A stretch of 60,955 bases of DNA from NCBI GenBank assembly GCA_021324415.1, contig JAJPJF010000168.1:1-60955 (forward strand). Direction: 5' to 3'. The position numbers and the translations under genes were made by a program. This DNA is from Nostocales cyanobacterium Centralia_MAG_434 (lineage in GTDB: Bacteria > Cyanobacteriota > Cyanobacteriia > Cyanobacteriales > Nostocaceae). Under the pieces are notes generated by a model. The model was not told the origin of the DNA. It did not search any database and saw only the letters and a program-made list of their open reading frames with translations. This document shows positions 1-60,955 of this stretch, piece by piece. Each line of letters begins with the position of its first letter. Position 1 is the first letter of the stretch.

Positions 1-141
1 AGTATCAATATTTTGAGGCGAGGACTCACTACCGTGGGGCACACGGGAAGCTACGCTTGGGGAGATTTGCCCTCTTGGGCAGTTGGGGCTACCCTGCTGT
101 CTAACGGTGAGTCAGTGAACCAAGAATCCCCGCACCTTTAG
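1..141 (+). pseudogene. tnpB: C-terminal end of TnpB (IS200/IS605-type element), cut by window edge
   Basis: Frame 1 is open from base 1 to a TAG at 139-141 and reads a tail containing TTVGHTGSYAWGDLPSWAVG and NGESVNQESPHL. I recognise this as the C-terminus of cyanobacterial TnpB (OrfB) proteins, RNA-guided nucleases of IS200/IS605 elements. Only 46 codons lie in the window, so I cannot say whether the gene is complete upstream; it is typed as a fragment for that reason. The stop codon falls inside a GC-rich hairpin (128-147), as expected where the gene end, guide-RNA scaffold and right end of these elements overlap. Family assignment is from memory of the tail sequence. Confidence 0.75.
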
Positions 142-147
142 GTCGGG
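128..147 (+). repeat. Right-end hairpin of the IS200/IS605-type element
   Basis: CCCCGCACC and GGTCGGGG pair around a TTTA loop, with one unpaired base. It lies over the tnpB stop codon, followed by AATGTCAA. IS200/IS605 elements carry subterminal hairpins recognised by TnpA, and the tnpB right end also forms the guide-RNA scaffold. The exact element boundary cannot be set without an empty site. Confidence 0.6.
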
Positions 148-385
148 GAATGTCAATCGATGAGACAGTTGATTGTCAGACACCACAACAAGTATTTCTC
201 CAATATTATTCGTAAGAATCTTTCTTATAGAGGAAGCACTAAGTGCAAGATTTTACAGTAGAATCAGAACGTTAAGTTTTGTGTTCTAGTGTTTGGCGCT
301 TTTTAGCTGCTAAACGCGAGGCTATATTTTTAACTGCACTTAAGCAGCTCTAAACTGGAAAACGGTAAAGAGAGGATTTTACACA

Positions 386-988
386 ATGGCATTTGAACTT
401 CCCCCACTACCGTACGACTTTAATGCTTTAGAGCCGTACGGAATGAAAGGTGAGACCTTAGAGTATCACTATGGCAAGCATCACAAAGCTTATGTAGACA
501 ATCTCAATAAGCTTACCCAAGACACAGAACTTGCTAACAAGTCCTTAGAAGAAGTCGTCCAAATTTCTTTCAAAGATCCCTCTAAAGCAGGAATCTTCAA
601 CAACGCTGGTCAAGTTTGGAACCACAACTTCTACTGGAAAAGCTTGAAACCCGCAGGTGGTGGCGCACCCTCAGGAGAACTAGCTAGCAAGCTTGAAAAA
701 GATTTTGGTAGCGTAGACAAATTTAAAGAAGAGTTCTCTAACGCGGCTGCAACTCAATTTGGCAGTGGATGGGCTTGGTTGATTGATGATGGTGGTACGC
801 TGAAGGTGATTAAAACACCGAATGCAGAAAACCCTCTTGCTCATGGGAAGAAAGCACTCCTAACCTTAGATGTTTGGGAGCATGCTTACTACCTCGATTT
901 TAGAAATGCTCGTCCCGCGTTCATTAAGAACTTCTTCGATAATTTGATTAACTGGGACTTCGTTGCTGAGCAGTACGCCAAAGCTTAA
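386..988 (+). CDS. sodB: Iron superoxide dismutase
   Basis: Cytosolic enzyme that converts superoxide to peroxide and oxygen. The 200-residue length is usual for bacterial Fe-SOD. Metal ligands are visible: His28 (EYHYGKHH), His80 (QVWNHNFYW), Asp162 and His166 (LDVWEHAYY). The Gln before VWNH and the segment AATQFGSGWAWL fit the iron rather than the manganese type. The ATG follows AGAGAGGATTTT, a good ribosome-binding site. The gene stands alone: a tnpB relic lies upstream and a strong hairpin terminator follows 78 bases after the stop. Specific metal use is inferred from residues only. Confidence 0.95.
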   Translation: MAFELPPLPYDFNALEPYGMKGETLEYHYGKHHKAYVDNLNKLTQDTELANKSLEEVVQISFKDPSKAGIFNNAGQVWNHNFYWKSLKPAGGGAPSGELASKLEKDFGSVDKFKEEFSNAAATQFGSGWAWLIDDGGTLKVIKTPNAENPLAHGKKALLTLDVWEHAYYLDFRNARPAFIKNFFDNLINWDFVAEQYAKA

Positions 989-1066
989 CGGTTAGCAGTT
1001 TCAAATTAGCTGAAGCACGGAAGTTTTGCTCTGTAGCTAAAGCCTAAATAGTTACCAAAAATAAAA

Positions 1067-1097
1067 ACAGTCACGACTAGTATCGTGACTGTTTTTT
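1067..1097 (+). terminator. Bidirectional intrinsic terminator after sodB
   Basis: A perfect 10-base-pair stem (ACAGTCACGA, 1067-1076, with 1083-1092) with a 6-base loop is followed by a T run and preceded by an A run. It can stop transcription from either side and isolates sodB from the genes downstream. Confidence 0.9.
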
Positions 1098-1162
1098 AAT
1101 TAAGTTTAAGGTAACTGCATTCACGCAATCCAAACAAAAATCTACCACCCAAAATCAACAAA

Positions 1163-1369
1163 ATGGATAGCAAAGAACTGGCGCAATATATAGAAGCAAC
1201 CAATAGCATGGCTAAACCCTGGGTATTGGTGCAATTACGATTGAAGAAACTCAAGGAATCTCGAGCCACACTTTCAGATAATGAATATTTTCAACAGCTA
1301 GAAGATATTTTCCAAGACGCTATGAACTTGGGAGAATGGTGGGTCGGCATTGAAGATGAGGTATTCTAA
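1163..1369 (+). CDS. Small conserved-looking protein of unknown function
   Basis: A 68-residue soluble protein beginning MDSKELAQYIEATNS and ending GEWWVGIEDEVF. It has no membrane segment or signal peptide, is mildly acidic and appears largely helical. The ATG is preceded by an A-rich stretch with no clear Shine-Dalgarno sequence. It sits in the same direction as purM, 72 bases upstream of it, and a short palindrome (GAGTTATGAGC / GTAACTCATAACTC) fills the gap, so cotranscription is uncertain. I do not recognise a family. Clean codon use and plausible composition support a real gene. Confidence 0.6.
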   Translation: MDSKELAQYIEATNSMAKPWVLVQLRLKKLKESRATLSDNEYFQQLEDIFQDAMNLGEWWVGIEDEVF

Positions 1370-1441
1370 AGTCAACAGTGAGGAGTTATGAGCTTTTGTA
1401 ACTCATAACTCCTCGCTTCTCACTCCTAACTAAATACGGGT

Positions 1442-2470
1442 ATGGATTATCGAGATGCTGGGGTTGATGTTGAAGCTGGTCGAGCTTTTGTGGAGCAAAT
1501 TCGCAATTTAGTTCACAGCACTTTTAGACCAGAAGTCCTTGGGGGACTAGGTGGCTTTAGTGGCTGTTTTCAACTCCCAGGAGGTTTTAAGGAACCTGTT
1601 TTGGTTTCGGGAACAGATGGTGTGGGTACGAAGTTAAAAATAGCTCATGCTCTTAACCACCATGACACTATTGGCATTGATTTGGTGGCAATGTGTGTTA
1701 ATGATGTGTTGACATCAGGAGCAGAACCACTGTTTTTCTTGGATTATGTGGCAACAGGTAAGCTAGACAAACAACAACTGACGCAAGTGGTTGCAGGTAT
1801 TGCTTCTGGATGTCAGCAAGCAGGTTGTTCTTTGCTAGGCGGAGAAACGGCAGAAATGCCCGGCTTCTATCAAGCAGGTGAGTATGATTTAGCGGGCTTT
1901 TGTGTAGGAATTGTCGAAAAAAGTCAACTGTTGGATGGTTCTCAGGTACAAGTGGGAGACGTCGCGATCGCACTCTCCAGTTCTGGCGTCCACAGCAATG
2001 GTTTTAGTTTAGTCAGAAAGATTGTTCAACAAACAGGATTTTCCTGGCGCGATTGTCCAGAATTACTAGGCGGTCAAACTCTAGGAGAAATTTTTCTTAC
2101 TCCCACACGAATTTATGTTAAACCAGTCCTTGCAGCACGTCAGGCTGGATTAGAAATTCACGGTATGGCTCACATTACAGGTGGAGGCTTACCAGAAAAT
2201 TTGCCCAGATGCTTAAAACACGATCAAGCAATTAAAATTGACGTCAATAGTTGGATTATTCCACCAGTATTTCAGTGGTTAGCAGAAACTGGAGCGGTTA
2301 GTTCCCAATCTATGTATCATACTTTTAACATGGGGATTGGATTTGTACTGTTGGTTCCTCAAGATCAGGCAACACAAACTATTTCTTACTTTCAAACCCA
2401 AGACATTGAAGCCTATAGAATTGGTGAGGTGATACCAGGCTCTCGTGAACTAATAGGATTACCAGAATAA
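1442..2470 (+). CDS. purM: Phosphoribosylformylglycinamidine cyclo-ligase (AIR synthetase)
   Basis: Catalyses ATP-dependent closure of FGAM to aminoimidazole ribonucleotide in purine synthesis. The 342 residues match the family length. Diagnostic segments are [13 protein letters not shown] at the N-terminus, [55 protein letters not shown] and [13 protein letters not shown], all expected in PurM. The start is fixed by the conserved MDYRDAG. It is not in an operon with other pur genes here, as is usual in cyanobacteria. Confidence 0.96.
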
Positions 2471-2706
2471 GTATTCTATTGACCTGATGCCAGGGTAATC
2501 ATCTCTTTTGGGCTGATAGCATCAATCGAAAATACTCATGACCATACGCCTTTAAATTTGCTAACCTATTCTTAATATATTGAAAAGTTTTACTAACTAT
2601 GTCCGAAAAACTGCTATTAGGATTAGTTTGCAGTGCTAAGAGCTCATAGATAGCTATGTTTGCTGTTCGATTGTTAAGAATATTGTCTTTTGCGTAAGAA
2701 GGGGTT

Positions 2707-3393
2707 ATGACTGTCTACTTTGCCCGCACTTCTGCTTCCCAAACACTCTTGAAACAGGTATTTCAAAGTATTGATGCACAAAGTTGTCCGAGGTCTTTCA
2801 ATTTTCACATGCACACTGTCTATTCTGATGGCAGGTTACAACCAAATATTTTGATGGAGCAGGCGATCGCTATTGGTCTCAAAGGACTTGCCATCACCGA
2901 CCATCATTGTGTAAATGGATACAAGAATGCTAAAAATTGGTTGGAAGATTGGCAGTGGAATCACTCTGATGCGAATGCGCCATATTTGTGGAGTGGCGTG
3001 GAAATTAATGCGAACCTTTTAAATATTGACGTTCATATTTTGGGCTATGCTTTCGATCCAGAAGAAAAAAGTATAAAACCATATATTCAACAGGAAGCAA
3101 CCATCGGCAAACCGTATCAAGCAGCTAATGTAATTGCTGCTATTCACGAAGCGGGTGGATTAGCTGTGCTAGCTCACCCTGCTCGTTATAAGCGATCGCT
3201 CTTCGACTTAATTCCTGCAGCAGCCGCAGTCGGTATCGATGGTGTAGAGACTTTCTACGCCTACAACAACCCCAAGCCTTGGAAACCCAGTTTTCCAGAG
3301 TCAAACCAGGTACAAAAGTTAGCTAAAGAGTACGGTCTTTTCAATACATGTGGTACTGATACTCACGGTCTCAGCTTGCTACAACGGTTGTGA
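2707..3393 (+). CDS. PHP-domain metal-dependent phosphoesterase
   Basis: A 228-residue protein of the PHP (polymerase and histidinol phosphatase) family, as in RNase AM/YciV-type enzymes. Metal-binding motifs are in order: FHMHTVYSDG (HxH), ITDHH, the Glu of SGVEINA, VLAHPARY, and TCGTDTHG near the end. The ATG at 2707 follows AAGAAGGGGTT, a good ribosome-binding site. It ends soon after the last metal motif, which as I recall is normal for the cyanobacterial form. Substrate is unknown: a nucleoside 3',5'-bisphosphate or short RNA end is the family precedent, not something shown here. Confidence 0.85.
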   Translation: MTVYFARTSASQTLLKQVFQSIDAQSCPRSFNFHMHTVYSDGRLQPNILMEQAIAIGLKGLAITDHHCVNGYKNAKNWLEDWQWNHSDANAPYLWSGVEINANLLNIDVHILGYAFDPEEKSIKPYIQQEATIGKPYQAANVIAAIHEAGGLAVLAHPARYKRSLFDLIPAAAAVGIDGVETFYAYNNPKPWKPSFPESNQVQKLAKEYGLFNTCGTDTHGLSLLQRL

Positions 3394-3557
3394 ACATGAG
3401 TTTTGTGTAGATAATTTATAGCAAGAGTGCTATCAAGCACCGCAATTGGTGCTATATACTGTAGCATCTACCAGCAGCGATTCGTTCAAAACATTAGCTA
3501 AGCAATGTTTGTCAAAAATGAATTTGTTGCTCTTGCGAAAAAAAAATCACAATACTT

Positions 3558-4685
3558 ATGCCTGTACGTCAACTTTATCGAACCTCTCTTCTGACGCTTT
3601 GTGTTTTGGGTTTAAGCTTGATAACGATGAATTGCTCATCCAAGCAACCAAACCAGAGCAAGAAGACAGCTAATCAACCTAATAACCAAACCCTGAATGC
3701 AGACGACAAGGCATTTCCCAGATATGACCACATTTTTGTGATTGTCGAAGAAAACAAAGCCTACGATCAAATTATTGGCAGTTCCAATACTCCGGTGATC
3801 AATCAGTTGGCTAAAACCTATGGCTTAGCAGCTAACTTTTATGGTGTTGTACATCCTAGCGAAGCAAACTATGTTGCGATGCTTAGTGGTAGCACCTTTG
3901 GTATCCACGATGATGATGCTTTCTATTGTCGGCCTAAAAGTCTGGACATATACTGTAGCAATGCCAATGAAGCCGACTACGTCAATCACACGATTTCTAG
4001 TAAGAGCTTAGTTGATCAACTCCAGCAAAAAGGACTGACTTGGAAAGGATATTTTGAGGATCTTCCCACTCCTGGTTCAACAAAAGTTTTCTATCCTAAT
4101 GTTATTCGAGCACTTTACGCATCTAAGCACAATGGCTTTATCAGCTTTAAAAAAGTGCAGGATGATCCCAACCTACGGAAACAGATTGTGGGACTAGAAG
4201 AACTCAGCGCCGATCTCAAAAGTGGCAATGTCCCAAACTACAGCCACATCATTCTTAATCAGTGTCATGAGATGCATGGTTTACCAGAGTGCTTTGAAAA
4301 AACAAAGTTGATTCAAACGGGTGATACTTGGATTGGTAAGATTGTCAACCAAATCACGAGTTCAAGTCTTTGGTCTGCGCCAAGCAATAGTGCTATTATC
4401 ATCACATGGGACGAGGACAACAATCCAGCACAAAAAACAGGTCCACAAGGATGCTGTGGTTTTGACCCTAAGAGTCATGCGAACTTTGGTGGTGGACATA
4501 TACCTACAATTGTCATCACCAATCATGGACCACGCGGTGTGGTAGACAAAACCCCTTATAATCACTACTCATTGTTACGGACAACTGAGGAAGCTTTTGG
4601 TATTAATGAGTACTTAAATGAGGCAGGTAACACAGCCAACGGTGTTAAGCCTATGACACCTCTATTTGCGACACAATCTCATTAG
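3558..4685 (+). CDS. Secreted or lipid-anchored phosphoesterase (acid phosphatase / phospholipase C-like)
   Basis: A 375-residue protein with an N-terminal export signal: RTSLLTLCVLGLSLITMNC ends in a Cys at an imperfect lipobox, suggesting a lipoprotein. The mature part begins RYDHIFVIVEENKAYDQII and continues HPSEANYVAMLSGSTFG, the pattern of the phosphoesterase branch of the alkaline phosphatase superfamily (PF04185-like), where EN and the Ser/Thr region coordinate metal and phosphate. ITWDEDN and GGGHIPTIVITNHGP supply further metal ligands. It probably acts in the periplasm or outside the cell in phosphate release. Substrate cannot be told. The overlapping frame starting at 3446 is a shadow. 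Confidence 0.82.
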   Translation: MPVRQLYRTSLLTLCVLGLSLITMNCSSKQPNQSKKTANQPNNQTLNADDKAFPRYDHIFVIVEENKAYDQIIGSSNTPVINQLAKTYGLAANFYGVVHPSEANYVAMLSGSTFGIHDDDAFYCRPKSLDIYCSNANEADYVNHTISSKSLVDQLQQKGLTWKGYFEDLPTPGSTKVFYPNVIRALYASKHNGFISFKKVQDDPNLRKQIVGLEELSADLKSGNVPNYSHIILNQCHEMHGLPECFEKTKLIQTGDTWIGKIVNQITSSSLWSAPSNSAIIITWDEDNNPAQKTGPQGCCGFDPKSHANFGGGHIPTIVITNHGPRGVVDKTPYNHYSLLRTTEEAFGINEYLNEAGNTANGVKPMTPLFATQSH

Positions 4686-4706
4686 CAATACCAGAAACTT
4701 TCCTAT

Positions 4707-6350
4707 CTACAAGCGTCGTTTTCGTCTCTGCCAAATCTTGAGTCCTTCAAACCACAGAATACTGAAGACTCCGGAGGTTAGGCTGATCAATAAATCGTCA
4801 ACATGTAGATAGGAGAACCGGAAGAGGTGTCGCAAAATAGGGACGTAAAGGACCAGTAACAGAAAAACAGCACCGCCACCAATAACCCACCACAGTGCTG
4901 CATTTGGAGTGCGTAACATTTCTGGAATAGTCCGTGACCAAGAGCGATTACTCAAAATCATGCTGAGGTTAGAAACAATCAGGGTGGTGAAGGCAAGGGC
5001 ACGGGCATCCAGTTCTCCATTACCCTGGTAAAAGGCGATCGCAAACACTGCCACTAAAACTACCAATACACTCACCCCTTGCAGCAGGACTAATCTCCAC
5101 GTCTGACGGTTAAATAGTGATTCCCCAAGAACTCGAATTCAAAGTTATGCTGTCGGTCAGGTAGAGTATGACTTTGTTTTCACGAAGAATGCTGTCGTGT
5201 TGCTTTGGCAACTCCTAAAACACGTAAACCATCAGCAGCCATAGTGCTGATATGCTGCTCAAGCTCATGTAACTTGAGAGCATCAAAGTGGCATAGATCC
5301 GCGATCGCCTCTGGTGCTCCTTTTGCGGCAATCATTAACTTGCCTTCTTGAGATTGCCAAACACAGGACATTGCCAGCAATTCACCAGATAGGGGATACT
5401 CGCGCAGTAATTCCCAATCATCATGCAAATGTTCAGTCTTTGCCAGGTAATAATTACCCATTTGCTTGAGGGCTTTCTCCATCGGATCGAACGGATCTTT
5501 TCGACTCGCCAAAATGCCAAATTCGATTAACTGATGAAATGCCTCTGGCAATGATTCGCGTGCGTGTAGAGTAACATCGTAAAATGTATTTCCTGAATTA
5601 TGAGGCACAAACAATTGCTGAACCGACATCCGGTTAAAGGTGAGCGTGCCTGTTTTGTCTACACACAAAACTGTAGCTGCACCCAACGTCTCAACCACGG
5701 GAATACGACGAGTTAAAACTCGTTGTTGCGAAAATCGCCATGCTCCCAGTGCCAAGAAAATTGCTAATACGACAGGAATTTCGTTGGGCAAAATTGCCAT
5801 TGCTAGTGCCAGTCCTGCCAGAAAACCTTGTAGCCAATTACCTCTGGTTGTTCCATAAATCACCACAACTGCAACACAGATAGCAAGTGCCACAATTGTG
5901 AGTTTGCTGACAATACGTCTGGTTTCTTTTTGGAGAACGGTATCCTCTGGTTCTACTGTCTGTAAGGCTTTGCCAATCTTGCCCATTTCTGTGTGGATAC
6001 CTGTTGCTTGCACCTTAGCAATACCCTGACCTTGCACTACCAATGTTCCAGAGTAAACAAACGGCAGATCATCCCCACCGGGGTGTGGGAGTGTGTTTAA
6101 CCCAATCTCTTCATCTTTGGCAGCTACTTTTCTGACTGATAGTGACTCTCCTGTGAGCAAAGACTCATCCACTGTCATGTGCGTAGACCAGAGCAAGATT
6201 GCATCAGCTGGAACTCGATCACCCTCTGCCAATATCAGCAAGTCATCTCGAACAACTTCTCGTCCTGCAATCCGCTGACGTTGTCCATCTCGGATTACCA
6301 AAGCACGGGGACTGGAAAGATCGCGCAATGCTTCTAGTGAGCGTTCGGTG
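4707..6350 (-). pseudogene. Deleted P-type cation-transporting ATPase
   Basis: Two separated parts of one P-type ATPase lie in order. The upstream part (about 6350 to 5180) starts abruptly at ERSLEALRDLSSPRALVIRDG, keeps TGES, the phosphorylation motif DKTGTLTFNRM and KGAPEAI, and ends with a stop just after LRVLGVAKAT. The downstream part (about 5140 to 4707) is the C-terminal membrane domain, readable from LGESLFNRQTWRLVLLQG to RRKRRL. Missing are the N-terminal hundred or so residues and roughly 250-300 residues carrying TGD, GDGxND and several membrane helices. Residue runs resemble calcium- or proton-type pumps with a cation-ATPase C-terminal domain. It cannot make a working pump. Confidence 0.85.
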
Positions 6351-6519
6351 TGTAGTGCATGACATCAATGATTTTGCCATTGGTGGTATTTGGTAGTGGA
6401 GCATCAACAGTCTGCGAAGGCGAGCCAAAATCTACTCCAAGTAAATTGAGCAAGCTAGGCAACACACATATAAAAACTACTGCCCAAACCAATTGAACTG
6501 GAATCCTAGTTTTGATCAT
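6351..6519 (-). pseudogene. N-terminal fragment of a membrane sensor protein
   Basis: From an ATG at 6519 a frame reads MIKTRIPVQLVWAVVFICV, a membrane helix, then NTTNGKIIDVMHYT, and hits a stop right after joining the ATPase sequence. I recall this N-terminus from cyanobacterial multi-helix sensor proteins (histidine kinases or cyclases with a membrane input domain), but that is memory, not alignment. Only about 50 residues remain. The join to the ATPase fragment is direct and in a different frame, so this is a deletion fusion and not a functional chimera. Confidence 0.6.
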
Positions 6520-6555
6520 TGAAATTTCTTGGACATCTGGCTTAATCAATCTGTC

Positions 6556-6696
6556 ACTATTTTGATCAAGGAGGTTGCCGAAGTTTCAAAAAGTACTTCG
6601 GACTGCTCTGAGATTGTATCTAGCTCTCTACAAAAAACTTTAGAGGTAGGGCAGCAGTTACATCAGTCTGCCAGTATATTCAAAACTGATAACTAG
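6556..6696 (+). pseudogene. C-terminal fragment of a methyl-accepting chemotaxis protein
   Basis: On the plus strand an open stretch of 46 codons reads IKEVAEVSKSTSDCSEIV, then SLQKTLEVGQQLHQSASIF, and stops at 694-696 of the 6 kb block (6694-6696). The heptad pattern with Ala/Ser and the closing SASIFK are typical of the very end of the signalling coiled coil of chemoreceptors (PilJ-like in cyanobacteria). There is no start codon or upstream domain; the 5' side runs straight into the sensor fragment on the other strand. Confidence 0.65.
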
Positions 6697-6723
6697 CCTT
6701 CTAGTGACAAGGCACATCAACCA

Positions 6724-6755
6724 CCCCGACCTGCCCTGCGGAGCTAAGGTCGGGG
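6724..6755. repeat. Orphan GC-rich hairpin resembling an IS200/IS605 end
   Basis: A perfect 9-base-pair stem, CCCCGACCT (6724-6732) with AGGTCGGGG (6747-6755), around a 14-base loop containing CCTGCGG. Its GGTCGGGG arm matches the hairpin at the tnpB end in 128-147. No transposase gene is next to it. It may be the last remnant of an element that helped rearrange 4707-6700, or simply a terminator for cynS. Confidence 0.5.
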
Positions 6756-6810
6756 CTTGCAGAAAACCTAGTGTAAGCTAGGCAAATCCCACCCTACAAT
6801 AAGCGGAAAC

Positions 6811-7251
6811 CTACCACTTCTTATATGGTAAAAACTTCCCTGACATAATGACTTTCACGCGATCTCCTGTCGGGGATTCTTCCTTCTCCACATCTAAGGT
6901 AAAATCAATCGCACTCATGATTCCATCACCAAACTTCTCGTGAATCACTGCTTTTAATGGCATCCCATATACCTGCATGATTTCATAAAATCGATAAATC
7001 AGAGGATCAGTGGGAACAACAGGACCAAGACCTTTAACAGGATATTCAGTCAATTCTTGAGCATAACTTGCATCCAGTCCTAGGGTCTCAACCAGTAATT
7101 TTGCCTCTTCAAGTGAAGCACTTGCTTGACGGTAGATTACAGATGCAATCCATACCTCGTCTCGTAAGAGAATCTTTTCTAGATCGGCAAAGGTAAGTCC
7201 TTTATCTTTTTTCGATGTCAAAAGCTTTTCAGTGATTGCGGGAATAGACAT
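6811..7251 (-). CDS. cynS: Cyanate hydratase (cyanase)
   Basis: Converts cyanate and bicarbonate to ammonia and carbon dioxide; it releases usable nitrogen and removes a toxic urea or carbamoyl-phosphate by-product. With the start at [11 protein letters not shown] the protein is 146 residues, the normal cyanase length; AGAGG lies upstream of this ATG. The frame is open 15 codons further upstream, but that is not conserved. The catalytic Arg, Glu and Ser lie in [11 protein letters not shown] and [11 protein letters not shown]. No cynABD transport genes are next to it. Confidence 0.93.
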
Positions 7252-7615
7252 CTTAACCTCTGATAAAAATTTCAGCAGCATATCATAGTAATACAACAGC
7301 GTCCGATAAGGACACTAATTTTTGCTACTGAGAAGAGTAGATTTTGCCGATTAGCAAATATTACTTCTTAAGAGAGAGTGCGGCTATTACTAGGGATAGA
7401 AAAGCTTAGAGAGGATTCTAAGGTAAAAGAATAACAACTATGCACTTGTACCTGGTGTGGGAAGTCTAAATTGATGCAATAGAATTTCTGTGTACGAAGG
7501 ATATCTTGCCCTTCAGAGCAATTGAAGTTCTCTTACAGGTGCATAGTACTCATTTTTTTGAACATTGTTTGGCAAGAGGGTGTATGCTACTAGACCTTTT
7601 GAAGAGGACGTTAAA
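7252..7615. other. Intergenic region between cynS and the dioxygenase-like gene
   Basis: A 364-base divergent spacer that must hold the promoters of both flanking genes. I see no clear NtcA site, hairpin or ORF worth calling. Confidence 0.5.
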
Positions 7616-8524
7616 ATGCAAACGCAACTCTGCCAATCAGACTATGAAGAAAATGGTTATGTTGTATTTCGTAACTTAATACCTTTAGAGTTAATTAATA
7701 ATCTACTTGAGATATATAATCAAGAGATTGTGACATCAACCACTCCATTTTTTCGGCAAAGTAGTGGTAAGTATGAAGTCAATCAGTTGAATGAGTTTGG
7801 TTATGTGACACAGTCTTTTTTAGATATTCATGATTATGAGAAATATTCAAGATTTAGCGAGGCTGCAAAAGAAATATTTTGCAGCAAAAAAATTCAAGAG
7901 GCATTAAAACAGATAACGGGATATGAGTCATTTAGTCTAATGCAGACGATGTTGTTTGATGCCAACACAGAAACACAAGCACATCAGGACTGGTGGTATT
8001 TAGATAGCGTTCCAAATGGATATTTAACAGGTATTTGGATAGCTTTAGAAGATATAAATGAAAAGGCTGGTCGTTTCTATGTAATACCAAAAACAAATAA
8101 AAACCCAGATTTTCATAGTGATAAACCAAATATATCTTTAAGTGAGTGGTTAGAGCGAATTAAGGAATATGTCAGTAGTCATCAACAAGATATCATGGCT
8201 CCTGAGTTGAAGAAGGGAGATGTCCTATGTTTTAATTCAAAAACTATTCATGGTTCTTTATCAACTATTAGTTCTCGCTTTTCGAGAAAGTCTTTGACAG
8301 CACACTATATTCCCCAAGAATATCAATTTGGTAATCTTTTTACCACTAAAAATTATATTAAATATAAAACTTATAAAGGGGTACAGTTCTACCGGAATAA
8401 ACCAGATTTTTCATTAATGAATGACTGGAAGCTGAAGGGAAAAAGTTTTTTTTACAATTCCCCTATATTACTGAAAATATTGCGTCAAGTGCACAGCAAG
8501 GTGCTCAGAATGAAAAGCAAGTAG
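7616..8524 (+). CDS. Phytanoyl-CoA dioxygenase family protein
   Basis: A 302-residue Fe(II)/2-oxoglutarate oxygenase-type protein. The metal facial triad is visible as HQD in ETQAHQDWWYLDS and the distal His in FNSKTIHGSLS; an Arg of the following FSRKSLTAHYI is placed to bind 2-oxoglutarate. The opening YEENGYVVFRNLIPLELI is typical of PhyH proteins. The ATG at 7616 has GAAGAGGACG upstream and is preferred to a TTG at 7565. The gene is visibly AT-richer than its neighbours and stands alone, with a terminator 176 bases after the stop, which suggests transfer. Bacterial members hydroxylate varied small molecules; the substrate is unknown. Confidence 0.85.
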   Translation: MQTQLCQSDYEENGYVVFRNLIPLELINNLLEIYNQEIVTSTTPFFRQSSGKYEVNQLNEFGYVTQSFLDIHDYEKYSRFSEAAKEIFCSKKIQEALKQITGYESFSLMQTMLFDANTETQAHQDWWYLDSVPNGYLTGIWIALEDINEKAGRFYVIPKTNKNPDFHSDKPNISLSEWLERIKEYVSSHQQDIMAPELKKGDVLCFNSKTIHGSLSTISSRFSRKSLTAHYIPQEYQFGNLFTTKNYIKYKTYKGVQFYRNKPDFSLMNDWKLKGKSFFYNSPILLKILRQVHSKVLRMKSK

Positions 8525-8699
8525 GCATAAACAGAAAAATCAAGGTGAGAGCGACTGATAAGTGTCTGAGGAGATTTCAAGAATGGCGTTGCGACTAAGC
8601 CGTTTGTTTTGATTGCTCTATCAGGTTATTACTAAAGATGTATGACAGTCTTTTCTGCTCTCAGTATATTTGAAAACATTAAATTCAATTGGTTCGGTG

Positions 8700-8728
8700 A
8701 CAGCGGTTAGTTCAACGACCGCTGTTTT
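8700..8728 (+). terminator. Intrinsic terminator downstream of the dioxygenase gene
   Basis: ACAGCGGT (8700-8707) pairs with ACCGCTGT (8718-8725) around a 10-base loop and runs into TTTTCTTC. Confidence 0.7.
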
Positions 8729-9376
8729 CTTCAAGTCATAGCGGTGAAAGTGATCAGTCGAAGTAAATAAAAAAAAGCAACGGCGCAACGATCGCGCCGC
8801 TACTAGAGATTGCTGTCAATTCTGTTGGTGTTCTACGTCAGTCTAAACGCATGCGTGTCCCCATACTAAGTAGCTATACAAGGGTTAACCATCTGTCGAT
8901 AGAACTATTATTTGATGGCAATAGTCCGTTTTTTCATACTTTAGGTGTATCACTTAAGGTTGCTCATAATTTTTAATCGCTACTCCCCAAGGGGTGGTTT
9001 TATTCTTGATGGGTCAGCATAAGATAAAGGCACTGATTTAAATTCATCTACAACAACTGCCACTCTAGTTATTTATAGGGTGGTTTTATTAGTGGTCTAT
9101 TCAAAATCAAACGCTGTAATAGAAGTAGTCGTCCCAATCATCGCTCACAAACTCTGCTATTTTTTCTGCCGCTAGGTTAATATTTTTCTCCCTAAGTATA
9201 TTTCCATTAAGTCAACATTCTGCTCAGCAAAAACCTCAGTAAAATATTCTTATGGACTATCTTCAAATTTTAGTTGTTAACAACTAAGCAATCTTCTTTG
9301 GTTGGTGTGCTCTGAGTGATATCTAACTCTCAAAATGTGATTTGCTCACCTACAACATTTGCAAGGTAGGATAATT
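8729..9376. other. Gene-poor, relic-like stretch
   Basis: About 650 bases without a convincing gene. Two short coding-looking pieces are present: a plus-strand 41-codon frame at 8851-8976 (starting MRVPILSSYTRVNHL) and a minus-strand tail ending at 9107 that reads LAAEKIAEFVSDDWDDYFYY before its stop. Neither is recognised, and the second has no good start. The 13-mer GGGTGGTTTTATT occurs directly repeated at 8992-9004 and 9078-9090. The stretch looks like decayed coding or mobile DNA, but that is inference. Confidence 0.4.
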
Positions 9377-9925
9377 ATGGATAGTCACAATCTACTCAAT
9401 CAATATGCTCTGGGAAAACGAAATTTTCCGGCAGTCAATCTACATCAGGCAATCCTTTGTGATGTTGACTTAACTGGTGCAAATTTCAGTTGCTCTGACT
9501 TCAGCGGAGCTGACTTGAGTCGAGCTAACTTAAGTGGATGTAACCTGAGTCAGGCTAACCTGACGAATGCAGACATCACTGATACTAATTTAAGCCGCGC
9601 TAACTTGAGTGATGTCAATTTGATTGGTGCTGACTTAATTAGGACAAACTTGAAACTGGCAAATTTGACTCGAGCCGATTTACGTAGCGCAAATCTCAAT
9701 CAGGCTGACCTAGTTGGCGCTAACTTGACTGAGGCTGACCTCAGTGGCGCAGACTTTACAAATGCAAATCTCTCTCAAGCTAACCTCACTGGGGTAAACC
9801 TCACTGAGGCTGAACTCATTGGCGCAAACTTGACAGGTGCATCCATTACTGAAGTCGAATGGACTACTACAAGGATTTATACTGGCATATCCCATCAATG
9901 GATCACTTGGGCTGGTTGTTGGTGA
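9377..9925 (+). CDS. Pentapeptide-repeat protein
   Basis: A 182-residue protein built almost wholly of A(D/N)LxX pentapeptides (for example GADLSRANLSGCNLSQANLT), predicting a right-handed quadrilateral beta-helix of about six coils from residue 20 to 160. A short non-repeat head (MDSHNLLNQYALGKRNFPAV) and a tail (TTRIYTGISHQWITWAGCW) cap the solenoid. The ATG at 9377 follows AAGGTAGG; a TTG at 9359 is less likely. Such proteins are abundant in cyanobacteria and mostly of unknown role. No signal peptide or enzyme domain is attached. Confidence 0.88.
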   Translation: MDSHNLLNQYALGKRNFPAVNLHQAILCDVDLTGANFSCSDFSGADLSRANLSGCNLSQANLTNADITDTNLSRANLSDVNLIGADLIRTNLKLANLTRADLRSANLNQADLVGANLTEADLSGADFTNANLSQANLTGVNLTEAELIGANLTGASITEVEWTTTRIYTGISHQWITWAGCW

Positions 9926-10343
9926 AATCATTCTTCCAGCCATTAAGCAGCTACCAAGTTATAACCTGGGTGGCTTGACCCTTTATGGTTGTTGCCCCTA
10001 GTTCCACAATCTGTTCTTCTCAGTAGAATTAGGCTACAACCTACTTCTCATTCCTGGTCACCCTAAGAATGCTTAGGGTGGCATTTCACTTGTCCAAGGC
10101 TCCCTCATAAATCAACAACAAGGGCGCTTTGATTTTATTTTTTGGATTTCCCTTCGCAAGTCTCTATAGTTATAGACCTGAAGATCAAATAGTAGTGCTA
10201 TTGACAGATGATTAACCTCTCTTTAACCGCCTAGTATGGAAAATGCGTTTGGATATAGATTCAATCACGGCTATACAGCTAAAATAGTCAGCCACACCCA
10301 GTTAAAGGTGTGGCTTTTATCATGAGGTTATGTGTATTTCCGC
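9926..10343. other. Spacer with two hairpins between convergent genes
   Basis: A 418-base spacer between the convergent pentapeptide-repeat gene and ftsH. It holds two hairpins: CACCCTAAG/CTTAGGGTG at 10059-10080, without a T run, and a terminator-like one at 10290-10315. Nothing else is seen. Confidence 0.6.
10290..10315. terminator. Hairpin at the 3' end of ftsH
   Basis: AGCCACACC (10290-10298) pairs perfectly with GGTGTGGCT (10307-10315). T-rich sequence flanks it on both strands (TTTTAT on plus; GACTATTTT on minus), so it could end ftsH and any transcript from the left. Confidence 0.65.
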
Positions 10344-12188
10344 TTATGCAAATGCTGCGGTTTTCACATCGTTGTTTGCCAGAAGTTCTTGTAACTCTTC
10401 AGCATCTACAGTTTCTTTTTCAACTAGCATTCCAGCAAGCTGATCAAGGATGTGGCGATTATTCACCAACACATCTCTAGCTCGTTGATAAGCTGTATCT
10501 ACGAGTTTGCGGACTTCCTCATCAATGGAAGCTGCAGTTTCTTCAGAAAAGTCACGCTCTGACATAATATCGCGACCAAGGAACATGTTACCTTGCTGAC
10601 GACCGAGGGCAACTGGACCCAAGGTATCGCTCATTCCAAAACGTGTTACCATCTGACGAGCGACACGAGCGACTTGTTGCAGGTCGTTAGAAGCACCGGT
10701 GGTGACTTCTTCGTCACCGAATACTAGTTCTTCCGCAAGGCGACCACCCAAAGCCACTGCCATTTGATTTTCAAGATAAGCACGGCTGTATAAGCCAGTG
10801 TCCATCCGATCTTCACTGGGGGTAAACCAGGTTAAACCACCAGCACGACCACGAGGAATGATGCTAATCTTTTGTACAGGATCGTAGTCTGGCATGAGGG
10901 CACCAACGAGAGCATGACCTGCTTCGTGATATGCTACCAAGGTTTTGCGCTTTTCGCTCATCACCCGGTCTTTCTTCTCTGGACCAGCCAACACGCGATC
11001 AATTGCGTCGTTGATTTCATCCATCGAAATTTCGGTTAAATTCCGACGTGCTGCTAAAATTGCGGCTTCATTCAGCAGGTTGGAAAGATCAGCACCTGTA
11101 AAGCCTGGAGTACGACGCGCGATTCTTTCTAGATCTACATCTTTTGCTAAAGTCTTGCCACGGGCATGAACTTTGAGAATTTCAACTCGTCCTGCATAGT
11201 CTGGGCGATCCACAACGACCTGACGGTCAAAACGACCAGGACGCAATAATGCTGCATCTAGAACGTCAGGACGGTTAGTAGCAGCAATAATAATGATTCC
11301 GGTATTGCCTTCAAAACCGTCCATTTCTGTGAGCAACTGGTTGAGGGTTTGTTCACGTTCATCGTTACCACCACCTAAACCAGCACCCCGTTGACGACCG
11401 ACAGCATCAATTTCATCGATGAAGACGATACAGGGAGCATTGGATTTTGCTTGCTCAAACAAGTCGCGGACTCGAGATGCACCCACACCTACGAACATTT
11501 CCACAAACTCTGAACCAGAGATTGAGAAGAAAGGAACACCCGCTTCTCCTGCTACAGCACGCGCTAGAAGAGTTTTACCAGTTCCTGGAGGTCCAACCAA
11601 CAGCACACCTTTAGGAATTTTTGCTCCTACAGCGGTGAAGCGATCAGCATTTTTCAGAAAATCTACGACTTCATTAAGTTCCAGCTTAGCTTGGTCAATA
11701 CCAGCAACGTCGCCAAATGTGACTTGGGTTTGTGGCTCCATTTGCACTCTGGCTCTGGATTTACCAAAGTTCATTGCTTGGCTACCCGGACCATTTTGAG
11801 CACGGCGTAGCAAGAAGAACAAACCAACTAGCAACAATACTGGAAAGAATAAGGTGCTTGCTGCCTTAAACCAAAATCCATCATCAGTTTGAGGCAAAAC
11901 AGTAATATCAACGCCTTTTGATGTAAGAGTATTGATTAAATCAGGATCGTTGACTAAGGTCACTAGCTTCTTGGTGGTGTCGTATTTAGGCGTCACAAGG
12001 GCTGTGGACCGATCAGCACTAATACTAACTTTTTCTACTCTGCCTTTTTGAACTTCTTGAATAAACTGGCTGTACCGCCATGACTCTCTGCTTTGTGGTT
12101 GTTTGTCAAAGAATGCTGTTCCAAGAGCAATAACAACTATAAAAAGCAGTGCGTACAGCCCCGCATTTCTCCACCGTTTATTATTCAC
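10344..12188 (-). CDS. ftsH: ATP-dependent zinc metalloprotease FtsH
   Basis: Thylakoid or plasma-membrane AAA protease that extracts and degrades membrane proteins; cyanobacterial hexamers turn over damaged photosystem II D1. The 614 residues show two N-terminal membrane helices (near residues 9-26 and 112-128) flanking a lumenal domain, then Walker A GPPGTGKT, Walker B VFIDEID, the SRH region ([20 protein letters not shown]), and the zinc site HEAGH with the third ligand Glu/Asp further on. Length and architecture are complete. Cyanobacteria have about four FtsH paralogues; I do not assign which one. It is preceded by an unrelated aminotransferase in the same direction, 108 bases away. Confidence 0.96.
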
Positions 12189-12296
12189 TGAGGTCGATCC
12201 TCCTATATGTCTTGTGCGTTCTCGCAGAATCTCCGTAAAGAGAGGGCATTCTTAAGAATTATGTTAACTTATCTTAAGGTATAACAAATAATGCTC

Positions 12297-13091
12297 CTAA
12301 AATGCTAGGAAAAACCTCCGTAATTGCTGAAAACACCAATGGTTGGGATCATATTCTAGCTGTCCTGTGGGCAAGATGACCGTGTGAATGGGGACAATCT
12401 CAACTACACTGTTGCTGTAGGCGATCGCCTCAAACCCCTCAATCAACTTTACTGTCCAAGGTTCTTCTCTACAGGACAAATTTTCACCCTGCAGCCACCT
12501 GATCAGTTGCGATCGCACCACTCCTGGCAAAATCCCCACGCTTGTTGGTGGTGTCCACCAACTTCCATCATGCCATCCCCAGAGATTACCTGTGCTAGTT
12601 TCTAACCAATTTCCGGCAGCATCTACTAAAATTGCTTCTTCAGCCCCTAAATTGTGGGCGTTAGCCTTTGCCAACCAAGCACTTAGATAGTTCCCCGTTT
12701 TATGAATAGCTAGACAACGTGATATTTCTGGTGTGGTGAGGCTACAACATACACCATTGTTCTGTCTTTGTGTCAAATCCTGTGGTACAGACCTACCAGT
12801 TATCCATTCCCGTCCATCAGGAAAAATGGTAATTCTTAGGACAGGGTAGTGCGCCATCATGGATTCAGCGCCTTGACGCAATTGTTTTTCATCTATTGTC
12901 TGCCAACCAAAACTGTGCAAGCTAAAGTTGAGGCGATCGCAGTGTGCTTGCCAGTTGGTTAAACGACTATCAAGTGAGTTCTCATAAACTCGTAGTGTTG
13001 TAAAAACCGTTGCCCCATAAAGTAACCCTGGATCGTCAATTGCTAATTCCAGCCTTTGGGAGTCAATTAGTCTGCCATCATACCAAAAAAT
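12297..13091 (-). CDS. Class IV aminotransferase (aminodeoxychorismate lyase-like) with probable ATT start
   Basis: A fold-type IV PLP enzyme, most like 4-amino-4-deoxychorismate lyase (PabC) of folate synthesis; branched-chain or D-amino acid aminotransferase is the alternative. The conserved N-terminus is readable well upstream of any ATG, GTG or TTG: IFWYDGRLIDSQRLELAIDD then PGLLYGATVFTTLRVYENS. In that frame the only fitting initiator is ATT at 13089-13091, with GAGGT about eight bases upstream and a TGA 21 bases before it. Downstream, ILVDAAGNWLETSTGNLWG and GILPGVVRSQLI are family motifs. The nearest conventional start (TTG at 12920) would delete 57 conserved residues. Either ATT is used or the start codon has mutated. 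Confidence 0.75.
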   Translation of the reverse strand: MFWYDGRLIDSQRLELAIDDPGLLYGATVFTTLRVYENSLDSRLTNWQAHCDRLNFSLHSFGWQTIDEKQLRQGAESMMAHYPVLRITIFPDGREWITGRSVPQDLTQRQNNGVCCSLTTPEISRCLAIHKTGNYLSAWLAKANAHNLGAEEAILVDAAGNWLETSTGNLWGWHDGSWWTPPTSVGILPGVVRSQLIRWLQGENLSCREEPWTVKLIEGFEAIAYSNSVVEIVPIHTVILPTGQLEYDPNHWCFQQLRRFFLAF

Positions 13092-13135
13092 AACCGTGAC
13101 CTCTATTCACCCGCTTTTATTAATATGAAAACTAG

Positions 13136-13244
13136 TGGTCCATCGCATTAATTCTGAGGAGTTTGTAGTCAAGACTTTAGTCCTTGGCTCTAAGAGCACG
13201 CTTTGTGCTCACTACAAACCTCTGAAAACTTATGCAATAGACCA
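13136..13244. mobile_element. MITE-like inverted-repeat element, 109 bases
   Basis: The ends match as imperfect inverted repeats of about 33 bases: TGGTCCATCGCATTAATTCT at the left and, reversed, TGGTCTATTGCATAAGTTTT at the right, each running on into AGG-GTTTGTAGT. Inside lie smaller hairpins (AGAGCACGCTTTGTGCTC). It has no ORF. Size and structure fit a non-autonomous transposable element. It sits between the aminotransferase and hemN. Confidence 0.65.
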
Positions 13245-13278
13245 ATAGTGTAACGCAGTTTGCTAGGAAGGGTAAGGT

Positions 13279-14661
13279 TCAAATTGCGCGGGAGAACTTT
13301 TTCTCTTGTGTTACGGTATGTACATCGAAGATAAAGGCAATATTTCTAAGCAGTAACCTACCGATTTCTGTGATAGTAATGTGGTTGGGTGATAGCTTGA
13401 CCAATCCATCTGCTTCTAGACTTTTCAACGCCTCTAGTTCTCGGGAGAAGTAGTCATTGAAACTGATGTGATACTTTTCCTCTATGTGTTGCTTGTGGAG
13501 AGTGAGATGAGACATGATGCTCATAATCACATCTCGTCTAATCATGTCGTCCCAACCCAGTTTGATGCCTTTCTTGGTTGGTAAAATACCAGCATCTATT
13601 GCCCGATAGTAATCTTTTAACTCCTTGTGGTTTTGGGCGTAAGTGTCTTCTAACATACTTATTGAAGTGACGCCAAAACCAAAGAGTTCTGTTTGCGCTT
13701 GGGTAGTGTAGCCTTGAAAGTTGCGCCTGAGGGTGGAATTGTGTTGAGCGATCGCCAGTTCATCATCAGGTTTAGCAAAATGATCCATGCCAATGAACAG
13801 ATACTGACTTTTGGTGAGTTCCTCAACGGTCATTTTCAAAATGTCTAGCTTTTCTTGTGGTGAGGGTAGCGCATCCTGGGGAATATTCTTCTGTACAGGT
13901 TTGATCCACGGTACATAGGCAAAATTAAAAACAGCAATTCGGTCAGGGTCTAATTCAATGGTCTTTTTAATTGTCTCCCTGAAAGTGTGAAGAGTTTGAT
14001 GTGGTAAACCATATATCAGGTCTACATTCACACTTTCAAACTTCGCTTTTTTGATCCAACTCATGACGTCGAATAGCATCTCTTCTGGTTGGATACGATT
14101 TACAGCGGCTTGAACTTGACGATTAAAATCTTGAATGCCAAAGCTAATTCGGTTAAAGCCAATCTCTCTTAGAAAAAAGATGTAGTTTTTATCGATGTAG
14201 CGGGGATTGATTTCGATTGAGATTTCGGCTTTGGGATTGATTGTGAAGTGGCGATTGATGCTTTTCCACAAAAATTCTAGTTGTTCAAGGCTCAAGTAGT
14301 TTGGGGTGCCACCACCCCAATGGATCTGATCGACTATTCTATCTGAATCAATTAGAGATGCTGTGTTGCTAATATCCCGCACCAAATAATCCAGATATGG
14401 TTCAGCAATCTTTTTATTGTTGGAAATAACTACATTACACCCACAGAAGTAACAAGCACTTTGACAAAAGGGAATGTGGAAATACAAAGAAAGAGGAGAT
14501 TTTCTTTGATTGGAAGTGGCGATCGCCACTTGAAAGTCTTTCTCAGTAAATACATCATTTAACTGAGTTGCCGGTGGATAGCTAGTGTATCTGGGTGTAG
14601 GAGTATCATACTTTTTGATTGTGTTCAGATCAAATTTGACACCACGAGATTGAGAAACCAT
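13279..14661 (-). CDS. hemN: Oxygen-independent coproporphyrinogen III oxidase (radical SAM)
   Basis: Decarboxylates coproporphyrinogen III without oxygen in heme and chlorophyll synthesis. The 460 residues are the HemN length; the radical-SAM cluster motif is CQSACYFCGCN near residue 70, where HemN has CxxxCxxC plus an extra Cys. Other landmarks are YTSYPPATQLN, HWGGGTPNYLS, IEINPRYID, RISFGIQDF, DLIYGLPHQT and the C-terminal helical domain. Heme oxygenase lies 206 bases upstream in the same direction. In Synechocystis hemN and a second heme oxygenase are co-induced at low oxygen with acsF2; acsF2 is not seen here. Confidence 0.93.
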   Translation of the reverse strand: MVSQSRGVKFDLNTIKKYDTPTPRYTSYPPATQLNDVFTEKDFQVAIATSNQRKSPLSLYFHIPFCQSACYFCGCNVVISNNKKIAEPYLDYLVRDISNTASLIDSDRIVDQIHWGGGTPNYLSLEQLEFLWKSINRHFTINPKAEISIEINPRYIDKNYIFFLREIGFNRISFGIQDFNRQVQAAVNRIQPEEMLFDVMSWIKKAKFESVNVDLIYGLPHQTLHTFRETIKKTIELDPDRIAVFNFAYVPWIKPVQKNIPQDALPSPQEKLDILKMTVEELTKSQYLFIGMDHFAKPDDELAIAQHNSTLRRNFQGYTTQAQTELFGFGVTSISMLEDTYAQNHKELKDYYRAIDAGILPTKKGIKLGWDDMIRRDVIMSIMSHLTLHKQHIEEKYHISFNDYFSRELEALKSLEADGLVKLSPNHITITEIGRLLLRNIAFIFDVHTVTQEKKFSRAI

Positions 14662-14782
14662 TGAATTGCTTCCGATGAGTGTATGAAGGAAGGAGTAGGA
14701 GAGGGAGTAGAGGAAGCAGAGGAAGATTTATTCCTCAAATTTGAGTTGATATACCAATACACTTGTCATCGCAGAACACCTA

Positions 14783-14850
14783 AAAAACCGGGTTTCTCAA
14801 CGAGAAAATCAGGTTTTATGGCTAAGGAGTTGGTAGTAAACCCGGTTTTT
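14783..14850. repeat. Inverted repeat AAAAACCGGGTTT between hemN and heme oxygenase
   Basis: A perfect 13-base inverted repeat (14783-14795 with 14838-14850) encloses a 42-base loop. The same CCGGGTTTCT word occurs at 16481-16511 and 52148-52158, so this is one of the dispersed palindromes of the genome. It could act as a processing or attenuation site between the two genes. Confidence 0.6.
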
Positions 14851-14867
14851 GATGCAGGTGTAAGATG

Positions 14868-15551
14868 TTAATGAGATTGAGTTAGAGAGTTGAACCTGAC
14901 TTGACCAATAGCCTGAATTAAACTCTCTTCAAGTTCCTGAACCATTTGCATATTCAACTGAAATGCATTGTTAGCTTCTGCAACAATTTTTTGTGCGGTT
15001 GCATCGTCAATAGGTAGTGAGTTTAGTACCTGACGATACTTATCTTTAAATGATTGCTTATCGGGAATTTGCTCAAAATAGTAAAAAGATGTGCCCTCGT
15101 AACCAGAAAGCTTTAAAGCTGATTGTGCAACTTTCTGTAACATCTGGCCACCAGAAAGGTCACCCATGTAGCGAGTATAGGCATGTCCTAGTAACAAGAT
15201 AGGTTCAGTTGTGGAAATGTCATGAATACGATTGATATAGACCTGCGCTGCTTTTGAAGGTCTAACTTGTGATTGCCAGTTATCTCCATAATAGAATTTT
15301 AGATCTTTTTCTAGAGATGCTTTGCGATTGAGTTCAGGAAAATTAAGGCTGCTCATTAAAGGATTGTTTCGGTTGAGTTCTAGAGCAGCTTCTAGTTCGC
15401 TGTAAACATAATATAGGTTACCTAAAAACTTTGCGAAGCAGTTTCTATCTATAACCCCTTGAGCAAAACATTTCATGAACCCCACTTTTTCGATGACTGC
15501 GTGGGCTTGTTGTGTTCCGGATCGAAGCTTGATGGCTAGATTACTAGTCAT
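14868..15551 (-). CDS. Heme oxygenase (biliverdin-producing)
   Basis: Opens heme to biliverdin IX-alpha, iron and carbon monoxide, using ferredoxin; biliverdin feeds PcyA (encoded at 35570) to make phycobilins. The 227 residues include the heme-ligand His in TQQAHAVIEKVGF, the Tyr-rich helix LGNLYYVYSELEAAL, and the distal-helix signature GHAYTRYMGDLSGGQML. Length is slightly below the usual 238. The position just upstream of hemN suggests the low-oxygen paralogue (HO2) rather than the housekeeping enzyme, an inference from context. The ATG is supported by the conserved LAIKLRSGTQQAH beginning. Confidence 0.93.
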   Translation of the reverse strand: MTSNLAIKLRSGTQQAHAVIEKVGFMKCFAQGVIDRNCFAKFLGNLYYVYSELEAALELNRNNPLMSSLNFPELNRKASLEKDLKFYYGDNWQSQVRPSKAAQVYINRIHDISTTEPILLLGHAYTRYMGDLSGGQMLQKVAQSALKLSGYEGTSFYYFEQIPDKQSFKDKYRQVLNSLPIDDATAQKIVAEANNAFQLNMQMVQELEESLIQAIGQVRFNSLTQSH

Positions 15552-15980
15552 TGTTTAGTTCCCTAATCTTCAAAATAAATGCCCTATCTGTGTAGGGACA
15601 TAAATTTTCTTGTCTCTACCCAAAATCATTTTTCAGTCTTCTGAAGAAGACTTTTGTTATAAGAAGCGATTTTGTTTTTTAGGCTAGTATCGGTTTCATT
15701 GATTGGATTAAATTTACATCATTTCAACCACCGCAGTTAATAAGCTGCTAGATGTCAAATTAGCTTATCTCCGCTGGTGGAAATATGAAGAAAGATAGGA
15801 TTTACGCTTTTTCCAGGATATCTACCAAGAATATGCAAGCTAAATGTACATCTGTATACTGTTGCCAATTCAGAGATGATCTAGATTGACTTGACTCACT
15901 ATTCTTGAACTATCCCTGATTATATATTTAAATTTAAATCGAAAAAGTAATAATTCAATTAAAATTACTTTTATACCATT
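15552..15980. other. Upstream region of heme oxygenase
   Basis: A 429-base AT-rich spacer that should contain the promoter of the heme oxygenase-hemN pair. A short palindrome TCTTCTGAAGAAGA lies near 15637-15650. I see no clear NtcA box and no ORF. Confidence 0.4.
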
Positions 15981-16397
15981 TCATGTCAATTCAAATGTTC
16001 CCTTAAAAAGCACTACACGCCAGCCATCAGGGTCTTCAATTGTTACACTCTTTCCTTTCCAATATGGGTTTTCTGGTTCCACTTCGGGGTATCCCAAGCT
16101 GGCAAGACGGTCTTTGATTTCTGTTATTTTTTCTAGCTCAGGGATATACAGCACTAATAGGTTGTCTTTTGTTGGTGCAGGACAAGGACTTCCGCTTTTA
16201 TGGGTTGTAAATTCTAGGTGATATTGAGCATCAGGCAATCCAAGCATGACTCCGTCATATCCTTCATGCTCTGTGAATGAGTACAACTTTTTTAAGCCTA
16301 AGCCTTCTAGATAAAATTCAACTACTTTTGCTAGGTTGTCTGTTGGTCTAGCAATTCTGAACTGAACAGCAGGAAAGCGTTTATTATTTGTATTCAT
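15981..16397 (-). CDS. VOC (glyoxalase/bleomycin-resistance fold) family protein
   Basis: A 138-residue protein of the vicinal oxygen chelate superfamily: two beta-alpha-beta-beta-beta modules, with FRIARPTDNLAKVVEFYLEG at the start of the first and VTIEDPDGWRVVLFKGT closing the second. His58-Glu60 (QYHLEF) and the Glu of IEDPDG region are candidate metal ligands. The ATG has AGGTAGC directly upstream. Substrate unknown; glyoxalase, dioxygenase and antibiotic-binding functions share the fold. Confidence 0.85.
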   Translation of the reverse strand: MNTNNKRFPAVQFRIARPTDNLAKVVEFYLEGLGLKKLYSFTEHEGYDGVMLGLPDAQYHLEFTTHKSGSPCPAPTKDNLLVLYIPELEKITEIKDRLASLGYPEVEPENPYWKGKSVTIEDPDGWRVVLFKGTFELT

Positions 16398-16480
16398 GCT
16401 ACCTAATGGTGATGCGAGTATATCGTCTTGATAGTAATCCTTGTAGAAGTGTAGTAGAAGTATAAAAGTTAAGAGTCAGA

Positions 16481-16511
16481 GAATCCCGATTTCTTGGAGA
16501 AACCGGGGTTC
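16481..16511. repeat. Dispersed CCGGGTTTCT-type palindrome
   Basis: GAATCCCGATTT (16481-16492) pairs with AAACCGGGGTTC (16500-16511) with one mismatch. It is the same family as the inverted repeat at 14783-14850. Confidence 0.6.
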
Positions 16512-16573
16512 TTGTTCTTCACGTAACGATTTAGGATTGCTTTACTTATTGTAAAGAAAATTGTTTGGTAGAA

Positions 16574-16622
16574 AAAAAAAGGTGTAGAGACATTGTACGA
16601 CAACGTCTCTACACCTTTTTTT
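16574..16622. terminator. Strong bidirectional hairpin (GTAGAGAC repeat family)
   Basis: GGTGTAGAGAC (16581-16591) pairs with GTCTCTACACC (16605-16615), extended by seven A-T pairs, giving an 18-base-pair stem with T tracts on both strands. The core GTAGAGAC...GTCTCTAC recurs at 26850-26872, so it is also a dispersed repeat. Confidence 0.75.
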
Positions 16623-16920
16623 GATTTATTATGACCCTAGACGTTTACTACCTACGACCGCTCTGATGAGAAGTTTAGTTCTCCTCTGGTAGTAATAAAG
16701 TGGAGGAAGCGATAAAAACTCCACAACCATCTATGCCTGTGTATTATATGCACCGTCCAGATATCTGACATCGCTCTCCTTCGATATCCGACTATGAGTC
16801 ACTGCGGCATAACCCTCATCCGGTGCGGTTTTGAATGTTTATAAATTGGCTAGAGAGGCTAATATGATTAGCTGACAAAATTCCTCGCCTCTACATGAAA
16901 TTCGCAAACTTGCTGAGTTT
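16623..16920. other. Intergenic stretch between terminator hairpin and small membrane-protein gene
   Basis: About 300 bases with no credible ORF or strong structure. It lies at the 3' end of the small membrane-protein gene. Confidence 0.4.
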
Positions 16921-17193
16921 CTAAACAACACTCTGACGTGTGATTAAATTCCAAATGAAGACTGCAACTATTGCACCAATGACGGCTACGGCAATACCAG
17001 GAATTGAAAGGGTCGTTGCTGCTAAAGCAAAGTGTCCTGTCTGGAAGAAAACACCTAGACTACCACCTACAAAAGCTCCAATGATTCCTAGTAGAATTGT
17101 AGAAAGAATGCCACCACCACGAGCTTGAGGATCAATTGCTTTGGCAATAGCACCAGCGATTAGACCTAAAACTATCCAAGCAACAATGTTCAT
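16921..17193 (-). CDS. GlsB/YeaQ/YmgE family small membrane protein
   Basis: A 90-residue protein of three membrane helices separated by glycine-rich turns: MNIVAWIVLGLIAGAIAKAI, then ILLGIIGAFVGGSLGVFF, then a last helix ending AVFIWNLITRQSVV. This is the transglycosylase-associated (Tag) family pattern, common in stress-induced loci. No enzyme activity is expected. The third-helix position and length match the family. Confidence 0.88.
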   Translation of the reverse strand: MNIVAWIVLGLIAGAIAKAIDPQARGGGILSTILLGIIGAFVGGSLGVFFQTGHFALAATTLSIPGIAVAVIGAIVAVFIWNLITRQSVV

Positions 17194-17432
17194 AGTTCAA
17201 GTTGGTATTTGTAATACTCTTGTTGTGTTGACAATAACAATTTATCAAGTCCAAAGTCCTTTATATATCTCCCAGTTGTAGTAACTTGATGAACTCCTTA
17301 AGGAGTACAATTCAATTGATTCATTGTATGAACCGCTCAGTCTGAGGTTAAGTGCAATTACCTCATAGAGAATACTATCTAAGGCGTAGTTTGCTCTAAT
17401 CGTCGCCTTGTTATAGTAGAACCTAAACTTTT

Positions 17433-17729
17433 TCATTCCCACGTTGACACAAGTCGCAACACATCTGGGATTTCCCCTTGAGATAAAGGAAACTCCAAAA
17501 CAGTTTCTCTCAAACCTAAATAACCAGACTCACTGAAAGAAAGCAACATCCGTGCTAATGCAAGCCAAACCTCTGACTCGTACTCCCAATCGCGATAACG
17601 CCCAGCTTGACCAGCAATTGAACGCAATGCCCAGAAATAACTATTCCTGACTATAGAACCACCTTTTTTAAACTCTGGTAAATCCTCATGGTGGAGAAAA
17701 AGCACATTGTCTTCAATTCTGGCTCTCAT
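17433..17729 (-). CDS. Unrecognised 98-residue protein
   Basis: A soluble, mixed-charge protein with WALRSIAGQAGRYRDWEYES and a Leu-rich middle (VWLALARMLLSFSESGYLGL). No signal peptide, membrane segment or known motif is seen. It lies 25 bases downstream of the TPR gene in the same direction, so the two may be cotranscribed. An overlapping downstream frame (17245-17442) rich in Ser, Tyr and Asn does not look like a gene. Function unknown. Confidence 0.5.
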   Translation of the reverse strand: MRARIEDNVLFLHHEDLPEFKKGGSIVRNSYFWALRSIAGQAGRYRDWEYESEVWLALARMLLSFSESGYLGLRETVLEFPLSQGEIPDVLRLVSTWE

Positions 17730-17754
17730 GTTGGGTCGGTGGCTGGTATTTTAT

Positions 17755-18681
17755 TCAAAAAGCAAGAGCAACTTCCAATTCAGATGAAATATCTTGTTGC
17801 ATCATCTTCAACAAAGATAAAGTCTTCTCATAGGCAAGCTTCTGTCCTTGGTGGATAAAAAATGTAGATGCTTGTTGTAAGTCTGTAATTGCAGCGTGTT
17901 GATAACCAAGCAAATGGTATGCTAAACCTCGATTGACATAGGCTTGTCCACTGCTGGGGTTAAGTTCGATAACTGTAGAAAAATCTCGTATCGCGCCAAG
18001 GTGATCCCCGTGTTTGCCACAGACACAACCTCGGTTAAAGTAAGCTCTTTCATCCTGAGAATTTATACGGATGGCTCTTGAAAAGTCCTGCATTGCTGCT
18101 TGTAAATCCTGTAACTCAACACGAGCTAATCCTCGATCATTATAAATATCTGCTACTTGATAACTCAGAGATTGGGGAATTTGGCTCAAGGCTAAATTAT
18201 AGTCTCCTATTGCCTGTCGGTAGTTCCCTAACATAGCACTAGCTACCCCCCGATTATAGTAGGCTCGGAAGTCATGGGGTTTAAGTGCGATCGCTTGATT
18301 GTCATCAGTAATGGCATTTTGATAATTTCCTTGTCTGTAGTAGGCGAGTCCCCGGTTGAGATAAGCCTCAACATTGTTTGGTGCAAAATGTATCGCGTTA
18401 TTGCAATCTGCGATCGCATTCTGATATTCTTTTATTTGTAACTCAGCAAGACAACGATTACTGTAAGCTGCAGCAAAGTTGCTCTTTAGCTGAATTGCTT
18501 GAGTCATATCTTGAATAGCTTGTTGGTAATTGCCTTGTAATATGTTTTGTAACCCAAGTTTGAAAAAGTCACCTCCTGACATCTGGTGACTGATGGTAGA
18601 GGGGTAAGCAGGTGAAGCGAAAAAACATAGAAGAGCAATGGCAATGCCGAAGTTACGAATCAATCGGTAGAAGCGATCCAT
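17755..18681 (-). CDS. Exported tetratricopeptide-repeat protein
   Basis: A 308-residue protein with a signal peptide (RNFGIAIALLCFFASPAYPS) followed by about seven TPR units, each with patterns such as AYLNRGLAYYRQGNYQNAI and AYYNRGVASAMLGNYRQAIG. The repeats form a superhelical scaffold for protein binding, here likely in the periplasm or thylakoid lumen. I chose the ATG at 18681 because GGGAT precedes it and the peptide then has a normal n-region; ATG 18696 and GTG 18705 are alternatives. The partner is unknown. Confidence 0.85.
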   Translation of the reverse strand: MDRFYRLIRNFGIAIALLCFFASPAYPSTISHQMSGGDFFKLGLQNILQGNYQQAIQDMTQAIQLKSNFAAAYSNRCLAELQIKEYQNAIADCNNAIHFAPNNVEAYLNRGLAYYRQGNYQNAITDDNQAIALKPHDFRAYYNRGVASAMLGNYRQAIGDYNLALSQIPQSLSYQVADIYNDRGLARVELQDLQAAMQDFSRAIRINSQDERAYFNRGCVCGKHGDHLGAIRDFSTVIELNPSSGQAYVNRGLAYHLLGYQHAAITDLQQASTFFIHQGQKLAYEKTLSLLKMMQQDISSELEVALAF

Positions 18682-18768
18682 AAAGTTATCCCGCATAAAT
18701 AGCACAACGATAGCAGTAGGTAAGGCAAATACCTACCTACTATTTAGATGACAACCGCTAAATTCGCT

Positions 18769-19107
18769 TTACTTCCAACCTTTTTCGTTGGCTTGTTCTA
18801 GCACGTATGCTGCTACGTCCTCAATTTGCTCTGGTTTCAAACGACCTTTGAAGGCAGGCATAGCATTTTTTCCTTTAGTCACTTGGGCAATAATTGCCTC
18901 TGGGGAATTCATGGCATATTTGTCCAAGTCACTTTTTTTTAGACTTTTGTTGGCTTGAACCAAATTTTTACCACCTAAATGACATTGCGCGCAATTGGCA
19001 CTAAATATTTTTGCTCCTTTAGCAGCATCTGCAGCCAAAGCTGGACTACTGAAAGCAAAAGTGAAAATTGCTATGCCTAGCAACAATACTGAAAGAATTT
19101 TTTTCAC
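18769..19107 (-). CDS. petJ: Cytochrome c6 (lumenal electron carrier)
   Basis: A soluble c-type cytochrome that carries electrons from cytochrome b6f to photosystem I or cytochrome oxidase, replacing plastocyanin when copper is low. The 112-residue precursor has a lumen-targeting signal ending SSPALA, then [11 protein letters not shown], the heme site CAQCH and the axial Met in KNAMPAFKG. The ending [13 protein letters not shown] is characteristic. The start is GTG with GAGG ten bases upstream. Its role also links to the cox operon at 59284, whose oxidase uses this carrier. Confidence 0.95.
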
Positions 19108-19439
19108 TGCAATGTTTCCTCTCTCTACAAAAAGGCATATTTCTGAGCCTCTTTTTTCTAATTCTCAAGACTCTGCGTTTCATCGTCAAAAGACAGGCTG
19201 TCAAACTTCACCATTTTGGTAAGAACATCAATGGTGTGAGATGCTGATGAGAAGCCCAGAAAACATCACTTTTTGCTTCACAAGTAGTAGACCAAATTGA
19301 TTAAAATAAAATTTATTAAGAAAAAGGCTAAAAAACTTTTAAAGATATGACAGGCTAAGGCAATCACATCCGTAGTTAAGATCTGCTGATCGCCTTTCCT
19401 TTCACCTAATAGTTGGTATAACAATTAACTAGTAACTGA
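19108..19439. other. Spacer between sigma factor gene and petJ
   Basis: A 332-base spacer holding the petJ promoter and the 5' side of its leader. No ORF, hairpin or known operator is evident. Confidence 0.4.
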
Positions 19440-20609
19440 TTATATCAACCAGCCTTTTAAGCGTTTCGCTATATGAGGACGTCGCAGTTTCCGCATAGCT
19501 TTGCTTTGAATTTGCCGGACTCGTTCACGAGAGAGGTTGAACATATTACCAACTTCCTCGAGAGTACAAGGTTCACTTGTGATTAGACCATATCGTAGGG
19601 AAATCACATCTTTCTCTCGGGGAGTGAGCACATCCCCCAACACTTCCCAAATCTCCTGACGCATCATACTTTCATTCATTTTTGCTTCAGGAGATAGATT
19701 ATCTTCATCCTCTAGCAAGTCCATCAATTCTGTGTCTTCTTCTTTACCAACACGATGGTTGAGGGAAAGTGCTTGACGTCGTAGTTGTTGTAATTGGCGC
19801 AGTTGTTGTGAGGGAATTTCTAAAGCTTCTGCCATTTCAACTTCAGTCGGATTGCGACCTAGCTGCTGCTTTAGTTCTCTTTGTGCTTTTTTAAGTTTAT
19901 TAAGTTTTTCTACAATATGAATAGGTAAGCGAATAGTTCGTGCATCGTTGGCGATCGCTCGTGTAATTGCTTGTCTTATCCACCAATAAGCGTAGGTAGA
20001 AAACTTATATCCTTTATCTGGGTCAAACTTTTCTGTAGCACGGTTTAAACCCATTGCTCCTTCCTGAATCAAATCCAGGAAAGGCACTCCCCGATTTAGA
20101 TAGCGCTTAGCAATTGATACGACTAGCCGCAGATTGGAGCGAATCATCTTGCGTTTTGCTACCCGACCTTGATACAAGCGATGTTCTAGTTGCTTTTCTG
20201 TCAACCCCAGTTCAGCAGCGACGTTTCCTTTATTCGGGAAGTCTCCTAACTTAGCATGTAAAGAAGCTTGTATTTCTCTTACTTCCTCTAAAAATCGCAC
20301 TCGTCGTGCTAACTCTACTTCTTCATCTGGTTTTAAGAGAGGATAACGAGCCATCTCCTTAAAAAAAGCACCTACAGCATCGTCATGCTCTGTTTTGTTA
20401 TACCCAGAAGGTCGCGCTGCCGCCATTGCATCCCCATCACGTTCATCTGTTTCCAGATTGTCTGTTATTGGGGAGTCTGCCTCTGCCACTATATCTATTC
20501 TGCTGAAAGACTCTTCTTGATTATCAACAGCATTTTCTATTAATTCCATTGTTCCCAATTCAGCAATATTCATGGTTTCCTCTAAGGATTGTTGCTTTGT
20601 TTGGTACAT
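19440..20609 (-). CDS. Group 2 (SigA-like, non-essential) sigma-70 factor
   Basis: A 389-residue RpoD-type sigma factor. After a variable acidic head it has region 1.2/2.1 (DDAVGAFFKEMARYPLLKPD), regions 2.2-2.4 (SNLRLVVSIAKRYLNRG ... STYAYWWIRQAITRAI), region 3 and the region 4 helix-turn-helix (TLEEVGNMFNLSRERVRQIQ). It lacks the long region 1.1 and the exact C-terminus of the primary SigA, so it is a group 2 factor, which in Nostocales respond to nitrogen, carbon, light or stress. EGAMGLNRA replaces the commoner EGxxGLxRA only conservatively. Which named paralogue it is cannot be settled by eye. Confidence 0.88.
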   Translation of the reverse strand: MYQTKQQSLEETMNIAELGTMELIENAVDNQEESFSRIDIVAEADSPITDNLETDERDGDAMAAARPSGYNKTEHDDAVGAFFKEMARYPLLKPDEEVELARRVRFLEEVREIQASLHAKLGDFPNKGNVAAELGLTEKQLEHRLYQGRVAKRKMIRSNLRLVVSIAKRYLNRGVPFLDLIQEGAMGLNRATEKFDPDKGYKFSTYAYWWIRQAITRAIANDARTIRLPIHIVEKLNKLKKAQRELKQQLGRNPTEVEMAEALEIPSQQLRQLQQLRRQALSLNHRVGKEEDTELMDLLEDEDNLSPEAKMNESMMRQEIWEVLGDVLTPREKDVISLRYGLITSEPCTLEEVGNMFNLSRERVRQIQSKAMRKLRRPHIAKRLKGWLI

Positions 20610-21417
20610 AATTATTGAGTGACAGCCGATCTAAGACACCTAGTATTTTTTTCAGGAACAAACACATTACTTTAGTTGCAACCTACACGTCCCTGTCAAT
20701 AAGCTATAGTTGAGGGATACCAGCATCTATCAATAGCATTAGCGGAGTTACCTTAAATGAAAAATACAATCTAGTGACTTGATTGCTGGATTTTACCATC
20801 GGGATTTATTTCTCAGCCAATACTATTAGTAACATCTTAAAAATTAATCGTCAGGCCGTCGGCGCATATTTTTTATCTTCCTCAATCAAAATTTCCCAAT
20901 CTTAACAAAGATAAAAAGTACATTTATGGTTCTCCAATTCTTACAATATTCATGTGATTATTGAAGCCTTTCCAATTTTTTGCCCTGGTAAATTTCCTAA
21001 AGTGAAAATTTTAGTTTTGGGGTTTTCCACCGCTGGTGCCTTCCCCAGGATAATACCAATTGAGCAAGTAAAACTTCAGCAACGTATTCTCTTGATAAAG
21101 GATCTCACATACGCAAAGGAGAGAATATCTATCGGTAGAGGGAAAAGCAACGTGACTTTAGGAGGCAAAAAATCAATCCGGAAAAAAACTGAGATTGTTT
21201 AATTTTGCCAAATCGAGATCAAAAACTTGCCACTCCCGATAGTTAACATGAATTTGTCTACTAGATTACACAAGAGGAAACTTATCAAGTATTATGTCTT
21301 ACGACAGTATTGCGAAATACATTTTGAGCAGAGGAATGAAGACAACAACAGTTGAGTGAGCCAGATTGATTTTGAAAAATTCCATAAGGGAAATATCTGT
21401 ATAAGAATTCAGAGAGT
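20610..21417. other. Long divergent intergenic region upstream of sigma factor and priA
   Basis: About 800 bases, AT-rich, containing the promoters of both flanking genes. One plus-strand frame of 82 codons (20954-21202) exists, but its composition is unlike a protein and it lacks a ribosome-binding site, so I do not call it. No strong hairpin or NtcA box was seen. Confidence 0.4.
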
Positions 21418-24114
21418 ATGTACATGAATGGCATAAGTTTATCTCCTTTAGTGGTTAACGAAGCTAATGGCTCTTATAACAAGTTGAGTACGAATGAAAA
21501 TCAGTGGATTGAAGTACTAGTAGACTGTCCCGGAAATTCCGGACTTTTTACCTATCGATTGCCATCTCAGTTAGAAGTGAAACCAGGAGATATTTTAAGT
21601 GTCCCATTTGGAACACAAATCCTAGGAGGCATTGCCATTCGTTTTCTAACACATCCTCCAACAGATATACCAGTAGAGAAAATTCGGGATGTTGTAGATG
21701 TCGTTAGCAGTGGGTTTTTTCAACCTACTTATTGGGAACTTTTACATCAGGTAGCTACATATTATTACACACCATTAATTCAGGTAATACGTGTAGCTTT
21801 GCCACCAGGGATATTAGGGCGATCGCAGCGTCGGATTCGTCTTGTAAAAGGTATGGACAGTGAGCAATGCAGAGTAGGGGAGGATAGGGGAACAAAATCC
21901 GCCTCATCCCTTATTCCCTTTCTCTCTCCAATAGCACAACAAATTTTGGAACTTTTGAAGACACAAGCTGATGGAGATTACAGTTTTGCTTACATACAAC
22001 GGCAAGTCAAAGCTGCTTACCGGGGAGTCCGGGAATTGCAGCAACGTGGCTTAGTAGAAAGTTACCTAGAACCACCACGCCTGAGTAAACCAAAGCTACA
22101 AAAAGCAGTCATCCTTATAGCAAGCACCTTTGAGCATGACTTAACTCCTCGCCAACGAGAAATTTTAGAAGTGTTACGACAACGGGGAGGAGAGTTATGG
22201 CAAAGTGAATTATTACAAATTTGTCATACAAGTCCCTCTACCCTTAAGATTTTAGAACAAAAGGGTTACATCGTTATTCAAGAACAGGAAATATTGCGAA
22301 CCCTTTGTGTTTCCCCTCCATTAGGAGGAGAACAAGAAAATAAAGCGGAGGCAAAATCCCTAACACCTGCACAGTCTGAGGCTTTAGCAGCAATCACCCA
22401 GTTAAATAAATATGCTACTTTTCTGTTGCACGGGGTGACGGGTTCAGGAAAGACAGAAGTTTATTTGCAAGCGATCGCGCCCTTACTCACGCAAGGTAAA
22501 TCTGCTCTCGTGTTAGTGCCAGAAATTGGACTCACACCCCAGTTAACCGACCGTTTTCAGGCTCTTTTTGGGAACAAAGTCAACGTATATCATAGTGCTC
22601 TTTCTGATGGAGAACGTTATGACACTTGGCGACAAATGCTTACAGGAGAACCTCAAGTTGTTATAGGTACACGAAGTGCAATTTTTGCCCCTTTGCCAAA
22701 CTTGGGTGTAATTATCTTAGATGAAGAACACGACAGCAGTTTTAAACAAGATTCCCCCATCCCCACCTATCACGCCCGCACCGTTGCCCAATGGCGAGCA
22801 CAATTAGAAAACTGTCCCTTGGTCTTAGGTTCCGCAACCCCCTCGTTAGAGACTTGGCTGAGTGTCTTCAACCTAGAGGAAGAAAAGGAGACTGGGGCGA
22901 CAGGGGAGCACAGGACCACAGAAGCACAGGAGCAGAGGCAGATTGGAGATGCTTCTATGTCCTCCCTATCCTCCTTGTCCCCCTTGTCCCCCCTGTCCCC
23001 CCTGTCCTCCTTGTCCTCCCCCTCCTCCCCCTTCTACCTCTCCCTACCTGAACGCATCAACTCTCGCCCTTTGCCACCTATAGAAGTGGTGGATATGCGG
23101 CAAGAATTTCAACAAGGGAATAAGACAATTTTCAGCCGCTCGCTTCAGGCTGTGCTACAGGAGATACAACAAAACCATGAGCAACAAGGAATTTTGTTTA
23201 TTCATCGCCGAGGACACAGTACCTTTGTCTCTTGTCGCAGTTGTGGGTATGTCATCGATTGCCCTCATTGTGATGTGTCATTGGCGTATCATTTGATCGA
23301 TGAGGATAAGTTGGAATTATTGCGGTGTCATTACTGTAATTTTGCGCGATCGCACCCGCGAAACTGCCCAGAATGTGGTTCTCCTTACCTAAAGAATTTT
23401 GGCAGTGGTACCCAAAGAGTGGGGGAGGAGTTAAAAAAGCACTTTCCTGAGTTGCGCTTTATCCGCTTTGATAGCGATACCACTCGCAATAAAGGCGCAC
23501 ACCGTACATTATTGAATAACTTTGCCAATGGTGAAGCAGATTTGTTAATCGGGACACAAATGTTAACTAAGGGATTAGATTTGCCTCAGGTAACACTTGT
23601 GGGTGTTGTTGCAGCTGATGGACTGCTACATTTATCAGACTACCGTGCTAGTGAGCGAGCGTTTCAAACCTTAACTCAGGTTGCTGGACGTGCTGGCAGA
23701 GGAGACAATCCAGGAAGAGTGATTATTCAAACCTACACCCCAGAGCATCCGGTTATTGAAGCGGTACAACACCACAATTATCGCTCTTTTATTCAAACTG
23801 AACTGGAACAACGGCAAGCTCTAAATTACCCTCCTTATGGTCGGTTGATTCTGTTACGCTTGAGTAGCCTTGATCCCATAGCTGTGCAAAATGTTGCTCA
23901 AATGATAGCAACAGCTTTGCAAGCCAAAGATGGGTTAGAGATTTTAGGACCAGCGCCAGCAAGCATTTTACGGGTAGCCAATCGTTACCGCTGGCAAATA
24001 TTACTGAAATTTTCCCCTAGTGCGTTGCCTGTTCCAGATTGGGAGGAAGTGCGTCAACTTTGTCCCCAGTCTGTGAGTTTGACGATAGATGTTGATCCAC
24101 TGAATATGATGTGA
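21418..24114 (+). CDS. priA: Primosomal protein N' (replication-restart helicase PriA)
   Basis: A 3'-5' superfamily 2 helicase that reloads the replisome at stalled forks. The 898 residues show the N-terminal DNA-binding domain (LVDCPGNSGLFTYRLP), Walker A GVTGSGKTEVYL, DEEH box (ILDEEHDSSFKQD), the paired zinc-binding Cys knots (CRSCGYVIDCPHCD; CHYCNFARSHPRNCPECG) and helicase motifs IGTQMLTKGLDLP and QVAGRAGRG. It is longer than usual: residues about 485-540 are a low-complexity insert ending in many Ser-Leu-Ser-Pro units, encoded by the dispersed TCCCCCTTGT repeat. The insert keeps the frame and lies between SATPSLETW and the conserved YLSLPERINSRPLPP. ATG 21424 is an equal start candidate. 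Confidence 0.93.
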   Translation: MYMNGISLSPLVVNEANGSYNKLSTNENQWIEVLVDCPGNSGLFTYRLPSQLEVKPGDILSVPFGTQILGGIAIRFLTHPPTDIPVEKIRDVVDVVSSGFFQPTYWELLHQVATYYYTPLIQVIRVALPPGILGRSQRRIRLVKGMDSEQCRVGEDRGTKSASSLIPFLSPIAQQILELLKTQADGDYSFAYIQRQVKAAYRGVRELQQRGLVESYLEPPRLSKPKLQKAVILIASTFEHDLTPRQREILEVLRQRGGELWQSELLQICHTSPSTLKILEQKGYIVIQEQEILRTLCVSPPLGGEQENKAEAKSLTPAQSEALAAITQLNKYATFLLHGVTGSGKTEVYLQAIAPLLTQGKSALVLVPEIGLTPQLTDRFQALFGNKVNVYHSALSDGERYDTWRQMLTGEPQVVIGTRSAIFAPLPNLGVIILDEEHDSSFKQDSPIPTYHARTVAQWRAQLENCPLVLGSATPSLETWLSVFNLEEEKETGATGEHRTTEAQEQRQIGDASMSSLSSLSPLSPLSPLSSLSSPSSPFYLSLPERINSRPLPPIEVVDMRQEFQQGNKTIFSRSLQAVLQEIQQNHEQQGILFIHRRGHSTFVSCRSCGYVIDCPHCDVSLAYHLIDEDKLELLRCHYCNFARSHPRNCPECGSPYLKNFGSGTQRVGEELKKHFPELRFIRFDSDTTRNKGAHRTLLNNFANGEADLLIGTQMLTKGLDLPQVTLVGVVAADGLLHLSDYRASERAFQTLTQVAGRAGRGDNPGRVIIQTYTPEHPVIEAVQHHNYRSFIQTELEQRQALNYPPYGRLILLRLSSLDPIAVQNVAQMIATALQAKDGLEILGPAPASILRVANRYRWQILLKFSPSALPVPDWEEVRQLCPQSVSLTIDVDPLNMM
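22958..23034. repeat. In-gene copy of the GGACAAGG tandem repeat
   Basis: Reads as successive TCCTCCTTG / TCCCCCTTG / TCCCCCCTG nonamers on the plus strand, coding for Ser-Leu-Ser-Pro runs inside priA. The same unit in the other orientation follows the gene at 24126-24179. Confidence 0.75.
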
Positions 24115-24987
24115 AAGGGCATGGGAGACAAGGGGGACAAGGAGGACAAGGGGGACAAGGAGGACAAGGAAGACAAGGGGCAGAGGAGTAAATCCCTTGT
24201 TTGTGAAGTTTAGCTTTCTTAATTTTGGATTTTGAATTTGTATTACTTAAAACGTGAGTGTTTATTGAGTGTTTAGATTAATTTAAACTTTCGATATAGG
24301 GTTTTTATATTTGTGAATCTATTCCTTGAAATAAGGATTAATTTAATCAGAAATTAAATTTAAAATAAAAGGTTTGTGTGGCACAATATTGTTGTGTCTT
24401 TAATATGAGGTATACTTATGTTTTTTAAGGTAAAGATTGATTAAAAGTCGTTATCAATAGCATTAACATAATTGCTCAAGAAAGATTCAGCTTAGTCAAG
24501 TATAATATGTGTGTAATATGGCAATCTTAATAAGGGTGTGGGGTATAGGGTGTAGGGTGTAGGGTCTCCTCATCAATGAATTGAGGAGATTTCATTTATG
24601 AATAAATTTTTTGTTTTCTCCATAAATAAATTTAGGGGCTTTCTACCCACTTGGGTGTAGAGTAGGGTGTTCATTTTCTGCAAGAATTTCTTTTTACCCC
24701 TACACCCCACACCCTACCACCTACACCCGTTTTTTCGGTAAATCATTTGTAAACAGGGAGAGACACGGTTGTTCACAAAAACCAGGTTTCTGTAACTGAC
24801 AAATTTATTACTCAAATAGGATTGCTATACAAATAAGTTTTGCTCAAAAATATTATGCACTATACAGTCAAAAATTGACTTTGATGATGTATTCCTCTGG
24901 ATGAACTCATCCTGCTAATTTTAAAATTGCTTCATAAACTGTTTTCAGCAACACAGAGAAAATATATCTGAAGCCCTATAAATAAAA
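24115..24987. other. Repeat-rich region between priA and the first kdpA
   Basis: About 870 bases without a gene. It holds a GGACAAGG tandem block (24126-24179), a long inverted repeat of TAGGGTGTAGGG-type sequence (24534-24564 against 24697-24728), and a hairpin TCTCCTCA/TGAGGAGA (24565-24589). The last 250 bases are AT-rich and should carry the kdpA promoter. No riboswitch I can recognise. Confidence 0.55.
24126..24179. repeat. GGACAAGG tandem repeat
   Basis: Six or so imperfect nonamers of the form GGGGGACAA / GGAGGACAA in a row just after priA. Confidence 0.8.
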
Positions 24988-26688
24988 ATGTTGCAAGGAT
25001 TTTTTCAAATTGCCCTAACACTATTAATTGTGGTAGGACTAACTCCTATTCTTGGCGATTATTTGGCACGGGTTTTCATGCCAACGGAAACACGTCTCGA
25101 TCCTGTGCTTAGACCAGTGGAAAACTTCATCTATCAGATTAGTGGAGTTGATCCCCAGAAAAACATGACAGGTCGTCAGTATAGCTTTGCCGTGCTAATT
25201 AGTAATGCAAGCATGGGGCTGTTAGTCTATCTCTTACTTATCTTTCAGGCAAAGTTGCCCCTAAACGTAACTCATTTAGGAATGCCAACTTGGGACACAG
25301 CTTTGCACACAACTATCTCATTTTTGGTTGCAGCCGACCTTCAACACTACTCAGGCGAGACAACTATGTCCTATTTGTCCCAAATTGCGGCTTTGGGCTT
25401 TTTGATGTTTGTTGCTCCTGCAACGGGTGCTGCAGTCGGAATTGCCTTTATTCGAGGTTTAACAGGTAGACCATTGGGAAATTTTTACGTTGATTTAACT
25501 CGTTTTATCATGCGGGTTTTATTACCAATATCCATTGTGGGTGCGGTGTTATTGCTGATCATCGGTGTGCCAGAAACATTAGCAGGGCCGCAGACTGTAA
25601 CAACATTAGAGGGGATGAACCAAACTATAGCTCGTGGTCCGGTAGCCCATTTCGAGAGCATTAAAATGCTTGGTGAAAATGGAGGCGGTTTTTTTGGTGT
25701 TAACTCTGCTCATCCTTATGAGAATCCAAATGGTGCTTCTAATCTTTTAGAAATAGTTTTTCAGCTTTGTATTCCTGCTGCTTTCATCTACACTTACGGA
25801 ATATTTATAGGAAATAAAAAGCAAACAGATTTACTTTTCCGGATGGTGTTTGCGATTTTTATTGTGCTGATTGGGGTAACTGTAGTGGGTGAGTTTCAAG
25901 GAAACCCTCTCATCAATTCTTTATTAGGATCACAACAGCCAAATTTGGAAGGTAAAGAAGTTAGATTAGGTTGGGTAGAAACGGCTTTATTTGCAGTCAC
26001 CACTACTAGCACTATGACTGGTTCAGCCAATGGGGCATTTGATTCTCTGATGCCTTCTGGTGATTTTTGTGCCCTTATCAATATGTTTCTTCAGGTTATT
26101 TGGGGATCAGTAGGAACTGGAACAGCGTACCTATTGATATACCTATTTTTATCGGTGTTTTTGACTGGCTTAATAGTCGGGCGAACACCAGAATTTTTAG
26201 GACGAAAAATTGACCGGAGGGAAATCACTCTAGTGGGTTTAATTGTGCTGATTCACCCTCTATTAATCTTACTGCCTACCAGTATTACCCTTGCCTTTAC
26301 TGATACTCTAGCAGGCATCAGCAATCCCGGCTTTCATGGACTAACACAGGTGGTCTATGAGTATGCTTCAGCTGCTGCCGGTAATGGTTCTGGAATGGCT
26401 GGTTTGGGAAATAGTCAACCCGCGCCTACTGCGCTATGGTGGAATTTAACTACCACACTCACTCTCTTATTAGGACGATATATTCCAATTATTGTCTTGC
26501 TGCTTTTAGCGGATGGTATGTCCCATCAACAACCTACACCTGTAACTAGGGCGACATTACCGACAGATACTAGCCTGTTTGTAGGGGTAACATCTGCCAG
26601 CATTCTCATTTTAGGAGTCCTGACTTTTTTTCCAGTTCTGGCATTAGGACCGATTGCCGAAGCATTTCAATTGGTAAGTGGACGCTAG
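24988..26688 (+). CDS. kdpA: KdpA paralogue with altered selectivity-filter residues
   Basis: A 566-residue, about ten-helix protein of the KdpA family, the channel-like K+ subunit of the KdpFABC pump. It aligns end to end with the second kdpA (28403). Filter loops 2 and 4 are conserved (GENGGGFF and NGSGMAGLG), but loop 1 reads [14 protein letters not shown] where typical KdpA and the second copy have the TNT motif, and loop 3 reads [12 protein letters not shown] instead of [12 protein letters not shown]. Thus residues 114-116 and 344, 346, 347, 350 and 351 differ. The gene is intact and not decaying. No kdpB follows it directly. It may have changed ion preference or affinity, or a regulatory role; these are inferences. 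Confidence 0.88.
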
Positions 26689-26777
26689 CTTGTACAACTT
26701 AGTATTATCAATACAGCACTGAAAAAGAACGCAGAATCCAGAACTCAGAATTCAGAGTGTAGGAGGTTTTAAAATTC

Positions 26778-26913
26778 GGCGTTGCTGAATTTGGGTATGA
26801 ATTATGTTTGTAGATATTTTTTTAGTTAGAAACCAAATCCTTGTAGAGACGTAGCATTGCTATGTCTCTACACACCCGTGAATTATAAATTTATACTTTG
26901 ATTCAGCAACGCC
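26778..26913. mobile_element. MITE-like element with GGCGTTGCTGAAT ends, 136 bases
   Basis: Perfect 13-base terminal inverted repeats (26778-26790 and 26901-26913), extended imperfectly inward by another dozen bases. In the centre is a hairpin GTAGAGACGTAGCATTGCTATGTCTCTAC. There is no ORF. The ends resemble those of IS630/Tc1-type non-autonomous elements in Nostocales, as I recall. It lies between kdpA and the next small gene. Confidence 0.7.
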
Positions 26914-27110
26914 TAGAATTCAACCACTACCAGAGTGAAAACTTCCCGTGGTCAAGATTTTTGCGTTGATTTGACCTCGTACTCATCATCCATCAGGAAA
27001 GAATTCTTCCTGAATTCTCAGATCTGAGTTTTGATTTTTATGGAAATTTTATTGCTAATTCAGGGGATATCTGATGGTAAAAAGAATACAAAGTGGGGAG
27101 ACTATTTAAA

Positions 27111-27539
27111 ATGAAATTATTTTGTATATATGACTCATATTTTCGTCCTTTTTATTTATTGATTGAGACTCAATCAAACCAAACGACAATCCTAAAAGGT
27201 ACAGTGGTTCAAGCAACTGCTAATACTTACAAACCTCAAAAGAGTCAAATACCTTATGTACCATTAGTTTTGACTCCTATTTTATTCATATCTCTTTGGG
27301 TGGTTGCTAAGGCGATTTTTACATCAAATGTGCGAAAGTCATCACACAATGATAAAGTGAATAGCAGCAGTTCTCAGGAAGTTCCCTGTAAAAACTGTCA
27401 GTTTTTTAAGGACAATCATTATCTCAATTGTGCAGTCCATCCTTCTGTTGTACTAACCAAACAAGCGCTCAACTGCCCTGATTATTCACCCAAAAGTAGC
27501 ACAAACGAATCGGAATCTACTGATGATTATTTCCGCTGA
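27111..27539 (+). CDS. Small membrane-anchored Cys-rich protein
   Basis: From ATG 27111 a 142-residue protein with one membrane helix (IPYVPLVLTPILFISLWVVA) and a C-terminal domain carrying four Cys: VPCKNCQFFKDNHYLNCAV and ALNCPDYS. The spacing (CxxC, then Cys in NC, then NC) suggests a zinc or metal site facing one side of the membrane. I recall similar Cys tails in other unnamed cyanobacterial proteins. Its stop overlaps the next gene by 17 bases, so the two are translationally coupled. Function unknown. Confidence 0.65.
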   Translation: MKLFCIYDSYFRPFYLLIETQSNQTTILKGTVVQATANTYKPQKSQIPYVPLVLTPILFISLWVVAKAIFTSNVRKSSHNDKVNSSSSQEVPCKNCQFFKDNHYLNCAVHPSVVLTKQALNCPDYSPKSSTNESESTDDYFR

Positions 27540-28053
27540 TACTTATGTCCCCTTTCCTCGTCCACTTGTTTATACGGTTTACCGTGACAAACTCCTAGAA
27601 GTTGTACCCTACTTACCAAATGTACGACAAATAGAGATCAAGTCGCGTCTTGAGGAAGATAAACGTGTTCACTTTGTAAATGAATGGCATGGTGGTGGCG
27701 ATATTCCAGCCATAGTGCGTACTGTGCTGAGTGAGGCTATACTCTCTTGGACTGATTTTGCTACATGGGATGAGTCTAACTTTACCACTGTATGGCGCAT
27801 TAAGACACACGCATTTACTGAAGCAGTTCACTGCGTTGGGAAGAACACTTTCCTTGAAAAAAACGGTGGAACACTGATTGAAAGTAGAGGTGAACTGATA
27901 ATTGATACTAAGCAAATCAAGAATGTACCACAGCTACTTGTGGGTTCAGTAGGTCGATCAGTCGAGGATTTTTTAGGGAAGAAGATTGAACCAAACTTAC
28001 AGCAAGTGGCTGAAGGTGTTCGTCTCTACTTGGAGCAAAAACAAAGGGAATGA
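27523..28053 (+). CDS. SRPBCC (START-like) family protein
   Basis: A 176-residue protein beginning MIISADTYVPFPRPLVYTVY, the classic beta-strand and first helix of the SRPBCC / polyketide cyclase fold, and ending with the long C-terminal helix (FLGKKIEPNLQQVAEGVRLY). The fold makes a deep hydrophobic pocket for lipids or aromatic ligands. It overlaps the upstream Cys-rich gene by 17 bases. A strong terminator follows 42 bases after the stop. Ligand and role are unknown. Confidence 0.75.
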   Translation: MIISADTYVPFPRPLVYTVYRDKLLEVVPYLPNVRQIEIKSRLEEDKRVHFVNEWHGGGDIPAIVRTVLSEAILSWTDFATWDESNFTTVWRIKTHAFTEAVHCVGKNTFLEKNGGTLIESRGELIIDTKQIKNVPQLLVGSVGRSVEDFLGKKIEPNLQQVAEGVRLYLEQKQRE

Positions 28054-28095
28054 TAATTGTTTTATTTAAATTTATGTTCTTGTGATATGTATAAA

Positions 28096-28133
28096 TTGAC
28101 TCTGTCAAGAAACATGCACAGAGTCAAATTTTT
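28096..28133 (+). terminator. Intrinsic terminator separating the first kdpA block from kdpA2-BCD
   Basis: TTGACTCTGT (28096-28105) pairs perfectly with ACAGAGTCAA (28118-28127) around a 12-base loop, followed by ATTTTT. It implies separate transcription of the two blocks. Confidence 0.85.
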
Positions 28134-28402
28134 CATTTTATGAATGTTTATTTAGAAAAATTTAATAGTTCTCTTTTAGAGAATATGTATTGTTTGCAAG
28201 CAATGGTTGAAGGCATCTTTAGCTAGACATTTTATATCAATTTGATATCAATAGATTGAGTGGATCAAGATAAAAAAACGTAAAATGTAGAGTAAGTATT
28301 TAATAGATGTGCGTTATACATTTAAGTAGCTAAACAGTGTATTAACGCACTACATAAATTTATATTTACTTTATTAGCCATCTTGAAATTTTAGCCAGAC
28401 AC
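28134..28402. other. Promoter region of the second kdpA operon
   Basis: A 270-base AT-rich leader between the terminator and kdpA. No KdpE-type direct repeat or riboswitch is recognisable by eye. Confidence 0.4.
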
Positions 28403-30103
28403 ATGGGACAAGGATTTTTTCAAATTGGGGTAACGCTGTGTATCGTGATAGCCATTACTCCGCTGTTGGGAAGGTACATGGCGCGTGTATTCTTGGAGGA
28501 AAAAACACTGCTTGACCCAGTTATGGACTTTGTAGAGAGAATCATCTATTTCCTAGGTGGTATCCGCAGGAAAAATGATATGACGGGTTGGCAGTATATC
28601 AGGGCTGTGTTGTGCAGCAACCTTGTCATGGGCATTTTTGTCTTTTTGCTCCTGATGAATCAAAAATCTCTACCTCTCAATCCAATAGGATTAGTAGCGC
28701 CTCCTTGGGATACAACACTACACACCACGATTTCATTTCTAACAAATACTGACCAACAACATTATTTTGGTGAGGCTACCTTAAGTTACTTTAGCCAAAC
28801 TGTAGCTTTAACCTTTTTAATGTTCACCTCAGCGGCAACTGGTCTAGCAGTGAGCATTGCCTTTATTCGTGGTTTAACAGGTAGACCATTAGGAAATTTT
28901 TATATTGACTTAACTCGTTCGATTACACGCATATTATTACCTATTTCGGTGATTGGTGCGATCGCATTACTTATATTAGGTGTACCGCAAACTCTGGCTA
29001 AACCGGAAACTGTAACGACTTTAGAGGGAGCAACTCAATACATAGCGAGAGGTCCAATAGCTTCTTTTGAGATGATTAAACAGTTAGGAGAAAATGGCGG
29101 GGGCTTCTTTGCTAGCAATTCCGCCCATCCGTTTGAAAATCCTAATAGCGCTTCTAATTTAGTAGAAATCATCGCCATGATTTCTATCCCATCTGCATTG
29201 ATTTACACTTACGGTTTATTTGCTAACAACATCAAACAAGCTTGGCTGCTGTTTAGAATGGTGTTTGTCATTACTGTGCTCTTAGTTTGGATAACATCAG
29301 TTGGTGAATATCAAGGAAATCCCCTCATCAATAGCACTTTGGGAGTAGAGCAGCCAAATTTAGAGGGTAAAGAAGTTAGATTTGGCTGGGCACAAACGTC
29401 ATTATGGGCAGTTCTCACTACTGGAACTATGTGTGGTGCTGTCAATGGAATGCACGATTCACTAATGCCTCCAGGACTATTCTCCACCTTGTTAAATCTG
29501 TTTGTTCAAATTATCTGGGGTGGTCAGGGAACTGGAACCGCTTACTTATTTATATTTCTGATTCTTACCGTTTTTTTAACTGGGTTAATGGTAGGACGCA
29601 CACCAGAATTTTTGGGACGCAAAATAGAACAACGAGAAATTGTTCTAGCCAGTGTAGTACTTTTGGTTCACCCAATTGTCGTTTTAATTCCCAGTGCGAT
29701 CGCCTTGGCTTTTCCCGATCAGTTAGCTGGGATTAGCAATCCTGGGTTTCATGGCATTTCCCAAGTCGTTTATGAATACGCCTCAGCTGCTGCCAACAAC
29801 GGTTCTGGTCTAGCAGGCTTACGAAACTCTCACCCTGCACCCACAGCCATGTGGTGGAATCTCAGTACTTTAGTGAGTTTACTAGTAGGACGTTACATCC
29901 CAATTATTGCCATTCTACTGTTAGCAGACAGAATGGCTCACAAACAACTAGTTCCCCAAACCCCAGGAACTCTCAGAACAGACACCACACTGTTTACCAC
30001 TGTTACAGCAGTGGTCATTTTGATTCTGGGAATGCTAACCTTCTTTCCAGTTCTAGCCTTAGGACCAATTGCCGAAGGATTTCAATTGGGAGTTAGGGGT
30101 TAG
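28403..30103 (+). CDS. kdpA: Potassium-transporting ATPase subunit A (canonical copy)
   Basis: The K+-selective channel-like subunit of the high-affinity KdpFABC pump. The 566 residues keep family filter sequences: [14 protein letters not shown] (loop 1), [20 protein letters not shown] (loop 2), [13 protein letters not shown] (loop 3) and NNGSGLAGL (loop 4). It is followed directly by kdpB, kdpC and kdpD in one direction, so this is the copy expected to work with KdpB. Compared with the copy at 24988 it is closer to what I recall of Anabaena KdpA throughout. ATG 28403 starts the conserved MGQGFFQI. Confidence 0.95.
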
Positions 30104-30256
30104 GAGTGGGGAGTTAGAAATTATAAATTATAAATTGTTATTCTTCTGACTTTTGTCTTCTCCCTTCTTCCCAACGCCACTTGCTACAACAGAGGAAATC
30201 TCTGCGACGTAGTAAGTTGTTTTTCCCACACCCGACACCCCACTCCCTAACTCCCC

Positions 30257-32353
30257 ATGACCGATTCTCTCCCATCCAGATCTCCTCGTTCTCGTCCTGG
30301 TCTTCGCCGTAGGACACGTAAAAAAGTTCAGCCAAACACAACCGAACTCTACAAAAGAGCGATTCAAGATGCGTTCATAAAACTCCAGCCCAAGTATGCC
30401 ATTAAAAATCCTGTGATGTTTTTGGTTTGGGTTGGTACCATCATTACTTTACTAGTAACCGTTGATCCCTACTTATTTGGTCCTGTTCCGGGCAAAAACT
30501 TGCGATTGTTCAACGGACTGATCACAGGAATTTTATTCTTCACTGTTTTCTTTGCCAATTTTGCTGAAGCAGTTGCTGAAGGACGAGGTAAGGCACAAGC
30601 AGATGCTCTGCGCTCAACCAAATCCGACATAATCGCGAAAAAACTCTCATCTGATGGGTCAATAGTTGAAGTCCCTTCCACTAGCCTCCATCGAGATGAT
30701 ACTGTGTATGTTCTAGCTGGTGATATCATCCCTGCAGATGGAGAAGTGATTATGGGTGTCGCTTCGGTGGATGAATCAGCGATTACTGGGGAATCTGCAC
30801 CAGTACTTAAGGAAACAGGTTCAGATGTAGCTAGCTCCGTGACAGGTGGCACGCGTATCATCTCTGATGAACTCATTATCCGCGTCACAGCAGATCCAGG
30901 TAAAGGCTTTATTGATCGAATGATTGCCTTGGTGGAAGGAGCAGAACGAACGAAAACACCGAATGAAATTGCCTTAACAGTACTACTGGCAGTTCTTAGC
31001 TTAGTATTTTTATGTGTCATTGCAACCCTGCCAACGATCGCATCCTATGTTAAAAGTCCAGTTAGCGTAGCCATATTGATTGCCCTTTTAGTAGCATTGA
31101 TCCCCACCACAATCGGAGGGTTGTTGAGTGCTATTGGCATCGCTGGTATGGATCGAGTGGCCCAGTTTAATGTTATTGCTACCTCAGGAAGAGCAGTAGA
31201 AGCATGTGGTGATGTTAATACCTTAGTACTTGATAAAACAGGTACAATCACTCTTGGCAATCGCTTAGCAGAGGAGTTCATTCCTATTAATGGACACTCA
31301 ATACAAGAAGTTGCTAATGTAGCTTTAGCTGCCAGTATATATGATGAGACTCCTGAAGGAAAATCCATTGTGCGACTAGCAGAAAAATTGGGTGCTAAGG
31401 TTGATTTTGACCCTAACACAGCCGAAGGTGTAGAGTTTTCTGCCAAGACTCGCATGAGTGGCACGAACTTTCCTAACGGAACGCAGGCGCGAAAGGGTGC
31501 AGTATCAGCGATTAAGGGATTTGTTCGTTCTCGTAATGGACGAGACACACCAGAACTAGATGCTGCATTTGAACGAGTTTCACAACTAGGCGGTACACCC
31601 TTGGCCGTAGCCCTTGATGGTGAACTCTACGGCGTTATTTATCTTAAAGATATTGTGAAACCTGGTATTCGGGAACGCTTTGACCAGTTGCGGCGGATGG
31701 GCGTCCATACAATCATGTTAACTGGCGACAACCGAATTACTGCTTCTGTGATCGCTAAAGAGGCTGGTGTAGATAAATACATTGCTGAAGCCACACCAGA
31801 AGACAAAATTAGCGTGATTCAACGGGAACAAGGAGAAGGCAAATTAGTTGCAATGACAGGGGATGGTACTAACGATGCACCAGCTTTAGCCCAAGCCAAT
31901 GTTGGAGTAGCAATGAATACTGGTACTCAAGCTGCAAAAGAAGCCGCCAACATGGTGGATTTAGATTCCGATCCTACAAAACTTATTGATATTGTCTCTA
32001 TTGGCAAACAATTGCTGATCACTCGAGGGGCTTTGACAACATTCTCGATTGCTAATGATATTGCTAAATACTTTGCAATTATTCCTGTGTTATTTGCCTC
32101 AGCCAACTTACAAAGTCTAAATATTATGAAGTTAACTAGCACAAATTCTGCCGTGCTGTCAGCATTAATTTATAATGCTTTAATTATTCCAGCGTTGATT
32201 CCCCTAGCGCTAAAAGGTGTGAAGTTTAGACCCTTATCGGCTAATCAGTTATTACAACGAAATATTTTAATTTATGGTTTAGGTGGTGTAATAGCTCCAT
32301 TTATTGCAATTAAGTTCATTGATATTGTGATTACAGCCATAGGCTTGGCGTGA
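30257..32353 (+). CDS. kdpB: Potassium-transporting ATPase subunit B (P-type ATPase)
   Basis: The catalytic P-type ATPase subunit that powers K+ uptake by KdpA. The 698 residues contain the actuator motif ITGES (176-180, with the Ser that is phosphorylated for inhibition in E. coli), the phosphorylated Asp326 in [10 protein letters not shown], nucleotide-binding KGAVSAI, MLTGDN and [13 protein letters not shown]. The basic N-terminus ([17 protein letters not shown]) is normal for cyanobacterial KdpB. It lies 153 bases after kdpA and 126 before kdpC; the second spacer contains GGACAAGG repeats. No kdpG or kdpF is visible in the gaps. Confidence 0.97.
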
Positions 32354-32373
32354 GCAGAGGGGAGGGGAAGAAG

Positions 32374-32405
32374 GGGAGGACAAGGAGGACAAGGAGGACA
32401 AGGGA
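32374..32405. repeat. GGACAAGG tandem repeat between kdpB and kdpC
   Basis: Three GGAGGACAA-type nonamers in a row. A reverse-orientation block lies after kdpC (about 33108-33139). Confidence 0.75.
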
Positions 32406-32479
32406 GACCTTCTATCCTAATACCTCACTCCCCATTCCTTAATAAATAATCGTTTATTCTCACCGATCTACTTATTTTT

Positions 32480-33085
32480 ATGTATCTTTTAAGAGAAGTC
32501 GTCAGGGCAATTCGCATAACTCTTGTTTTCTGGGTCATTACTGCAATTATCTATCCAGTATTGATACTTTTAGTTGCTCAAGTTCCTTTTCTTCAAGAGA
32601 AGGCTAACGGCAGCATAATGCATGATATTCAAGGACAACCAATCGGTTCAGCTTTGATTGGTCAACAGTTTAAATCTGATCGATATTTTCATGGTCGTCC
32701 CAGTGCTGTGAAATATAGTCAAGGCAAGGACGCTAGGCAAACTGGTATATCCGGTGCAAGCAATCTTGCTCCTAGCAATCCAGGGTTGCTCAAGCGTGTA
32801 GAAGAAACCGCAAACAAACTCGCAGATGAAAATATCCAACCAACTGCAGATTTAATCTACACCTCTGGTTCTGGCTTAGACCCTCATATTTCACTAAAGG
32901 CAACACAACAACAGTTGACAAGAGTTGCTAATGCTCGTGGTGTCAGACCAGAAGAGTTACTTCCTTTAATTTCTAAATACACAGAAGGGCGATTTGTAGG
33001 AATATTTGGAGAGCCTGGAGTCAACGTTTTAAAATTAAATTACGCTTTAGATCTTGATGAGTTTAATCGTAAACAAAGTAAATAA
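32480..33085 (+). CDS. kdpC: Potassium-transporting ATPase subunit C
   Basis: Assembly subunit that bridges KdpA and KdpB and raises ATP affinity. The 201 residues have one N-terminal membrane helix (ITLVFWVITAIIYPVLILLV) and a periplasmic domain with GSALIGQQFKSDRYFHGRPS, SGSGLDPHIS and ANARGV, all KdpC signatures. Length is normal. Confidence 0.95.
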   Translation: MYLLREVVRAIRITLVFWVITAIIYPVLILLVAQVPFLQEKANGSIMHDIQGQPIGSALIGQQFKSDRYFHGRPSAVKYSQGKDARQTGISGASNLAPSNPGLLKRVEETANKLADENIQPTADLIYTSGSGLDPHISLKATQQQLTRVANARGVRPEELLPLISKYTEGRFVGIFGEPGVNVLKLNYALDLDEFNRKQSK

Positions 33086-33174
33086 ATAATTCTTAATTTA
33101 TTCATCCCCCTTGTCTCCCCTGTCCTCCTTGTCCCCCCTACTCCTAACTCCCCATTCCCCCTCATTGAGTCAGC

Positions 33175-34356
33175 ATGATTGGTGATCCTAACTCAGAAAA
33201 TCCAAGCAATCAAAGCATGTTTTCTTATCCTCATGACCTGAGTCCTGCAAAACGGGGCAAACATAAAATATTCATTGGCATGGCTCCAGGAGTAGGAAAA
33301 ACCTACCGAATGTTGGAAGAAGGTCATGCACTCAAGCAAGAAGGTATTGATGTTGTGATTGGGTTATTAGAAACCCACGGACGTAAGGAGACATCCCAAA
33401 AAGCGGAGGGATTAGAAATCATCCCCCGCAAGCAAATTTCCCGAGGTGGGTTGACCCTAACTGAAATGGATACAGATGCAATTTTAGAGCGATCGCCTCA
33501 GTTAGTCTTAGTGGATGAATTGGCGCACACCAACGTTCCCGATTCGCTACGAGAAAAGCGCTACCAAGATGTAGAAGTTATTTTGAATGCGGGTATCACA
33601 GTATACTCTACCATGAACATTCAGCATCTAGAAAGTCTTAATGATTTAGTAGCACGGATCACTGGTGTGGTGGTGCGAGAACGTGTTCCAGACAAGGTAC
33701 TAGATGAAGCAGATGAAGTTGTAGTAGTAGATGTTACGCCGGAAACATTACAAGAACGGTTGCAAGAAGGGAAAATTTATGCACCTCAAAAAATTCAACA
33801 AGCGTTAAATAACTTTTTCCAACGTCGTAACTTGATTGCTTTGCGGGAGTTGGCACTACGGGAAGTTGCAGACAACGTTGAGGAAGATGCGATCGCGTCC
33901 ACCCCCCAAGGTCCAGCTTGTAATGTTCATGAACGAGTGTTGGTGTGTGTATCTACTTATCCTAACTCAGTGCAACTATTACGTCGGGGAGCCAGAATTG
34001 CTGGTTATATGAATGCCCCACTTTATGCGATGTTTGTTGCTAATCCAGAACGTTTCCTGACTAAAGAGGAAAGCTTGTATGTAGAAACTGCGGAGAAACT
34101 TTGTAAAGAGTTTGATGGTACATTTATTCGTGTTAGTGACAATGACATAGCTAAGGCGATCGCAGAAGTAGCTGCACAATACCGCATCACCCAAATAGTT
34201 ATTGGTGCAAGCCAGCGCAGTCGATGGCAAATACTTTTAAGAGGGTCGTTAACTCATAAGTTGCTGCGATTGCTCAAAAATGTAGACCTGCACATCATTT
34301 CCGATGCTGATGAGAAAAAAAATCAGCCGAATCGTTCAGCCTTAGAGTTAGAATGA
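33175..34356 (+). CDS. kdpD: Short KdpD: N-terminal sensor domain without histidine kinase
   Basis: A 393-residue protein equal to the cytosolic N-terminus of KdpD: Walker A GMAPGVGKTYRML, LVDELAHTNVPDSLREKRYQ and TMNIQHLESLNDL form the KdpD domain, then from about residue 255 a universal-stress-protein domain (VHERVLVCVSTYPNSVQLLR ... IVIGASQRSRW). The four membrane helices, GAF and histidine kinase of the E. coli protein are absent. Truncated KdpD is a known feature of Anabaena kdp operons, so this is not a broken gene. No kdpE follows. It probably senses or binds nucleotide second messengers and signals by another partner; that is inference. Confidence 0.92.
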   Translation: MIGDPNSENPSNQSMFSYPHDLSPAKRGKHKIFIGMAPGVGKTYRMLEEGHALKQEGIDVVIGLLETHGRKETSQKAEGLEIIPRKQISRGGLTLTEMDTDAILERSPQLVLVDELAHTNVPDSLREKRYQDVEVILNAGITVYSTMNIQHLESLNDLVARITGVVVRERVPDKVLDEADEVVVVDVTPETLQERLQEGKIYAPQKIQQALNNFFQRRNLIALRELALREVADNVEEDAIASTPQGPACNVHERVLVCVSTYPNSVQLLRRGARIAGYMNAPLYAMFVANPERFLTKEESLYVETAEKLCKEFDGTFIRVSDNDIAKAIAEVAAQYRITQIVIGASQRSRWQILLRGSLTHKLLRLLKNVDLHIISDADEKKNQPNRSALELE

Positions 34357-34609
34357 AGCGTTTTATTCTACAGTGGGCCAATTAAGTCTGTCACAATGGA
34401 GTTAATTCCTAGAAAAGTACAAGCTGTTTGGGTTGTCAAGCACAACTCCTGTTTTAATAAGGTTGATAACATCACACAAACAAAAATTATTTCATATTCC
34501 AGAATAGACAGTGTTAGCGTAAGTTATGCGTTATGCATTTTTTCCTGAATTCCCAGTAACTAGCAATGTAGTTATTAGTAAAGTGCTGACTATTTGGTAA
34601 CCTTAACAA

Positions 34610-35284
34610 ATGCTCTATCTTAGAAACCTCGTTTATCACCCTACTGCTTGCCCAACAGCGATTCTCAAATCAATTAATTTGAACTTAGCACCCCAACAAC
34701 TGGGTTTAATTATTGGTCCAAGTGGCTCTGGCAAAAGTACGCTACTTGAAATTTTATCTGGGTTAGCCGAACCCACATCTGGTTCAGTCTTCTGGCGTGA
34801 ACAAGAGCTTATAGCTGAACAACTGCAACAACTAGCTGGATTAGTGTTTCAGTTTCCAGAGCGGCATTTTTGTGGTGGGACTATTCTAGAAGAATTGCGC
34901 TTAGGACATCCAGAGCTAGGATCGGAGCGAGTTAAGCACGCACTAAGTGAAGTAGGACTAGAGCATTTATCACTTGATACGTCACCTCATGCTTTAAGTG
35001 GTGGTCAACAACGGCGTTTAGCTTTCGCCGTGCAGTTGATTCGCCAGCCTCATCTACTTTTGTTGGACGAACCTACGGCTGGTTTAGATTGGTCAATGCG
35101 TCGTCAACTCGTAAATTTATTAGCAAAACTGAAAAAAGATTGGACGCTGTTAGTGGTGACACACGATGCAGGAGATTTATTGGCGATCGCAGATTGTTGT
35201 TGGATGATTAACCACGGTGAACTGAGATCGGTTGATCCCAAAGCACTGGAGACTAAAGTGAAAGAACCACAAGCAGCAGCTTAG
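34610..35284 (+). CDS. ABC transporter ATP-binding protein (CbiO/Ecf-like)
   Basis: A 224-residue ABC ATPase: Walker A GPSGSGKST, Q-loop VFQFPERHFCG, signature LSGGQQRR, Walker B LLLLDEPTAGLD, switch VVTHD. The Q-loop sequence FPERHF resembles CbiO/EcfA energy-coupling subunits and quinol-type exporters. No permease is adjacent, so the transported substrate is unknown; it may serve a permease encoded elsewhere. It starts 253 bases after kdpD, with a spacer where I see nothing definite. Confidence 0.85.
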   Translation: MLYLRNLVYHPTACPTAILKSINLNLAPQQLGLIIGPSGSGKSTLLEILSGLAEPTSGSVFWREQELIAEQLQQLAGLVFQFPERHFCGGTILEELRLGHPELGSERVKHALSEVGLEHLSLDTSPHALSGGQQRRLAFAVQLIRQPHLLLLDEPTAGLDWSMRRQLVNLLAKLKKDWTLLVVTHDAGDLLAIADCCWMINHGELRSVDPKALETKVKEPQAAA

Positions 35285-35338
35285 GGGAAAGTTAGGAGTT
35301 AGGAATAGAGATATTACGTTTGCTGATAGTTAGTATTC

Positions 35339-35460
35339 AGGGGGACAAGGAGGACAAGGAGACAAGGGGGACAAGGAGACAAGGGGGACAAGGGGAGCCA
35401 GTGCGTTGCGGAGGTATCCTCCGTTGAAGCAACTGGCGTGGATAAGGAGGACAAGGAGAC
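35339..35460. repeat. GGACAAGG repeat block with an embedded palindrome
   Basis: Two runs of GGACAAGGAGACAAGG-type units flank a palindromic unit (about 35397-35440: CCAGTGCGTTGC, then GGAGGTATCCTCC, then GCAACTGGCG). The palindrome is, as I recall, a widespread Nostocales intergenic repeat that appears inserted in or beside the tandem array. Confidence 0.75.
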
Positions 35461-35569
35461 GAATAACTATGCTTGTATTTTGTAACAAAAAAGTTGTATT
35501 GCAAGATGGAGCCGTTGAGGCATAACGGGTTGTAGACTGACAACTGAAGAACATTCCCTACTTTTGTAT

Positions 35570-36313
35570 ATGTCAACTACTTCTACGTCGTCGCTGCGTG
35601 AGCAACAACATCCCCTTATTCGTCAACTGGCTGATTGTATTGAAGCTATTTGGTCTAAGTACTTAGACTTGTCACCCTATGATTTGCCTGCGGAGTTGGG
35701 GTACGTGGAGGGTAAATTAGAAGGCGAGAAACTGACTATCGAAAATCGATGCTATCAAACCCCTCAGTTCCGTAAGCTGCACTTAGAACTGGCAAAAGTG
35801 GGAAATATGCTCGATATTTTGCATTGCGTTATGTTTCCCCGTCCAGAATATGACTTGCCCATGTTTGGTTGTGATTTAGTTGGGGGTAGGGGTCAAATCA
35901 GTGCAGCAATCACTGACCTTTCTCCACTCAGTCCTGGACAGACCTTACCACAATCTTATAGCTTAGAACTTTCCACCCTGAGAAAACTCAACTTTTCTCA
36001 ACCACGTGAATTGCCTGAATGGGGTGATATATTTTCCGAGTTTTGTATCTTTGTCCGCCCCTCCTCACCTGAAGAAGAAGCTATGTTTCTCAAACGCGTA
36101 GAGGAATTTTTAGAAATTCATTGCCGAAGCGCGATCGCATCTAAGGCTGTTTCACAGGAGCAAGCAATGCAAATTCTTGCTAGGCAACGCAATTACTGTA
36201 TGAAACAGCAGCAAAACGACAAAACTCGTCGTGTACTAGAAAAAGCTTTTGGTTCAGCTTGGGCAGAACATTATATGACAACGGTACTGTTTGACTTTCA
36301 AGACGTATCATAA
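35570..36313 (+). CDS. pcyA: Phycocyanobilin:ferredoxin oxidoreductase
   Basis: Reduces biliverdin by four electrons to phycocyanobilin, the chromophore of phycobilisomes and phytochromes, using ferredoxin. The 247 residues include the active-site block with Glu, His and Asp ([20 protein letters not shown]) and the C-terminal [21 protein letters not shown] take ATG 35570 rather than the TTG two codons upstream. It works downstream of heme oxygenase (14868). Not in an operon with other bilin genes here. Confidence 0.95.
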
Positions 36314-36536
36314 AGGTCTTCCACTGTCGAAATTTCAAAATAAATTTTCCTAGATTTTTAATAAAATGCTGCGGAATTCCCCATCTGCTTATGCGGTGGG
36401 GTAGTTCATCGGTATTGTCTCTGTCGTAAATACCTACTAATATCTAACTAAATATATTTTTTGGAACAAGATTTTTATGCAAGAGCCATAAAAATTCAAT
36501 AGAAATTCATAGAATTCATCCCTACTTCTTGACTCT
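36314..36536. other. 3' region of pcyA with an orphan hairpin
   Basis: Contains a hairpin of CCCCATC and GGTGGGG arms at 36379-36401 that looks like a third IS200/IS605-type end or terminator, then AT-rich sequence leading to the NtcA box at 36537. Confidence 0.45.
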
Positions 36537-36578
36537 GTAAGCTCTGTTACGTTTCCTGGAAACTGATAAAGCTAGAAT
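36537..36578 (+). promoter_or_regulatory. NtcA-activated promoter of devBCA
   Basis: A perfect NtcA box GTA-AGCTCTGT-TAC (36537-36550) is followed after exactly 22 bases by a -10 element TAGAAT (36573-36578). This is the canonical class II NtcA-activated layout (GTAN8TAC-N22/23-TAN3T). Transcription would begin near 36585, giving a leader of about 755 bases before devB. As I recall, Anabaena devBCA is driven by NtcA from a start about 700 bases upstream, so position and direction agree. Confidence 0.85.
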
Positions 36579-37341
36579 TCATTTAACGATAGTAAGATGG
36601 AGTTATAGCAAAGTAGCCAGTCATGAACTAGTAGAAAATCAGTCATCACTTAAATGCTTGAAATATAAATAAAGGAGTTTAAGAAACAGATACTGTATTT
36701 CTGTTACTAGCGAACAGTTAATAATGTTCGGTTAAATTCTTGTATTACAAGTGAAGATTAGTCATTAATAAAGTGAGCAGAAACGTATAAATTCATGACA
36801 ACTGAGTAGGTTCATAATTAGTCCAGTGTGCTACTTTTCCCTTTCAGATTATTAACTTATTTTGAGCGTCAAAATAGCAATCTCAATCGTTTGCAAACAC
36901 TGAGTAACAGATTTTATAGCTAGATGTAACACAGATTTGCTATTAAGTTATATGTATTTTATGATCTTGAAATTCAAAAAAATCACATGCAAATCATTAA
37001 GTATATCTGACCATGTGAGTTCAGAAAATCATTGCTCTCAATAGATATCAATGGTATCAATATTTTAGCCAACAAGCATAGCTTCCATACGCCATGCTCT
37101 TTGTCTCATGTGCCATTTTTATTGCTCGAACTATTGCGATAACTTCTCAAACACTTAACATGAGTTATTCAGAATGCAGGAATCTCTACGCGCTTCTTCT
37201 CTTTAAATTTATCGATATTATTACTCTACTTGAATTGCCCATAACTTATATTGACTGTCATTTAATCGATTGAATTTTTACTGTGCACCTCAACGGTTTT
37301 TGACTTCTATCAGCAAAATTAGACAAACAGGCAACAATATC
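36579..37341 (+). other. Long AT-rich leader of devBCA
   Basis: About 760 bases of likely untranslated leader. No convincing ORF, IS end or strong terminator lies in it; several weak A/T-rich palindromes are present. Its length is conserved in concept with the Anabaena devBCA leader. Confidence 0.5.
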
Positions 37342-38763
37342 ATGTCAAGGGCAACTGAGCAGCCAAGGTCAGTAGAAAGAGAGCAGCCAATTGAAAAACC
37401 TAAAGTTTGGTGGGTTCTCGCCATGCTGCCATTAACAATTGCTGCTGGAGTACTAGCTAAAGTCAAAGTAGAGCAGATCAGAAAGGTAAATGAACCTGTA
37501 CCCAGTAGTACGCCATCTGTTACAAACATTAATGCTTTGGGTCATTTGGAACCACGAGGTGAAGTCATTAAACTTTCTGCTCCCACAGGAGTGCAAGGAG
37601 GGTCGCGAGTTGAACAAATGCGTGTGCAAGAAGGAGAACATGTTAACAAAGGCCAAGTCATAGCCATTTTGGATAACTTTGCGAGTAATCAAGCAGCCGT
37701 AGAAGAGGCAAAGGCAAAACTGCAAGAAGCTCGTAGCAATTTAACAAATGTCAGAATTGGCTCACCAAGAGAGGTTCAAGCCCAAAAAGCAGTCATTGCT
37801 CGCTTAGAGGCGCAGTTACGAGGAGAAAGGATTGCTCAACAAGCAACTGTTAATCGTATAGAAGCACAGTTACGAGGAGAAAGGATTGCTCAACAAGCAA
37901 CTGTTAATCGTATAGAAGCGCAGCTAAAGGGGCAAAGAAACTCTTTAAGAGCAACAGTGCAAAGAGTAGGAGCAGAGGCTCACAATGCTCAAGTTGATGC
38001 TGCACGCTATGAAACTTTATATAGGGAAGGAGCCATTTCTCAACAAGAACGAGATCGTAGACAGTTGAGCGCGCAAACTACTAATCAGCAACTGATTGAA
38101 AGTCAAGCCACTCGCACAGAAACCATTGCAACTGTGGAAGAACAAATCGCTGAAGCTAGGGCTAATCAAATAAAAACTATACAAACTTTGCAAGAGCAGC
38201 TCACTGAGGCTAAAGAAAATCGTGCTAAAACCATAAACACTTTACAAAAGCAAATTGACGAAGAAAAAGCAAAACTTGGCAGACTTTTAGAAGTTCATCC
38301 CAATGATGTAGATATTGCACAAGCACAAGTTAACAATGCGATCGCCCAAGTAAGAAAAGCAGAAGCAGCGCTGAAATTAAGCTTTGTTAAAGCTCCGATC
38401 TCTGGAGAAGTTTTAAAGATTCACACTAAAGCAGGCGAAAGCTTAAATCAAAATGGCATTGCTGAAATTGGACAAACCGATCAAATGATTGTGATTGCTG
38501 AAGTACCTGAAGATAGTATTGGTAAAGTGCGTCTCGGTCAACAAGCCACAATCAGCAGTGATAATGGGGCTTTTCGCGGAAAATTACAAGGAACCGTCTT
38601 TGCGATCGGCAGAAAAATTGGCAAAAAAGATGTACTTAATACAGATCCAGCTGCTGATGTTGATGCCAGAGTTGTAGAAGTCAAAATATCTCTTTCTCCA
38701 CAAGATAGTGAACGAGTTTCTGGCTTAACTTATGCAAAAGTAGTTGTTGATCTCAATATCTAA
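37342..38763 (+). CDS. devB: DevB-type membrane fusion protein of the heterocyst glycolipid exporter
   Basis: Periplasmic adaptor of the DevBCA-TolC exporter that lays down the heterocyst glycolipid layer. From ATG 37342 it has 473 residues: one N-terminal helix (VWWVLAMLPLTIAAGVLAKV), a lipoyl half-motif (GHLEPRGEVIKLSAP), a long coiled coil from about residue 120 to 330, the second lipoyl half (SFVKAPISGEVLKIHTKAGE) and a beta-barrel tail. The coiled coil holds a perfect 54-base tandem duplication (37813-37920). A TTG 24 codons upstream is the alternative start; the ATG lacks a strong ribosome-binding site. Confidence 0.9.
   Translation: MSRATEQPRSVEREQPIEKPKVWWVLAMLPLTIAAGVLAKVKVEQIRKVNEPVPSSTPSVTNINALGHLEPRGEVIKLSAPTGVQGGSRVEQMRVQEGEHVNKGQVIAILDNFASNQAAVEEAKAKLQEARSNLTNVRIGSPREVQAQKAVIARLEAQLRGERIAQQATVNRIEAQLRGERIAQQATVNRIEAQLKGQRNSLRATVQRVGAEAHNAQVDAARYETLYREGAISQQERDRRQLSAQTTNQQLIESQATRTETIATVEEQIAEARANQIKTIQTLQEQLTEAKENRAKTINTLQKQIDEEKAKLGRLLEVHPNDVDIAQAQVNNAIAQVRKAEAALKLSFVKAPISGEVLKIHTKAGESLNQNGIAEIGQTDQMIVIAEVPEDSIGKVRLGQQATISSDNGAFRGKLQGTVFAIGRKIGKKDVLNTDPAADVDARVVEVKISLSPQDSERVSGLTYAKVVVDLNI
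37813..37920. repeat. 54-base tandem duplication inside devB
   Basis: Two units, 37813-37866 and 37867-37920, encode QLRGERIAQQATVNRIEA twice. They are identical apart from the last base of the final codon (GCA versus GCG). Multiple of three and of near-heptad register, so reading frame and coiled coil survive. Confidence 0.9.
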
Positions 38764-38801
38764 ATCATGAAATCTAGAATCAACGTATGGAGACATAAAA
38801 T

Positions 38802-39956
38802 ATGCTAGGGAAAATACCTCTAGCGTGGTTACAACTGAAGCGAGAAAAAACTCGATTAGCTGTGGCGCTTGCAGGAATTGCTTTTGCTGATATTTTGATG
38901 TTCATGCAACTCGGTTTTCAGGATTCTTTGTATTTCAGTAATGTTCGATTACATACCAGCTTGCGTTGTGACATCGTTCTTATAAATCGTCAATCTAGTG
39001 CTTTACTTTTAATGAAGAGTTTTTCCCAAAGACGTTTGTATAAGGCATTAGATTTACCAGCAGTGGAATCTGTACATCCTATATATGTAGACTATGCTAG
39101 CTGGAAAAATCCTGTTACTGGTACTTATCGTAATATACTTGTTTTAGGAATAAAGCCAGAATTTAACCCATTTGATTTACCAGGAGTTCAAGACAATTTA
39201 AATAAAATAAAACTATCTGATGTTGTTTTATTTGACCGTTCTTCCAGAAAAGAATATGGTCCAATTACTGAAGAATTTGAACAGGGTAAAAATGTAACGA
39301 CGGAAGTAAGAAGAAGACGAATTAAAGTGGGAGGTTTATTTACTCTAGGTGCATCATTTGGGGCAGATGGTAACTTGATTACAAGTGATATCAATTTTCT
39401 ACGTTTATTTAATAATCGTCAAGAAGGATTAATTGAAATAGGTCTGATTAGATTAAAGCCAGGATCTGATCCAAATGCTGTTGTTCAAACTTTGAAGAAT
39501 TATTTACCTCAAGATATTAAGGTTTTTACCAAGCAAGAGTATATCGACTTTGAAAGGAACTTCTGGGCAAGCAGTACAGCAATTGGATTTATCTTTACCT
39601 TGGGAACAATTATGGGTTTTATTGTGGGAACCGTGATTGTTTATCAAATCCTGTATACCGAAGTTGCCGATCATTTGGCTGAGTATGCAACTCTTAAGGC
39701 AATAGGCTATACACAAAAATATTTGTTAGTTGTCATTCTGCAAGAAGCTGTGATTTTAGCCTTTTTAGGATATATACCAGGATTAGCTGTCGCTATGTTT
39801 TTGTATCAGACAGCAAGACAAGCAACACTTTTACCTGTTTTTATGAGTTTTAACAGAGTTGTAATGGTACTTATTTTGACTATTTTAATGTGCTTTATTT
39901 CTGGTGCTATCGCTGTACGTAAATTAAGTGCGGCTGATCCAGCAGATATTTTTTAA
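38802..39956 (+). CDS. devC: DevC-type ABC exporter permease
   Basis: Membrane subunit of the DevBCA exporter, of the FtsX/MacB type. The 384 residues have an N-terminal helix (VALAGIAFADILMFMQLGFQ), a large periplasmic loop (about residues 45-260) and three C-terminal helices (FIFTLGTIMGFIVGTVIVYQ; VVILQEAVILAFLGYIPGLA; MVLILTILMCFISGAIAV). It starts 38 bases after devB and ends 26 before devA. Cyanobacterial genomes have several dev-like sets; assignment to the glycolipid one rests on the NtcA promoter. Confidence 0.9.
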   Translation: MLGKIPLAWLQLKREKTRLAVALAGIAFADILMFMQLGFQDSLYFSNVRLHTSLRCDIVLINRQSSALLLMKSFSQRRLYKALDLPAVESVHPIYVDYASWKNPVTGTYRNILVLGIKPEFNPFDLPGVQDNLNKIKLSDVVLFDRSSRKEYGPITEEFEQGKNVTTEVRRRRIKVGGLFTLGASFGADGNLITSDINFLRLFNNRQEGLIEIGLIRLKPGSDPNAVVQTLKNYLPQDIKVFTKQEYIDFERNFWASSTAIGFIFTLGTIMGFIVGTVIVYQILYTEVADHLAEYATLKAIGYTQKYLLVVILQEAVILAFLGYIPGLAVAMFLYQTARQATLLPVFMSFNRVVMVLILTILMCFISGAIAVRKLSAADPADIF

Positions 39957-39982
39957 GTTAGGAGTTAGGAGTGAGAAATAAT

Positions 39983-40693
39983 ATGAGTCAGCAATCTGTT
40001 ATATCTATTCAAAATCTTAACCATTATTATGGGAAAGGCATTTTAAAAAGACAGATTTTATTTGATATTAATTTTGAGATTCGTGCTGGTGAAATTGTAA
40101 TTATGACTGGACCGTCAGGCTCAGGGAAAACAACATTGTTGAGCTTGATTGGGGGTTTGCGGTCTGTACAAGAGGGTAGTTTAAAATTTTTAGGTAGAGA
40201 ATTATTTAGAGCCAGCCAGACAAAATTAGTAAATATCCGGCGTAAGATTGGCTACATTTTCCAAGCTCATAACTTGTTGGAGTTTTTAACGGCTAGGCAA
40301 AATGTACAAATGGCTGTGGAATTAAACGAGCATATTTCTCCTGAAGAAGCGGTTTTGAAAGCAGAAGCTATGCTGAAGGCAGTTGGTTTAGGAGACAAAA
40401 TCAATTATTACCCAGAGAATCTTTCTGGTGGACAAAAACAAAGGATAGCGATCGCTCGTGCTTTGGTGAATAATCCACCACTGGTGCTAGCAGACGAACC
40501 CACAGCGTCTTTAGACAAACAATCAGGACGTGCGATCGTCGAATTAATGCAGCACCTTGCCAAAGAACAAGGGACTTCTATTTTATTAGTCACTCACGAC
40601 AACCGTATCTTAGACGTTGCTGATCGCATTGTAGAAATGGAGGACGGTCTTTTAGCTCGTGATTCTCAAAGCACAGTTATGAGCCGTGATTAG
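39983..40693 (+). CDS. devA: DevA-type ABC exporter ATPase
   Basis: ATP-hydrolysing subunit of DevBCA. From ATG 39983 the protein has 236 residues: Walker A GPSGSGKTTLLS, Q-loop IFQAHNLLEFLTA, signature LSGGQKQRIAIARAL, Walker B LVLADEPTASLD and LLVTHDNRI. This is the MacB/LolD subgroup. A GTG four codons upstream is a lesser start candidate; GTTAGGAGTTAGGAG repeats lie just before. Its stop overlaps the convergent next gene by 4 bases. Confidence 0.92.
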   Translation: MSQQSVISIQNLNHYYGKGILKRQILFDINFEIRAGEIVIMTGPSGSGKTTLLSLIGGLRSVQEGSLKFLGRELFRASQTKLVNIRRKIGYIFQAHNLLEFLTARQNVQMAVELNEHISPEEAVLKAEAMLKAVGLGDKINYYPENLSGGQKQRIAIARALVNNPPLVLADEPTASLDKQSGRAIVELMQHLAKEQGTSILLVTHDNRILDVADRIVEMEDGLLARDSQSTVMSRD

Positions 40694-41514
40694 ATCTGCC
40701 GTGAATGCTGTTGATCGTTAGCGACTTGCTTTGGCGATATTACAGGATTCAGTTGACGATTCGTACGAAAAGTCACATTTACACCTTCATTCGATTGTTC
40801 TAATACCAGTAGAGGAGTGGGTTTAGCCTTTTGATCCCAATGCATATGAGCAATCCGACCTTGAATTGTCGGTTGCCAGGTGTCATCACCATCAACAGGG
40901 CTAAGATAGGTTTCGACACAATCGATAATTTGGCTAATAGTGGCAGATGTTGCTTGTGTTGGTAACTTCATCAATCGGATTTGAATACGAAACAACACTC
41001 GCTTACTAATTGTTGGTGGAGTTCCAGTTTCATACTCTACATCAAAAATCTCGTCCACCTGCCGTCCAGTATTGCTAGCAATACCTACTACTCCTTGTTG
41101 AGCTTGATTTGGTCGCAGTGCTTGTGAGATTTTATCTTTAACTCTGATTTTAACTTGATTAATGATTGCAAAATGAAACACTGCCTCTGACATCCGCATA
41201 CGCAGATAATCTAGGTTAAATTCCCGTGAGTTAATCAAGTCAGGATTGGTTTCCATTTTACGGATTGTCTCTAGCGCCAGTTTGAACTTTTTCTCTAGTT
41301 CTCGCGCCCGAAATGTCTCAAACTTAATTTTTTTCTCTAGCTTGCTGATTTGAAGTTTGCCATACGCAACCAATAGAATTAGCACTAAAGCTAGTCCCCC
41401 GGAGGTTGCTACCAACAATGAAGGTGTTTGATGATCACTGACTGGCACTTGCTGAGATGCCTTTATAGTTTTTAACCCTTGAGCTTGGGTCACAACAAAT
41501 ATCAAGGTTGACAT
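40690..41514 (-). CDS. Membrane-anchored coiled-coil protein of unknown function
   Basis: A 274-residue protein from ATG 41514: a short N-terminal segment, one membrane helix (SLLVATSGGLALVLILLVAY), a charged coiled coil (KLEKKIKFETFRARELEKKF) and a soluble C-terminal domain of about 170 residues that ends in a Gln/Asn-rich tail. A TTG three codons further upstream is possible. I do not recognise the soluble domain. It is convergent with devA and divergent from the HAD gene, so it is its own unit. It looks like a conserved cyanobacterial type of unknown role. Confidence 0.7.
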   Translation of the reverse strand: MSTLIFVVTQAQGLKTIKASQQVPVSDHQTPSLLVATSGGLALVLILLVAYGKLQISKLEKKIKFETFRARELEKKFKLALETIRKMETNPDLINSREFNLDYLRMRMSEAVFHFAIINQVKIRVKDKISQALRPNQAQQGVVGIASNTGRQVDEIFDVEYETGTPPTISKRVLFRIQIRLMKLPTQATSATISQIIDCVETYLSPVDGDDTWQPTIQGRIAHMHWDQKAKPTPLLVLEQSNEGVNVTFRTNRQLNPVISPKQVANDQQHSRQI

Positions 41515-41619
41515 AGTTGGCAAACCGAAAAAATTGAACTCCTGATTTTTAGGATGCCCAAATTGTTAGCCTCATCTTGCTGTATCATTTATATTTTTGT
41601 TAGCCTTTCCCAACTACAT

Positions 41620-42402
41620 ATGTACAGACTCCTACCCTTGTCTCAGGCGTCATCTGCTCATTGCTTTACCAATATTCGCCTCGTCGCCACAGATATGGAT
41701 GGCACTCTCACAACAAAAGGAAAATTTACTCCTACTTTGTTGCAAGCTTTGGATAATTTAGCAAAGGCTGATTTAAAGGTAGTTATTGTTACTGGACGTT
41801 CATCTGGTTGGGTGAGTGGACTGGTTAATTATCTATCTATTGAGGGTGCCATAGCGGAAAACGGCGGTTTATTTTATAGCGCAGGGAGTGAGACACCAGT
41901 AGCGTTAACACCTATTCCCAATGTGGTGACACACCGCCAACAATTGACAGAGGCTTTCGGAGAATTACAAACCCAGTTTCCTAAACTTCGGGAATCCACC
42001 GACAACCGCTTCCGCATCACTGACTGGACATTTGATGTGCAAGGTTTGAGTATAGATGAACTACAAGCCCTCAGAAATCTCTGTCAGCAAATGAATTTGG
42101 GTTTTACATACAGCAACGTGCAGTGTCACATCAAACCCCTAGAACAAGACAAGGCTATCGGATTGTTAAAGGTATTGCGAGAATATTTTCCCCAATACGC
42201 AAGCGAGGAAGTTGTAACTGTAGGTGATAGTCCAAATGATGAAAGTTTATTTGATGAGCGTTATTTCCCTATGTCTGTAGGTGTAGCAAATGTACTGGAG
42301 TATCAAAATCAGTTACAGTATCAACCTGCTTATGTAACTTCATCGTCAGAAGGAGAAGGATTTTGTGAACTCGCAAATTTTCTTCTAAAAATCTCATCCT
42401 AG
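41620..42402 (+). CDS. HAD-superfamily (IIB, Cof-like) phosphatase
   Basis: A 260-residue haloacid dehalogenase hydrolase: motif I VATDMDGTLT with nucleophile Asp, motif II IVTGRSS, cap domain in the middle, motif III Lys in EQDKAIGLL and motif IV VTVGDSPNDESLFD. Type IIB members dephosphorylate sugar phosphates (sucrose-phosphate, mannosyl-phosphoglycerate and similar). The GDSPND and cap resemble mannosyl-3-phosphoglycerate or sugar phosphatases, but the substrate is open. The start is uncertain: ATG 41620 gives a normal length; ATG 41554 adds a hydrophobic 22-residue head. Confidence 0.82.
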   Translation: MYRLLPLSQASSAHCFTNIRLVATDMDGTLTTKGKFTPTLLQALDNLAKADLKVVIVTGRSSGWVSGLVNYLSIEGAIAENGGLFYSAGSETPVALTPIPNVVTHRQQLTEAFGELQTQFPKLRESTDNRFRITDWTFDVQGLSIDELQALRNLCQQMNLGFTYSNVQCHIKPLEQDKAIGLLKVLREYFPQYASEEVVTVGDSPNDESLFDERYFPMSVGVANVLEYQNQLQYQPAYVTSSSEGEGFCELANFLLKISS

Positions 42403-42432
42403 AGACAATCCTCTCAGACTTTCTCGTAGTTG

Positions 42433-43194
42433 CTAACTAGCAGCAATTTCTTGAAGAACCCAAACTATACCCGTGATTTTGCCTGCATTATCTTTAATTG
42501 GTGCACCATTATAACGAATTGGTATTTTGGTACTATTTTTTGTAACAAAAATTGTCTTTTCTAATAGAGAGACCATAAAATCATGCGGTTGGGTTTTGAA
42601 GACTTGACTTTCTAAAATCGAGTTAGTGTCTCTATGAAAACTAGGGAATATTTCTGTTACATGCTTATCATACACATTAGACTGTTGCCATCCTGTTAAG
42701 TCTTCAGCAGCAGAATTCATAAAAGTTACTCGACCGTTGAGATCTGTGGTAATGACAGCATCTGCAATACTTTGTAATACATTAGCAAGCCATTGTGCAC
42801 TTTCTTTAAATTTCTTTTGTGCTCTATATTGAGCAAGAGTGAGTTCAATGGTATAACTCAGTTCTTTGTCTTTAAATGGTTTGAGAATGTATCCTAATGG
42901 TTCTGTTGTTTTTGCTGTGTTAAAAGTATCTACATCTGCATTAGCAGTCAAATAGATAATTGGAATCTCAAGGTGAGTATAAATTTGTCTAGCAGCTTCT
43001 ACACCAGAAATACTTCCTTTTAATTGAATATCCATTAACACTAAATCTGGTCTTTTTTCTGTTGCTTTGTCAATTCCTGCTTGCCCAGTAGTGACAATTC
43101 CACACACAGAGTGGCCTAGCTTTTTCATTCGGCTTTCAATGTCTAAGGCAACAATAGTCTCATCTTCCACAATTAGAATGTTTATTTTTTCCAT
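42433..43194 (-). CDS. Response regulator with a PAS domain
   Basis: A 253-residue two-part protein. Residues 1-120 are a receiver (ILIVEDETIVALDI, phospho-acceptor Asp in LVLMDIQLKG, Thr in YLTANAD, Lys in YILKPFKDKEL). Residues about 135-250 are a PAS domain (SIADAVITTDLNGRVTFMNS ... GKITGIVWVLQEI). There is no output domain for DNA binding or catalysis, so it likely relays through protein contact. It follows the giant kinase gene by 32 bases in the same direction and is presumably its partner. Confidence 0.9.
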   Translation of the reverse strand: MEKINILIVEDETIVALDIESRMKKLGHSVCGIVTTGQAGIDKATEKRPDLVLMDIQLKGSISGVEAARQIYTHLEIPIIYLTANADVDTFNTAKTTEPLGYILKPFKDKELSYTIELTLAQYRAQKKFKESAQWLANVLQSIADAVITTDLNGRVTFMNSAAEDLTGWQQSNVYDKHVTEIFPSFHRDTNSILESQVFKTQPHDFMVSLLEKTIFVTKNSTKIPIRYNGAPIKDNAGKITGIVWVLQEIAAS

Positions 43195-43226
43195 ATGAAT
43201 ATTTTTGATTCTGAATATTATAATAG

Positions 43227-46200
43227 CTAAATTTGAAAATCAAATTTAAATTTAGTGCCAATATTTCGACTAATTTCCAGATTGGCATCCAACTGATTTG
43301 TCAGAGCAATGATTAACTTCAGCCCTAAGGTTTCAGGATTTTCTAAATCAATAGTTTGTGGAATTCCAATACCATTATCACTTACAATTAGTATAATAAA
43401 GCTTTCATTTTTTCTACAAATTCTGATGTTGACTTCACCTGATCTATTTGAGGGAAAAGCATATTTAATGGAATTGGAAACTAGTTCATTAACTATCAAT
43501 CCACAAGGAATTGCTTTATCAATATCCAGATAAATTTCATCAATACTTATTTTCAAACCAATTCTTTCACCTACGTTATAGGAACTGAATAAATTAGCTG
43601 CTAGGTTACAGATGTATTGACCAAAGTCAATCTTCGCAAAGTCTTCCGATTGGTAGAGTTGTTCGTGAAGCAACGCCATAGAAGCAACCCGATTCTGACC
43701 AGATTTTAGTAAATCAAGAGTTAGAGGATCATCTAAATATTCCGACTGAAGATTGAGCAGACTAGAAATGATTTGCAAATTGTTTTTAACTCGATGATGA
43801 ATTTCTTTGAGTAACACGACTTTTTCTTGAAGCGCTGCTTTCAACTGTTCTTCTGCAAACTTGCGACTGCTGATATCTAAGACAGTACCAATGAAGCGGT
43901 ACGCTTGCTGATGTTGATTGAAGAATGCTCGTCCTTGAGCCGCGATCCAGTGTACAGTACCATCACCCCACAATGTTCGGTACTCAATTTTGTATTCACC
44001 AGTGCCATTTGGGTCTAGAGCTTGTTGTACAGATTGATCTGTTTGCTCTCGATCTTCTGGATGGAGACAAGATAGGAAAATACTATAGTCAACCTCAGCT
44101 TCCACTGGCAGACCGAATAGTAGTTTAGTGCGATCGCTCCATTGTACAACTCCAGTTATTGGGTTGAAGTCCCAAGTTCCTAGTTCAGTAGACTCAACAG
44201 CCAATCGTAGCCTTTCCTCACTCTGCTGCAATGCTTCCTCTGCTGCTTGTCGCTTTGTTATCTCAGTTTTTAACTGAGTATTTTGCTGTTCTAGTTTTTG
44301 GGAATAAGTTTGTAACTCTTGGTAGAGGTTTGCATTTTCAAGTGAAATAGCTGCTTGAGAAGACAATAGATTTAACACTTGCAAACGCTCATCTGTAAAA
44401 GTACCCTTCGTCAAATTATTTTCTAGATAAAGAATTCCATTAAGTCTTCCGTAATATACAGTCGGTAAACATAAAACTGACTTAGGTTTATTTTTTGTAA
44501 CATAAAGGTCATTAGTAAAAAGACCATCTTGAGTAGCATCATCTAATACTAAATACTCTTTAGTTCTCGCTACATAGTTGATAATAGATACAGGAAAATT
44601 GAACTGATTTTCAACATAAAATGAAGATAATAGAACTAAATTCTCACCTTCTAGTTCTCCTTTAACTACAACTTTCCACTCATTATTTATGAATTGCAAA
44701 AAAAGACCAAACTTGGCTCCAGTACTCTCCATTAGGATAGACATGAACTTTTGCAATAATTTCTCTAGGAAAATCTCTTCAGAAATAGCTTGAAATGCTT
44801 TTAGGATACTAGATAAATCTAAATTCTGAAGCCTCATTTTTTCTAAAAAATTAACTTTCCCCTTTACGGGATTACCAAGCTCTTTAATTAATAGATCTCC
44901 AAATACATGAGAATACTGTTCTTGTAATTTTTTAACTTTTGCTGTCGCTCCCCAACGGGCATAACAAGTATAAGCTTTTTGTATGTATGTGTTAAATATA
45001 GTTTCAAATCCTTGGGATAGGTAGAATTTAGCCGCAAGTTCATTGGCAATGGCTTCATTTTGGATGAACTTATTTTCAGAGGCAGATTTAATTGCCTGTT
45101 CATATAAGTACATTGCTTCTTGATGTTTCTGCTCTATCCGTGCTATTTCAGCAGCAACTAAAGCCCATTTGCTTAAAAAATTCTCCGGACAGTTTTCTGC
45201 CCAAGATTTTAGCTTTTCCTGATAGTTTTGGAGCTTTTCCCAAAACTCTGGCTGCTTTTGCGGAGCGTCTGAATAATAACTTGCTATGGCTAGTGCAGAA
45301 TAATAAATACTTTCAGGATAGGATAATTGTGTTGGTTCAAGCAGTTGCTCTGCTATGCAAGCTGCTGTGACTGCTTGTTGATAATCACCACTCAAGAACT
45401 TAGACTGAGATTTGAAATTGAAATACCAAGACTGGGTGAATGAAGAGTACTGATTTATCCTATCTTCAAGTGCTAGTTCTGCAAATTTATCATCAGTTCC
45501 AAAATGCAAATTTTGAATTAGGCGCTGAATGCTAACAATAGCCTCTTGAACTTCATGAAACCGAGCAGTTTTAACAAACTCTAAACGTTTTTCTGATTCT
45601 TGATAAACTTCGTCTAGGGGCTCACCTTTAACAAATAAAAATAGTACGATATGCATGCAAGCATAGCAAGCATAGCCAACATCACCTGTTGAAACTGCTG
45701 CATGAAAGCCAAGTTTAGCATATTCAAGACCAACACTAATATTTTGAACCCAAAAAGCAGTACTAATACCAAATAAGTCACAAACTCTAGATTTAAAAAC
45801 AACCCAACTGTACTTGTCAATCAAATCGTAAGCTAATTTGCCAAATTGATATCCTTCACGATATTTGCTGAATTTTGGAACTAAAAGACGACCAAAAGCT
45901 GCATAACCGACAGTTGAAGAATCTGTATTGCCATACTGTAAACTAAGATTTACTATCAAGCAAGGCACTAAACAAACTAAACTACTATCTGTAAAATATG
46001 CTGGTGCATAAAGAGCAGCCAGTGTATTTACTACTGCTTGCATCTCTAAGTTTGTCATTAAAGGAAGATTGATTAAATCTTCTATTTCTCTTTGCCCTAG
46101 GTTTATCCAAATTTTCTCATATTCTTCTACAACTTGCTCCCAAATTGGATGAGAGTTTAGAATAATTCCAAAGAGTTTTAGTGATTTAATGCTAGTTTCA

Positions 46201-48773
46201 ACAGCAAGCTCAAACTCTCCTTTTGTTTGATAAATTTCAATTTTTAAGCTATAAATACGTGCTAAATCAATGTTACTGTTAGCATGAGAGATTAACTGAT
46301 CAATTAAATAACTAGCTTCATCAAGGTGATCATTTAGCCATTCACACTGGGCTTTTTCAAAAGATAATGCAAATATTAGATCATATTTCTGTGTCCAACT
46401 ATCATTCTCAAGATACCCTATACCTGCAGATAAATAGTTGATAGCAGATTTATAAGCAGTAGCAAATTTAGCTTTTCTTCCTGCCATTAAGTTTAAGTTA
46501 GCGACTTTCTCTTTCTCAGCGCGATCGCTAAGCAACAGAGAACCAAGATTCAGCTGGCTCACAATTTCAAACACTTTTTCTTCAACATGCTGCTGTGGAG
46601 TGTGGGATAAAAGCAGCCGACCTATTTGCAAATGTACTTTGGCTCGTTGTTGCTCAATTTGCGAATAAGCTGCTTGCTGAATACGGTCGTGAAGAAACTT
46701 ATAACCAACCTTTATTGTTTTCACTAACTCAATAGGTATAAGAGGGAGTAATACCTCCTTATCAAAAACTAAAGGAATTTTATACGACTCATTTAAAGGA
46801 AGAACCAACCCAAATTGTAGTGCATCCCATAAATCAGCCGCTGTTTCTGACTCTGATCTCTCATTGACAATAGAAAGTGTATGTAAATCAAATGTATCTC
46901 CAATACAAGCCGCTATTTGCAAAACCCTTTGAGTTGATGCTGGTAGTTTTTGAAGATTTCTAGAAATCAATTCGACAACGCTATAATCGGTAATCCCTAG
47001 AGCTTGTATGTGGCTAATATCCCATTCCCATGAACCTCGGTTAAAGTCAAAACTTAAAAGTTTTTCTAGATTTAGCGTTTGTAATAGCTGAGTGATAAAA
47101 AAAGGATTACCTTGGGTCTTATTAAAAATTAATTCAACTAAAGGTTGGATTTTTTGCGTTTCATCCTGAAGCGTATCAGCAATTAGCTGATGGACATGCT
47201 GAATGTTCAATGGTTGTAATACAATATTATGAATAACAGCAACAGTCTTAGATATCTCTTCTAAGGTCTGAATAAAAGGATGCGTTGGACTGACTTCATT
47301 GTCTCGATATGCTCCTATCATCAATAGTGAGCGATCCGTAGTGCCCATGAGCAGATGTATTAATTTTAAAGAGGCTGAATCTGCCCACTGGAGATCGTCC
47401 AAAAATAAAACTAATGGGTGTTCTGGTTTAGTAAACACCTGCAAAAACTGTTGAAATACTCGGTTAAATCGATTTTGAGATTCAGTTAGTCCTAGTTTGG
47501 GAATATCCGGTTGTTTGCCAATAATCAATTCAACTTCAGGAATGACATCAATAATGATCTGACCTTGTTGTTCTAAAGCATCCAAAAGCTGCGATCGCCA
47601 TTTTTGGAGATTTTCCATGCTTTCTGTAAGTAATTGCCGGCATAACTCCCGAAATGCTTGAGCAAAAGCTGCATAAGGAATATCCTTCTTAAACTGGTCA
47701 AACTTACCAGCAATAAAATATCCTCGCGCACTGACAATTGGCTTATGTACTTCATTGACCAGAGACGATTTGCCAATTCCTGAGTAACCACTGATGAGTA
47801 ACATCTCAGTTTTACCAGAAGCCACTCGCTTAAAAGCATTCATTAACGTAGCAACTTCTGCCTCTCTACCGTAAAGTTTTTGAGGGATGAGAAATTGACC
47901 GAGTGAGTCCCGGTGACCAGGAATGAAGTTTTCAATTTTCCTCGTCCCCTGAACTATTTCTAGACATTGTTCCAAATCTACCTTTAAGCCATAACCACTT
48001 TGATATCGCTCTTCGGCAGTTTTAGACAGTAACTTCATCACTATTGCAGAAACAACTTGATGAATTTCTGGATTTACCTCATGAGGTGGTACTGGTTGTT
48101 TGGCAATATGACAGTAAACTAATTCCAAAGCATCGTTTGCTTGAAAAGGTAAAATTCCTGTGAGAATTTCATAGAAAGTAACACCTAAGGAATAAAAATC
48201 AGTGCGGTAGTCGATGACCCGATTCATCCTTCCAGTTTGTTCTGGCGACATATACGCCAGATTACCTTTGAGAAGATGCGGACTGCTAATTCTCTGAATT
48301 TCTCTAGATAAACGAGTGGCAGAACTAAAGTCAGTGATTTTAGCTTCCAGTGTGTTCGGACAGATAATAATATTTTGTGGTTGAATATTTTTGTGAATTA
48401 TATGGTCTTGATGCAGTTGAGCCAAGACTTCTGCTAGTTGAATTGCAATAATCAAAAAACTACTTAATTTTAACTGTTGCTTTTTAAAGAAGGTTTTTAA
48501 AGTCTCTCCATAAAATCCTTCTAATATAAGCGCGAGACCATTACGATAGTTTTCCAACCCGTAGGCTGAGATAATTCCTTGGATTTTTAAAGGTTGTAAT
48601 ATTTTATATTCGTGCCGTAGTTGGGCGATCTCTTCGAGAGTGGGATACTCAGCTTTCAAGCATTTGAGGATGACTGGGGTTTGGTCTGACTCCTTAATAC
48701 CGTAGTAAATAACTATATTACTATCTTGATATACAGATTCGGAAGATTTGTATCCTAGTACACTATTTCCCAT
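43227..48773 (-). CDS. HstK-type giant sensor: kinase-like, AAA, GAF, PAS, histidine kinase
   Basis: About 1848 residues from ATG 48773 (a TTG at 48914 gives 47 more, unconserved-looking). Domains in order: Ser/Thr kinase-like fold (about 5-275), AAA/NACHT-type ATPase with Walker [10 protein letters not shown] (about 329-337), long helical TPR-like region, GAF, PAS ([16 protein letters not shown]) and a HisKA_2-type histidine kinase with HHRVKNNLQ near residue 1660 and the ATP site DNGIGIP. The kinase-like part keeps the ATP Lys (VILK, residue 37) and DFS (Asp148), but the catalytic loop reads HKNIQPQN: the HRD Asp is Asn129. It is therefore likely a pseudokinase that gates the ATPase and histidine kinase. 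Partner: the response regulator 32 bases downstream. Confidence 0.9.
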
Positions 48774-49012
48774 ATTGGTATTCTCAATTTTCACTGCCTT
48801 TTCATTGCGAAAAGCAGCATTTTTGTTTGCTGAATATCTAACTCTCAAACTAGCTTCTGAGAGATAAGTAGTAACACTAGTGTCAATTCTCGGATCTAGT
48901 AATATTTCTAGCAACCAAAAATCTACGGAAAAATTAGAGCTTGTTTAATTTTTATTCATCTATTAACAGTAAATCTACTGTTGAAGCGAGTCATGAAAAA
49001 TCTTCAGGATTA

Positions 49013-49049
49013 TGGGGTGGGCAGTAACTACCTTATCCTGTCCACCCCA
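49013..49049. terminator. Hairpin between ychF and the giant sensor gene
   Basis: TGGGGTGGGCAG (49013-49024) pairs with CTGTCCACCCCA (49038-49049) with one G-U. No long T run, so a weak terminator for ychF. Confidence 0.5.
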
Positions 49050-49090
49050 GCTATATTTCCAAAAAAGTGAAGAGAAAGCCTACAGTTAGC

Positions 49091-50182
49091 TTAGACGTTG
49101 AATCTAAAAAGCATCACATCGCCTTCCTGCACGACGTACTCTTTCCCTTCACTGCGAACTAATCCTTTCTCTTTGGCTGCACTCATCGCACCATTGGTCA
49201 CCAAGTCATTGTAAGCAACAGTTTCTGCACGAATGAATCCCCGTTCAAAATCACTGTGAATGACACCCGCTGCTTGTGGTGCTGTCATCCCAGCATGAAT
49301 CGTCCAAGCACGGGTTTCTTTGGGACCAGTTGTGAAATAAGTACGCAAACCTAAAAGTGCATAAGTAGCACGAATCAATGATTTTAAACCGCCTTCTTCT
49401 ACACCCAGAGATGCCAGAAAATCTGCTCTATCTTCCTCTGGTAATTCAATCAATTCTGATTCTACTTGCGCAGAAACCACCACCACTTGTGCATTATCAA
49501 CAGAAGCAAATTGCCGAACTTTTTCTACGTATTCATTACCTGTTGCCAAGTCATTTTCAGACACATTGGCAGCGTAAATAATTGGTTTAGCAGTGAGTAG
49601 TCCTAGCCCTTTAATTGTTTCAGTCTCTTCTTCAGTTAAACTGACTTGGCGAACCGATTTACCTTCATTCAAGGCAGTTGCTAACTTTTCTAATACTGCT
49701 AATTCAGCCTGTGCTTCTTTGTTAGCACGAGCTTGTTTACGCGTGCGATCAATTCGTCGCTCGATTTGTCCTAAATCAGCCAAACTAAGTTCTAAATTGA
49801 TGATCTCAATATCCCTTAGTGGATCAATTGATCCCGCAACGTGGATAATATCGTCATTCTCAAAGCAACGCACCACATGCACGATCGCATCAACTTCCCG
49901 GATATGAGACAAAAATTGGTTACCTAGTCCCTCACCTTGGCTTGCACCTTTGACTAAACCGGCAATATCCACAAACTCGACACGCGCTGGGATAATTTCT
50001 GCTGAACTGGAAATTTTAGCCAAAATATTTAACCGTTCATCTGGTACTGAGACAATACCGACATTCGGTTCAATTGTACAAAAAGGGAAGTTTGCAGCTT
50101 CAGCCTTGGCATTAGCAACTAAAGCGTTAAATAAAGTTGATTTTCCAACGTTGGGAAGTCCGACAATTCCGGCTCGTAGCAT
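49091..50182 (-). CDS. ychF: Redox-regulated ATPase YchF (Obg family)
   Basis: An ATP- and GTP-binding translation-associated P-loop protein. The 363 residues show G1 GLPNVGKSTLFNAL, G3 DIAGLVKGASQGEGLGNQF, the NxxE-type nucleotide motif (AANVSEND) in place of NKxD that explains its ATP preference, and the C-terminal TGS domain (LRTYFTTGPKETRAWT). Length is the family norm. Confidence 0.95.
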   Translation of the reverse strand: MLRAGIVGLPNVGKSTLFNALVANAKAEAANFPFCTIEPNVGIVSVPDERLNILAKISSSAEIIPARVEFVDIAGLVKGASQGEGLGNQFLSHIREVDAIVHVVRCFENDDIIHVAGSIDPLRDIEIINLELSLADLGQIERRIDRTRKQARANKEAQAELAVLEKLATALNEGKSVRQVSLTEEETETIKGLGLLTAKPIIYAANVSENDLATGNEYVEKVRQFASVDNAQVVVVSAQVESELIELPEEDRADFLASLGVEEGGLKSLIRATYALLGLRTYFTTGPKETRAWTIHAGMTAPQAAGVIHSDFERGFIRAETVAYNDLVTNGAMSAAKEKGLVRSEGKEYVVQEGDVMLFRFNV

Positions 50183-50250
50183 TTTAGATTTTCAATTTTG
50201 AATTAAGGTTTACAGCAACCAGTTCAACACCCCAGCCACTCCAAACAAGA

Positions 50251-50445
50251 TTATATGAGTGGAGGAATTGGTCCAGGTTCTGGTTCCGGTATTGGCTGGG
50301 GAACCGGATTAGGAATTGGTCCAGGTTCTGGTATGGGAGGTTGGGGAATCGTTGGTCCCGGTTCTGGTTCGGGACTGGGTAGTGGATTTGGTTCAGGATT
50401 GGGAATCTGTGGATCTGGTAGAGGACCAGGAGTAGGATAAATCAT
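50251..50445 (-). CDS. Proline-rich small protein
   Basis: A 64-residue ORF made of PxP/PEP units (MIYPTPGPLPDPQIPNPEPN and onward), acidic, likely an extended polyproline helix. AGAGG lies nine bases before the ATG. The opposite strand over the same bases is also open and reads a Gly-Ser repeat, which has no ribosome-binding site; I favour the minus-strand reading because of that site and because it runs in the direction of ychF, 68 bases downstream. Nothing in it predicts a function; it could also be a non-coding tandem repeat. Confidence 0.5.
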   Translation of the reverse strand: MIYPTPGPLPDPQIPNPEPNPLPSPEPEPGPTIPQPPIPEPGPIPNPVPQPIPEPEPGPIPPLI

Positions 50446-50660
50446 ACTAACTAAACCTCTTGGAATTATTTACCTTTTTCAAGGTAGTTAACCACTAATG
50501 TTGCCGACATCTCCCCAAATGGCTAGTTTAAATCGATTCACAGCACAGCCACTCCTACCCCTAATAATTAACCCAGTATTGGGTTAGCTAGGTTGTATTC
50601 TATCAGAACCTCTTTCAACGGCTCTCCTGAAGACGTGACACACTCCCCTGATCCCAAAAA

Positions 50661-52139
50661 ATGCTCAATCAAAACCAAATACCCTTACTAGATACCTTAA
50701 AAGCCTGTGCTGAACGTCCTCATGCACCGTTTTATACCCCAGGACATAAGAGGGGACAAGGAATTTTTCCACCCTTAGCTAATTTGTTTGGCGAAGCTGT
50801 GTTTCGAGCCGATTTACCTGAATTGGCAGAACTAGATAACCTTTTTACACCCAATGGTGTGATCCAGAAAGCACAAGAACTCGCCGCCGATGCATTTGGT
50901 GCAGAACAGACTTGGTTTTTAGTCAATGGTTCCACTTGTGGAGTAGAAGCAGCAATTTTGACCACCTGTCAGGCAAATGATAAAATCATTCTGCCTCGAA
51001 ATGTCCACTCCTCAGCCATAGCAGGTTTAATACTTTCTGGCGCTATCCCAATTTTTGTGAATCCAGAATACGATCCCGTTTTAGATATCGCCCACAGTAT
51101 CACGCCTGAGGCTGTACAAGTCGCATTAGAACAACATCCCGATGCTAAAGCGGTGTTCATGATTTATCCCACATATTACGGGGTCTGTGGGGATGTGGGT
51201 GCGATCACATCCCTTGCGCATGAATACAATATTCCTTTACTTGTAGATGAAGCACACGGTCCACACTTCGCTTTTCATCCCCAACTTCCTACCCCAGCTT
51301 TAGCCGCAGGTGCTGACTTAACTGTACAATCCATTCACAAAGTTCTTGGTGCCATGACACAGGCATCAATGCTGCACATACAAGGTAACAGAATAGATAG
51401 CGATCGCGTCAGTAAAGCATTGCAGCTGGTGCAGTCTACTAGTCCTAGTTACCTACTCTTAGCTTCTTTAGATGCAGCACGTCAACAAATGGCACTGCAT
51501 GGGAAAGAGTTAATGTCTCACGCATTGCAACTTGCGCAAATGGCAAGAAATAGAATTAGCCAAATTCCTGGTTTATCAGTGCTAGATTTTACCCCTGTTT
51601 ATAAGAGGATGAGGTTAGATAGAACGCGGTTAACCGTCACTGTTTCTGGTCTAGGCTTGACTGGCTTTGAAGCTGATGAAATTCTCGATAACAAGCTTGG
51701 TGTGACTGCTGAATTCCCATCACTGCAACATCTCACCTTTATTATCAGTTTAGGTAATACTCAGGAGAATATTGACCGACTAGTAGATGGTCTGACAACT
51801 CTTGCCAAAGAGTTTCGAAAAACATCTCCTCTGAATTGGGCTAACTCGAAATTTCCGAAAACTTTGTGGAATGGTTTTGTTAATGTTCATAATCCTGCTG
51901 TTATTTCCCCGCGTGACGCTTTTTTTGCAACAACAGAAACCTTAGATTTGCACAATGCATGCGAGCGCATCTGTGCCGAAATCATCTGTCCTTATCCTCC
52001 CGGAATTCCAGTTCTCATGCCAGGAGAAATTATTAGTAAATCGGCTTTAGATTACCTACAACATATCCAAGCAATGGGAGGCTTTATTAGTGGTTGTGCT
52101 GATAGTAGCTTGAAGACTTTAAAAGTTGTTAAAGATTAG
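50661..52139 (+). CDS. Orn/Lys/Arg decarboxylase family PLP enzyme
   Basis: A 492-residue fold-type I PLP enzyme of the short, receiver-less decarboxylase group. The start FYTPGHKRGQG is the family signature, NGSTCGVEAAIL binds phosphate, LLVDEAHGPHF holds the PLP Asp, and the Schiff-base Lys is in VQSIHKVLGAMTQ. The C-terminal domain (YPPGIPVLMPGE) completes it. Substrate could be arginine, lysine or ornithine, feeding polyamine synthesis; sequence alone does not decide. It is a single gene unit. Confidence 0.9.
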   Translation: MLNQNQIPLLDTLKACAERPHAPFYTPGHKRGQGIFPPLANLFGEAVFRADLPELAELDNLFTPNGVIQKAQELAADAFGAEQTWFLVNGSTCGVEAAILTTCQANDKIILPRNVHSSAIAGLILSGAIPIFVNPEYDPVLDIAHSITPEAVQVALEQHPDAKAVFMIYPTYYGVCGDVGAITSLAHEYNIPLLVDEAHGPHFAFHPQLPTPALAAGADLTVQSIHKVLGAMTQASMLHIQGNRIDSDRVSKALQLVQSTSPSYLLLASLDAARQQMALHGKELMSHALQLAQMARNRISQIPGLSVLDFTPVYKRMRLDRTRLTVTVSGLGLTGFEADEILDNKLGVTAEFPSLQHLTFIISLGNTQENIDRLVDGLTTLAKEFRKTSPLNWANSKFPKTLWNGFVNVHNPAVISPRDAFFATTETLDLHNACERICAEIICPYPPGIPVLMPGEIISKSALDYLQHIQAMGGFISGCADSSLKTLKVVKD

Positions 52140-52330
52140 TAAATTCAGAAACCCGGTTTTAAATAGGCTCGTCATAAATGGTTGGGAGGAAATTATGGCT
52201 GACTGACTTGACAGTACCAAAATTTAAAATGGAAGCAGCAAGTAGAGCCTTAAAAAAATTTAGAGGCACAAGGGTATATCCAACAACGCCGATAAAACTC
52301 CAGATCTCACTGGCTTCAGTTCTGAGAGTG

Positions 52331-53386
52331 TCAAGCTAAAGCAAAGCTTGATTCTACCTCTTCCTCTAGCTCATAACCATTTGCCAATTGCGCGATCGCT
52401 TTGTCGATTAATTCCACACCTTGCTGCACTGTTTCAATGACACTCAACTGACCACGTAAATCAGCAGCACCAGTAAAGCCTTTAGCATACCAAGTCATAT
52501 GCTTACGGGCTTGACGTACTCCGCGATCGCCTTTGTATGCCCACAAAGCTTGTAAATGATCTCTAGCACATTCCAACCGCTCAATTGGTGTCGGTGGTGC
52601 TAGCTTTTTCCCAGTTTTTAGAAAGTAATCAATTTCTCCCACCAAAAAGGGATAACCCAAAGTCCCACGAGAACACATAACCCCATCAGCGTGAGTTTGT
52701 TCTAAACACCTCACTGCTGCTTCCACCGAGAAAATATCCCCATTAGCAATCACTGGAATCGAGAGAACCTCCTTCACACGAGCAATCCATTCCCAGCGAG
52801 CATTACCATTGTACCCTTGGGCACGAGTGCGTCCATGTACAGTAATCATCTGTGCCCCTGCATCCTGCATTCGCTGAGCAAATTCAAGAATAGTGATTTC
52901 CTTATCATTCCAACCAATACGGGTTTTCACCGTCACTGGGACATCTGTTGCTTTGACCACTTCTCTCACAATTGCCTCTGCCACTTCCGGCTGCCGCAGC
53001 AGCGAAGAACCACCGCCATTTTTCGTTATTTTATTGACAGGGCAACCCATATTGATATCAACTGTATCAGCCCCTTCCTCTACAGCTTTTATCGCAGCCT
53101 CAGCAAGAAAATCGGGACGACAGTCAAACAATTGAATACTAATAGGTCTTTCGTTTGGGTCTACCTCCATAATTTTGGGTAACTCCTTAACATAGTGCAA
53201 CCCAGTCGCATTTACCATCTCCGTATACATCATTGATTCTGGAGCATAGCGACGTACCAAACGACGAAACACCATATCCGTCACCCCAGACAAAGGCGAC
53301 TGCAGAACCCGACTTTTGACTTCAAAAGATCCAATTTTTAGAGGCGTCGAGAGTCTATCTTTAAGGCTAGGAGATAGGGTCACCAT
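52331..53386 (-). CDS. dusB: tRNA-dihydrouridine synthase
   Basis: FMN enzyme that reduces a uridine of tRNA to dihydrouridine. The 351 residues include VLQSPLSGVTDMVFRRLVRR, the catalytic-Cys region DINMGCPVNKITKNGGGSSL, VTVKTRIGWND, TVHGRTRAQGYNG and VIANGDIFS. This is the DusB/Nifr3 type. The symbol follows family resemblance; which tRNA position it modifies is not shown. Confidence 0.9.
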   Translation of the reverse strand: MVTLSPSLKDRLSTPLKIGSFEVKSRVLQSPLSGVTDMVFRRLVRRYAPESMMYTEMVNATGLHYVKELPKIMEVDPNERPISIQLFDCRPDFLAEAAIKAVEEGADTVDINMGCPVNKITKNGGGSSLLRQPEVAEAIVREVVKATDVPVTVKTRIGWNDKEITILEFAQRMQDAGAQMITVHGRTRAQGYNGNARWEWIARVKEVLSIPVIANGDIFSVEAAVRCLEQTHADGVMCSRGTLGYPFLVGEIDYFLKTGKKLAPPTPIERLECARDHLQALWAYKGDRGVRQARKHMTWYAKGFTGAADLRGQLSVIETVQQGVELIDKAIAQLANGYELEEEVESSFALA

Positions 53387-53835
53387 AATTTACCTTAGGC
53401 ACTAGGCAGTCTTCTATTGTAACTGAGGGGAGTAGGGAATGGAGAGTTAGGAGTTATGAGTTCTTGTCCTCCTTGTCCCTTATGCCCCATTCCCCACTTC
53501 AAAGACGGCAAACACCACTTTAATGTTACGGTTCACCCCAATTCGTCCAAGTATTAATTCTCATACATTAGACGAAGTGAAAGCAATTAAATAGATGAGC
53601 CGATTAAACAAACTCTGAGACTTAACCGTCCGACAAGGTTCGGAAAACCACCCTTCAAGGACAGGCTACACAGGCTCAGTATATATATCAGCATAGCTTG
53701 AGGTTTTAACCCGAGAGGAAAAGCTAGACCAAAGGTTATTTATGCTGAACTGGCTGCTTTCTCTCAGTTAGTTCAAAATTTAGTCCTTGATAATCAAATC
53801 AAATTGTTTGTAGTTATACGGAGCCAGAATCTACA
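53387..53835. other. Upstream region of dnaK
   Basis: 449 bases between divergent dus and dnaK. Near the dus side is a GGACAAGG-type fragment (53463-53480). I see no CIRCE element (TTAGCACTC-N9-GAGTGCTAA), so HrcA control is not supported. Confidence 0.5.
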
Positions 53836-55746
53836 ATGGCAAAAGTTGTTGGAATTGACTTAGGTACGACTAACTCCTGCGTGGCAGTTATGGAAGGTGG
53901 AAAACCCACGGTTATTGCTAATGCAGAAGGTTTTCGGACAACGCCTTCAGTAGTTGCCTTTGCAAAAAATGGCGATCGCTTGGTCGGGCAAATTGCAAAA
54001 CGCCAAGCGGTGATGAACCCCGAAAATACTTTTTATTCTGTCAAACGCTTCATCGGCCGCCGTTTCGATGAAGTCACTCATGAGGCAACAGAAGTTTCTT
54101 ACAAGGTGCAACGCGACAGCAACGGCAACGTCAAGCTAGAGTGTCCTCAAGCAGGCAAAGCTTTTGCTCCTGAAGAGATTTCTGCACAAGTTCTCCGTAA
54201 GCTCGTTGAAGATGCTAGCAAATACATTGGCGAAACTGTAACACAAGCTGTTATCACTGTTCCTGCTTACTTTAACGATTCTCAACGGCAAGCTACCAAA
54301 GATGCTGGTAAAATTGCAGGCATTGAAGTTCTGCGGATTATCAACGAACCTACCGCTGCATCTCTAGCATATGGCTTTGACAAGAAGAGCAACGAAACCA
54401 TTCTCGTATTTGACCTAGGTGGTGGTACTTTCGACGTATCTATCCTAGAAGTAGGCGATGGTGTATTTGAAGTATTGGCCACATCTGGTGATACCCATCT
54501 TGGTGGTGATGACTTCGATAAGAAGATCGTTGATTATTTAGCCGAAGAGTTCAAGAAACAAGAAGGTATTGATCTACGCAAAGACAGACAAGCCTTACAA
54601 CGTTTAACAGAAGCTGCTGAAAAGGCAAAAATTGAACTTTCCAGCGTTACACAAGCGGAAATTAACTTACCATTTATTACCGCTACCCAAGATGGTCCTA
54701 AGCACCTAGACACAACACTGACTCGTACTCAATTTGAAAAACTTTGCTCCGATTTAATTGACCGTTGTCGTATTCCTGTAGAAAATGCACTACGAGATGC
54801 AAAGTTAAATAAGAGCAATATTAATGAAGTCGTATTAGTTGGTGGTTCTACTCGTATTCCTGCAGTTCAACAGGTAGTTAAGCAGATCTTAGGTAAAGAT
54901 CCTAACCAAAGCGTTAACCCTGATGAAGTTGTGGCAGTTGGTGCAGCAATTCAAGCAGGTGTACTGGCTGGGGATGTTACTGGTATCTTGTTGTTAGACG
55001 TTACACCACTGTCCTTGGGTGTAGAAACCTTGGGTGGTGTGATGACCAAAATTATTCCTCGCAACACCACTATTCCTACTAAGAAGTCAGAAGTCTTCTC
55101 AACCGCTGTGGATGGTCAAACCAACGTGGAAATTCACGTCCTCCAAGGCGAACGTGAGATGTCAAACGATAACAAGAGCTTGGGTACGTTCCGTCTTGAC
55201 GGTATTCCCCCTGCACCACGCGGCGTACCTCAAATTGAAGTCACGTTTGATATTGATGCCAACGGTATTCTGAATGTTACTGCTAAGGACAAAGGTACTG
55301 GTAAGGAGCAATCCATTAGCATTACTGGTGCTTCCACTCTAGATAAATCTGATGTTGAACGGATGGTTAGAGAAGCAGAACAAAATGCTAGTGCTGACAA
55401 AGAGCGTCGTGAGAGAATTGATCGCAAGAACCAAGCCGATTCCTTGGCATACCAAGCCGAAAAGCAAATCCAAGAACTGGGAGATAAAGTCCCTGCTGGT
55501 GACAAAACCAAGATTGAAGGTCTAGTGAAGGATCTGCGCGATGCTGTCTCTAGGGAAGACGATGAAGCGATCAAAAAGCTGATCCCAGAACTGCAACAGG
55601 CGCTATTTGCAGTAGGTAGCAATATTTATCAGCAATCTGGTGCTGGTACTCCCGGTGCTAGTGCATCCTCTGGCGCTGATGGTAGTTCTACATCCTCTAG
55701 TAGTGGTGATGATGTGATTGATGCGGATTTCACTGAGTCCAAGTAA
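53836..55746 (+). CDS. dnaK: Chaperone DnaK (Hsp70)
   Basis: ATP-dependent protein-folding chaperone. The 636 residues have the nucleotide-binding domain ([51 protein letters not shown]), the linker VLLLD-like [16 protein letters not shown], substrate domain and a helical lid, ending in a Ser/Gly tail and [12 protein letters not shown]. That ending, in place of EEVKD, is what I recall for the main cyanobacterial DnaK2. No grpE or dnaJ is adjacent. Confidence 0.96.
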
Positions 55747-55856
55747 TCATAGTTGAGCTTATGGTGGGGCAAGTCCCCACTATAACTACCATTATCAATC
55801 AAGCTGTTTGAACAAAGTAAGGTGCGTTGGGGACATTGTTCCTAGCGCATTTTTAA

Positions 55857-57446
55857 TTAAGCTATACCTAAGACTTTACGTAATATTGCTTGGTCTTCTA
55901 ACTTGGCTTTTAAGCGACCATTTTCTAAATCCCGAACCCAACTTTGGCTTTTACCTGTTAGCTTTGCCAACTCTCTTTGGGAAAGATTCAAATTTTTGCG
56001 TGCTTGCAAAATTTGCTCGCCTAGCAGATAACCTGCTGTTGTTTTTGTCTTTGTTCTATTCTTCGGATTTCGTAGCTTTTTTTCTGAGTCAGAACTTTGC
56101 TGCTCCCAGTCCGGTGGCAACTCAAATGATAAAATTCGAGCATTCATCAGCAGATTCCACTTACCACGAGGGCCTATATCTGTAAGGCGAGTCTCTCCAC
56201 TGCCATCATTTGTCCAAAATTCTAATGCTTCCTCTGGGTCTTCAGGTATATTAATTAACTTCGCCCACAAAGGTTGAATTTCTGGTGGGTAGGTGACTGG
56301 ATCAAAAATTGGCTTCATTCCATAGTGATGGAGGACTTCCAAGTCGTGTTCAAAGGTTCGCAGCAGGCGCTTGCGTTCTTCTCGTTGTTTGCAAGCAAGA
56401 GTCACCTTCTCTTCACCATAGGCAACACGGAGTAAGGTGGGGACTGTAATGCGTTGTTCTTTACCCATTTTGGTTTTAAACAGCAACCACAGCATTAATC
56501 GTGCTGTACCTTCATGTTGCTGCCAAATACTCATCACTGTGGTTAACAAGGTTTTAGGTAGACTGCCATATTGATAAAATGCAGTTCGTTCTTTACATCC
56601 TTGTTTGTTTAAGAAAAATTGTGCCCAGTTCCCAGCTCTCACTTTAAAAGTTAGCCCAACAAGATATTTACATCCAAGGTTGTCTTCTTGAAAGTGATGT
56701 TGAACTTCTACAAGATGCCACAAGCGACTCTGTTGAATTGAAAATCCTCTGATTCTGCCCTGTTGAGGCCAATTCATAGAAATCATCAGTGAACAAGCTT
56801 GATGAACCATGTTTTTCATCAAAGCGAGCTTGGCAACTTTACTCAGGTCTTTGCGTTTTTCTAGCCCTAAATATCTCTCAATTTGCCGATCATCAATAAC
56901 AAATTCCTGCTCCCAAGGTTGATCTATAGTTGTCGCATAAGCAGCAAAAATTAGGTGGATACACGCAGAGCGGATGTCAAATGCTTCAATTGCCCCCAAA
57001 TCTTTTACCCATTCGCTTTTGTTAGGTGAACAAGTGATCTGAAAAGCGATCGCCCCCCGTCCTTGATTAACTTGTCGGCGATAGCATAGGTTACCAACTT
57101 CATCGATTTCCCAAGGTAATGATGTTCTCTGCGCCAGCAGATTACAAGCTTCCCAGATGACAATTGCTGAAGCAAATGGATTACTCTTGCCATTAGAGAA
57201 TAAATCCGGGCTTGTGACATCTCTAGCATTAACTTTGCATCTTCCCCTTTTCGCCTGCAAGGGAATCGGCGAGTGAGTGGGACAAACGACCGCACATTGG
57301 GGTTCAGGATGATAACCCTCACAGTTGTTGCAAAGACAAGGATCAATCCAGTATTGATTGTGCTCTATTTTGATTGCACCTGTGGGACATTGGGGACGAC
57401 AGTTGTCACATCCAACGCAACTGTTGTTAGGAATAGTATACGGCAT
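55857..57446 (-). CDS. patB: PatB/CnfR-type ferredoxin-helix-turn-helix regulator of nitrogen fixation
   Basis: A 529-residue regulator with two N-terminal 4Fe-4S sites (Cys10, 13, 16, 20; and Cys37, 39, 42, 51, 55), a large middle region without recognised domain and a C-terminal XRE-type helix-turn-helix (LNLSQRELAKLTGKSQSWVR). This architecture is PatB of Anabaena and CnfR of Leptolyngbya, which activate nif genes under low oxygen through the oxygen-labile clusters. Its neighbours fdxB and cox reinforce the call, because in Anabaena patB, fdxB and cox2 adjoin. The symbol patB is preferred on that synteny; a cnfR2 paralogue is the alternative. Confidence 0.9.
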   Translation of the reverse strand: MPYTIPNNSCVGCDNCRPQCPTGAIKIEHNQYWIDPCLCNNCEGYHPEPQCAVVCPTHSPIPLQAKRGRCKVNARDVTSPDLFSNGKSNPFASAIVIWEACNLLAQRTSLPWEIDEVGNLCYRRQVNQGRGAIAFQITCSPNKSEWVKDLGAIEAFDIRSACIHLIFAAYATTIDQPWEQEFVIDDRQIERYLGLEKRKDLSKVAKLALMKNMVHQACSLMISMNWPQQGRIRGFSIQQSRLWHLVEVQHHFQEDNLGCKYLVGLTFKVRAGNWAQFFLNKQGCKERTAFYQYGSLPKTLLTTVMSIWQQHEGTARLMLWLLFKTKMGKEQRITVPTLLRVAYGEEKVTLACKQREERKRLLRTFEHDLEVLHHYGMKPIFDPVTYPPEIQPLWAKLINIPEDPEEALEFWTNDGSGETRLTDIGPRGKWNLLMNARILSFELPPDWEQQSSDSEKKLRNPKNRTKTKTTAGYLLGEQILQARKNLNLSQRELAKLTGKSQSWVRDLENGRLKAKLEDQAILRKVLGIA

Positions 57447-58496
57447 AAGGCTCTTCGAACTTTACTCGTTGAGATGTCGGGCTCAAGTTTCTTTTGAATT
57501 TGTCATCTATATTCACTACTCTCTACCACCTGAGTTTGTCGGCGACAATAAAGATTTCTTCCCGTATTAATTACCTAAATTTCCGTTTGGAATATGCATC
57601 CGATTGGAATTGATTCAAAGTTTTTAACCTGAGCCTATTTTTTTATATTTCTTCTTTATAACATTTCACAAACTTTTCTTTAAGTTTGTTCATAATGAGC
57701 TAACAAATGATTTTCTACTAAAAATTCTAGGTTATTCTATAACATTTTTATTCTCTTGAAAGGCCTAGCAAAAAGTGTTATCGAATAACTATAAAAATGA
57801 ATAATATATTGAATTGATATGATTATTAATAACATTAATATTTGAAAATATTTTTAGCTCATAAATATCGACTTCTAATAAAACTTAATAAAAGACTTGA
57901 CAATTAAAAGAGTCGCAGAAACATTTTATCCCTTGTATAGCAGTCATATAGCAATCCTAAGTGATTCTGAGAGGATTCTAAGACTTTGAATTTTTACAAC
58001 TCCTACACGGATTGCGACAAATGATTGCAAACTTGGAGAAACCAAGCTAGACTTCTCATGGCTAACAAATTTGCCACTTCAATAAGATTTCTATGTAACT
58101 AAGCCTCGTTGATAAAGTGTAGAATATATTACATTCAGAAACTGAGTTTATTATAAGGATGTCAAATTCATCTAAGCTATTGAGAATCTGTATATATAAA
58201 TACCCATTATATTTTTTTGTCTATTCATGAATTAATTATCAAAAATAATTGTCACTTAAAGAAATAGATAAAAAAATAGAATAATTTTACAAGTTTATTG
58301 CTGACAAACATTCACAAACTTTTTATCAAAAAATAATTTCATTTAATTAAAAGAAAAATAAAGCAGCTTATAAGTCATAAAACTATGATTTAGGTGAAAA
58401 CTATTTGTTAATAGCAAAATTCGAGAATTAAGATTAAGTTAGGATGAGATAAGAAGCTCAATCTGATTTTTAGGTAAAATTGCGAAAGGTACATTC
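57447..58496. other. Long AT-rich divergent region between patB and fdxB
   Basis: 1050 bases, among the most AT-rich in the window, with no credible ORF. It contains a candidate NtcA box (58119-58132). Such long leaders are usual for heterocyst genes. Promoters for both flanking genes must lie here. Confidence 0.6.
58119..58157 (+). promoter_or_regulatory. Candidate NtcA box upstream of fdxB
   Basis: GTA-GAATATAT-TAC (58119-58132) matches the NtcA consensus exactly. A -10-like TATAAG begins at 58152, 19 bases after the box, slightly shorter than the usual 20-24. The box is a palindrome and could serve patB instead, though that start is 670 bases away. Confidence 0.55.
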
Positions 58497-58790
58497 ATGG
58501 CAACACTAACAGGCTTAACCTTTGGTGGTAAAACTTGGACACCAAAATTTGTTCAGGAGATTGATCAAGAGAAATGCATTGGCTGTGGCAGATGCTTTAA
58601 AATCTGCGGACACAATGTACTGTTATTAAAAGCGATGAACGAAGAAGGAGAATTCGTAGAAAACGAGGACGATGATGAAATTGAAAAGAAAGTGATGACG
58701 ATCGCTTATCCTGAAAACTGTGTTGGTTGTGAAGCTTGTGCAAGAATTTGTTCCAAGAACTGCTACACTCACGCTGCATTAAATAACTAA
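58497..58790 (+). CDS. fdxB: Nif-associated ferredoxin III (2[4Fe-4S])
   Basis: A 97-residue ferredoxin with clusters from [11 protein letters not shown] (Cys27, 30, 33, 37) and [11 protein letters not shown], separated by an acidic loop ([12 protein letters not shown]). The beginning [16 protein letters not shown] is the signature of the nif-specific ferredoxin III family. It probably supplies electrons for nitrogenase or cofactor assembly. Divergent from patB and upstream of coxB. Confidence 0.92.
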
Positions 58791-59283
58791 GAGTGTCAGG
58801 GTGTAAGGGAGACTAACAAATAAATTCGGGAGATTGAACGAAAGTTGCGACGCCTTAACCCGAAAGAACTCAAGAGTCAGAATTCAGTAGTAATTCTTTT
58901 CGACTGGCAGCCAGCCAAGGGTTTAATTCCCCAACTCATGCGATCCTGAATTCTGAATTCTTCTTTAAAAAGAGTTTTTTACGACCCCTTACACCCCCAC
59001 GTATTATAGCCTTACATTCCTCAGTTATGGGCTGGAACAACGCAAAAAGTTTTTTGGAAATCAATCTATCAATCGTAAATTGTCAGCTACTAACAAATTC
59101 TAACTTGCTACTCATATATGCTAGTTGATAGCTAGGACTAAAAGCGACCACAGGCAAGTAAATATCTTTGATTAAAGTCAAAGACTCTCTGCTCTAAGGG
59201 TTGTTAGGTGTATTCCTCTCTACTGATAACTGATAACCGTTCACTGTTTACTGCTTTAACCACCTTTTACAGAGCAGGTATTT
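58791..59283. other. Spacer between fdxB and coxB
   Basis: 493 bases with no ORF. A GTA-N9-TAC sequence at 58999-59013 is one base too long for NtcA. Filler-like CAGAATTC words recur at 58877-58886 and 58949-58962. Confidence 0.4.
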
Positions 59284-60297
59284 ATGCAACAAATTCCTGT
59301 TTCACTATGGACCTTAGTTGCTGGAATGGTAATTACCGTTTTCAGCATTTGGGTTGGACAAAATCACCATTTACTACCAATTCAGGCATCGCAACAAGCG
59401 CCCTTAGTAGATGGCTTTTTTAACATTATGGTCTCCATTGCTACAGCTCTCTTTATAGTAGTAGAAGGAACCATTCTCATCTTTTTGGTCAAGTACCGCC
59501 GTCGTCCTGGAGATGATACAGATGGCGTCGATGTTGAGGGTAATCTTCCCTTAGAAGTTTTTTGGACAGCAATCCCAGCACTGATAGTCTTGGTTTTAGG
59601 AATCTACAGTGTTGATGTTTTTCAACAAATGGGAGGATTTGAGCCAGGAAGCCATCCTCATATGCCTCACAGTCACTCAAAAGCTCACGTTGCTCAAATG
59701 CCAGGAAGTGCTATTGCTGCTACATTGAGTGATACTTCTATAACGGAGTCGGAACAAACATCTCCAACCGCTGTACCTCAAATTGGCATTGGTGCAACTC
59801 CTAAAACACTAGGTAAACCAGCAGATTTGGTTGTGAATGTCACAGGAATGCAGTTTGCTTGGTTGTTTAATTACCCGGATAGTGGAGTAAGTTCCGGAGA
59901 GTTACACATTCCCGTCGGTGCGGATGTACAAATCAATCTTTCTGCAACTGATGTGATTCACTCTTTCTGGGTACCTCAATTCCGATTGAAGCAAGATGCA
60001 ATTCCTGGCATACCTACTGAACTGCGGTTTGTAGCGACTAAACCAGGCACATATCCTATCGTTTGTACTGAATTGTGTGGTGGCTACCATGGCTCAATGA
60101 GGTCACAGGTCATTGTCCACACTCCAGAGGAGTTTGACAACTGGCTTGAAGAAAACCGTATTGCTCAAACGCAAAATCTCAAAGAAGCCGTCGCCATCAA
60201 TCCTGCTCACTTATCAACTTCCGAGTTCCTCAATCCCTACACACGTGATATGGGGATTAATGCTGAAACTCTAGAGCCATTAGTCATTGGTCATTAG
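59284..60297 (+). CDS. coxB: Cytochrome c oxidase subunit II
   Basis: CuA-carrying subunit of the terminal aa3-type oxidase. The 337 residues have N-terminal helices (VAGMVITVFSIWVG; MVSIATALFIVVEGTILIFL; WTAIPALIVLVLGIYSVDVF), a His-rich linker (HPHMPHSHSKAH) and the cupredoxin domain with DVIHSFWVPQ and CTELCGGYHGSM providing the CuA Cys, His and Met ligands. By synteny with Anabaena (patB, fdxB, cox2) this is the heterocyst-induced oxidase that keeps the cell micro-oxic for nitrogenase. ATG 59284 follows GAGCAGG. Confidence 0.93.
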   Translation: MQQIPVSLWTLVAGMVITVFSIWVGQNHHLLPIQASQQAPLVDGFFNIMVSIATALFIVVEGTILIFLVKYRRRPGDDTDGVDVEGNLPLEVFWTAIPALIVLVLGIYSVDVFQQMGGFEPGSHPHMPHSHSKAHVAQMPGSAIAATLSDTSITESEQTSPTAVPQIGIGATPKTLGKPADLVVNVTGMQFAWLFNYPDSGVSSGELHIPVGADVQINLSATDVIHSFWVPQFRLKQDAIPGIPTELRFVATKPGTYPIVCTELCGGYHGSMRSQVIVHTPEEFDNWLEENRIAQTQNLKEAVAINPAHLSTSEFLNPYTRDMGINAETLEPLVIGH

Positions 60298-60385
60298 TTT
60301 TTAGTTAGTGGTGAGTAGTTAATCGTAAAAGAATAACGCCTAGCAACTAACACTAGACAAATGACAAAGAACAAATCACAAAAAT

Positions 60386-60955
60386 ATGACCCAAGTAGAA
60401 CTCCCACGAAATACACCTCCTGAAGACAATCGACCTGAACTGCAGGTTGCTACTCATAGTTCTCATCAACAAGCGTGGAGATGGTACGACTACTTCACGT
60501 TTAATGTTGACCATAAGGTGATTGGTCTTCAATACCTAGTGACAGCGTTTGTGTTTTATCTAATTGGTGGACTCATGGCTATTGCTATGCGTGCCGAATT
60601 AGCAACACCAGATTCAGATTTACTAGATCCGAACCTGTATAACGCTTTCATGACCAATCACGGAACAATCATGATTTTTCTGTGGATTGTTCCTAGTGCC
60701 ATTGGCGGATTTGGCAATTATTTAGTGCCTTTGATGATTGGCGCTAGAGATATGGCTTTTCCAAAACTGAATGCGATCGCTTTTTGGTTGAACCCACCAG
60801 CTGGAGCGCTATTATTAGCTAGTTTCTTCTTTGGTGGATCGCAGTCTGGTTGGACAGCCTACCCACCTTTAAGCTTAGTTACGGCTAACACCGCACAAAG
60901 CTTGTGGATACTTGCGATCGTTCTTGTAGGAACATCCTCGATTTTGGGTTCACTA
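60386..60955 (+). CDS. coxA: Cytochrome c oxidase subunit I, 5' part
   Basis: An open frame of 190 codons from ATG 60386 runs off the window. It reads RWYDYFTFNVDHKVIGLQYL, then NHGTIMIFLWIVPSAIGGFG (with the low-spin heme His in TNHGTIM) and DMAFPKLNAIAFWLNPP, the standard start of heme-copper oxidase subunit I. It lies 88 bases after coxB. The proton-pumping D-channel and binuclear-centre residues lie beyond the end. Confidence 0.93.
   Translation, partial: MTQVELPRNTPPEDNRPELQVATHSSHQQAWRWYDYFTFNVDHKVIGLQYLVTAFVFYLIGGLMAIAMRAELATPDSDLLDPNLYNAFMTNHGTIMIFLWIVPSAIGGFGNYLVPLMIGARDMAFPKLNAIAFWLNPPAGALLLASFFFGGSQSGWTAYPPLSLVTANTAQSLWILAIVLVGTSSILGSL

Follow-up and report, generated by a model that had tools for sequence, protein, structure and literature searches.

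A conserved KdpA variant with an altered selectivity filter in Nostocales, a candidate alternative subunit of the Kdp potassium pump

The Kdp pump is described as highly selective for K+, and relaxed selectivity has been reported for laboratory mutants of its filter (PMC12629597, PMC8385062). In Escherichia coli, mutations in the filter of KdpA, the K+-binding subunit of KdpFABC, alter affinity or selectivity while coupling is retained (PMC12629597). The substitutions Q116R and G232D both lower the affinity: the Km for K+ rises from 0.04 to ~21 mM in ATPase assays, and from 0.23 to 5.2 and 3.8 mM, respectively, in transport assays (PMC12629597). Selectivity is relaxed in G232D, which lets in Rb+ and NH4+ but scarcely any Na+ while remaining coupled (PMC12629597). 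The multiplicity of kdp systems found here has a precedent in a nitrogen-fixing cyanobacterium, Anabaena sp. L-31, for which two kdp operons are described (Ballal and Apte 2005, cited in PMC5716572), a likeness taken from the title of that study and concerning operon number only. A literature search turned up no report of a naturally occurring KdpA whose filter is changed; it covered titles and the first lines of abstracts of open-licence papers, and is thus weak evidence of absence.

The window analyzed here, 60,955 nucleotides long, is one entire contig (C130) of an 8.4-Mb genome in 551 contigs. Most of its named relatives belong to the Nostocales, for example Scytonema, Rhizonema, and Nostoc. 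Between 24988 and 34356 the forward strand carries, in this order, a kdpA gene (A1), two further genes (x1 and x2), a second kdpA (A2), kdpB, kdpC, and a KdpD-like gene. A1 (24988..26688) is an open frame of 566 aa that scores 723.7 bits against TIGR00680, a curated equivalog with a cut-off of 387.7; A2 (28403..30103), also of 566 aa, scores 768 bits and is 66% identical to A1. The kdpB gene (30257..32353) encodes all ion-path residues of the pump, kdpC follows at 32480..33085, and the 126 bases between them (32354..32479) hold no kdpF-like gene. The last gene (33175..34356) encodes a 393-aa KdpD-like sensor that combines KdpD and Usp domains, and in which a kinase domain was looked for and not found; its match to PF02702 (332 bits) is above the cut-off, and its best NCBIfam match (NF038185, 455.8 bits) is below the 550-bit cut-off of that model. 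In family score, length, and operon setting, A1 thus resembles the KdpA family (TIGR00680/PF03814), and its cluster, with kdpB, kdpC, and intact KdpB ion-path residues, resembles that of a KdpFABC pump.

Two genes lie between A1 and A2. The small protein x1 (27093..27539), in which we recognized by eye a hydrophobic stretch and a Cys-rich tail, had no match above the cut-off in a Pfam search, and its relatives near kdp operons also occur in genomes that lack a KdpA of the A1 type. The product of x2 (27523..28053; 176 aa) belongs to no recognized family. It was rejected as a specific partner of A1-type proteins because 49 of the 58 genomes with x2, among 217 genomes of the family, have no such KdpA (nine do).

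The sequence-only reading of this locus had described two full-length kdpA genes with a single kdpB, kdpC, and kdpD, and an intact A1 frame. The frame has no frameshift, and the gene count holds for the window, but not for the genome, which contains five kdpA matches (one truncated by a contig end), three kdpC matches, and two more kdpB genes on contig C28. The fifth kdpA, on contig C242 (L037), is the truncated one, and its visible part has a canonical loop 1. One kdp operon of contig C28 (L036:1639-6608) has the order B-F-A-C; its KdpA is only distantly related, with ~44% identity to A2, and has the canonical residues N112, T113, and N466. Assembly duplication as the source of the two kdpA genes was ruled out by their 66% identity, their location on one contig, and their different neighbors. 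Riboswitch control of the operon was also discarded; the sole Rfam match in the window, a CyVA-1 RNA (16750-16826, reverse strand, 83.8 bits), lies away from it. Scans of 24000-34700 gave 25 promoter-like sites, against 26.4 in shuffled sequences, and 13 terminator-like sites, against 8.5 (sd 3.4). A reverse-strand segment at 5597-6439 has weak (25%) similarity to KdpB and possibly encodes another P-type ATPase.

The filter of A1 differs from that of canonical KdpA. Its loops are VAADLQ (residues 114-119), GENGGG (229-234), a third loop of 10 residues (343-352), and AAGNGS (463-468), and the corresponding loops of A2 are TNTDQQ, GENGGG, a third loop also of 10 residues, and AANNGS. In E. coli numbering, A1 has V111, A112, A113, D114, L115, and Q116 in loop 1; E230, N231, and G232 in loop 2; M343, T344, G345, S346, A347, and F351 in loop 3; and G466, N467, and G468 in loop 4. 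At the same positions A2 has T, N, T, D, Q, and Q; E, N, and G; M, C, G, A, V, and H; and N, N, and G. The filter of A2 is therefore canonical, and A2 was discarded as the odd copy. The alignment confirmed the VAA at A1 residues 114-116, the loop 3 residues Thr344, Ser346, Ala347, Ala350, and Phe351, and the coupling-tunnel Gln119 (E. coli Gln116), all named in the sequence-only reading. Loops 2 and 4 had both been taken as intact: loop 2 is indeed identical in A1 and A2, but in loop 4 Gly465 of A1 aligns with E. coli Asn466, a site occupied by Asn in A2 and in all of the canonical KdpA compared.

This comparison covered 65 canonical KdpA rows, a set biased to cyanobacteria and to high-scoring matches, with some rows only 36–43% identical to A1; N112, T113, and N466 are present in 65 of 65, where A1 has A, A, and G. 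All three residues are also kept in four more KdpA encoded on plasmids (Trichormus, Niallia, Azospirillum, and Rhizobium). The best plasmid matches were 60–63% identical, and the one of these that was read, from Trichormus, has a canonical filter. Altogether, filter positions 111, 112, 113, 115, 347, 351, and 466 are altered in A1, as are columns 375-376 in the stretch that follows the filter. The change C344T has little meaning alone, since six of the 65 canonical rows likewise have Thr344. A1 retains the entrance Gln116, the glycines 232, 345, and 468, and Arg493. By analogy with K+ channels, 112 and 466 are sites at which a side chain might point toward the filter's inner end. A structure paper of 2025 reports two side-chain oxygens below site S4, in a section that does not name the residues (PMC12629597). 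Like the E. coli mutants Q116R and G232D, A1 combines a changed filter with an otherwise normal engine; those mutants are laboratory changes at 116 and 232 (PMC12629597), whereas A1 keeps both residues and has other positions altered naturally and maintained.

The structure model of A1 matches chain A of 5mrw (TM 0.82–0.83), but it is a low-confidence model (mean pLDDT 61, below 50 in much of the filter region), so that the overall fold match can be used and the filter geometry cannot. A1 is a KdpA by descent and, as modelled, by overall fold, and it lacks the N112/T113/N466 filter signature of the family. The KtrB and HKT transporters, from the superfamily of K+ transporters, are distant fold relatives of the model (13–15% identity), and A1 is not one of them. 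KtrB and HKT transporters are not known to have a P-type ATPase partner.

We searched the 217 family genomes with A1. A variant group with at least 72% identity was separated from the remaining matches, which reached at most 69%. It comprised 18 genes from 16 genomes, of which two have a pair of copies; each of the 16 also has one or more KdpA matches that fall outside the group. The altered filter is uncommon; had it been widespread among working KdpA proteins, this would have spoken against the sequence-only reading. The exact coding pattern for VAADLQHY was found in only one of 388 genomes sampled across the class, namely this one; that sample contained 24 family genomes, including this one and none of the 15 other carriers.

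Together with one more gene (L057), the 18 genes gave 19 full-length variants, which form a single clade (SH-aLRT 100 with all columns; bootstrap/SH-aLRT still 100/100 after removal of the filter and neighboring columns). A1 and A2 are in separate supported clades and only 66% identical, so A1 is not a recent local (tandem) duplicate. V111, A or G at 113, L115, T344, and F351 are present in 19/19 variants, G466 in 18/19, and A112 in 13/19; N112 is kept in 6/19, T113 in none, and N466 in 1/19. All 19 keep Q116, G232, G345, G468, and R493.

The main filter site, S3, is built of backbone carbonyls (PMC12629597), and for this reason changes of side chains might matter little. A1 could then be an ordinary high-affinity K+ subunit whose filter changes are compensated and nearly neutral, as the five residues kept in every variant and the presence of some variants in complete A-B-C operons would allow. 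We consider this unlikely, given that N112, T113, and N466 are invariant in the 65 canonical rows and that position 112 switched at least three times within the variant clade, in the tree built without filter columns. Further conserved columns also changed alongside the filter. A set of 52 canonical KdpA from cyanobacteria has 246 conserved columns, and the A1 clade has switched 14 of them (111, 113, 115, 139, 140, 141, 327, 347, 375, 376, 388, 466, 490, and 518). Five of the 14 belong to the filter, which accounts for 32 of the conserved columns (Fisher p = 0.023 with these 52 rows). Against all 65 canonical rows, the enrichment in the filter was not significant (3 of 8 switched columns, p = 0.14). 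Three canonical clades treated in the same way as a control had 0, 4, and 3 switched columns, none of them in the filter.

The variant clade is clearly under purifying selection, judging from its substitution rates. Values of dN/dS between variants were 0.096–0.212 (18 pairs), compared with 0.059–0.122 for the canonical KdpA of the same genome pairs, and no stop codons were present in the members used. The variant value was the higher one in 18/18 matched pairs and two other genomes have only truncated fragments (L142 and L116), as expected if A1 were a decaying copy that drifts without function; the fragments also indicate that the gene is dispensable. Decay of A1 itself is nevertheless very improbable, with ratios of only 0.10–0.21 and the same substitutions fixed across 19 proteins. 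A2 had dN/dS values of 0.110 and 0.096 to two relatives. In the window, where A2 is available and seems to be maintained by selection, the cell need not make use of A1.

The genomic context of the variants was diverse: six were in an operon with kdpB, 11 had no adjoining kdpB in the sequence covered, and two were cut by contig ends. In five of the six kdpB operons the variant is the sole KdpA. Two of these have the order A-B-C, one on the reverse strand of L036 (contig C28 of this genome) and the other at L095. The other three, from Scytonema (L092) and Rhizonema (L093 and L094), have the order A1, x1, x2, B, C, D, without A2. L091, also from Rhizonema, shows A1, x1, and x2 up to the contig end. 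These genomes have a canonical kdp operon elsewhere too (L110-L113). L105 is itself cut by a contig end. The presence of the variant filter in complete kdpA-kdpB-kdpC operons shows it to be compatible with a pump context. In the KdpB tree, the proteins of L092-L094 fall within the clade (100/100) that holds the KdpB of the window and whose remaining members are paired with an A2-type KdpA; in the KdpA tree, the A1 of L092-L094 branches as sister to that of the window. These placements point to loss of A2 from a shared arrangement, after which A1 probably became the sole A subunit. One clade, purifying selection, and the sole KdpA beside kdpB and kdpC in several operons together support the earlier suggestion of a paralogue kept for a new job.

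Among the variants without kdpB, six follow a canonical operon at a distance of a few kb on its downstream side: an A-B-C operon in L099-L101, L103, and L104 (only ~500 bases are visible beyond the gene in L101) and an A-B-C-D operon in L102. In L096 and L097, kdpB and kdpC are at least 7–8 kb away, and L090, L098, and L057 have no kdpB within the stretch seen. Such orphans beside complete canonical operons, and the single kdpB and kdpC shared by A1 and A2 in the window, would fit a regulatory or decoy role, in which A1 would compete for KdpBC with A2 and so reduce high-affinity uptake. We find this quite unlikely, and pure regulation of A2 a less likely job for A1, because in five operons (L036 reverse, L095, and L092-L094) the variant is the only KdpA, beside an intact KdpB.

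In many genomes of Nostocales, the gene immediately preceding canonical kdpA encodes a stand-alone TrkA_C (RCK_C) protein (for example L102:7111-7473 and loci in G550:C2, G251:C1, and G452:C1), which suggests a ligand-sensing regulator of the pump. At L057:11702-14864, an orphan variant KdpA is followed by genes resembling SecF, TrkH, and TrkA, where the likeness to SecF comes from clustering with a Pfam SecF match. The orphans could be channels, alone or with an RCK-type partner, like KtrB or TrkH, in agreement with the TrkA_C proteins near several of them and with KtrB structures among the distant fold matches of the low-confidence model. This is hardly plausible, since the similar proteins upstream of canonical kdpA make the association unspecific, and TrkA_C was for that reason rejected as a variant-specific partner; moreover, E. 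coli KdpA by itself gave no K+ uptake (PMC6255902).

On the side of the engine, the KdpB ion-path residues T75, F232, P264, D307, D583, K586, and N624 (E. coli numbering) were invariant in 54/54 sequences, including KdpB that pair with a variant alone. In L092-L094, 23 of 373 otherwise conserved KdpB columns differ in all three proteins, versus 0–7 in six other clades, and their dN/dS is 0.099–0.147, compared with 0.058–0.089 for canonical KdpB of the same genomes. This divergence may reflect adaptation to A1 or looser constraint. Some of the 23 columns (78, 258, 588, 591, 619, and 620) are close in sequence to ion-path residues. The KdpB of the dedicated A-B-C pair differs at only two such columns. 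No KdpB column was shared by the two groups to the exclusion of all others, and the variant therefore has no KdpB signature in common.

A second difference from the KdpA family setting concerns kdpF. A kdpF-like gene (80–90 aa, between kdpB and kdpC, and annotated as subunit F in a Trichormus record) was found in 0/6 operons with a variant and kdpB, versus 48/50 others (Fisher p ~9e-7, with shared ancestry ignored), a correlation that may reflect no more than two or three independent events. In three of the six (the window, L036 reverse, and L095), kdpB and kdpC are too close together to leave room for such a gene; a search of the 0.6–1.7 kb gaps of L092-L094 gave no match. A very short or diverged kdpF in the window could escape the search that found no match there. 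The one clear kdpF-like match of the genome is on contig C28. The other two operons without the gene belong to a Gloeobacterales MAG (L056) and Candidatus Cyanaurora (L058), deep branches in the KdpB tree. The shared absence of kdpF also speaks against A1 as an ordinary high-affinity subunit.

On balance, we favor A1 as an alternative Kdp A subunit that gives a pump with changed (lower) affinity, relaxed selectivity, or both. The effects of the E. coli filter mutants and the intact KdpB make this its most likely role. A1 would probably assemble with KdpB and KdpC in the place of A2 and feed ions into the same ATP-driven engine, and the resulting pump is predicted to show reduced affinity for K+, less strict selectivity, or both (K+, Rb+, NH4+; Na+ is unlikely). 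With the normally invariant filter rewritten in a second copy and then kept, one pump engine may be fed by two filters. A more tentative possibility, which we regard with considerable doubt, is one KdpBC engine that can take either of two A subunits, A2 when K+ is scarce and A1, with its rebuilt filter, under other conditions or for a different cation (higher K+, or Rb+/NH4+-like ions). The clade would then be a natural selectivity-switched Kdp pump whose operons shed KdpF, perhaps on two or three separate occasions.

A natural clade in which rewritten filters are conserved would show how the substrate of a P-type pump could change by a swap of its channel-like subunit alone. Test cases are at hand in the operon with both A1 and A2, in A1 alone with a related KdpB (Rhizonema/Scytonema), and in the dedicated A-B-C operon, and the coincident absence of a kdpF-like gene makes the role of KdpF testable.
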